Source of the DNA: Clostridia bacterium | GTDB lineage: Bacteria; Bacillota; Clostridia; UBA1381 | DNA length: 35,681 bases | Direction of reading: 5' to 3' | Assembly: GCA_017404065.1 (NCBI GenBank) | Contig: JAFRDB010000131.1 | Coordinates: forward strand, 1 to 35,681 | Shown here: in pieces, positions 1 through 35,681 of the stretch | Numbering within the stretch: position 1 is the first letter of the stretch | Layout: each line of letters starts with the position of its first letter | Position numbers and translations under genes: made by a program | Notes under the pieces: generated by a model | Database searches by the model: none | The model's input: the letters and a program-made list of their open reading frames with translations, nothing else | Told to the model about the DNA's origin: nothing

Positions 1-32
1 ATTACATCGAGTAATCGCCGTTGCTGTGCGCT

Positions 33-90
33 TTTGACGAAAACAAACTCTAACGTACCAACGTACGCCGACGAGCTTGTTTTCGTCAAA
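33..90. repeat. Long inverted repeat (hairpin) at left edge
   Basis: An 18-bp inverted repeat with one mismatch has arms at 33-50 and 73-90 (outer part TTTGACGAAAACAA). The loop holds two direct copies of AACGTAC. There is no T-tract on the plus side and no gene in it. It is followed by a second 9-bp hairpin (GTGTAGACA, 120-128, with TGTCTACAC, 133-141). Its function is not known; it is either a repeat-element end or the 3' end of a transcript that starts outside the window. Confidence 0.55.
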
Positions 91-146
91 TCCAACCTAA
101 TTTTTCGACGTCTGCCAGCGTGTAGACAGGTTTGTCTACACACTGG

Positions 147-178
147 GGGATGTAAAAAAGTTTACATCCCTGTTTTTT
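147..178 (+). terminator. Rho-independent terminator
   Basis: A perfect 10-bp stem GGGATGTAAA (147-156) / TTTACATCCC (161-170) with a 4-nt loop is followed by TGTTTTTTTG. It would end a plus-strand transcript entering from the left of the window. Confidence 0.75.
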
Positions 179-180
179 TG

Positions 181-563
181 TATTAAAATGCTTTAAAGCA
201 ACAGCTCGTTTGTGGGATAAAGACCTGTAGCAAAATGCAACAGCCGACAAAGGGGCTGATTGGCTTTTGATGCAGAATGGACGAAACGAAGTGTCAGGCG
301 GCAAAGCCGCATGATACCTTGCCCGAAGGCGTACGATGGTACGTCGTTGTCAGTAGATTTGCTTTGCAAATCCGGCGCAAGCGCCGCCTGACTTCTTTCG
401 GGTACACGGTGAGTTTCGTTCATAGCTTAACGGCATTCAATGAAAAGAGATTTGCTCAAATGAGCAAATCTCTACCGTAATTGTGTTCATTTGTTAATTA
501 TTATTTTCATAAACAGGGGGGTTAAGCCGTTAAGCGGTCTGCGCAAAATGCAACAGCCCCTTT
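181..563. other. Gene-free, hairpin-rich intergenic stretch
   Basis: I see no credible gene here; the short open frames lack ribosome sites and family features. The stretch is packed with small inverted repeats: GCGGC/GCCGC near 300-312, GATTTGC/GCAAATC (356-372), GGCGC/GCGCC (374-385), and a 13-bp perfect one, AGAGATTTGCTCA (446-458) / 461-473. A 16-bp direct repeat, GCAAAATGCAACAGCC, occurs at 230-245 and 543-558 and brackets most of the stretch. It looks like degenerate repeat-element DNA downstream of the minus-strand oxidoreductase gene. Confidence 0.45.
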
Positions 564-1808
564 TTATTCTGATTTTTCTTCGCCTTGTTTATCAAGCCCC
601 TGAATGTACTCGTCTATCGCGTCGGCAACCTTCTTTGAGTATGCCACCGCTTCAACGACTGTTCTCGCGCCGCTTACAACGTCGCCGGAGGCAAATATTC
701 CGTCGCGTGTTGTTTCACCAAAGGTATTGGTGATTAAAAGACCGCGGTCGTTGGTGTCAAGTCCTCCGGTCTTGGCGACAAGAGCGTTATCCGCGCCCTG
801 GCTTATTGCGATAATAACGCTGTCGGCCTTCTCTAAGCGCTCTGAACCGGGTCTGCGCGTAAGCGTTCCGTGGCCGTCACAGTCAAGGTCGGCAAAGATA
901 CAGCCATTATCAACTATTTCTACCGGCTCAACATGCACCTTGAACTCAACACCCTCAAGCTTTGCGTAGTTTATCTCGTGATCGCTTGCCGCAAAGAAAT
1001 CATGACGTGAATATACAGTTACCTCACGCACTCTGTGACGTAGCGCGGTGCGGGCAACGTCCATTGCAGAATTGCCGGCACCGATAATAGCGAGCTTTTC
1101 TCCAAGACGGTACACGTCAGGATTTGTGAGATAGTTTATCGCGTAATGGACGTGGCCGAGGGATTCTCCCTTAATACGGAGTGTGTTCGGTCTCCATACA
1201 CCAATGCCTATAAATACCGCTTTGTAGCCGTCGCGGAACAGATCATCTATGGTAATGCCGCTGCCGACCATTGTGTTCGGACGTATCTTTACTCCTAAAG
1301 AATACAGCTTTTCCTTGTACTTATCGAGTATCGATTTCGGCAGGCGGAACTCCGGTATACCGTAACGCAGCACTCCGCCTATTCGCTCTCTGCCCTCGAA
1401 TATGGTTATGTCATAGCCGCGCTGCGCAAGTATCAGTGCAATAGCGATGCCGGCGGGACCGGAACCGATTATAGCTACCTTTTTACCGTTCTTTTCTATA
1501 TGTCCGAATTTTAGTCTGTCAAAATAGTATGTGGATATGTAGTTTTCTATGACAGAGGCATGAACGGGAGCGCCTTTGCGGTTCAGCACACAGTGACCCT
1601 CACACTGATTTTCGTGGTTGCATACCAGTGAACATATCATTGAAAGCGGGTTGTTTTCAAACAGCATTTTACCTGCCTTATCTATATCGCCATCAAGAAG
1701 CGTGTGGATCATGTCCGAAATGGGAGTATTTATGGGGCAGCCCTGTCGGCACATGGGTTTTTTACAATTCAAACATCTTTTAGCTTCGGTCAGTACGTGA
1801 TATGCCAT
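564..1808 (-). CDS. GltD-like Fe-S / NAD(P) oxidoreductase
   Basis: This 414-aa protein has the layout of the glutamate synthase small subunit / NfnB / SudA family. An N-terminal [4Fe-4S]-binding domain has two cysteine clusters (C12, C15, C20, C24 and C59, C63, C69, C73). A tandem Rossmann flavin/NAD(P) region follows, with GSGPAG at 115-120 and a second dinucleotide motif GAGNSAMDVA near 245. Such proteins move electrons between NAD(P)H, FAD and Fe-S clusters and normally pair with a larger partner (GltB, NfnA or similar). No partner lies next to it, so the true acceptor cannot be told from here. I chose the ATG at 1808 over an upstream in-frame start at 1871 because GGAGGG sits 6-7 nt before it and the protein then begins at the family-typical MAYHVLTEAKRC. 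It is transcribed divergently from the cca operon and the C-terminus is complete. Cytoplasmic, no signal peptide. Confidence 0.85.
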   Translation of the reverse strand: MAYHVLTEAKRCLNCKKPMCRQGCPINTPISDMIHTLLDGDIDKAGKMLFENNPLSMICSLVCNHENQCEGHCVLNRKGAPVHASVIENYISTYYFDRLKFGHIEKNGKKVAIIGSGPAGIAIALILAQRGYDITIFEGRERIGGVLRYGIPEFRLPKSILDKYKEKLYSLGVKIRPNTMVGSGITIDDLFRDGYKAVFIGIGVWRPNTLRIKGESLGHVHYAINYLTNPDVYRLGEKLAIIGAGNSAMDVARTALRHRVREVTVYSRHDFFAASDHEINYAKLEGVEFKVHVEPVEIVDNGCIFADLDCDGHGTLTRRPGSERLEKADSVIIAISQGADNALVAKTGGLDTNDRGLLITNTFGETTRDGIFASGDVVSGARTVVEAVAYSKKVADAIDEYIQGLDKQGEEKSE

Positions 1809-1842
1809 GATAAATCCCTCCGATATATTGTTAATTATACAT

Positions 1843-1871
1843 ATTTTATCATAATGACTGATACAATTCAA
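1843..1871 (-). promoter_or_regulatory. Promoter of the GltD-like gene
   Basis: On the minus strand TTGAAT (1866-1871), a 17-bp spacer and TAAAAT (1843-1848) form a good sigma-A type promoter. It lies 34 bp upstream of the chosen start and back to back with the cca promoter. Confidence 0.6.
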
Positions 1872-1891
1872 GAGGATTTTTGTGTTTTTTA

Positions 1892-1920
1892 TTGATTTTT
1901 ATTTGTATATATGATAAAAT
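1892..1920 (+). promoter_or_regulatory. Promoter of the cca-xer-asp23-recG operon
   Basis: TTGATT (1892-1897), a 17-bp spacer and TAAAAT (1915-1920) lie 34 bp upstream of the cca GTG start. GGAGG at 1941-1945 is the ribosome site. Confidence 0.6.
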
Positions 1921-1954
1921 AAACATAATATGCGAATAAAGGAGGTGCGCACAG

Positions 1955-3292
1955 GTGCAGAGGCTTGAGATCTCCGCCGGAGCGGAGCGGGTGCTTGAAA
2001 AGCTGAATAATGCCGGATTTTCTGCTTATGTAGTCGGGGGAGCTGTGCGTGACCTCATAATGGGCAAGACACCTCACGATTATGACATTGCAACCTCCGC
2101 AAAGCCGGAGCAGGTAAAGCATGTATTCAGGCGCACTATAGATACCGGTATTAAACACGGAACCGTTACAGTGGTCGAGGACAGGATCGCTTATGAGATA
2201 ACCACATTTCGTTGTGACGGGGCATACACTGACGGCAGACATCCTGCAAGTGTGGATTTTGTAAATGACGCAAGGAAGGATTGCGCGAGACGCGACTTCA
2301 CGGTAAATGCCATGATGTATAGCCATGCATCAGGTGTTTTGGACTATTTCGGCGGAATATCGGATATACAAAACCGTGTGATACGCTGCGTGGGTGAGCC
2401 GGAGAAAAGATTTAACGAGGACGCGCTCAGAATGCTCAGAGCGGTGCGTTTTCGCGCAGAGTTGGATTTTGTGATAGACATGAAAACCGAGCAGGCGATA
2501 CGAAAATGTGCCGCGGGGATAAAAAGAGTAAGTTCGGAACGGATATTAGAGGAGTTGAATAAAATACTTCTCTCGCCTCATCCGGAGTATATAAGGGAGC
2601 TGCGCAGACTGGGGCTAATGAGATTTATCATACCCGAGCTTGACAGATGCTTCGGAGAGCCGCAGAAGAACAAGTATCATATCTATGATGTCGGTGAACA
2701 TATAATTCGTGCAGTGGGCTACACGCCAAGGGATCTGGAGCTGAGGTGGTCTGCGCTGCTGCATGATATAGGCAAGCCATGTTGCCCGTCAAAGGATCAG
2801 AGGGGGATAATCCATTTTTACGGGCATCACCGCGAGAGCCGCAGGATAGCAGTTGATCTTTTGCACAGACTTCACATGGATTCGGACACGATAAAGAATA
2901 TATCCGTGCTTGTTGAAAACCATGATTATCGTGTCGAACCCAGTCAGACGCAAGTAAAGCGCATGATGTCCAAAACCGGTCCGGAGCTGTTTGAAAAGCT
3001 GCTGCTTTTGCAAAAGGCAGATAACAAGGCAAAAAACCCAAAATATTATCCGGAAAAGGAACGGCACATTGAGCAGACGCTTGAGATTTACAAAGAAGTG
3101 CTGGCAACACATCAGCCGTATCGTGTCTCTGATCTTGTTGTGAACGGGCGCGATCTTATGAGCATAGGTTATAAGCAGGGCAGAGATATAGGCGATACGT
3201 TAAAGCGATTACAGGATGAGGTCATTATAAAGCCTGAGCTTAACAACAGAAAATATCTCATGCAGAGAGCAAAGGAATTGAAGCGCAGATGA
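1955..3292 (+). CDS. cca: CCA tRNA nucleotidyltransferase
   Basis: 445 aa. It adds or repairs the 3'-terminal CCA of tRNAs using CTP and ATP. The class II nucleotidyltransferase head shows GGAVRD (28-33) and the metal-binding pair D42/D44 in HDYDIAT. These are followed by RRDFTVNAM and EDALRMLRAVRFRAEL, the usual nucleotide-selection and neck motifs. A C-terminal HD domain (LLHDIGKP, H270/D271) is present, as in many longer bacterial Cca enzymes, where it can give phosphohydrolase activity. The start is GTG, supported by GGAGG 9 nt upstream. It is the first gene of a compact operon and its stop overlaps the recombinase start by 4 nt. Length and motif order match the family. Confidence 0.93.
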   Translation: MQRLEISAGAERVLEKLNNAGFSAYVVGGAVRDLIMGKTPHDYDIATSAKPEQVKHVFRRTIDTGIKHGTVTVVEDRIAYEITTFRCDGAYTDGRHPASVDFVNDARKDCARRDFTVNAMMYSHASGVLDYFGGISDIQNRVIRCVGEPEKRFNEDALRMLRAVRFRAELDFVIDMKTEQAIRKCAAGIKRVSSERILEELNKILLSPHPEYIRELRRLGLMRFIIPELDRCFGEPQKNKYHIYDVGEHIIRAVGYTPRDLELRWSALLHDIGKPCCPSKDQRGIIHFYGHHRESRRIAVDLLHRLHMDSDTIKNISVLVENHDYRVEPSQTQVKRMMSKTGPELFEKLLLLQKADNKAKNPKYYPEKERHIEQTLEIYKEVLATHQPYRVSDLVVNGRDLMSIGYKQGRDIGDTLKRLQDEVIIKPELNNRKYLMQRAKELKRR

Positions 3293-4359
3293 GCAAGTAT
3301 ATTGATCTTACAAAAATTCTCACGCGTATGCCTGACTATGCGTTTGACTATATAGAGGTGGCATACGACGGCGAGAGCATAAACACTCAGATCGGGTACA
3401 GTCTGGATATAAAGATATTTCTGGAATATCTCAAAAAATTCAAATTCCGCGATGTGAATGAGATAGATGAGATAACACCTGAGATGCTCAATGAAGTGAC
3501 TTTGCGGGATCTTAACGGCTTCAAGGCTTATCTTACCGAATATGAGAGTGAATATACATCCGCAAGCGGAAAAAAAATAAAAAGGATAAGGCGCAACAGT
3601 GAGCACGGCATAAACCGCAAGCTGTCAGGCATACGCGGATTGTTCCTTTACTTGTATAAAAATGACTATATCGATCATAACGTGACGGATAAGCTTGATT
3701 TTAAGCGCCTGCATCAGAAAATGAAGCGGCCGCTTACGACACAGGATGTGCTCAACCTTATAGAGGTGCTTTATGATGGCGAGAACTATTTTGACGGCAG
3801 GACCCGCGCGGCGTATCTTAACCGTAAGCAGCGCGATATAGCATTGTTTACCGCATATCTCGGCACAGGTTGCCGTGTAAGCGAGCTGGTAAATCTTAAT
3901 ATAAATGATGTGGATTTCGAATCCTCATCGTTTGTAGTCACTCGTAAGGGCGGCGATCAGCAGGAGATATTTATGCCGCTCCAGGTCGAAAACGAGATGC
4001 TTAAATACGTTGAGGAGCGGCTTGCTGACGATGGAGTAAAGGACACAGATCCTCTGTTTATAAGCCGTAACGGAAAGCGGATGCTGCCGCAGACTGTAGA
4101 GAAGAATCTCAAAAATTACTGCCGTGCAGCAGGAATAACCGATCCGGACAAGATGCATCCGCACGCTTTGCGTCGCACGTTTGCGTGCAACATGATAGCG
4201 GATGGTGTGGACATAAAGATGGTTGCGGAGCTTATGGGACATAAAAACATAGAGGTAACGCACAGATACTATACACAGTATGCAACTGAAAAGCGCAGAC
4301 AGGTCATGCGCAGCTATGAAATAGCAGAGCGTAAGGACGATGGGGAGGACAAGAGCTGA
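3289..4359 (+). CDS. XerC/XerD-like tyrosine recombinase
   Basis: 356 aa with an N-terminal SAM-like core-binding domain (about 15-145) and a C-terminal catalytic domain. All catalytic residues are visible: R196 (TGCRVSEL), K220 (RKGG), H292 and R295 (HALR), H318 (MGHKN) and Y327. The family carries out site-specific strand exchange, for example chromosome dimer resolution at dif. Which role this copy plays cannot be told, but its place in a housekeeping operon (ATGA overlaps with both cca and the Asp23-like gene) argues for a resident Xer protein rather than a phage integrase. It is somewhat longer than the usual ~300-aa Xer; the extra residues include a basic insert near 92-104 (SGKKIKRIRR). 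It is unrelated in context to the second recombinase at 26825. Confidence 0.85.
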   Translation: MSKYIDLTKILTRMPDYAFDYIEVAYDGESINTQIGYSLDIKIFLEYLKKFKFRDVNEIDEITPEMLNEVTLRDLNGFKAYLTEYESEYTSASGKKIKRIRRNSEHGINRKLSGIRGLFLYLYKNDYIDHNVTDKLDFKRLHQKMKRPLTTQDVLNLIEVLYDGENYFDGRTRAAYLNRKQRDIALFTAYLGTGCRVSELVNLNINDVDFESSSFVVTRKGGDQQEIFMPLQVENEMLKYVEERLADDGVKDTDPLFISRNGKRMLPQTVEKNLKNYCRAAGITDPDKMHPHALRRTFACNMIADGVDIKMVAELMGHKNIEVTHRYYTQYATEKRRQVMRSYEIAERKDDGEDKS

Positions 4360-4643
4360 TGATGGGCAGTGTAACCATTGCCGATAGCGTCATAACCGAC
4401 GCTGTCCGGCACATTGTGCTGAATATAGAAGGTGTTGTCGCGCTAACAGATAAGGCGGGAAGATGGCGGCGTGGCAGAGTTGCTATCACGAGGGACAGAA
4501 AACTTGTGATATATCTCCTGTGCCGATACGGAGCGAACACTAACTGCATATATAACAAGGCGGCAGACGAAATCAGACGTTTTTTCGGTGATACGGGAAA
4601 TATTCACGGGATAGTCATGTATGTTGTCGGGATAGGTGATTGA
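4359..4643 (+). CDS. Asp23/Gls24 family (DUF322-like) protein
   Basis: 94 aa. The sequence follows the Asp23/Gls24 pattern: an N-terminal helix with IADSVITDAVRHIVLNIEGVVAL, a short basic strand, then VIYLLCRYGANTNCIYNKAADEIRRFFGDTGNIHGIVMYVVGI, which matches the family's amphipathic helix and final strand. Asp23-type proteins are small cytoplasmic proteins tied to envelope stress or membrane association in Bacillota; no enzymatic activity is known. It is shorter and more basic than typical members. The start overlaps the recombinase stop (GGGGAGG at 4342-4348 as ribosome site) and recG begins on the next base after its stop, so the three genes are translationally coupled. A second ATG at 4362 is an equally possible start. 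Confidence 0.7.
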   Translation: MMGSVTIADSVITDAVRHIVLNIEGVVALTDKAGRWRRGRVAITRDRKLVIYLLCRYGANTNCIYNKAADEIRRFFGDTGNIHGIVMYVVGIGD

Positions 4644-6674
4644 ATGGGGCTTGAAAAATCAATAAGGTATTTAAAGGGAGTGGGCGAAAAACGTGCCGCT
4701 CTTTTTGAAAAGAAGGGAATAAAAACTGTTGGCGATATGCTGTATTTTTTTCCGCGTTCACATGAAGACAGGTCAAAGGTAAAGCCGATAGCGGAATGCG
4801 ATGAAGGCGAAACGGTATGCATAGCGGCAAATGTTTATCAGCTCCCTGTCGACCGGTATGTAAGGCGGAATATGCTCATCACTACAATGCTTGTCACAGA
4901 CAGCAGCGGAGTTATGACGCTTGTATGGTATAACAACAGATATATAAAAAACAACTTTAGTGATAATGAGAAGTATGTTTTTTTCGGGCGTGTGTCACGC
5001 AGCAAACAGGGACGGATACAGATGGTTGCGCCTGTATTTGAGAAATTCGGAAATGAGCGCTATACCGGCAAAATAATACCGATATATCCGCTTACAGCTC
5101 AACTTTCACAAAAGATCGTACAGAGCACGATGGAGGCGGCGCTTGCCGAGGCAGGAGAGCTTGCGGAATACCTTCCGGAAAGTATCCGTGAAGAATACAA
5201 GATAGCCGAGATAAACTTTTCTATGCGTAATGTGCACTTTCCGGCAGATTTTGAAAGCTACAATATTGCAAGAGAGAGGTTTGTGTTTGAGGAGCTGCTT
5301 GTGCTGCAGCTTGCGCTTGCCTTGCGAAAGGGCAGTAATGCGGTAAAGGAAGGACGAATATTTGAAGACATAAAATGCGTCAGAGAGTTTACAGACGGAC
5401 TACCGTTTGAGCTCACAGGCGCGCAAAAGCGGACCATAAATGAGATATGCAAGGATGTTAAAAGCGGAAAGCAGATGAACAGACTTGTGCAGGGCGATGT
5501 TGGTTCGGGCAAAACGGCGGTAGCCGCTGCGGCGATATATACGGCAGTCAAAAACGGCTGTCAGGCAGCGATGATGGCGCCAACCGAGATACTTGCCGCT
5601 CAGCACGCAGAGGGACTGTCGGAGATGTTTGAAAAGCATGGTATACGCACCGTGCTGCTGACCGGCAGTATGAAGGCAAAAGAGCGTCGCGCGGTGTTGG
5701 AGGAAATAGAGCTTGGTATTGCGCATGTCGTGATAGGCACGCACGCGCTCATACAGGGGACAGTAAATTTCCGAGATCTCGGGTTAGTTGTGGCTGATGA
5801 GCAGCATCGTTTTGGTGTGGAGCAAAGAGCAAAGCTTATGGCGAAGGGCAGTGATCCTCACATGCTCATTATGTCGGCAACGCCAATTCCCAGAACGCTT
5901 GCGCTCATTCTGTACGGTGATCTTGATATTTCCGTTATAGATGAGCTTCCGCCGGGCAGAAAGCCGGTACAAACATACGCTGTAGGTGACGAGATGCGAA
6001 AACGCGTATACGGGTTTGTGGAAAAAAACATAGCTGCCGGTATGCAGGCGTATGTTGTGTGTCCCCTTGTTGCGGATACCGAAAACAGCGACCTGAAAAA
6101 CGCCGAGGAGCTGCGGGATAAGCTTGCCGCTGCATATCCGGAAATAAGAATAGGTCTAATGCATGGCAAGATGAAGGCTAAGGATAAGGATACAGTGATG
6201 GAGGAGTTTGCCGCGGGTAAAATAAAGATACTTGTTGCGACTACTGTTATTGAGGTTGGTGTGAATGTACCGAACGCTAATATCATGGTGATCGAAAATG
6301 CCGAGCGCTTCGGTCTGTCGCAGCTGCATCAGCTGCGCGGCAGAGTAGGGCGCGGGGGAGATCAGGCATATTGCATTATGATAACAGATGCCGATAATGA
6401 AGTAACAAAAAAACGAATGGAGACGATGTGCGCTTCAAATGACGGCTTTTATATAAGCGAGCAGGATCTCAAGCTGCGCGGACCGGGAGATTTTTTTGGT
6501 ACGAGGCAGCATGGTCTGCCGGAGATGCGCATTGCCAATTTATTTGAAGACAGAGATATTTTACGTCTTTCGCAAAAGGCTGTAAAATCGATAATCGATA
6601 AGGGACTTCAGAATTATCCTCTTCTTATAAAGCGTTGCGAAGCGCTGCTTTCGGATGAGGTAATAATGAACTGA
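4644..6674 (+). CDS. recG: ATP-dependent DNA helicase RecG
   Basis: 676 aa, the normal RecG length. RecG remodels stalled forks and Holliday junctions. It has an N-terminal wedge/OB domain (about 1-160, including VWYNNRYIKNNF and VFFGRVSR), then a superfamily 2 helicase core: Walker A GDVGSGKT (284-291), the DEQH box (VVADEQHRFGVEQR), MSATPIPRTLAL, and motifs V/VI (VATTVIEVGVNVPNA, QLHQLRGRVGRGG). The C-terminal RecG signature with LRGPGDFFGTRQHGLP is present. It is the last gene of the cca operon, beginning directly after the upstream stop codon, and is followed by an intrinsic terminator at 6725-6749. Confidence 0.96.
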   Translation: MGLEKSIRYLKGVGEKRAALFEKKGIKTVGDMLYFFPRSHEDRSKVKPIAECDEGETVCIAANVYQLPVDRYVRRNMLITTMLVTDSSGVMTLVWYNNRYIKNNFSDNEKYVFFGRVSRSKQGRIQMVAPVFEKFGNERYTGKIIPIYPLTAQLSQKIVQSTMEAALAEAGELAEYLPESIREEYKIAEINFSMRNVHFPADFESYNIARERFVFEELLVLQLALALRKGSNAVKEGRIFEDIKCVREFTDGLPFELTGAQKRTINEICKDVKSGKQMNRLVQGDVGSGKTAVAAAAIYTAVKNGCQAAMMAPTEILAAQHAEGLSEMFEKHGIRTVLLTGSMKAKERRAVLEEIELGIAHVVIGTHALIQGTVNFRDLGLVVADEQHRFGVEQRAKLMAKGSDPHMLIMSATPIPRTLALILYGDLDISVIDELPPGRKPVQTYAVGDEMRKRVYGFVEKNIAAGMQAYVVCPLVADTENSDLKNAEELRDKLAAAYPEIRIGLMHGKMKAKDKDTVMEEFAAGKIKILVATTVIEVGVNVPNANIMVIENAERFGLSQLHQLRGRVGRGGDQAYCIMITDADNEVTKKRMETMCASNDGFYISEQDLKLRGPGDFFGTRQHGLPEMRIANLFEDRDILRLSQKAVKSIIDKGLQNYPLLIKRCEALLSDEVIMN

Positions 6675-6724
6675 TTAACCATAATGTTCTTGTTATATAA
6701 TCTCCTCGATTGCACATGATAATC

Positions 6725-6749
6725 TCGGAAAGTGAATTTCCGATTTTTT
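6725..6749 (+). terminator. Intrinsic terminator after recG
   Basis: A 7-bp stem TCGGAAA / TTTCCGA with a 5-nt loop and six T residues. It ends the cca-recG operon. It lies between recG and the SASP gene, so the SASP gene needs either its own promoter or partial read-through. Confidence 0.65.
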
Positions 6750-6771
6750 ATGGACAAGGAGGGGATCAAAA

Positions 6772-6954
6772 ATGTCAAAGAGATCCAACAAGCAGGCTCT
6801 TGAGCAGTTCAAGATGGAAGCGGCGCGTGATGTAGGTGTTGACCTCAGCCAGAACTACAACGGCGACCTTACCTCAAAGCAGGCGGGCTCGATCGGCGGC
6901 CAGATGGTTAAGAAGATGGTCGAGGATTATGAGAACAAAATGAAGGAGAACTAA
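6772..6954 (+). CDS. Small acid-soluble spore protein, alpha/beta type
   Basis: 60 aa. Alpha/beta SASPs coat and protect DNA in the forespore. The family features are the N-terminal helix ALEQFKMEAARDVGVDLSQN, then the conserved turn SKQAGSIGGQMVKKMVEDYE matching the SVGGxxxKRLV region. The ribosome site AAGGAGGGG is 7-8 nt upstream of the ATG. A weak forespore-type -10 (CATGATA, 6715-6721) with an AT-rich -35 area lies upstream, but it would start right at the recG terminator, so I give it little weight. The gene is monocistronic, with a terminator at 7007-7048. Its presence is the strongest evidence that the organism forms spores. Confidence 0.88.
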   Translation: MSKRSNKQALEQFKMEAARDVGVDLSQNYNGDLTSKQAGSIGGQMVKKMVEDYENKMKEN

Positions 6955-7006
6955 ATAGACGCGAGTCTGATAAGTTCATTGTAAGATAGTTTTCATCTAT
7001 AGTTAA

Positions 7007-7048
7007 GGGTATATATAGGGTGACGGTTACTCTATATATGCCCTTTTC
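7007..7048 (+). terminator. Intrinsic terminator after the SASP gene
   Basis: Arms GGGTATATATAG and CTATATATGCCC pair with small bulges around a 12-14 nt loop, followed by TTTTCTTTT. Confidence 0.7.
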
Positions 7049-7056
7049 TTTTCTGC

Positions 7057-7085
7057 TTGACAAAACATTCGTTTTGGGTTATTAT
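7057..7085 (+). promoter_or_regulatory. Promoter of queA
   Basis: TTGACA (7057-7062), a 17-bp spacer and TATTAT (7080-7085). The queA start is 29 bp downstream. Confidence 0.75.
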
Positions 7086-7114
7086 AGTTAAAACACAGAT
7101 GAAAGGACAAATTA

Positions 7115-8155
7115 ATGAAAACATCGGATTTTTACTATGACTTGCCGGAGGAGCTTATAGCGCAAGAGCCGCTTGAGAGACGTGACAGCTCAAGACTGAT
7201 GGTGCTTGATAAAACTACGGGCAGCATAGAGCACAGACATTTTTATGATATAGTGGATATGCTCAGTGAAGGTGACGCGCTCATTTTAAATGATACGCGG
7301 GTCATACCGGCGCGTTTATATGGAGTTAAAGAGGATACCGGAGGAGCAATAGAATTTTTGCTCTTGAACAAGCATTCGCTGGACACATGGGAGGTCATCT
7401 TAAAGCCGGGCAGACGAGCGAAGCCGGGTGCAAGATTTGTGTTTGGTAACGGGAAGCTTAAGGCGGAGATATTGGATATAATCAATGACGGAAACAGGCT
7501 TGTGAAATTTGAATATGAGGGCGTATTCGAAAACGTACTTGACGAGTTAGGAGAGATGCCCCTTCCACCGTACATAACAAAAAAGCTTAAGGATAAGGAC
7601 AGATATCAGACGGTATACGCTAAGCATAACGGCTCTGCTGCCGCGCCTACGGCGGGACTGCATTTCACGCCTGAGCTTATGGATAAGATAAGGGCAAAGG
7701 GTGTAAATATCGGATGGGTAACTCTGCACGTTGGGCTCGGCACATTCAGGCCGGTCAAGAGTGAGAATGTCGAGGGACATAAAATGCACTCAGAATTCTA
7801 TGTTTTGCCACAGGAGACGGCAGAGCTTCTAAACAGAACAAAAGAGCATGGGGGACGAGTCATATCTGTTGGTACAACCGCCACAAGAACGCTTGAGACA
7901 GCGGGAATGTCGGGTTTTCCGCTTCGGGCCGGGACGGGCTGGACGGATATATTTATCTATCCCGGCAAGGAGTTTCATGTTATAGATGCGCTCATAACAA
8001 ACTTCCACTTGCCGGAGTCTACACTCATAATGCTTGTTTCCGCTCTTGCCGGACGCGAGAATGTACTTAATGCCTATAAGGAAGCTGTCAGAGAAAGATA
8101 TAGATTTTTCAGCTTCGGAGATGCGATGATAATTATAGATAAAAAGAATCAGTAA
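7115..8155 (+). CDS. queA: tRNA preQ1(34) S-adenosylmethionine ribosyltransferase-isomerase
   Basis: 346 aa, the typical QueA length. It transfers and isomerises the ribosyl group of SAM onto 7-aminomethyl-7-deazaguanine in tRNA, giving epoxyqueuosine at the wobble position. Family hallmarks are the N-terminus [32 protein letters not shown], then [15 protein letters not shown], the core [23 protein letters not shown], and the C-terminal [27 protein letters not shown] is the ribosome site. The partner gene tgt is at 14659, about 6.5 kb away, separated by the fructose PTS operon, and has its own promoter. A terminator follows at 8248-8303. Confidence 0.96.
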
Positions 8156-8247
8156 ATATACAGATGCAATACCATACACTGTTACTATTGGCCGCAACGG
8201 GAAAATACAGTGATTTGATAGAAGCAGCTATGTAAAAGTGAATAGCA

Positions 8248-8303
8248 GGGGGGCAGTTCATGTCTGATCAAAACAGTCAGAAGAGCTGCCCCTCGTTTTT
8301 TTT
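8248..8303 (+). terminator. Intrinsic terminator after queA
   Basis: A two-part hairpin: the outer stem GGGCAGTTC / GAGCTGCCC and the inner TCTGA / TCAGA, followed by CGTTTTTTTTG. The 470-nt gap between queA and the DeoR-type gene otherwise holds the fru promoter at 8531-8559 and nothing else I can name. Confidence 0.8.
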
Positions 8304-8530
8304 GTGTGTTATCATTATTGGTGTAGGGACTGTGAACATTTTAAAACTGTCAAAACGGGTAATAATTATCTTTTTATATTTGTTGATGGTGGAATGCGCT
8401 GAAGCCAATCAGTCAATTTCCGTCAACAGCTTTGTTGAAATCCTATAGTTTTTGATGATAAAGAACGAATAAAAATGGTGTTTATGCAATATATACAAAA
8501 AAGATGGTGACTTTTTGTGAATGAAATTGA

Positions 8531-8559
8531 TTGACTTTGATGATTTGCTGTGATATTAT
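8531..8559 (+). promoter_or_regulatory. Promoter of the fru-pts operon
   Basis: TTGACT (8531-8536), a 17-bp spacer and TATTAT (8554-8559). The leader to the ATG at 8623 holds a small hairpin (TGCCGG / CCGGCA, 8588-8605). No operator for the DeoR-type regulator could be assigned with confidence. Confidence 0.7.
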
Positions 8560-8622
8560 TATAACAGATGATGAAGTTATATTCGTGTGCCGGTTTGTCC
8601 GGCAAGTCGGGGGTGAAGCATT

Positions 8623-9381
8623 ATGCTTGCGGAAGAACGCTTTAGTCGTATAAAGGAAAGACTGGACGAGAGAGGTAGCGTTACTGTAGCGGAGCTTATG
8701 GAATATCTTTCTGCTTCTGAGTCTACAATACGAAGAGACCTCAACACTCTTGATGCTATGGGGGAGATAATAAAGGTGCATGGGGGAGCGTTGTCAAATA
8801 AAACTTCGTTCAGGCTTCGGGATGATGAGATCAATGAACGACGCGTTATAAACATGGAGCAGAAACGGCTTATCGCCGAATACGCTGCAAAGCTTATAAG
8901 AAAAGATGATTTTGTCTATATAGATGCCGGCACGACAACAGAGTATATGCCGGAATATCTGACGGAGAAAAACGCAGTCTATGTTACAAATGCAGTGACT
9001 CACGCGCAGAGGCTTGCGAGCTGCGGATGCAAGGTCTATCTCATAGGCGGGAGACTTAAGCCGTCGACGGAAGCGGTTGTTGGTGCGGATGCTACAGAAG
9101 CTCTTTCAAGGTATAATTTCACGATTGGTTTTTGGGGCACGAATGGTATCCATAAAAAGGTAGGGTTCACAACACCGGATCGGGAGGAGGCTGATGTAAA
9201 GCAGGTATCTGTAAGAAACTGCAAAAAGCCGTATATTCTTGCAGATTCGACCAAGTTCGGCGCAATAAGTCCTGTTAAGTTCGCGGATTTTGATGATGCG
9301 GCGGTCATAACCGAAGCTATGCCGAAGGGTTATGAAAATTGTAAAAATATAATTGTTGCAGAGAGGAGAGATGCGAAATGA
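8623..9381 (+). CDS. fruR: DeoR-family transcriptional regulator of the fructose operon
   Basis: 252 aa. The N-terminal winged helix-turn-helix (about 3-55, AEERFSRIKERLDERGSVTVAELMEYLSASESTIRRDLNTLD) is the standard DeoR signature. The C-terminal sugar-phosphate sensing domain (DeoRC, about 75-235) has DFVYIDAGTTTEYMPEYL, VTNAVTHAQRLA, LIGGRLKPSTEAVVG and ILADSTKFG. DeoR members at this position usually repress fruK-fruA and respond to fructose 1-phosphate; that effector is inferred from context. Its stop overlaps the fruK start by 4 nt. The ribosome site is a modest GGGGGTGA. It is the first gene of a five-gene operon with its own promoter at 8531-8559. Confidence 0.85.
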   Translation: MLAEERFSRIKERLDERGSVTVAELMEYLSASESTIRRDLNTLDAMGEIIKVHGGALSNKTSFRLRDDEINERRVINMEQKRLIAEYAAKLIRKDDFVYIDAGTTTEYMPEYLTEKNAVYVTNAVTHAQRLASCGCKVYLIGGRLKPSTEAVVGADATEALSRYNFTIGFWGTNGIHKKVGFTTPDREEADVKQVSVRNCKKPYILADSTKFGAISPVKFADFDDAAVITEAMPKGYENCKNIIVAERRDAK

Positions 9382-10289
9382 TTTATACAGTAACCTTTAA
9401 CCCGGCGATCGATTATGCGATAGGAGTTAAGCATCTTGAACCCGGTATGACAAACCGATCGTATTTTGAGCAGCTTTTGCCGGGCGGCAAGGGATTGAAC
9501 GTATCGACAATACTCACAAATCTCGGCATACCAAATGTTGCGCTCGGTTTCATTGCCGGCTTCACAGGCGAGGAGATAAAACGCGCGTTTGAGGCGCAGG
9601 GTTGTAAGGGAGACTTTACTGTGCTCAGAGATGGCGTATCGCGTATAAACGTCAAGATAAAATCCGATACCGAAACAGAGATAAATGCTAAGGGACCGGA
9701 TATAGATGAGACGTCATTAAAGGAGCTTATGGATAAGATAAACAGCCTCAGCTCCGGCGATACACTTGTGCTGGCAGGCAGTATACCGTCATCGCTGCCA
9801 AATTCGCTATACAGCGACATTATGCAGATGCTTTCAGACAGAGATATAATGATAGCGGTAGATGCTACAAATGATCTGCTTCTTAATGTGCTTGTGCACA
9901 GGCCGTTTCTTGTTAAGCCGAATAATCATGAGCTTGGTGAGATATTCGGTGTAACATTAAAAACGCGCGATGAGGTCGTTCCGTATGCAAAGAAGCTGCG
10001 TGAGCGCGGCGCGAGAAATGTAATTGTGTCAATGGCAGGCGAGGGTGCTGTGCTTGCTGCGGAAAACGGTGAAATATTTATGAGCGAGGCTCCAAAGGGC
10101 AAGGTCATAAATTCGGTTGGCGCAGGAGATTCAATGGTAGCGGGTTTTATTGCCGGCTGGTGCGAAAAACACGATTACGCGCATGCATTTAAAATGGGAC
10201 TTTCTTCAGGAAGCGCGAGCGCATTCTCTGAACTTCTTGCTACAAAGTCAGAGATAATAAACGTATATAACTCGTTTGAGTTAATATAA
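9378..10289 (+). CDS. fruK: 1-phosphofructokinase
   Basis: 303 aa PfkB/ribokinase-type sugar kinase. It phosphorylates fructose 1-phosphate to fructose 1,6-bisphosphate with ATP. Visible features are the N-terminal MIYTVTFNPAIDYAI, the substrate loop GGKGLNVSTILTNLG, PNNHELGEIFGV, and the PfkB signature 2 SVGAGDSMVAGFIAGW with the catalytic Asp. It is placed between fruR (4-nt overlap) and fruA, which fixes fructose 1-phosphate rather than tagatose 6-phosphate as the likely substrate. Confidence 0.93.
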   Translation: MIYTVTFNPAIDYAIGVKHLEPGMTNRSYFEQLLPGGKGLNVSTILTNLGIPNVALGFIAGFTGEEIKRAFEAQGCKGDFTVLRDGVSRINVKIKSDTETEINAKGPDIDETSLKELMDKINSLSSGDTLVLAGSIPSSLPNSLYSDIMQMLSDRDIMIAVDATNDLLLNVLVHRPFLVKPNNHELGEIFGVTLKTRDEVVPYAKKLRERGARNVIVSMAGEGAVLAAENGEIFMSEAPKGKVINSVGAGDSMVAGFIAGWCEKHDYAHAFKMGLSSGSASAFSELLATKSEIINVYNSFELI

Positions 10290-10339
10290 ATCCAATAGGT
10301 CGAAAGGACCATAATTATTTAAAATAAGGAGGGAACGCT

Positions 10340-12316
10340 ATGAGAATAACAGAATTGCTCGATAGAAGATCCATTAATGTTAATGGTGCTGCATCGTCTA
10401 AGGAGGATGCTATCAATAAGATGGTGGAGCTTATGTGCGCAAGCGGAAAGATCAGCGACAAGGACGCATATAAGAAGAAGGTATTTGCAAGAGAGGAAGA
10501 GGGTTCAACTGGTATTGGTGAGGGTATCGCGATACCTCATGCCAAGTGTGACGCGGTAAACAAACCCGGTCTTGCGGCAATGGTCATAAAGGACGGAGTT
10601 GATTTTGACGCGCTTGACGGCGAGCCGGTATCGCTCATTTTCCTTATCGCGGCGCCGAACACAAAGGACAATGTGCATCTTGATGTTTTAGGTAAGCTGT
10701 CCGTAATGATGATGGATGAGGATTTTTCAAACAAGCTTCGTAATGCGAAGGATGTTGATGAATTCCTGAAGATCATCGATGATGCCGATGAGGAGAGCAA
10801 AGGCATAGACAGCTACGGCGCAGAGGTAGAGGGCGCAAAGTGCAGCCTTATCGCGGTAACGGCGTGTCCGACCGGTATAGCTCATACCTATATGGCGGCA
10901 GAAGCGCTTGAGAAAGCGGCGGTAGCGAACAACTGCTCTATAAAGGTGGAAACGCGCGGCTCATCAGGAGCTAAAAATGTGGTTACGGACGACGAAATAA
11001 AGGCAGCGGATTGCATTATAGTTGCAGCGGACACAAAGGTGCCGGTCGATCGTTTTGCCGGCAAAAAGGTCATTCAGGTACAGGTATCTGACGGCATCAG
11101 TAAAGCGGATGAGCTTGTAAAGAGAGCGATGTCCGGCAATGTTCCGGTATTTGAGGCAACCGGCAGTGATGATGCTGCTCCGGCATCGGGTGGGGGCATC
11201 GGACACTCGTTCTATAAGCATCTTATGAGCGGTGTATCGCACATGCTTCCGTTTGTAATCGGCGGCGGTATCCTTATAGCTCTGGCATTTTTGTTTGATG
11301 ATTTCAGTATAAACCCCGGTAATTTTGGTAAAAACCTGCCTATAGCAGCGTTCTTCAAGACGATCGGTGAGGCGGCGTTCGGACTTATGCTTCCGGTTCT
11401 TGCGGGATATATAGCATACTCGATAGCTGACCGTCCGGGACTCGCAGTCGGTTTTGTCGGCGGCGTATTTGCGGCAAATGGCAATGCTGTGCTCTCTTGG
11501 GTAAATGAGGCGGAGCAGAATCTGACATACACAGGCTTTAACGGATTTTTGCAGAATACGATATTTGGCGCATCCGGCAACACTGTATCCGGATTCCTTG
11601 GCGCTTTGGTAGCAGGTTTTGTAGCAGGATATGTAGTGCTCGGACTTAAAGCGGCATTTGCGAAGCTCCCGCAGAGTATGGACGGTATAAAGCCGATACT
11701 CCTTTATCCGCTGTTTGGTATCTTCATCATAGGCACACTTATGATGTTTATCTTCAACCCGCTTATAGGTGTAGTTAATACCGGTCTTGCGAATATGCTT
11801 AATGCAATGGGCGGTACCTCAAAGGCTGTTCTCGGTATCGTGCTTGGCGCAATGATGGCAATAGATATGGGCGGTCCGATCAATAAGGCGGCGTATGTAT
11901 TCGGCACAATGGCTATCGCTAACGGCAACTATGACATCATGGCGGCTGTTATGATAGGCGGTATGGCTCCGCCGATAGGTATAGCTCTTGCGACGACCTT
12001 CTTCAAGAACCGCTTTACAAAGGCAGAGAGAAGCTCAACGATATCCAACTATATTATGGGTCTGTGCTTCATAACTGAGGGAGCCATCCCGTTTGCGGCA
12101 TCAGATCCGCTTCATGTAATACCGGCAACGGCTGTCGGCTCAGCGGTAGCAGGTGCTTTATCTATGGTATTCGGTTGCACACTTATGGCGCCTCATGGCG
12201 GAATATTCGTATTCCCGGTAGTAGGCAACTGGCCGATGTATCTTGTGGCATTAGCTATAGGATCAGTTATAACGATGTTTATGCTCGCGCTTCTTAAGAA
12301 GCCGATAGAGGAATAA
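10340..12316 (+). CDS. fruA: PTS fructose transporter, fused IIABC
   Basis: 658 aa with three domains in order. EIIA-Fru (about 1-148) has the phosphorylated His at H67 in EGIAIPHAK. EIIB-Fru (about 165-265) has C176 in TACPTGIAHTYMAAEAL. The membrane EIIC domain (about 290-650) has many hydrophobic spans, for example MLPFVIGGGILIALAFLF, VLGIVLGAMMAIDMGGPINKAA and the conserved ITEGAIPFAASDP. It imports fructose as fructose 1-phosphate, using phosphate passed from EI and HPr encoded just downstream. AAGGAGGG precedes the ATG. Confidence 0.95.
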   Translation: MRITELLDRRSINVNGAASSKEDAINKMVELMCASGKISDKDAYKKKVFAREEEGSTGIGEGIAIPHAKCDAVNKPGLAAMVIKDGVDFDALDGEPVSLIFLIAAPNTKDNVHLDVLGKLSVMMMDEDFSNKLRNAKDVDEFLKIIDDADEESKGIDSYGAEVEGAKCSLIAVTACPTGIAHTYMAAEALEKAAVANNCSIKVETRGSSGAKNVVTDDEIKAADCIIVAADTKVPVDRFAGKKVIQVQVSDGISKADELVKRAMSGNVPVFEATGSDDAAPASGGGIGHSFYKHLMSGVSHMLPFVIGGGILIALAFLFDDFSINPGNFGKNLPIAAFFKTIGEAAFGLMLPVLAGYIAYSIADRPGLAVGFVGGVFAANGNAVLSWVNEAEQNLTYTGFNGFLQNTIFGASGNTVSGFLGALVAGFVAGYVVLGLKAAFAKLPQSMDGIKPILLYPLFGIFIIGTLMMFIFNPLIGVVNTGLANMLNAMGGTSKAVLGIVLGAMMAIDMGGPINKAAYVFGTMAIANGNYDIMAAVMIGGMAPPIGIALATTFFKNRFTKAERSSTISNYIMGLCFITEGAIPFAASDPLHVIPATAVGSAVAGALSMVFGCTLMAPHGGIFVFPVVGNWPMYLVALAIGSVITMFMLALLKKPIEE

Positions 12317-12353
12317 TTAAAAATCAATAACGAATTATAGGAGGAACAATATT

Positions 12354-12611
12354 ATGAAAGAATTCAGTTATGTGATCACAGACCCGGAGGGTATCCATGC
12401 AAGACCGGCAGGTGAGTTTGTAAAGGCCGCAAAATCGTTTGAGTCAAGTGTTAAGATAGCAAAGGACGGCAAACAGGTAGACGCGAAGCGCATATTCGGT
12501 GTAATGGGTCTTGCAGCAAAGCAGGGACATGAAATTGTTATCACGGTTGAGGGCGCGGACGAGGATAAGGCTGCGGCGGAGCTTGAGGCATTCTTAAAGG
12601 CTAATCTCTAA
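12354..12611 (+). CDS. ptsH: HPr phosphocarrier, Ser46 replaced
   Basis: 85 aa. It carries phosphate from EI to the sugar-specific EIIA domains. The active His is H15 in GIHARPAG, as in all HPr. The usual regulatory site has changed: in Bacillota HPr the motif after V42 is normally A-K-S46-I-M-G-V-M-S-L, but here it reads A-K-R-I-F-G-V-M-G-L, with arginine at 46 and glycine at 52. HPr kinase could therefore not phosphorylate Ser46, and a CcpA co-repressor role is unlikely for this copy. It may be a fructose-dedicated HPr, or the lineage may lack that control. It sits 37 nt after fruA with AGGAGG, and is followed by a hairpin at 12629-12656 and then ptsI. Confidence 0.93.
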   Translation: MKEFSYVITDPEGIHARPAGEFVKAAKSFESSVKIAKDGKQVDAKRIFGVMGLAAKQGHEIVITVEGADEDKAAAELEAFLKANL

Positions 12612-12628
12612 AAGATATGAAATCGGAT

Positions 12629-12656
12629 TTACGGCTGTCCTTCTGGGCAGCCGTAA
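12629..12656 (+). promoter_or_regulatory. Hairpin between ptsH and ptsI without T-tract
   Basis: A 9-bp perfect stem TTACGGCTG / CAGCCGTAA with a 10-nt loop. No run of T follows, so it is not a normal terminator. It may stabilise the 3' end of ptsH mRNA or tune the HPr:EI ratio. Confidence 0.5.
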
Positions 12657-12678
12657 GGTGTAGATACAAGGAGGATAG

Positions 12679-14313
12679 ATGCACATGATCACCTGTAATG
12701 GTAAAAGCGTATATGGCGGCATAGCAATAGGCAAGATCCATGTATTCGCAAAAGAAAAGCAGCGTATAACACGCCGCACTATAAGCGATACAGCAAAGGA
12801 GCAGCATCGTTTTGATGAGGCACGCGCAGAGGCGCGGGCACAGCTCGCAGGGCTCTATGATAAAGCTCTTAAGGAGGTCGGCGAGGCAAACGCGGCTATA
12901 TTTGAGATACATCAGATGATGCTTGATGATGAGGATTATCTTGACTCGGTAAACAATATGATAGCTGATCAGTCAGTAAATGCCGAGTATGCAGTGAGTA
13001 TAACGGCAGATAACTTTGCTGAGATGTTCTCGTCGATGGATGATGCTTACATGAAGGAGAGAGCAGCGGATGTCAAGGACATTTCCGAACGTGTAGTAAG
13101 GATCCTCATGAACACAGATTCATCCGGAATGTCAGCAAACGAGCCGGTCATCATACTTGCCGATGACCTTGCGCCCAGCGAAACGGTTCAGCTTGATAAG
13201 GAGCTTGTACTCTCATTTGTAACGGTACACGGTTCAACTAATTCTCATACGGCAATTCTTGCAAGGACAATGAATATCCCTGCGATTATCGGAACGAATG
13301 TTGAGCTTTCGTCTGAATTAGAGGGAAGAACAGCTATAGTTGACGGTTTTAACGCTGTAGTATATATAGATCCTGATGAGGATACGCTTGCAAAAATGCA
13401 GAAGCGCCGCGATGAGGATCTTGAAAAGCGCAGATTGCTTCAAGAGCTTAAGGGCAAGGATAATGTGACAAAGGATGGGCACAAGGTGCTCGTATATGCG
13501 AATATCGGTAATACAAAGGATATCCCCTATGTGCTGCAGAACGATGCGGGCGGCATTGGTCTGTTCAGAAGCGAGTTTATTTATCTTGAAAATGACACGT
13601 ATCCGACCGAGGATCAGCAGTTTGCTATCTATAAGGAGGTAGCCGAAAAGATGTCCGGCAAGCGTGTTATAATAAGAACGCTTGATATAGGCGCAGACAA
13701 ACAGGCGGAATATTTTGAGCTTGACAAGGAAGAAAATCCGGCAATGGGTCTTAGAGCGATAAGAATATGCCTTACGCGCCCGGAGATATTTAAAACACAG
13801 CTTCGTGCTCTTTACAGAGCATCGAAGTACGGAAGGATCGCGATAATGTATCCTATGATAACCTCACTTAGCGAGATAAAAAAGATAAAGGCTATCTCAA
13901 AAGAGGTAAAGGCAGAGCTGACAGCCGAGGGTATACCCTATAATGATGTTGAGGAGGGTATAATGATAGAAACTCCGGCTGCAGTAATGATAAGTGACCT
14001 GCTGGCAAAAGAAGTGGATTTCTTCAGTATAGGAACAAACGATCTGTCACAGTATACAATGGCTATAGACCGTCAGAATCCGAAGATTGATGAGTTCTTT
14101 GATCCTCATCATGAGGCAGTGCTTAGAATGATCGGCATGGTCGTGAAAAACGCGCATGACAACGGCATTTGGGCAGGTATCTGCGGTGAGCTGGGCGCGG
14201 ATATGGAGCTTACAGAACGCTTCCTGAGGATGGGTGTTGACGAGCTATCCGTATCACCATCGTTCGTTCTTCCGCTTAGAAATACGATCCGAAATCTGGA
14301 TCTGAGCAAATAA
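12679..14313 (+). CDS. ptsI: PTS enzyme I (phosphoenolpyruvate-protein phosphotransferase)
   Basis: 544 aa. It takes phosphate from phosphoenolpyruvate and passes it to HPr. It has an N-terminal HPr-binding domain, then the phosphorylated His (H190 in GSTNSHTAILARTMNIPA). The C-terminal PEP-binding TIM barrel has GIGLFRSEFIYLE, the signature DFFSIGTNDLSQYTMAIDR and the catalytic Cys in GICGELG. Two starts are possible: ATG 12679 (4 nt after AAGGAGG) and ATG 12685 (10 nt after it); both keep the whole domain. It is the last gene of the fru-pts operon, with a large hairpin terminator at 14325-14375. Confidence 0.95.
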   Translation: MHMITCNGKSVYGGIAIGKIHVFAKEKQRITRRTISDTAKEQHRFDEARAEARAQLAGLYDKALKEVGEANAAIFEIHQMMLDDEDYLDSVNNMIADQSVNAEYAVSITADNFAEMFSSMDDAYMKERAADVKDISERVVRILMNTDSSGMSANEPVIILADDLAPSETVQLDKELVLSFVTVHGSTNSHTAILARTMNIPAIIGTNVELSSELEGRTAIVDGFNAVVYIDPDEDTLAKMQKRRDEDLEKRRLLQELKGKDNVTKDGHKVLVYANIGNTKDIPYVLQNDAGGIGLFRSEFIYLENDTYPTEDQQFAIYKEVAEKMSGKRVIIRTLDIGADKQAEYFELDKEENPAMGLRAIRICLTRPEIFKTQLRALYRASKYGRIAIMYPMITSLSEIKKIKAISKEVKAELTAEGIPYNDVEEGIMIETPAAVMISDLLAKEVDFFSIGTNDLSQYTMAIDRQNPKIDEFFDPHHEAVLRMIGMVVKNAHDNGIWAGICGELGADMELTERFLRMGVDELSVSPSFVLPLRNTIRNLDLSK

Positions 14314-14324
14314 TAGAAAAAAAT

Positions 14325-14375
14325 ATTAATGGGCAGTATCGAAACTGAAATTCAGTATTGATACTGCCCATTAAT
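14325..14375 (+). terminator. Terminator after ptsI
   Basis: A 16-bp perfect stem ATTAATGGGCAGTATC / GATACTGCCCATTAAT with an inner ACTGA/TCAGT stem. The T-tract after it is poor, while an A-run precedes it (a T-run on the other strand). The hairpin is strong but its efficiency on the plus strand is uncertain. Confidence 0.6.
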
Positions 14376-14458
14376 AATGTTTCAGACTTTGTTTCATATA
14401 TCATAAGATAAAGGCGGCTTTGTTATAACGCATTTTTAGCGCTTTTCTTCAAAATTCG

Positions 14459-14487
14459 TTGACATTTATTCAGCCGGATGTTATAAT
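14459..14487 (+). promoter_or_regulatory. Consensus promoter of tgt-mutS2
   Basis: Exact TTGACA (14459-14464), a 17-bp spacer and exact TATAAT (14482-14487). The tgt start is 171 bp downstream, leaving a long leader. Confidence 0.85.
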
Positions 14488-14493
14488 AACTAA

Positions 14494-18176
<3,683 letters not shown>

Positions 18177-18189
18177 AGGGGACATACAA

Positions 18190-19452
18190 ATGAATATATT
18201 CAGAACGGCGGATATACTTCTGCCGCAAAATACGGACTTGTCAAAATGGAGTGTGGTCGCGTGTGATCAGTATTCTTCAGAACCTGAGTACTGGCAGAGC
18301 GTAGCGGAATATGTCGGAGATTGTCCGTCGACTCTTAAGGTTATTTTTCCGGAAGCATATTTAAATGACGGGGAAAGCTATAAGCGGATAAAAATGATAA
18401 ATGCGCAGATGCGTCGATACTTAAAGGACGGACTTTTCCGTGAATATAAGGACAGTCTTATATATGTCGAAAGAACACAGCGTGACGGCAAAGTGCGACA
18501 CGGACTTATTGGCGCGATAGATCTTGAATACTATGAGTATTTCAAGGGCTCGCAATCGCTCATCCGCGCCACTGAGGGGACGATATTGGAGCGCATTCCG
18601 CCGCGGAAAAGAATAAGAAGCGGCGCGGCGTTGGAGCTTCCGCATATAATCATGCTGATCGATGATCGGCACCGCAGAGTCGTGGAGGGAGTTACAGCTC
18701 GCAAGGACGAGCTTCTACAGATATATGATTTTGACCTTATGCAGAACGGCGGACATATAGAGGGTCGTCTGCTTGATGAAAATGCAAAGGAAAAGGTGTT
18801 CGAGGGGCTAAAAGCGCTTACAAATGCGGCAGAGCTCAGAGAAAAGTACGGCTTTGCAAAGGCTGAGCCGCTTATATATGCCGTGGGTGACGGTAACCAT
18901 TCTCTTGCAACGGCAAAGGCGTGCTGGGTGGATATAAAAAAGACGCTTACCCCGGAAGAAAGAGAGACGCATCCGGCCAGATTTGCGCTGGTGGAGCTTA
19001 TGAATCTGCATGATGAGGCGCTGGAATTTGAGCCGATATACAGAGTGATGTTCGGTGTTGACCCGGATGATGTAGTCAGCGAACTGTTTGAATATTATCC
19101 GCAGGCATCAGTTATACCGGATGACGAGGGACAGAAAATAATAATTGTACGAAATGGAGAGGAAACCCCTGTGTACATAAAGGATGCGCCAAGCTATCTT
19201 GCGGTGGGGACACTACAAGCGTTTCTTGATGATTATATTGAAAAACGTGGCGGTGAGATAGATTACATACATGGTGCGGACGTTGTACGGAATTTAAGCA
19301 AAAAAAATAACGCCGTTGGTTTTATATATGACGGCTTAAAGAAAAACGATCTGTTCCAGACAGTTATTAAGGACGGTGCGCTGCCGCGCAAGACCTTCTC
19401 AATGGGCGAGGCGCACGATAAGCGGTACTATTTAGAAGCGAAAAGGATATGA
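18190..19452 (+). CDS. DUF1015 family protein
   Basis: 420 aa, cytoplasmic. The start IFRTADILLPQNTDLSKWSVVACDQYSSEPEYW and internal YAVGDGNHSLATAKACW and HGADVV are the DUF1015 hallmarks. The family is widespread in Clostridia and its molecular function is not established; the conserved DGNHSLATAK patch suggests an enzyme or nucleotide-binding site, which is inference. It is the third gene of the tgt operon, 13 nt after mutS2, and is followed by a strong terminator. Confidence 0.85.
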   Translation: MNIFRTADILLPQNTDLSKWSVVACDQYSSEPEYWQSVAEYVGDCPSTLKVIFPEAYLNDGESYKRIKMINAQMRRYLKDGLFREYKDSLIYVERTQRDGKVRHGLIGAIDLEYYEYFKGSQSLIRATEGTILERIPPRKRIRSGAALELPHIIMLIDDRHRRVVEGVTARKDELLQIYDFDLMQNGGHIEGRLLDENAKEKVFEGLKALTNAAELREKYGFAKAEPLIYAVGDGNHSLATAKACWVDIKKTLTPEERETHPARFALVELMNLHDEALEFEPIYRVMFGVDPDDVVSELFEYYPQASVIPDDEGQKIIIVRNGEETPVYIKDAPSYLAVGTLQAFLDDYIEKRGGEIDYIHGADVVRNLSKKNNAVGFIYDGLKKNDLFQTVIKDGALPRKTFSMGEAHDKRYYLEAKRI

Positions 19453-19465
19453 AAATAAGGGGAAG

Positions 19466-19520
19466 CACCTCACGAAGAAAAAAGAGTTCTTCGTGAGGTG
19501 TTTCTTGCTTTTTTTGTTTT
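19466..19520 (+). terminator. Strong terminator after the DUF1015 gene
   Basis: A 14-bp perfect stem CACCTCACGAAGAA / TTCTTCGTGAGGTG with a 7-nt loop, then TTTCTTGCTTTTTTTG. This is the boundary between the core block and the accessory block. Confidence 0.9.
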
Positions 19521-19550
19521 GTTATAAATCGGTTTTAAGCTTTTTTTTGC

Positions 19551-19718
19551 TTATTCTGCTATCGGTGCGGTTATCGGTGCAAGCTTGCTTGACGCATCAT
19601 CCGTCCAGATGAAAAACTTTTGATCGCCCGTTTGCTTGTCAACGACTGCGGTGTATGTATCGCCGCTCTCTGTGAAGTCAGATCTGCCAATGCTCGTAAC
19701 GCTGTCTGTGTTCCTCGC
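19551..19718 (-). pseudogene. C-terminal remnant of a secreted/surface protein gene
   Basis: On the minus strand an open stretch of 55 codons reads ...NTDSVTSIGRSDFTESGDTY then TAVVDKQTGDQKFFIWTDD, ending APIAE and TAA. There is no start codon: it is bounded upstream by an in-frame TAA at 19719-19721. The composition looks like the end of a large extracellular repeat protein. Its body has been lost, and 14-bp inverted repeats lie just upstream (19743-19788). Confidence 0.5.
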
Positions 19719-19742
19719 TTATTTGATACAAAGCCATATTTC

Positions 19743-19793
19743 AAAAGTGCCGAAAAATCAGTATAACAGCGGACTTTTCGGCACTTTTCTTTT
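19743..19793. terminator. Bidirectional-looking terminator hairpin
   Basis: A perfect 14-bp inverted repeat AAAAGTGCCGAAAA / TTTTCGGCACTTTT is followed by CTTTTTGG on the plus strand. It would act on transcripts from either side, including the HepT/MntA operon arriving from the right. Confidence 0.65.
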
Positions 19794-19917
19794 TGGTTGA
19801 AAGGCTAAGCTTTTACGATTGATAGCGGAGCGCAGAGGGATTTGCAAAATGCACCCATTAAGCGAAAATGCACCCGCTTTTTGTGAATAATCAAATTGTA
19901 TTCAATTATGGAATTAG

Positions 19918-20256
19918 CTACAATAAAAGCAAATGCAATTGTTCTATCAGTTTTGGTATTTCCTCGAAAACAACATCCGATATTATGCTCCAGTTTGTAC
20001 CATCATAGTCATGGACGAGCCTGTGCCGCAGACTCGCTATCATATTCCACGGAATATCACTATGTTCCTTCTTAAATTCTTTGGAAAGGGAGTACGCATT
20101 TTCGCCGATATTGTACAGCGGTGTTGTAACTGCCCATTGAATTTTATAGTCGGTAAGCAGCTGGTGTTCATCTATATGCATTTCTTCGATGTACTCCATA
20201 AGCTGTTCGCTATATTTCAAGATCTTACCGACACGCTGTTCATCCGTATATTTCAT
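19918..20256 (-). CDS. hepT: HepT-like HEPN toxin (DUF86)
   Basis: 112 aa helical protein. The HEPN catalytic signature R-x4-H-x-Y is at R77-H82-Y84 (RHRLVHDYDGTN). In characterised pairs HepT is a ribonuclease (tRNA or mRNA cleavage) silenced by its nucleotidyltransferase partner, which AMPylates the tyrosine of this motif. Here the partner gene is directly upstream and overlaps by 4 nt, the classic MntA-HepT order. Its start is set by the ATGA overlap. The locus is in an accessory stretch next to a pseudogene. Confidence 0.85.
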   Translation of the reverse strand: MKYTDEQRVGKILKYSEQLMEYIEEMHIDEHQLLTDYKIQWAVTTPLYNIGENAYSLSKEFKKEHSDIPWNMIASLRHRLVHDYDGTNWSIISDVVFEEIPKLIEQLHLLLL

Positions 20257-20555
20257 ATAATTTTTACCCTTTCGTTCATAAGTGTATGATAGAAATCCGA
20301 TCCTTTATTGATCTCGCATATTTCATAAGCGTCTACATCCTTATCTAAAGCCTCGCGCAGATCTTCGCCAAAGGTGAGAACATTTACTCTTTTAAAATCC
20401 TTTCCGCCGAACACTAAGAAATCAATATCGCTGGATGGAGATGCCTGGTTTCGTGCATATGAACCGAAAAGATATACCTCTCCTATATGATATTTTTCGG
20501 CAAGCGGCTTCACTGCTCGCCGAATATCGGTCAGTGTTAAAACTTTGTCTGACAT
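20253..20555 (-). CDS. mntA: MntA-like minimal nucleotidyltransferase antitoxin
   Basis: 100 aa. The Pol-beta-type minimal nucleotidyltransferase core is complete: YLFGSYARNQASPSSDIDFLVFG with the GSYAR loop (31-35) and metal-binding D43 and D45. It is expected to AMPylate and so neutralise the HEPN toxin. I place the start at ATG 20555 (MSDKV) and not at the in-frame ATG 20564, because GGGAG directly abuts the earlier ATG while the later one has the ideal 9-nt spacing. Promoter at 20609-20637. Confidence 0.85.
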   Translation of the reverse strand: MSDKVLTLTDIRRAVKPLAEKYHIGEVYLFGSYARNQASPSSDIDFLVFGGKDFKRVNVLTFGEDLREALDKDVDAYEICEINKGSDFYHTLMNERVKII

Positions 20556-20608
20556 ATTTATCATCTCCCTATATTAGTAATTGTCTTGATATATTCTTCC
20601 TATACAGC

Positions 20609-20637
20609 ATTGTATCATAAATCGTCCTGTTTTGCAA
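20609..20637 (-). promoter_or_regulatory. Promoter of mntA-hepT
   Basis: On the minus strand TTGCAA (20632-20637), a 17-bp spacer and TACAAT (20609-20614), 54 bp upstream of the chosen mntA start. Confidence 0.65.
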
Positions 20638-20734
20638 TCAATATTTTAAATATAGATGCGGTTATCAATTAAATCACAATAAAACCGTAAGAAAATCGGC
20701 AAAAATACTGTGGAATATAACGCAAAATAATTAC

Positions 20735-20764
20735 TTGACAGCAGAGGGAATGCTATGGTAAAAT
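20735..20764 (+). promoter_or_regulatory. Promoter of the first secreted-protein cassette
   Basis: TTGACA (20735-20740), an 18-bp spacer and TAAAAT (20759-20764). The expected start is near 20771, about 230 nt before the surface gene, leaving a leader with a repeat-bearing short ORF and a terminator. Confidence 0.65.
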
Positions 20765-20799
20765 ATTATTAAAAATTTATGCGAAAGGGACTTGACAAG

Positions 20800-20883
20800 A
20801 TGGCAGTGCGCATGATAACATCAATCAATCAATCAATCAATCACTCAATCAATCACTCACTCAATCAATCACTCAGAGCATAA
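20800..20883 (+). CDS. Short leader ORF carrying tetranucleotide repeats
   Basis: 27 codons, MAVRMITSINQSINHSINHS then LNQSLRA and stop. AAAGGGA sits 9 nt before the ATG. Most of it is encoded by TCAN units. In the present frame it stops at 20881-20883, before the terminator at 20916-20961. In the next frame (codons beginning at 20882) there is no stop until 21006-21008, just past the start codon of the surface gene at 21000. Removing one 4-bp unit would put the leader in that frame. Whether it is translated is not shown. It has no recognisable family; a chance ORF over low-complexity DNA is the alternative. Confidence 0.4.
   Translation: MAVRMITSINQSINHSINHSLNQSLRA
20821..20876 (+). repeat. 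Tetranucleotide array, 14 TCAN units
   Basis: The units in order are five TCAA, TCAC, two TCAA, two TCAC, two TCAA, TCAC, TCAG. The longest pure run is five TCAA plus TCA. Tetranucleotide tracts of this kind are classic slipped-strand phase-variation sites in other bacteria (for example CAAT tracts in Haemophilus). Here the TCAC interruptions would lower the slippage rate. Confidence 0.9.
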
Positions 20884-20915
20884 CTGCGCCCTTTTGCGGA
20901 AAATTGTAGACTATG

Positions 20916-20961
20916 AAAGCGCATCTCACGGGATAGGCTTATCCTGTGATATGTGCTTTTT
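20916..20961 (+). terminator. Intrinsic terminator inside the leader
   Basis: A 20-bp stem with one mismatch and two G-T pairs: AAAGC, CAT, TCAC, GGATA pair with TATCC, GTGA, ATG, GCTTT around a 4-nt loop. It ends in five T. It lies between the promoter and the surface gene, so it must be bypassed for expression. Confidence 0.8.
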
Positions 20962-20999
20962 GTGTTATAAAAATAATTTTTTACAAGGAGGACTTTACT

Positions 21000-21938
21000 A
21001 TGAACAGTAAACTCAAAAAAGTAAGTGTCGCTCTTGCAGGTGTGCTGGCAGCTCTCTGTGTAGCGAGTTATGTGCCTGTAAACGTGGAGACAGGAGGAAT
21101 ATTTAGTGATACGTCTATTACGGCGAGCGCTGAAGATGTGCAGATCACGAGCAACGATCTTAACGAAGGCTTAGTTATAGACGCGGGTACGACAATAAAG
21201 TTCTTGATAAGGACGTTTTCCGGTTATTATCAGCCTTTTGTATTAAACATCTATTTGGATGGTGAACCTGACAAGGAAGTAGATAGTATCGAGCCTGTAG
21301 TGGATGAACCTGACCGATATTATACGACTACAAAGAAATGTAAAGTATATTCGTATGAAAACATAGGAAATACTCAGCATACTTTATATTTAAAATCCCT
21401 GCACACCGTCACATGGAAGAACGAGGACGGTACTGTTCTCAAAACAGAAGAAGCTGCGAAGGGCGACACCCCGTCTTACGGTTCGGAGCCTACCAAAGCA
21501 GAGGACGATCAGTACACCTACACCTTTGCAGGCTGGACAGACGGCACAAATACTTACGGCGTGAATGATACACTCCCCGGGGTTACTGCCGATGTGTCTT
21601 ACACTGCGCAGTTTACCGCGACCAAGAAGGTCACACCAGCGACCGTTAAAGGAGAGGTAACAAGAGTTGCAGCTAATAACGAGGGCTATAACAGTGACGG
21701 TACAAAGGACAACGGCGCAACAGCGTTCATCACAAAGCTCACAAAGAGCGGCGACGGCGAAATTACTGTCGGAAGCGTTACATGGGATATAACATCAAAC
21801 GGTGTCAACAAGGTATTCACAAAATCTATTGAGCTGCCGACTATGACATTCAGCGGTGACAGCACAGAGGTCACATTGGCATTTGTTGTAGACGGTCTGT
21901 ATGATACGGATGCAACAGTGAATGTAACGGTACAATAA
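21000..21938 (+). CDS. Secreted protein with InlB/Flg_new-type repeat and shared C-terminal domain
   Basis: 312 aa. I start at ATG 21000 (MNSKLKKVSVALAG), 7 nt after AAGGAGG, not at the upstream GTG 20946. A Sec signal peptide is clear, with probable cleavage after A44 (TASA/ED). Residues about 45-130 are of unknown fold. Residues about 138-210 (HTVTWKNEDGTVLKTEEAAK, then TYTFAGWTDGTNTYG and YTAQF) match the Listeria-Bacteroides (Flg_new) repeat found in surface proteins. Residues about 213-312 form a beta-rich domain (DNGATAFITKL, VTWDITSNG, TEVTLAFVVDGLYDTDATVNVTV) that recurs at the C-terminus of the LRR protein at 27967. There is no LPXTG, so it is probably released or held non-covalently. 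A homologous small-peptide gene follows after 14 nt. Confidence 0.75.
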   Translation: MNSKLKKVSVALAGVLAALCVASYVPVNVETGGIFSDTSITASAEDVQITSNDLNEGLVIDAGTTIKFLIRTFSGYYQPFVLNIYLDGEPDKEVDSIEPVVDEPDRYYTTTKKCKVYSYENIGNTQHTLYLKSLHTVTWKNEDGTVLKTEEAAKGDTPSYGSEPTKAEDDQYTYTFAGWTDGTNTYGVNDTLPGVTADVSYTAQFTATKKVTPATVKGEVTRVAANNEGYNSDGTKDNGATAFITKLTKSGDGEITVGSVTWDITSNGVNKVFTKSIELPTMTFSGDSTEVTLAFVVDGLYDTDATVNVTVQ

Positions 21939-21952
21939 GGAGGTAGATTGAA

Positions 21953-22120
21953 ATGAGAAAATATACAAGACCTGAATTAGTATGCAAGGTGTTCGAGAGT
22001 GAAAATATCCTTACCGCATCAGGAACGCAGACCTATGAAAGCTCCATGACAAAGTTGACAAAAGACCTTACGGATAATTACCATATATCGTCAGATTATA
22101 TCGTCAGTGATCTTTGGTAA
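21953..22120 (+). CDS. Conserved 55-aa peptide, TASGTQT family, copy 1
   Basis: 55 aa, starting MRKYTRPELVCKVFESENIL, then TASGTQT. AAGGAGG lies 8-9 nt upstream of the ATG, overlapping the end of the surface gene. There is no signal peptide. The first 27 residues align without gaps to the 56-aa peptide at 29637 (KY, PE, C, F, E and an identical TASGTQT), while the second half differs completely. A conserved first half with a variable second half is what leader/core peptide precursors look like, and the N-terminal YxxPxL resembles the motif of lasso-peptide leaders. No modifying enzyme is present in the window, so that reading is only a hypothesis. It may instead be a small regulator or partner of the secreted protein. 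Confidence 0.75.
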   Translation: MRKYTRPELVCKVFESENILTASGTQTYESSMTKLTKDLTDNYHISSDYIVSDLW

Positions 22121-22163
22121 TAAATAATAAATAAGGTTTAAAAGCGGCAACTCCGCCCGAGTT

Positions 22164-22210
22164 AAGAAACGCTTGATCGTATCGATCAAGCGTTTCTTGC
22201 TTTTTATTTA
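22164..22210 (+). terminator. Terminator of the first secreted-protein cassette
   Basis: A 16-bp perfect stem AAGAAACGCTTGATCG / CGATCAAGCGTTTCTT with a 3-nt loop, then GCTTTTTATTT. The T-tract overlaps the stop of the convergent glycosidase gene. Confidence 0.9.
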
Positions 22211-24345
22211 TTCAAAAATTCTGTCAGTCTCTCTGTTTCGATACCCGCAAGCATTACTATGCCTGTGCCGTGGGTGTCGTTGAGGTTCCAGCCAAGCTCG
22301 TATTTGTAGTAGTCGGGGATGAAGGAGAACTCAGAGCCGCGGCATACGCCGTATACGTTGCCGTTGCGGTCAACACTTGTCTTTGTGAGTGCTTCCCATC
22401 CCTTATAAACCGCCTTTATATACTTGTCTGTATCCTTCAGCCAGCCATAGCGCACGCCGCGTGAGAATGCATACATGAACATGGATGTGCAAGAGGTCTC
22501 GGGGTATGACTCCCAGTCGGTTATTACCTGATGCCACATACCGTCAGGATCCTGAAGCTTAACGTATGCCGCGCAAAGCTCATTGAGAAAATCAACAAGA
22601 TCCTGATACCGCGGATGATCCTCCGGCAGCTCTGCCAAAAGCTCTGTCATTGAGAATACCACCCAGCCGTTGCCGCGTCCCCATGGAACACCGGTCATGG
22701 AATCATACTTGAAGTCGTAAACGTGCGACATGATATGCTGATCCTCCATAAACAGCATCTTCTTGAAGCCGAAGAACTGCTCGGCAGCGTCGTTTGCATA
22801 TTTAATATCGCCGGAGAACTTATAGTATCTTGTAAGGAACGGAACGCTCATGTAGAGATCGTCCGCCCAAAGCGTGTCATTATGGAAGGAATGCATAAGC
22901 TCCTTACGGAAAAATGTTCCGTCCGGCAGTCTTGACATCTCGTTTGAGATGAAGTCCGCAACATAGTCCGCAACGTATTTTACGTTGTCTATCGGCATGA
23001 ACTTGTTCACCTCAAGCATGGTAGAAGCGAACGAGCCGCAGTCGTCAAGCGAATCTATACTTGTCAGAAGATTATGTATAGCAGTCGCGCCGCCGTACTG
23101 CTCCTTATCCCAGAGAGCATATTCAAGAGTGTCACAGCAAAGCTGAACATGATCCTTGAGGTACCTCTTAAGATCGTTCGAGTCGATAATATATGCCGCA
23201 TGCAGCATTCCGTAGAGAGTAACTCCGAGAGGATAGTTCCATCGTCCAAACAGTGAATTCTCATTGTACGGACGTACGAATGTATCTTTAAGATTCAGTC
23301 TCCAATATGTTTTTGGTTCACCTATAACATGGTTCATATCACATGCCTTCTCGAACGGAAATTCAAAATCAGCATCGAACGGACCTATATACATCCATGC
23401 GTCTGATGCGCCCTTTACATTTGCCGCACTCTTGAAGCTTATTCGGTCTATTGAAAGATCAAAGCCCCAGTCACCGCCGCATACGGACTTTACGAATATA
23501 TCGTGGTCACCGAGCTTAACATCAGCCGTAAACTCCGCGTCGCCGCCGTCTGTTTCGAATACCTTTTCGCCGTCTATAAAGACAAAGGCTTTGCCCTTTG
23601 CCGAGAATCTGAACTTATACGGCTTTGTGCCCGGCTCGTCAAAGAAAGCCTTTGTCCATGCTATCGCATACTTGCCCTCCGGCGTGCCGTATATATGTGT
23701 TAACTGTCCCTTGCCGTCATTGGCGAAGGTGATCTCCGGATAGAGCTTGCCGTCAAAATCCGCCTCGCTCATGCCTACTTCAAACTCAGGTACATATTGA
23801 TCGTCAACTATATCTGTAAAGACAAAGCCTTCCTGACCGTCGCGTTCTTTTGTGGGCATCAGAGTATAGAGATCCCACTTGCCGAGCCATGTTCCGAATT
23901 GACCTCCGAAGCCTGCCTTTGTTTTTTTCCAGCGGAGGCGGATGTCGTTCCAGCCGGGTTTCAGGTCAAACGAAACCCTTGAAGCCTTTTCCGAATATCT
24001 CTCTTTAAAAATATCCGATTTATAAACAAGCTCACCATTGCAGTATAACTCCATGGGACCAAAACAGTTTATGTCCCATGTATATGTAGCGCCGTTGTCT
24101 GTCCAGGCCTTTGTGAAAGCCCATACGCAGTCCTTCTGTTTGCTTTCGGGATAGATCTTGTTCAAATCTATAATATAGCGGTAATCCGTCGTGCGGACAA
24201 TTCCCGCGTTAGTGTATGCGCGATAGTATAAGCCATGCTTCAGATTTTGTCCCATAAATCTGTAAGCAAGCGCAGAGAGGACGGATTTAACATCTGTACC
24301 CTCATAAGCGTTTATGCTGTACGCGTCATCAAAATAGTAACCCAT
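22204..24345 (-). CDS. Glycoside hydrolase family 88/105-type protein with N-terminal beta domains
   Basis: 713 aa. The C-terminal half (about 375-713) is an alpha/alpha-barrel like YteR/RhiN unsaturated rhamnogalacturonyl hydrolases. It has LWADDLYMSVPFLTRYY with the likely catalytic Asp, VPWGRGNGWVVFSMTELL, DGMWHQVITDWESYPETSCTSM and NDTHGTGIVMLAG. The N-terminal half holds beta-sandwich/PA14-like regions (MELYCNGELVYKSDIF; KAFVFIDGEKVFETDGG), probably carbohydrate-binding or structural. No signal peptide is visible, which suggests it acts inside the cell on imported pectin fragments. The unsaturated-uronide substrate is inferred from the family. There is no transporter or regulator beside it. 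GGGAG precedes the ATG and the promoter is at 24384-24413. Confidence 0.8.
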   Translation of the reverse strand: MGYYFDDAYSINAYEGTDVKSVLSALAYRFMGQNLKHGLYYRAYTNAGIVRTTDYRYIIDLNKIYPESKQKDCVWAFTKAWTDNGATYTWDINCFGPMELYCNGELVYKSDIFKERYSEKASRVSFDLKPGWNDIRLRWKKTKAGFGGQFGTWLGKWDLYTLMPTKERDGQEGFVFTDIVDDQYVPEFEVGMSEADFDGKLYPEITFANDGKGQLTHIYGTPEGKYAIAWTKAFFDEPGTKPYKFRFSAKGKAFVFIDGEKVFETDGGDAEFTADVKLGDHDIFVKSVCGGDWGFDLSIDRISFKSAANVKGASDAWMYIGPFDADFEFPFEKACDMNHVIGEPKTYWRLNLKDTFVRPYNENSLFGRWNYPLGVTLYGMLHAAYIIDSNDLKRYLKDHVQLCCDTLEYALWDKEQYGGATAIHNLLTSIDSLDDCGSFASTMLEVNKFMPIDNVKYVADYVADFISNEMSRLPDGTFFRKELMHSFHNDTLWADDLYMSVPFLTRYYKFSGDIKYANDAAEQFFGFKKMLFMEDQHIMSHVYDFKYDSMTGVPWGRGNGWVVFSMTELLAELPEDHPRYQDLVDFLNELCAAYVKLQDPDGMWHQVITDWESYPETSCTSMFMYAFSRGVRYGWLKDTDKYIKAVYKGWEALTKTSVDRNGNVYGVCRGSEFSFIPDYYKYELGWNLNDTHGTGIVMLAGIETERLTEFLNK

Positions 24346-24383
24346 AATTATAAAGCTCCCTTCAGTATTTTTTATTTACTATA

Positions 24384-24413
24384 ATTATACAACAAATTGC
24401 ACAGAATTGTCAA
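24384..24413 (-). promoter_or_regulatory. Promoter of the GH105-type gene
   Basis: On the minus strand, exact TTGACA (24408-24413), an 18-bp spacer and exact TATAAT (24384-24389), 38 bp upstream of the start. Confidence 0.8.
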
Positions 24414-24497
24414 TATAAACAAATAAGAAAAAAAACATTACTAATTACACAAAATATGGAGATAGAGACAAACTCGTTTTTACATCCCAATCTTTTT

Positions 24498-24896
24498 TCA
24501 TATTTTTTGCTGCTCATATATCTCCTCTGTAATGGTATCGTGTGAATAGCCTTTGAATTCATAGCGGCTTATAAGCTTCATACCGCTTATATCAAGATCA
24601 AAATATGTGTCTGAGGGGTATTCGCGGTTCCAGTGATATATTATGATTTGTTCGATGCTGTCTGTCGGTATAGGCGTGTTTTCTATAAAGCAGTAATCGC
24701 CTGTGCCTGCCTCTGCAATGAAATCGTCCGCAACAAATACATCGTCACCGAAAAGTCTTGCCGAATACGCGTTCATCCATAGCCTGTGTCCCTCAGTGAG
24801 TTCTTTAATGCGCAATATAAGCTCTCTGTCTCGGCTTTGCCGCCGCTTATTAAAGAGCATACCGTTATTGTTATCAAGACATACTATAATATTCAT
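24498..24896 (-). CDS. Conserved hypothetical protein (MNIIVCLDNNNGMLF type)
   Basis: 132 aa from ATG 24896. I prefer this to the TTG at 24917, because the ATG lies 5 nt after the stop of the upstream nuclease gene and starts at the conserved MNIIVCLDNNNGMLFNKRRQ. Soluble alpha/beta protein; similar proteins are common in Clostridia and are sometimes labelled ribonuclease Z, but none of the metallo-beta-lactamase HxHxDH residues are here, so I do not accept that name. It is the third gene of the nuclease operon, and its role is unknown. Confidence 0.65.
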   Translation of the reverse strand: MNIIVCLDNNNGMLFNKRRQSRDRELILRIKELTEGHRLWMNAYSARLFGDDVFVADDFIAEAGTGDYCFIENTPIPTDSIEQIIIYHWNREYPSDTYFDLDISGMKLISRYEFKGYSHDTITEEIYEQQKI

Positions 24897-24901
24897 TTTA
24901 A

Positions 24902-25618
24902 TTACTCGCTTTCCCAATTATCACCCGTAGCATAATCTATTTCTATGTGCGGCTGCACGTTATAGCAGAATACGTTATAGCATATACCGTCGCCCTCATC
25001 TTCGACAGAATATGCCTCCATTTGCACGCCCCTCGCAACAAGCTCATTATCTTTAAAATACGGTGTAACTCGGTACATAACATGGTTGTCAGTCTCCTTT
25101 ATATAGTCAGATACCATATTTTCAAAGGGAAGCATAAGCGTAGCGTTCATATATCTTGTTCCGGTTATGAGATTTCGCTCGTTCGCATCCTCGCCGGAAA
25201 GCTGGTGTCCTATAAGATGGCTGCGGTTATAAAGACTGCCGCCTTCAACAAAATCATAGTGTGATGAATGCCAGCCGGTAGGCTTTATGTGGTGGATATT
25301 CCCGCGTTTTTTGGTCGGCATAAGCTCGCGGCACAGACAGGCATAAGCCGCGCCGCAGCGTCCGAGCCGGTCAAGGTCACTGTAGTATTCAAAGCCGTCT
25401 GTAGTTAGCTCTGACGGCTTAAAATCCGGTTCGTTATTATTCAGATATATAGTTGCTTCGCCGGAATAATCAGGGATATCCGAAAGGTCTTGGACGGTAT
25501 AGCTTACATTTTTCTGTTCGTATAAGGACTCCGGCAGATCAAATGATATTTCTATATCACATGCCGAAAGGGTCAGTGCTGCTGCGATTGCGGCAAGTAG
25601 TAGTCTTAATTTCTTCAT
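24902..25618 (-). CDS. Lipoprotein DNA/RNA non-specific endonuclease
   Basis: 238 aa from ATG 25618, which has GGAG 7 nt upstream (an in-frame TTG at 25624 overlaps that site). The signal peptide ends in a lipobox (LTLSAC), so the mature protein should be anchored to the membrane outside. The body is a NUC1/DNA-entry-nuclease (EndA-like) beta-beta-alpha-metal domain. It has DRLGRCGAAYACLCRELMPT, SLYNRSHLIGHQLSGEDANE with the catalytic His, the metal-ligand Asn region ERNLITGTRYMN, and NHVMYRVTPYFKDNELVARG. It should degrade extracellular DNA or RNA for nutrition, uptake or defence. It is a close paralogue of the gene immediately upstream (16-nt gap). Confidence 0.83.
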   Translation of the reverse strand: MKKLRLLLAAIAAALTLSACDIEISFDLPESLYEQKNVSYTVQDLSDIPDYSGEATIYLNNNEPDFKPSELTTDGFEYYSDLDRLGRCGAAYACLCRELMPTKKRGNIHHIKPTGWHSSHYDFVEGGSLYNRSHLIGHQLSGEDANERNLITGTRYMNATLMLPFENMVSDYIKETDNHVMYRVTPYFKDNELVARGVQMEAYSVEDEGDGICYNVFCYNVQPHIEIDYATGDNWESE

Positions 25619-25634
25619 AATCAAACTCCGTTGG

Positions 25635-26453
25635 TTATTCCGGTCTGCATAGAGGACATAAGGTTATGCCGTGTTTAACAAATTCCCATACCGCTCCTTC
25701 TGCAATTGCAATATTGGTTTCGTTTTTGCCGTCATAGCCCAAACAGCCGGTTTTGTGCAAAATGTTTTTATCTTGTTCTAAGATGAACTCGCCGTATGCG
25801 CCGCTGTTTCCGTCGGTATAGTCGATCACAACTCCCGGTTGGACGTTATAGCAGTACACGTTAAAGCAGATATCGCCGCCGTGATCCTCAAGCGACATTG
25901 CCTCCATTTCCACACCTCTTGCCACAAGCTCATTATTTTTAAAATCAGGAGTTACCCGATAGAGAACATGATTATTTGTTTCCTTCACATAATCAGCGAT
26001 CATATTTTCAAACGGCAGCATTCCCGTTATGTTCATGTATCTTGTTCCGGTTATGAGATTTAGCGTATTTGCGTCCTCGCCTGCCAGCTGATACCCTATA
26101 AGGTGGCAGCGGTTATACAGATATTTGCCGCTTACAAAGTCATATTTAACGCTGTGCCATCCGGTGGGGATGACGCTGCTTATATCGCCGCGTTCGTCCG
26201 TCGGCATAAGCTCCGTGCATATATTGGCAGTTGCTGCGTTGCAGCGTCCGAGCTCGTCAAGCGGGCTGTAATCCTCAAATACCTCATATATCACATCACC
26301 TTCCGAAACATACGGAACAGCGAAGAAGGGGATGTTATCATTTATTACAGAATACGGTTCGCCGGAATATTCCGGCGCATCCACCGCCGCTGCCGATATT
26401 GAAAAGAGCAGTAGCAGAAGCAGTGTAATGGTATACCTTATGTTGTATCTCAT
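25635..26453 (-). CDS. Secreted DNA/RNA non-specific endonuclease with Cys-rich tail
   Basis: 272 aa. The Sec signal peptide is MRYNIRYTITLLLLLLFSIS followed by AAAVDA. The nuclease domain is the same as in its neighbour: YLYNRCHLIGYQLAGEDANT with the catalytic His, LNLITGTRYMN, NHVLYRVTPDFKNNELVARG, YNVQP. It differs in having a C-terminal extension of about 50 residues with C-x(n)-CPLC (HKTGCLGYDG ... GITLCPLCRPE), the layout of the small metal-binding tails seen on surface nucleases. It is the first gene of a three-gene operon. The ribosome site is poor, so the start is less certain. Two exported nucleases in tandem suggest duplication and division of labour between membrane-bound and released forms. 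Confidence 0.83.
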   Translation of the reverse strand: MRYNIRYTITLLLLLLFSISAAAVDAPEYSGEPYSVINDNIPFFAVPYVSEGDVIYEVFEDYSPLDELGRCNAATANICTELMPTDERGDISSVIPTGWHSVKYDFVSGKYLYNRCHLIGYQLAGEDANTLNLITGTRYMNITGMLPFENMIADYVKETNNHVLYRVTPDFKNNELVARGVEMEAMSLEDHGGDICFNVYCYNVQPGVVIDYTDGNSGAYGEFILEQDKNILHKTGCLGYDGKNETNIAIAEGAVWEFVKHGITLCPLCRPE

Positions 26454-26514
26454 ATATTTTAATTTGTTTTCTTCGGTTTATTGTACTGTTTTTTCATACG
26501 TTTTTACCCTTTGT

Positions 26515-26543
26515 ATTATACTATACGGAAATAGTCATGTCAA
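26515..26543 (-). promoter_or_regulatory. Promoter of the nuclease operon
   Basis: On the minus strand, exact TTGACA (26538-26543), a 17-bp spacer and exact TATAAT (26515-26520), about 61 bp upstream of the first nuclease. Confidence 0.82.
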
Positions 26544-26588
26544 GCAATCGCTAAAAATTCTTGCTTTATAAGAAATTGCTGCAAACAG

Positions 26589-26735
26589 TGGGGTTCGGGG
26601 CGGCAGCCCCGAGCAGGCACGGGCGCAGCCCGCACACGAATCCCCCTCAAGATTGGGTGAACGACACGCTTCGCGTGTCGTAGCCCTGTTTGCTAAAAGC
26701 AAACAAGGGCGTAGCTGAGGTTAGGGGGTTAACGT
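26589..26735. repeat. GC-rich multi-hairpin element
   Basis: Gene-free, with much higher GC than its flanks. It has a branched fold: an outer GGGGTTCG (26590-26597) with CGAATCCCC (26637-26645) encloses CGGGGC/GCCCCG and GGGC/GCCC hairpins. A second unit follows with ACGACACGC / GCGTGTCGT (26661-26681) and GCCCTGTTTGCT / AGCAAACAAGGGC (26683-26710), bracketed by CCCCCTCA and TGAGGTTAGGGGG. It looks like a mobile palindromic repeat between two divergent genes. Confidence 0.5.
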
Positions 26736-26824
26736 GCTATTTATGGGACAATAGAATGTTGTCCGGGTAATTTCAGCATCATTGTGGTAAAATATAAGTA
26801 CCAAATGTGAAATGAGGTGCCACA

Positions 26825-27658
26825 ATGACGATTTCCATAGAGAAAATAGAAGAATTTAAGAGAAAGCTTATTTCTGATGAAAAATCAAAGGCAACAGCGG
26901 AGCAGTATGCCCGCCGGATAGCCGCGATGCGAAACGCTCTGGACGGACAGGAGCTGACGCGGGAAAGCGTGCTTGAATACAAGGAACTATTGAAGCAAAA
27001 ATACGCGCCGGCATCCGTTAATGCTGCAATAGCCGCGATAAACAGCTTTCTTGATTATATCGGTATGCATGAGCATAAGCTTAAAAATGTAAAAATACAG
27101 AGGAAGGTATATGCTGACAGCGGGCGGGAGCTGAAAAAGGAGGAATACAAGTCCCTGCTTGCCGCGGCAGGGGGTAAGCCAAGACTGAGTATGATACTGC
27201 AAACACTCGTTTCAACGGGTATAAGGATTTCCGAACTGAAATTTATAACGACAGAAGCGATAGAGCGCGGAATAGCTGAGATAGACTGCAAGGGCAAGCA
27301 TAGGACAGTGTTTATACCGCAAAAGCTGTGCAGGATGCTCAAAAAGTATGCCAATAAGCTGAAAATAAAGATGGGGAGTATATTTATCACCAAAAACGGC
27401 AATCCGGTAGACCGATCAAATTTGGCAAAGGAGCTGAAAAAGCTTGCCGAAGCGGCAAAGGTGGCAAAGGAAAAGGTATTCCCTCATAATTTCCGCCACC
27501 TGTTCGCAAGGATATTCTACAGCGCATATAAGGATATAGTAAGACTTTCGGATATACTCGGACATTCAAGCATAAACACAACAAGGATATACACGCGCGA
27601 AAGCGGCGAGGTGCATCGTAGGCAGATAGATGATCTGATGCGCAAGCTGGCGGTGTGA
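26825..27658 (+). CDS. Tyrosine recombinase, probable DNA invertase for the adjacent switch
   Basis: 277 aa. The N-terminal SAM-like core-binding domain spans about 5-82. The catalytic domain has every active residue: R134 (STGIRISEL), K158 (KGKHR), H221/R224 (PHNFRH), H247 (LGHSS) and nucleophile Y256. It differs from the housekeeping Xer at 3289 and resembles short invertases/integrases that flip promoters in gut bacteria. Its stop is 37 bp from a perfect 26-bp inverted repeat whose partner lies 203 bp further on, which makes it the obvious enzyme for that switch. GAGGTG is the ribosome site. Upstream (26783-26803) TGTGGTA...TACCA forms a small dyad that repeats the inner end of the inverted repeat, so the enzyme might bind its own promoter region. 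No strong promoter was seen for it. Confidence 0.88.
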   Translation: MTISIEKIEEFKRKLISDEKSKATAEQYARRIAAMRNALDGQELTRESVLEYKELLKQKYAPASVNAAIAAINSFLDYIGMHEHKLKNVKIQRKVYADSGRELKKEEYKSLLAAAGGKPRLSMILQTLVSTGIRISELKFITTEAIERGIAEIDCKGKHRTVFIPQKLCRMLKKYANKLKIKMGSIFITKNGNPVDRSNLAKELKKLAEAAKVAKEKVFPHNFRHLFARIFYSAYKDIVRLSDILGHSSINTTRIYTRESGEVHRRQIDDLMRKLAV

Positions 27659-27695
27659 GGTAAAATTTTATGATGAAAATGCGGAATTGAAGAAA

Positions 27696-27721
27696 TACCC
27701 TATAATTCATATTATGTGGTA
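27696..27721. repeat. Left inverted repeat of the switch (IRL)
   Basis: 26 bp, beginning TACCCTATAA and ending TATTATGTGGTA. It is the exact reverse complement of 27925-27950. Within it, two imperfect arms ACCCTATAAT and ATTATGTGGT (both ACC..ATAAT when read inward) flank a 4-bp centre TCAT. This is the normal design of a tyrosine-recombinase core site. Confidence 0.95.
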
Positions 27722-27743
27722 ATATTTTATTTTCACAATATAT

Positions 27744-27772
27744 ATTTTACATAAAAAACAAGTAGTTGTCAA
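27744..27772 (-). promoter_or_regulatory. Promoter inside the invertible segment, pointing away from the LRR gene
   Basis: On the minus strand TTGACA (27767-27772), a 17-bp spacer and TAAAAT (27744-27749). In this orientation its transcript would leave through IRL and run antisense into the 3' end of the recombinase gene. Confidence 0.82.
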
Positions 27773-27819
27773 TAGAAAAAATGTAAAATTAATAAAAAAA
27801 CAAATTTATGCATACACTC

Positions 27820-27880
27820 AAGACCTATGAATGGGATAATTTTCTTAGGTCTGTTTATTGTGTTTTAATTTTTTACAATT
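27820..27880 (+). terminator. Terminator-like hairpin within the invertible segment
   Basis: AGACCTA (27821-27827) pairs with TAGGTCT (27846-27852), with three further pairs inside. It is followed by GTTTATTGTGTTTTAATTTTTT. T-rich sequence follows only on the plus strand, so it would stop read-through toward the LRR gene in the present orientation and not after inversion. Confidence 0.5.
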
Positions 27881-27966
27881 CAAGATTAGATTTCATATAT
27901 CGGCGCATATCATGCTCTGATATATACCACATAATATGAATTATAGGGTAAAGAAGGAGGACAAAA

Positions 27967-29622
27967 ATGTTTAACAAAACAAAAGCAAAACTGAGTGCGA
28001 TGCTGTCGACAGTGATGCTGCTGACAATGGCTGCCCCTTTGGCAATGCCTACGGCAGTAAGCGCGGAGAGCGTAAAGGAGGGCTGTCTGACATTTGATAC
28101 GGACACCGGAATGATAACCCGTTGTGATACAAGCGCAAGCGGCGAGCTTGTGATACCAAGCGTGATAGAGGGAGTGACAGTAAAATCTATAGGAAATTAT
28201 GCATTTCGAGATTGCAAAAATATAACAAGTGTTAGTGTTCCGGATAGTGTTACATCTATCGGTGATTATGCATTTGGGTCTTGCAACAGCTTAACAAGCA
28301 TAAATATTCCGGATGGAGTTACATCTATCAGTATGGGAGTATTTAGCGATTGCGGGAGTTTAACCAATATTATAGTTCCAAAAGGTGTAACATCTATTAT
28401 GGGTTGGGCATTTCATAAATGTAGCTGCTTAACAAGCATAAATATTCCGCATGGTGTTACATCCATTAATAAGTGCGCATTTAGTAAATGCGGCAGCTTA
28501 GCCAATGTGAATATTCCGAGTAGCGTAACAACTATCGGAGATATGGCATTTATGGATTGTGGCAGCTTAACAAATATAAATATTCCCAATAGCGTTACGT
28601 CTATCGGAGAATATGCATTTAATGGCTGCAGCAGTTTAGCCAGTGTTAATATTCCAAACAATGTTACATTTATCAGCAATTCCGCATTTGGGTCGTGTAG
28701 CAGCTTAACAAGCATAAATCTTCCGAATAGTGTTACATCTATCGGAAGTAGCGCATTTTTAGGTTGTAGCAATTTAACAAGCATAAATATTCCGAGTAGT
28801 GTAACAACTATCGGAAGCGGCGCATTTAATAACTGCAGCAGCTTAGCCAGTGTTAATATTCCGAGTAGCGTAACAACTATCGGCACTTATGTATTCGGGT
28901 ATTGCAACAGCTTAACAGAGATAACAATTCCCAATAGCGTTACGTCTATCGGAGAATATGCATTTTTGGAGTGTAGTAGCTTAACCAGAATTAATGTATC
29001 AAGTGCTAACAAAGAGTATGCCACTAAAGATGGTGTTTTATTTTCTAAAGATATGACTATACTGGTTTGTTATCCTGCAGGTAAGATAGGCGCATATATA
29101 ATTCCGAACAGTGTAACCGCTATAGGATATGGGGCATTTCGGCGCTGCAATAATTTAACAAGCATAACTATACCCGGCAGTATTACTCGGATAGGAGAAA
29201 AGGCACTTATCAGCTGTAGCAGGTTAACAAGCATAAAATATGCCGGTACGAGAGAGCAGTGGTCAAATGTCACAAAGGGCAGCAGCTGGAACTCTAACTG
29301 TCCGGCTACGGTATATGTATTAGACACAACCGAGGTTTCAACACCTTCAACCGCGACCTATGCCGACAATTCCGCAAAGGACGGCGGCGCAACGGGCTTT
29401 AAGGTTGAGCTTGCGGCGGATGATGAAGCGCTGGAGCTTGGCGATATTGTATGGACAGTTACAAGCGGCGGCGAAACACGCAAAACTGAAGGGCTTTCAT
29501 ATAATGTAGGCGTTATATCAGGACCTGTTTTAATAGGACTTGTTATAACCGGACTATATGATGAAAATGCCACAGCAGCAGCGACGTATGGAAAAACAGG
29601 ATATGTTGAATATATAGAATAA
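27967..29622 (+). CDS. Secreted BspA-type leucine-rich repeat protein
   Basis: 551 aa. The Sec signal peptide has likely cleavage after A33 (VSA/ES). Residues about 60-430 are some sixteen 23-residue LRR_5 (BspA/Treponema pallidum-type) repeats with the consensus LTSINIPNSVTSIGEYAFNGC. An insert at about 340-375 (the stretch reading ATKDGVLFSKDMTILVCYPAG) is the usual break in such proteins. Residues about 455-551 (DNSAKDGGATGFKVELAADD, DIVWTVTSGG, LIGLVITGLYDENATAAATYG) match the C-terminal domain of the secreted protein at 21000. BspA-type proteins are surface adhesins that bind host matrix or other bacteria; here that is inferred. There is no LPXTG. AAGGAGG (27954-27960) is just outside the right inverted repeat, so expression should depend on the orientation of the switch. 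Confidence 0.9.
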   Translation: MFNKTKAKLSAMLSTVMLLTMAAPLAMPTAVSAESVKEGCLTFDTDTGMITRCDTSASGELVIPSVIEGVTVKSIGNYAFRDCKNITSVSVPDSVTSIGDYAFGSCNSLTSINIPDGVTSISMGVFSDCGSLTNIIVPKGVTSIMGWAFHKCSCLTSINIPHGVTSINKCAFSKCGSLANVNIPSSVTTIGDMAFMDCGSLTNINIPNSVTSIGEYAFNGCSSLASVNIPNNVTFISNSAFGSCSSLTSINLPNSVTSIGSSAFLGCSNLTSINIPSSVTTIGSGAFNNCSSLASVNIPSSVTTIGTYVFGYCNSLTEITIPNSVTSIGEYAFLECSSLTRINVSSANKEYATKDGVLFSKDMTILVCYPAGKIGAYIIPNSVTAIGYGAFRRCNNLTSITIPGSITRIGEKALISCSRLTSIKYAGTREQWSNVTKGSSWNSNCPATVYVLDTTEVSTPSTATYADNSAKDGGATGFKVELAADDEALELGDIVWTVTSGGETRKTEGLSYNVGVISGPVLIGLVITGLYDENATAAATYGKTGYVEYIE

Positions 29623-29636
29623 GGAGGAGATCGAAC

Positions 29637-29807
29637 ATGAACAAATACAGCACACCGGAAATGCTTTGCCGCAAATTCAAGGCGGAGGATGTTATAACCG
29701 CATCCGGCACACAGACAAGTGCAGAAACTGTCAAGAATATAATGAAAAGTGATGGTGTAAATAATGTAAAAACCACCGCATGGGACGAAATGACCGAACT
29801 TTTCTGA
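29637..29807 (+). CDS. Conserved 56-aa peptide, TASGTQT family, copy 2
   Basis: 56 aa, starting MNKYSTPEMLCRKFKAEDVI, then TASGTQT, then a divergent half ending WDEMTELF. AAGGAGGAG lies 7-8 nt before the ATG, and the gene begins 14 nt after the LRR stop. Both the spacing and the order repeat the cassette at 21000-22120. Shared residues with copy 1 include K3, Y4, P7, E8, C11, F14, E17 and TASGTQT (21-27). No signal peptide and no Cys in the variable half. It would be co-expressed with the LRR protein and hence under the switch. Function unknown. Confidence 0.75.
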   Translation: MNKYSTPEMLCRKFKAEDVITASGTQTSAETVKNIMKSDGVNNVKTTAWDEMTELF

Positions 29808-29900
29808 CGATACAAACAGCAAGACCCTTTATATACATGTCCTATGTGTAAGATGTGATCACTAAGTAAACATTATCAAAATATCACAAAAGGGGATGTA

Positions 29901-29990
29901 TTAAAATGAAGGTGCATAACAACCGGTTTTCAGCCGATTGCTATGCGCCTTTTTTGATATGCTTATGTTGGAGATATAAACTTCAGTTAA
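29901..29990 (+). repeat. Interspersed hairpin repeat, copy A (terminator-like)
   Basis: AAGGTGCATA (29909-29918) pairs with TATGCGCCTT (29942-29951), followed by TTTTTGATAT. The whole block up to GGAGATATAAACTTCAGTT is closely matched, in reverse orientation, by 34160-34247. Here it would end the LRR-peptide transcript. A 40-codon frame from ATG 29906 (MKVHNNRFSADCYAPF) runs through it, but its frame is broken after YAPF in the other copy, so I treat it as repeat DNA. The rest of the gap to 30181 has only a 34-codon frame (29991-30095) with no recognisable features. Confidence 0.7.
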
Positions 29991-30181
29991 ATGAGAAGGA
30001 TGATATTTGCTGCAACATTATCCGATAGCATATATCCGCGATATGTTGCGGTGGATGATACTAAGATTGATTTAGAAGATGTTGTTCAATTATGAGAACG
30101 TAATAAGTGATCAGCAACCATAAAATCTGATCGGATTTACTTAGCGAGCGGTAATTCTATTGAAAATAAGATCAAAAGCGA

Positions 30182-30210
30182 TTGACAATAAAAATAGGAT
30201 ATGTTAGAAT
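30182..30210 (+). promoter_or_regulatory. Promoter of the DUF3791-DUF3990 operon
   Basis: TTGACA (30182-30187), a 17-bp spacer and TAGAAT (30205-30210), 23 bp upstream of the first start, with AAGGAGGGG between. Confidence 0.78.
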
Positions 30211-30233
30211 AAGCTTTAAGGAGGGGTGCCGCT

Positions 30234-30452
30234 ATGATAAATAATTATGAAAGTGATTATGCTGTTGTATGTGTAAATTCATTTGCAAAAAGAAAAGGCT
30301 TGAATTATAAAGAGGCGTATTTATATTTATATAATCATAAAGGCTTGGATTTCCTGAAAGAATTCTATGATATAGAACATACATTATCGATAGATGACGC
30401 GATTCATGATTTAACAGCAATATGCAGAAATAACGGTGGTGAAATAACATGA
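30234..30452 (+). CDS. DUF3791 family protein, probable antitoxin/partner
   Basis: 72 aa. The helical DUF3791 pattern is plain: VVCVNSFAKRKGLNYKEAYLYLYNHKGLDFLKEFYDIEHTLSIDDA, then a short tail ending CRNNGG. Members usually lie beside a DUF3990 gene, as here, where the stop overlaps the DUF3990 start by 4 nt. I infer that it is the neutralising partner of the downstream protein; the biochemistry is not established to my knowledge. Excellent ribosome site and its own promoter. Confidence 0.75.
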   Translation: MINNYESDYAVVCVNSFAKRKGLNYKEAYLYLYNHKGLDFLKEFYDIEHTLSIDDAIHDLTAICRNNGGEIT

Positions 30453-30952
30453 TATTGTTTCATGGTTCAAATACTGATATTAATGATATAGATTTAAATA
30501 TGTGCAGACCATTTAAGGATTTCGGTCGAGGCTTTTATCTAACAACTATAAAGGAACAAGCTGTAAATATGGCTAAGAGGGTGTCACGGATTTATGGCGG
30601 TGATCCTATGGTAAATATTTTTGAGTTTAATATAGAGTCAGCATATGGTATGAATATAAAAGAATTCAGTCAAACGTCTGCTGAATGGGCGATATTCGTT
30701 ATGAACAACAGGAGCAGGGGTTTTACCGATAATGACAGCGATGCTTGTAACAATGATTCAAAGTATGATATAGTAATAGGACCTGTAGCGGATGATGGAC
30801 TTACTGCTTTAATTGAGACATATGCTCATGGTTTAGCTGATATTGAAAAAATCGTCAGTAAAATGAGATATAAAAATGTTTCCGATCAATATTCATTTCA
30901 TACGGAAAGAGCAGTAAGGTTATTAAAAAAGGTGGGTGTTGAAAATGTCTGA
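30449..30952 (+). CDS. DUF3990 protein, ADP-ribosyltransferase-like
   Basis: 167 aa. It starts MILFHGSNTDI, with H5-G-S. This is followed by DFGRGFYLTTIKEQAVNMAKR with Y30, and SFHTERAVRLLKK near the end with E153. Together these resemble the His-Tyr-Glu layout of diphtheria-toxin-type ADP-ribosyltransferases, the superfamily DUF3990 is usually placed in. It is sandwiched by overlap between two small ORFs, the typical layout of a toxin with antitoxins. No signal peptide, so an intracellular target is likely. The ART assignment is by motif; the substrate is unknown. Confidence 0.72.
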   Translation: MILFHGSNTDINDIDLNMCRPFKDFGRGFYLTTIKEQAVNMAKRVSRIYGGDPMVNIFEFNIESAYGMNIKEFSQTSAEWAIFVMNNRSRGFTDNDSDACNNDSKYDIVIGPVADDGLTALIETYAHGLADIEKIVSKMRYKNVSDQYSFHTERAVRLLKKVGVENV

Positions 30953-31178
30953 AAGTCAGCAAATGCTTATGGAGCTCGCTATTCAAGATATCATAAAATA
31001 CATTATGAATGATCACAATGTTGACTGGACTGAGGCTATGCGCAGGTTTTATGTTTCGGACACTATGGAAAAGCTTTCTGATGCAGACACGGGTTTGTAT
31101 AGAGAATCCTCTGCTTATGTATATGATTTATATAAAAATGAAGCCCATAATGGCAGAATAATTCAAAACGAAATTTAA
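30945..31178 (+). CDS. Small helical protein, third gene of the DUF3990 module
   Basis: 77 aa from ATG 30945, which overlaps the DUF3990 stop by 8 nt. A GTG at 30936 is possible but has no better ribosome site. The acidic helical sequence reads LMELAIQDIIKYIMNDHNVDWTEAM, then SDTMEKLSDADTGLYRESSAYVYDLYKNE. It resembles small proteins that accompany DUF3990/DUF3791 genes. I infer a second partner or antitoxin; no firm family assignment. A terminator follows directly. Confidence 0.6.
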   Translation: MSESQQMLMELAIQDIIKYIMNDHNVDWTEAMRRFYVSDTMEKLSDADTGLYRESSAYVYDLYKNEAHNGRIIQNEI

Positions 31179-31188
31179 ACTTAAGAAT

Positions 31189-31223
31189 AAATACCGCTCG
31201 CCATGCAAAGTGAGCGGTATTTT
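31189..31223. terminator. Terminator between convergent DUF3990 module and exoIII gene
   Basis: An 11-bp perfect stem AAATACCGCTC / GAGCGGTATTT with a 12-nt loop, T-rich on both flanks. It serves both converging transcripts. Confidence 0.8.
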
Positions 31224-31233
31224 ATAATTTCGT

Positions 31234-31986
31234 TTACCTTATCACAAGCTCCACCGGACAGTGGTCGGAGCCGAGTATTTCATGGTGTATATCCGCGCTC
31301 ACAAGTCTGTCATTGAGCGCTTTGGATACTATAAAGTAGTCGATACGCCAGCCTGCGTTCTTTTCTCTTGCGCGGAACCGGTACGACCACCATGAATACC
31401 TCTCTGTTACATCGGGGTAGAAGTAGCGAAAGGTGTCGGTGAAGCCGCTTCCGAGCAGCTCTGTCATCTTACCTCGCTCCTCGTCGGTAAACCCTGCGTT
31501 CTTGCGGTTGGCCTTGGGATTTTTCAAATCTATTTCCTTATGCGCCACGTTCAGATCGCCGCAGAGGATCACGGGCTTGTTTTCTTCAAGCTTTTTCAGA
31601 TATGCTCTGAACGCGTCCTCCCAGGTCATTCTATAGTCGAGACGCTGCAGCTCGTTTTGCGAGTTAGGCGTGTAGCAGGTGATAACATAAAAATCCGGGA
31701 ACTCTGCTGTTATAACGCGCCCCTCATGGTCATGCTCCTCTATGCCTATGCCGTATGTAACCGAGATCGGTTCGATCTTTGTGAACATAGCTGTGCCGGA
31801 ATAACCCTTTTTCTCGGCATAATTCCAGTAGCAGTGATAGCCCTCCGGCGCGAAATCGATCTGCCCCGCCTGTAGCTTGCTTTCCTGTATGCAGAACACA
31901 TCAGCATCTATTTCATTAAAAAAGTCTGTAAATCCTTTCTGCACACAGGCGCGCAGTCCGTTCACGTTCCATGAGATCAGCTTCAT
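31234..31986 (-). CDS. xth: Exodeoxyribonuclease III (AP endonuclease)
   Basis: 250 aa, normal for the ExoIII/ExoA family. It cleaves abasic sites and degrades dsDNA 3' to 5' in base-excision repair. The EEP-fold signature motifs are all present: [30 protein letters not shown] with the metal Glu, [50 protein letters not shown] and the final [11 protein letters not shown] with the catalytic Asp-His. AAGGAGGG is upstream. It is a single gene, converging on the DUF3990 module. Confidence 0.95.
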
Positions 31987-32034
31987 AGAAATCCCTCCTT
32001 GTCTAATGTTGTCAAGCTAACGATGTTTACGGCA

Positions 32035-32068
32035 ACTCGTCAGACGCCGCTCGCGGTGGCTGACGAGT
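32035..32068 (-). promoter_or_regulatory. Hairpin in the leader of the exoIII gene
   Basis: ACTCGTCAG (32035-32043) pairs with CTGACGAGT (32060-32068), with CCGC/GCGG inside. It is about 50 nt upstream of the start codon. It has no T-tract on the gene's strand. Role unknown. Confidence 0.45.
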
Positions 32069-32237
32069 CTTATGCGCTTAACTTTACAACATTACCTCCC
32101 TGTCGGATGTTTCAAAGTATGGCGGAAAGTCATGTTCTTTATCTGAGGTATATTCCAAAAGTATTTTATTATCAGGATAGAACAGCATACCGACCCATTA
32201 AATATTTTAGCATAGGCATAATAAAAAGTCAATACGT

Positions 32238-32266
32238 TTGACAGGCGGAGATTTTTGTGGTATACT
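32238..32266 (+). promoter_or_regulatory. Promoter of the NlpC/P60 gene
   Basis: TTGACA (32238-32243), a 17-bp spacer and TATACT (32261-32266), 42 bp upstream of the start. Confidence 0.78.
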
Positions 32267-32308
32267 GTCTGAAGTTTGATCTTATACATAGAAAAGGGGA
32301 GGGAGTAT

Positions 32309-33853
32309 ATGAAAAGGATATTTGTGTTAGAGGCTGTGATATTATCCGCAGTACAGATCACTGCTTCGGCGGCGATATATAACATAGGCTACTACGATGA
32401 ATCCGGAAAGCTTACCGCAACAAAAACTATAGAACGCAGCGATGATGCTGACATATATGAATATGCAGATCACTATGCGCCGAAAAATGTAAAATCAAGC
32501 CGGATACATAAATATAGCAACGGCGTATGGGAGAACAGCTCATACGAGATCGAAAAGCGTCGGGAGAGTGTCTCATATACTTTAAAGGCAGCGAACGTAA
32601 CGGACGAAATGTGCGATCCGCAGTATTGGCTAAAAGACGGCACTGACGATCTGATACTATCCGGAGCGGAGATAGATGCACTAAACAGACGTATCCTTGA
32701 TGATGAAGATACAATGATGTCTGATCTTGAAGCACTTGATGAAAGGTATAACGGCATGGAGCTGAAGGAAGCGCTGGCGAGCTTTGCATCGCCTGAGGAG
32801 ATGTATATAGACGGTGAGCCGGTGGACGAAAGCTTTTATGAGTCAATAAGAAGGAATATAAAAGATACGACTGTTACGGAGCATGAAAAGGTGCGCTACG
32901 GTATATGCACAACGCGCACATTGCTAAAGGGTTATCCGTATAGTGAATGGCTCTCAGACAGCGAATGGGACAAGGAATGGGATAATTTCGTAAATACCGC
33001 AGTGCTTGTCGGTGAGCCGCTCGCGCTTTATAATACAACGGCAGACGGGAGGTTTATTTATGCGCGGTCGGCATGCTGTAATGGTTGGATCCCGACAGAG
33101 GATGTCGCAGTATGCAAGGACAAAGCCGAGTGGATAAAGGCAAAGACGCATACGAACTTTCTTGTAGTAACAGGCGAGCGCGTATGGCTTGAAGCAAGTT
33201 ATGATGCGGATATATCGCAAAAGCAGCTAAATATGGGCACCATACTGGAGCTTGCGGATAATGTTTCGTTTAAGGAGACAAACCGGCTTGCATGGAATAA
33301 CTATGCCGTAAAGCTGCCGGTTAGAAGCGATGACGGGAGCTATACCGAAAAGACGGCGTTGATATCAGCTAACAGAGATGTGAACATAGGTTACCTGCCC
33401 TATACCTTTTCAAATGTAACAAAACAGGCATTTAAACTCCTAGGCAACCGTTACGGTTGGGGTGGAATGCTGGATTCGCAGGACTGCTCATCCTTTGCGC
33501 GGGAGATATATTTTTGTTTCGGACTTGTCCTGCCGAGGAACACAACATGGCAAGCGGCAATGCCTGTGGATGTAACCGATCTTGGAAGTATGACCGATGC
33601 TGAGAAGATGACCGCGCTTGATACCGCGCCGCCGGGGGCAATACTTATATTCCCGGGACACGAGATGATCTATTTAGGCTCTGATAATGGAAAGTATTAT
33701 ACTATCAATGATGTAAGCTCGCTTGTGGATATCCGCGATCCGGACAGCGGTGTTGTCCGTCCGCGCAGCGTTATAGTAAACGATCTGTCAACACAGAGAG
33801 GGAACGGAACAACCTGGCTGAGCAACCTCACGCATCTTATAATAGTAAAATAA
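32309..33853 (+). CDS. Secreted NlpC/P60 peptidoglycan endopeptidase with SH3-type domains
   Basis: 514 aa from ATG 32309 (MKRIFVLEAV), preceded by GGGGAGGGAG; an in-frame upstream start at 32276 would spoil the signal peptide. Sec signal peptide with likely cleavage near ITASA/AIY. The middle of the protein (about 205-365) has two SH3b-like stretches (WDNFVNTAVLVGEPLALYNT; THTNFLVVTGERVWLEASYD). The C-terminal papain-like domain has C393 (GMLDSQDCSSFARE), H451 (FPGHEMIYLG) and a following polar site. This is the layout of YkfC-type gamma-D-glutamyl-diamino-acid endopeptidases, which cut stem peptides in wall turnover or recycling. It is monocistronic. Confidence 0.87.
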   Translation: MKRIFVLEAVILSAVQITASAAIYNIGYYDESGKLTATKTIERSDDADIYEYADHYAPKNVKSSRIHKYSNGVWENSSYEIEKRRESVSYTLKAANVTDEMCDPQYWLKDGTDDLILSGAEIDALNRRILDDEDTMMSDLEALDERYNGMELKEALASFASPEEMYIDGEPVDESFYESIRRNIKDTTVTEHEKVRYGICTTRTLLKGYPYSEWLSDSEWDKEWDNFVNTAVLVGEPLALYNTTADGRFIYARSACCNGWIPTEDVAVCKDKAEWIKAKTHTNFLVVTGERVWLEASYDADISQKQLNMGTILELADNVSFKETNRLAWNNYAVKLPVRSDDGSYTEKTALISANRDVNIGYLPYTFSNVTKQAFKLLGNRYGWGGMLDSQDCSSFAREIYFCFGLVLPRNTTWQAAMPVDVTDLGSMTDAEKMTALDTAPPGAILIFPGHEMIYLGSDNGKYYTINDVSSLVDIRDPDSGVVRPRSVIVNDLSTQRGNGTTWLSNLTHLIIVK

Positions 33854-33910
33854 AGATATCTCAGGACTCGTCATTACTGTCGGTGTATAGGAAAAGGTAC
33901 TGTTCAAAGC

Positions 33911-34172
33911 TAAATTTCAGTTTATCGGGGGGATTACTGGGAGGCGCAGCCTGTCCTTGCCCGAGGGCAAGGTGGGCTTTGCGAACTCGTTCGCAAAGGT
34001 CGGATTGGGGTTTACGGCACTATCGAACGAGATAAATTAGTGGTTTTAAACATAATCTGCGGCTACCGTAGCCCCCAACCCGTCACGGCTTCTATCGTCG
34101 CCGCGCCACCCTGCCCCAAGGCAGGGACAGCAGAGCTACACCGCAAACATCTCCCCGATAAACTGAAATTTA
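33911..34172. mobile_element. MITE-like element, complete copy
   Basis: 262 bp bounded by 20-bp perfect terminal inverted repeats (33911-33930, TAAATTTCAGTTTATCGGGG, and its reverse complement at 34153-34172). The terminal TA on each side could be a target duplication. Inside are several GC-rich hairpins (CCTTGCCC/GGGCAAGG, GCGAA/TTCGC, CCTGCC/GGCAGG) and no ORF. A second copy with the core in the reverse orientation begins at 35433. No transposase in the window. Confidence 0.8.
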
Positions 34173-34247
34173 TATCTCCAATATAGGTATATCAAAAAGG
34201 CGCATAGCAATCGACTGAAAGCCGGTTATTATGCGCCTTTATTTTCA
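34173..34247 (-). repeat. Interspersed hairpin repeat, copy B; terminator of the SH3 lipoprotein gene
   Basis: Read on the minus strand: AAGGCGCATA ... TATGCGCCTTTTTGATAT, nearly the same as 29901-29990. It starts 5 nt after the lipoprotein stop codon and would end that transcript. The similarity to copy A runs on into the first ~12 bp of the adjoining MITE end. Confidence 0.75.
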
Positions 34248-35261
34248 TCCAACGTATTCTGCTGTGATCCATGCGTATCCGTTGCCCCAGTGTATCTGAA
34301 CTCTGCCGTTGTCGATTTTGCCTGTGGGGGAAACAGCGGTACCGTTTGATATTGTAGTGTAGTGTTCATCGCCGTATGAATATTTCCAAACATAAACGCT
34401 GCCTGATGACGCACCCTGAATGTGGTATTGGGATGTATATGTACTTGCATCACCTATGTTTACATATTTTGATGTTACCCATCCATATCTTCCATTCCAT
34501 TTCACTAATGTACGTCCGTTTGATCTTTGCGATGTTGTATATATTGTAGTACCATTTGGTATTGCCGTCGATTGGGCATTTCCTGTCGGACCGTCCCAAA
34601 AATAAACATATCCCGATTCTGCTCCCATTATATAAGCCTTTGACAAAGATGAATCGTATTGAGAATAATTGATGTTAGGCTGGCTGTGTGCCGGTGATGG
34701 TACACTGTTTACGTGCTGCGTTGATTTATTGTTGATTTTCTCCTGAAGAGTGTCGTATCTTGACTTTTGATCGTCACTCATATTGTATTCGTCTAACTCC
34801 AGCATCTTTTCATGTGCTATATCGTATTTTTCATTATTATACAGATCTTCGATCTCATCTAATGAGTTGTCGATTTTTTCGGAGTTTTCCAGAGCATCGT
34901 TGATGGAGTCTTTGAGTTTATCAATATCAGAAGCTATTTTGTAGTCTGAATAATCTGATATTTCAGCCAGTTTGCTTTGTGCTTTTTCAGTATCGCCGCT
35001 GTTATACAGATCCAAAGCAGAATTATATGCTTTAAGAATATCATACATGTGGACAAAATCTTTATCTGTTACACCGTTGCCAACAGCGATAGCGCATTGT
35101 TTTTCGGCATCTTCATAGTGACCGCTTTCCATTAATTCTTCAGCAACAGACTTCGCGACCTTTCCGTCATGAGAAGCGCAGCCGGATAGTATTACTAATA
35201 TCAGTGCAACTAAGGTAATAGCTGTTATTCTTTTATGAATTTTTGAAAAAAGTGTGTTCAT
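34245..35261 (-). CDS. Lipoprotein with helical repeat region and two SH3 domains
   Basis: 338 aa. The signal peptide is followed by a lipobox (VILSGCAS), so it should be a membrane-anchored extracellular protein. Residues about 30-170 are helical and TPR-like (KSVAEELMESGHYEDAEKQCA, LYNSGDTEKAQSKLAEI, LYNNEKYDIAHEKMLELDEY), then a flexible Ser/Pro/Gln linker. Two bacterial SH3 (SH3b) domains follow at about 208-265 (GYVYFWDGPTGNAQSTAIPN then WVTSKYVNIG) and 278-338 (GSVYVWKYSYGDEHYTTISN then WITAEYVG), probably binding the cell wall. No enzymatic domain is seen. GGAGG precedes the ATG. Consensus-like promoter at 35345-35373. Confidence 0.82.
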   Translation of the reverse strand: MNTLFSKIHKRITAITLVALILVILSGCASHDGKVAKSVAEELMESGHYEDAEKQCAIAVGNGVTDKDFVHMYDILKAYNSALDLYNSGDTEKAQSKLAEISDYSDYKIASDIDKLKDSINDALENSEKIDNSLDEIEDLYNNEKYDIAHEKMLELDEYNMSDDQKSRYDTLQEKINNKSTQHVNSVPSPAHSQPNINYSQYDSSLSKAYIMGAESGYVYFWDGPTGNAQSTAIPNGTTIYTTSQRSNGRTLVKWNGRYGWVTSKYVNIGDASTYTSQYHIQGASSGSVYVWKYSYGDEHYTTISNGTAVSPTGKIDNGRVQIHWGNGYAWITAEYVG

Positions 35262-35344
35262 GGTATTTCCTCCTCATTATTTATAACTGTCAGATGCTTT
35301 TGATATATAAACAGGTAACACTATCAATGCTCTTATTTCATATA

Positions 35345-35373
35345 ATTTTACCATATATATTTTTTAATGTCAA
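35345..35373 (-). promoter_or_regulatory. Promoter of the SH3 lipoprotein gene
   Basis: On the minus strand, exact TTGACA (35368-35373), a 17-bp spacer and TAAAAT (35345-35350), 83 bp upstream of the start. Confidence 0.8.
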
Positions 35374-35432
35374 GACTGAGAAGATATAGCGCCACGGTTT
35401 TTGAATGAGTGAACAAACCGTTAGTAATCGTT

Positions 35433-35681
35433 TAAATTTCAGTTTATCGGACTCCCTCCGTCAGCCCTTACGGGCTGCCACCTCCCTCAAGAGGGAGGCA
35501 AGAATTGCGGTGAGGCTCTGCTGTCCCTGCCTTGGGGCAGGGTGCCGAGCTTGCGAGGCGGGTTGGGGTACGGCAGAGATAGATTTCATCTAAAACCGTT
35601 AATTTATCTTATTTTTTAGCGTCGTTAACCCCAATCCGACCTTTTCAAGCAAAGCTTGAAAAGCCCACCTTGCCCCGGGGC
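35433..35681. mobile_element. MITE-like element, second copy, cut by window end
   Basis: It begins with the same terminal repeat (TAAATTTCAGTTTATCGG, 35433-35450). Its core is the reverse complement of the core at 33911-34172: GGTCGGATTGGGGTT, ATAAATTA, CCAACCCG and the block containing CCCTGCCCCAAGGCAGGG are all shared. An extra hairpin pair near the left end (CAGCCC/GGGCTG, CCTCCCTC/GAGGGAGG) is copy-specific. The right end is beyond the window. Confidence 0.78.

Follow-up and report, generated by a model that had tools for sequence, protein, structure and literature searches.

Known Systems for Promoter Inversion

In Escherichia coli, fimE lies directly upstream of the fimS element. As described in PMC9993118, a tyrosine recombinase, FimE, inverts fimS, the short promoter segment of the surface-structure operon for type 1 fimbriae; a terminator inside fimS influences the recombinase transcript, and the OFF state is favored when both recombinases are made. 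We analyzed a cassette of Clostridia bacterium (UBA1381; assembly GCA_017404065.1, contig JAFRDB010000131.1) that lies in a 35,681-nt stretch of a 3.06-Mb genome, referred to here as the window. It resembles fim, so far as that source describes it, in combining a tyrosine recombinase with a short promoter segment of a surface operon and an in-segment terminator, represented in the window by a terminator-like hairpin. In contrast to fim, the repeats are 26 bp rather than 9 bp, a single recombinase of 277 aa, whose N-terminal domain is SAM-like, takes the place of two smaller enzymes, a hairpin stands in for a Rho-dependent terminator, and fimbriae are absent from the window. The cassette is fim-like in its working, yet is not classed as fim.

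For the RecV switches of Clostridium difficile, cwpV included, PMC5903667 reports that one recombinase serves distant sites and that, in the strain described, Cdi7 alone lies close to a recombinase (further records are PMC2784873 and PMC7446863). The cassette would share with these clostridial systems an inversion by tyrosine recombinase ahead of genes for surface or motility functions. However, each window-type repeat pair has a neighboring recombinase, and no orphan matched pair was seen in the genome that carries the window (its own genome). A RecV/cwpV-type arrangement, in which a recombinase encoded elsewhere serves several sites, was not found in this genome.

PhaseFinder-type inverton sets of gut bacteria were reportedly presented by Jiang et al. 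in 2019. In PMC11892184, invertons are promoter segments enclosed by inverted repeats and situated close to genes for surface products and invertases; groups 139 and 125 are mostly Firmicutes_A and have previously unpublished repeat motifs, with tyrosine recombinases enriched near group 139. The terms “leucine-rich” and “LRR” do not occur in the main text of PMC11892184, and among the matches listed in our literature searches no title or abstract start describes an inverton before a leucine-rich-repeat (LRR) protein. The nearest named invertase that we met is PsrA of streptococci (33% identity over 86% of the query), which sits on a very long tree branch and drives hsdS inversions (PMC4948785 and PMC11709252, in part). 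BspA-like LRR surface proteins of Ca. Mycoplasma girerdii phase-vary, as inferred from metagenome reads in PMC5476646, by dinucleotide-repeat frameshifts and not by inversion.

The kind of switch is therefore already known, both as an inverton and for its fim-like layout, and the window carries a self-contained Clostridia variant. A sequence-only reading of the window had presented the pairing of an inverton with an LRR protein and a TASGTQT peptide as undescribed. With firmicute invertons and BspA phase variation both in print, that claim overstates the novelty of the switch, and it understates that of the peptide.

Architecture of the Cassette

The window contains the following features.

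26825 to 27658, plus strand: tyrosine recombinase, 277 aa, predicted invertase of the adjacent repeats (open reading frame list; PF00589, PF02899)
27696 to 27721: left inverted repeat, with predicted recombination site CTATAAT-TCAT-ATTATGT (repeat scan)
27722 to 27924: predicted invertible segment, 203 bp (repeat scan; inner segments of relatives alignable both ways)
27744 to 27772, minus strand: promoter TTGACA-17-TAAAAT, directed at the recombinase as read (post-inversion mirror at 27874 to 27902, plus strand)
27821 to 27852: hairpin AGACCTA...TAGGTCT, terminator-like
27925 to 27950: right inverted repeat (repeat scan)
27955 to 27960, plus strand: ribosome-binding site AGGAGG, beyond the segment and just past the right repeat
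27967 to 29622, plus strand: BspA-type LRR protein, 551 aa, with predicted signal peptide, LRR_5 repeats and C-terminal domain
29380 to 29619, plus strand: C-terminal domain, about 80 aa, common to most proteins preceding peptides
29637 to 29807, plus strand: 56-aa peptide

As in fim, the recombinase gene is directly 5′ of the segment and the operon directly 3′ of it; as in invertons, the segment is short, intergenic, enclosed by inverted repeats and upstream of a gene. The repeats (26 nt, 100% identical, 203 nt apart) form the longest perfect inverted repeat between 26000 and 30500, where the next perfect one has 13 nt. Perfect 26-bp repeats, a recombinase ending 37 bp upstream and an AGGAGG outside the right repeat had been read from the sequence beforehand, and this layout is exact to the base. 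The same reading saw a single near-consensus promoter within the repeats, facing away from the LRR gene, and we indeed find there an 11/12 match (minus strand, 27772 to 27744), which is a consensus match only. Two further promoter-like sites in the scan score 9/12, giving a total of three versus a shuffle mean of 2.3. One of these lies on the plus strand at 27687–27715, overlaps the left arm and is directed toward the LRR gene; although weak, it is a reservation about a strict OFF state. Promoters scoring at least 11/12 are found in 22 of 35 inverton inner segments tested, as compared with 0.72 expected from dinucleotide shuffles. A G+C-containing stem is present inside 24 of 43 elements, versus 3.9 expected from simple shuffles. 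The hairpin of the cassette, which is not listed by a strict terminator scan, stands between the recombinase and LRR genes.

The Recombinase and Its Site

A Pfam profile search assigns to the recombinase a Phage_integrase domain (E=2.5e-24) and the SAM-like N-terminal domain. Residues R134, H221, R224, H247 and Y256 align with XerA-type proteins and structures, and a lysine lies within a KGKHR stretch; together we take these to be the catalytic set. With the open reading frame intact and the expected residues aligned to XerA-type proteins, the full catalytic set noted in the sequence-only reading is borne out. The best NCBI models are XerA/C/D, below their own cut-offs. Invertase models PRK09870 and PRK09871 match at E values of 2e-4 and 6e-3, far below cut-off, and the NCBI model search did not identify the window enzyme as a small recombinase of the FimB/FimE type.

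When up to three mismatches are allowed, the 26-bp site occurs in the 3.06-Mb genome only in the window and in a paralogous module on contig C58, and is paired in both. The C58 module is complete, comprising a recombinase that is 75% identical and lies beside a like site, 26-bp repeats, a 12/12 promoter, a hairpin, an LRR protein and a peptide. The core, ACATAAT-nnnn-ATTATGT (up to three mismatches), is present in 42 of 43 elements with paired repeats. The 4-nt site centers are reverse-complementary in all 42 elements with two core sites (2.6% expected between loci), a match that is largely built in because 41 of the 42 were pre-selected as perfect repeats. There are 28 different centers. They do not separate all cassettes, since C27 and C94 of the own genome share TCTG and the center of the window recurs in L030. 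Because the center matches within a pair and mostly differs between cassettes, the recombinase would act mainly on its own repeats.

Perfect core sites in the own genome are confined to recombinase cassettes. One mismatch adds a single, unpaired occurrence, and up to two mismatches yield 50 forward matches as compared with 27 for a control. A trans-acting invertase serving orphan sites was rejected, as no new matched pair was seen by eye among the own-genome matches with up to two mismatches.

Orientation of the Segment Among Relatives

We compared 55 distinct recombinase loci, of which six are from the own genome, 40 from a genome contig set and nine further ones from the genus (L075, identical to L020, was dropped). 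Paired repeats are present at 43 loci, including one decayed pair, L063, that was matched by eye, and 38 of the 43 pairs lie no more than 60 bp from where the recombinase match ends. The 12 loci without a paired site were kept in the count, among them L053, whose 12-nt pair was left uncounted, and L026, L027, L033 and L049, which lie no more than 90 bp from the edge of a contig. The L033 and L027 contigs break off inside the left arm or shortly past it, and that of L026 just after two site copies, a hint of the breaks that mixed assemblies might give.

A promoter scoring at least 11/12 is found in 29 of the 43 elements, of which 19 have it directed at the recombinase, eight at the downstream gene and two at both; 14 elements, L054–L057 among them, have none by this test. 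Since related cassettes carry the promoter facing either way, the recombinase likely flips the segment. End-to-end alignments of the inner segments favor the orientation predicted from the promoters in 19 of 19 pairs (eight inverted). Agreement persists with promoters masked (17 of 17, four inverted) and with both promoters and hairpins masked (13 of 13, three inverted), the best case being L032 (OFF) against L037 (ON) with a z of 6.8; members recur among these pairs, which are not independent. The strong match of L024 to L029 and L080 with promoters masked is lost once hairpins are masked too. Short local BLAST matches agree with promoter direction in 19 of 26 pairs, and six of the seven that disagree overlap the palindromic hairpin, the exception by the test used being L020–L037.

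The −10 stands at a similar distance from the arm that it faces in both states, at 19–45 bp for the ten gene-facing promoters and at 21–47 bp for 17 of 21 recombinase-facing ones (three at 4 bp, one at 89 bp). The ON state is scattered on the recombinase tree, requiring nine changes for nine ON rows among the labeled rows, and L020, the sister of the pair formed by the window and C58, is ON. Both orientations are thus present in related sequences, although across species and paralogs and not within one population. The comparison supports inversion, and orientation does not track the recombinase tree.

We consider it highly probable that the cassette works as a self-contained promoter switch: its recombinase would invert the 203-bp segment and thereby connect or disconnect the single strong predicted promoter and the LRR-peptide operon. 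Comparison across cassettes gives good support to the earlier proposal that the promoter is invertible, is served by its own recombinase and stands OFF as sequenced. As read, the operon would be OFF because its promoter is directed at the recombinase, with a terminator-like hairpin lying between the recombinase and LRR genes. Inversion would put the end of the promoter at 27902, leaving about 65 bp to the start codon of the LRR gene and placing the repeat in the leader. In the OFF state, antisense transcription from the promoter may also run into the recombinase gene; this could lower recombinase output and favor OFF, much as fimS and fimE are coupled. The product, a secreted or surface LRR protein with its companion peptide, would be present in just part of a cell population.

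A relic frozen in the OFF state, with repeats that serve as a recombinase-binding or integration site and no longer recombine, is an unlikely reading. Every own-genome cassette in which a promoter could be called, five in number, is OFF, the own-genome copy L063 (C17) has decayed arms, and L036 and L045 each have just one site following the recombinase, as such a relic might. However, the window arms are perfect over 26 bp where decay would be expected without recombination, its recombinase is open with catalytic residues present, and the C58 paralog retains the layout with a different matched center.

Distinctly less probable is that the segment inverts chiefly to exert antisense control of the recombinase, with the LRR operon mostly under other signals. 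The strong promoter does face the recombinase in 19 of 29 elements. Nonetheless, promoters directed at the gene are common (8 of 29) and lie 19–45 bp from the arm, and only 16 bp separate the arm from the LRR start.

Least probable of all is an integrase of phage type plus attachment site, lying beside an incidental LRR operon: PHROGs labels the recombinase an integrase, and four own-genome paralogous cassettes adjoin phage-like genes (C27, PHROG 408; C94, DUF2800/exonuclease PHROG 69; C41, sigma-factor-like; C17, by likeness), but these four form one clade apart from the window and C58 (100/100), the latter two have the whole module in common down to the peptide, several relatives precede surface-protein genes, and two tblastn scans of IMG/VR, from which near records may be left out, found no relative.

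The LRR Protein and Its Companion Peptide

The product of this probable promoter switch matches PF13306 (LRR_5) with an E value of 1.3e-166 and 546 bits, against a cut-off of 27.7, and its gene holds 69-nt repeats. A signal peptide is predicted by a crude test; the protein is a predicted secreted BspA-type protein, and a role in adhesion is assumed. Its C-terminal domain is modeled as all-beta at low confidence (mean pLDDT of 62, from two sequences), and the model has no Foldseek match at E≤0.001, so that no fold is claimed. A search of a large protein set with this C-terminal region gave 460 candidates, none at E≤0.001.

The peptide has a conserved N-terminal part, KYxxPxMxxxxFxxEDVITASG, a variable remainder and an aromatic end. 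It belongs to no known family in Pfam or PHROGs and has one chance-level NCBIfam match (E 0.04). Searched alone against the protein set, it finds two proteins, and one of these matches the query itself at 98% identity; an alignment of the family finds 60, all without Pfam domains and either named “hypothetical” or unnamed. The own genome contains 21 matches. Among 25 copies checked in several genomes, 23 begin within 25 nt of the upstream gene, which mostly encodes a predicted secreted protein with the common C-terminal domain (the 22-protein comparison of signal peptide and domain left out the second copy of L119, L025, L115 and L122). A domain profile matches 16 own-genome proteins, 11 of which are in the model by construction; of the other five, C73 is about 0.85 kb from a peptide, and C86, C95, C100 and C125 have no peptide match. 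By the same profile search, nine of the 21 peptide matches (C34, C9 twice, C4, C105 twice, C17, C41 and C7) lack a domain match. Neither part, therefore, is always accompanied by the other. The peptide is more novel than the switch and belongs to a large unnamed family mostly tied to the C-terminal domain.

Export of the peptides by a double-glycine leader and C39 ABC transporter is unsupported. PF03412 (C39) is present in 26 of 70 genomes with the family, and genomes G014 and G015, neither necessarily complete, have 26 and 23 peptide matches and no PF03412 match.

A Second Domain and Peptide Pair

Elsewhere in the window is another such pair, preceded by a tetranucleotide tract.

20820 to 20875: (ATCA)14 tandem repeat upstream of the pair
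21000 to 21938, plus strand: predicted secreted protein with the same C-terminal domain (open reading frame listed from 20946; ATG and ribosome site at 21000)
21953 to 22120, plus strand: second family peptide, also with TASGTQT

A 44-nt CATA repeat occupies a like place before a near relative of this pair (G014, C37). We infer a phase-variable surface system. Our tentative proposal, to which we give somewhat less than even chances, is that the promoter inverter and the tetranucleotide tract are at least two devices that phase-vary single members of an undescribed two-gene surface system. Each member would comprise a secreted protein with the common beta-type end domain and a co-transcribed peptide of 50–60 aa, which runs from a leader-like conserved N-terminus through a hypervariable body to an aromatic final residue.

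Implications

The compact switch of recombinase, matched site pair, hairpin and promoter recurs before varied surface genes of uncultured gut Clostridia, and also before phage-like genes. It is therefore recognizable from sequence, and its predicted ON or OFF state can be read from assemblies. The cassette also occurs in records that bear strain labels of Monoglobus pectinilyticus and Subdoligranulum variabile, which may allow bench tests. The analysis also uncovers a large unnamed domain-peptide family, two members of which lie in the window behind two unrelated candidate phase-variation devices, and makes the role of the peptide a concrete question. If the two-gene proposal is true, the 20 or more peptides of some genomes could allow each cell to show its own surface set, and the peptide would be the private partner of its domain, as an anchor, a chaperone or a released signal.

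A recombinase-linked promoter precedes the LRR gene

The sequence-only reading had described a recombinase, a 37-bp gap, perfect 26-bp repeats, an LRR gene and a peptide gene, with an inner promoter pointing away from the LRR gene. All of these were found in the window:

26825–27658, plus strand: tyrosine recombinase ORF, 277 aa, ending 37 bp before the left repeat
27696–27721 and 27925–27950: perfect 26-bp inverted repeat pair, 203 bp between
Between the repeats, minus strand: single strong promoter match, TTGACA-17-TAAAAT, facing the recombinase
27967–29622, plus strand: LRR protein, 551 aa, preceded by a ribosome site
29637–29807, plus strand: peptide ORF, 56 aa

Domain scanning and alignment reveal the catalytic-set residues and a SAM-like N-terminal domain in the recombinase. 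If the inner segment were mirrored, the promoter would lie on the plus strand and end at 27902, leaving about 65 bp to the LRR start. We term this gene-facing state ON, and the recombinase-facing state OFF.

A stretch around CAATAGAATGTTGTCCGGG is common to window positions 26740–26800 and positions 240–300 of the related locus L064, 5′ of two LRR-linked recombinases; it is partly a dyad and so may serve as a control site. Directly after the LRR-peptide operon, three overlapping small ORFs (30234–31178), one encoding a DUF3990 protein, have a layout that we take to resemble that of toxin-antitoxin genes. Two neighboring look-alike endonuclease-type ORFs occupy the minus strand at 24902–26453, with Endonuclea_NS_2 confirmed at 24902–25624 only.

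Related loci support inversion

We compared 55 distinct recombinase loci: 6 from the source genome, 40 from the named genome set and 9 more from the genus, where a tenth, identical to L020, was left out. Paired repeats are present in 43 and absent from 12. In 38 of the 43, no more than 60 bp separate the pair from the point where the recombinase match ends, and all except L040, whose repeats differ, carry a core site, ACATAAT-nnnn-ATTATGT. The four-nucleotide centers, of which 28 are distinct, are reverse-complementary in 42 of 42 elements, a match largely built in, as 41 were picked as perfect repeats. Promoters matching at least 11 of 12 positions occur in 22 of the first 35 inner segments, where shuffles predict 0.72. 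Across the 43 elements, promoters face the recombinase in 19, the downstream gene in 8 and both in 2, with none in 14; the distance from the −10 element to the faced arm is alike in the recombinase-facing and gene-facing classes.

End-to-end alignments of inner segments, counted only above set score limits, favor the relative orientation predicted by the promoters in 19 of 19 pairs (8 inverted), although the pairs have members in common and are not independent. Agreement persists with promoters masked (17/17, 4 inverted) and with hairpins masked as well (13/13, 3 inverted; the best is L032, OFF, versus L037, ON). The matches of L024 (ON) to L029 and L080 (OFF) are strong with promoters masked and are lost once hairpins are masked too. 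Short local BLAST matches agree with promoter direction in only 19 of 26 pairs; six of the seven exceptions overlap a hairpin that, being palindromic, aligns in both directions; the seventh, L020–L037, does not by the overlap test used. On a maximum-likelihood tree of the 55 recombinases, the nine ON rows need nine changes, the maximum possible among labeled rows, and thus orientation is not inherited along the tree. Inversion of one segment between two states, as proposed earlier, best fits these comparisons. Two contigs end within or directly after the left arm, which hints at mixed populations.

Several loci depart from this plan. The inner segments of L058 and L079 have strong promoter matches on both strands, and whichever way they lie they might transcribe the gene that follows. 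L036 and L045 have one site copy behind the recombinase, then an ORF (LRR-like in L036), and are possibly locked remnants of the switch. Extra site copies form direct repeats in L021 (7117/7150), L037 (7078/7112), L083 (4235/4276), L081 (6368/6401 and 6799/6832) and L159 (6106/6158), which could permit nested inversions or small excisions.

An inner hairpin and possible feedback

A G+C-containing hairpin, often AGACC...GGTCT, lies inside 24 of the 43 elements (3.9 expected by simple shuffling), and several of them show T-rich flanks on visual inspection. A strict terminator scan does not pick it up, and a terminator function is therefore only putative. Such a hairpin could, in either orientation, keep read-through from the recombinase out of the downstream gene. 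With the segment OFF, its promoter would drive antisense transcription into the recombinase gene. PMC9993118 describes fimS as holding, besides a promoter, a terminator with an effect on fimE, a coupling which the proposed antisense feedback resembles. By analogy, fim-like feedback could cause the OFF excess, for which 19 versus 8 is weak evidence.

Cassettes elsewhere and the genes they precede

With three mismatches allowed, the 26-bp site recurs at one further place in the 3.06-Mb source genome, on contig C58, where it is also paired. The full module is repeated there: a recombinase 75% identical, a 12/12 promoter, a hairpin, a 706-aa LRR protein and a peptide. Four more recombinases (48–54% identical), with phage-like genes nearby, form one clade of paralogous cassettes:

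C27 (L060): before a PHROG 408 protein
C94 (L062): before a DUF2800/exonuclease (PHROG 69) protein
C17 (L063): before look-alikes of the C27 and C94 proteins, by likeness rather than scan
C41 (L061): before a sigma-factor-like gene

The paired sites of C27, C41 and C94 are shorter and 131 bp apart, that of C17 is decayed, and C27 and C94 have one center in common. The promoter faces the recombinase in all three of the four where it was called. These cassettes are possibly invertible promoters of phage genes. At zero mismatches the core is confined to recombinase cassettes in the source genome, and hence no orphan targets were seen by this search.

Among the 16 downstream proteins scanned across cassettes are SLH-domain proteins, a pilin, TetR regulators before secreted proteins, a diguanylate cyclase and a SLOG-type protein. 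LRR proteins follow the cassette in the window, C58, L084 and, by a weaker match, L061, as well as single-site L036. Peptides of one family follow in the window, L064 and L025, all three of which contributed to the search profile; L076 also has one, and L042 a weak match.

A peptide family often paired with a domain of predicted secreted proteins

These peptides belong to an unnamed family of about 50–70 aa, encoded mostly right behind predicted secreted proteins with a common C-terminal domain. A four-peptide profile (E≤0.1) yields 106 matches spread over 15 of the 16 genus genomes, 21 of them in the source genome. With a wider profile, the family is seen at E≤0.001 in 39 of 70 family genomes and at E≤1e-5 in 11 of 196 class genomes, of which four belong to the same family. 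Of the 25 best matches in the stretches compared, from the source genome and others, 23 begin within 25 nt of where an upstream ORF ends. Against a profile of the others, the last 80 residues beat all 300 shuffles in 19 of 22 upstream proteins; in L121 the matching piece lies further inside, and two fail. A crude test predicts signal peptides in 20 of the 22; for the other two, a contig end is no more than 350 bp away. Searched back against the source genome, the domain profile meets 12 of 21 peptide sites and four peptide-free places; thus the pairing is common, not universal.

Conservation among 22 peptides is N-terminal: mean pairwise identity is 33% over the first 24 residues and 9% over the last 25. 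Even so, 17 of them finish in F, W or Y. Peptide and domain similarities correlate (Mantel r 0.55; 0 of 5000 permutations), a pattern consistent with either co-duplication or contact.

A second pair lies in the window:

21000–21938: predicted secreted protein
21953–22120: peptide with the TASGTQT motif

An (ATCA)14 tract about 125 bp 5′ of its secreted-protein gene (region 20820–22120) is a possible second phase-variation device, a candidate repeat-length switch; a near relative in another genome, G014, has a 44-nt CATA tract at a like place.

Judged by sequence, the window switch is a probable inverton laid out like fim. Inverton groups adjoining tyrosine recombinases in Firmicutes_A are already published (PMC11892184), and the switch is likened to them by their description rather than by repeat motifs. 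The claim that pairing an inverton with an LRR protein and such a peptide is undescribed holds in part: the switch is of a known kind, but among the literature matches listed we found neither an inverton before an LRR protein nor anything recognizable as the peptide family. The domain-peptide family, whose function we infer from sequence, may be the part that is new in kind.
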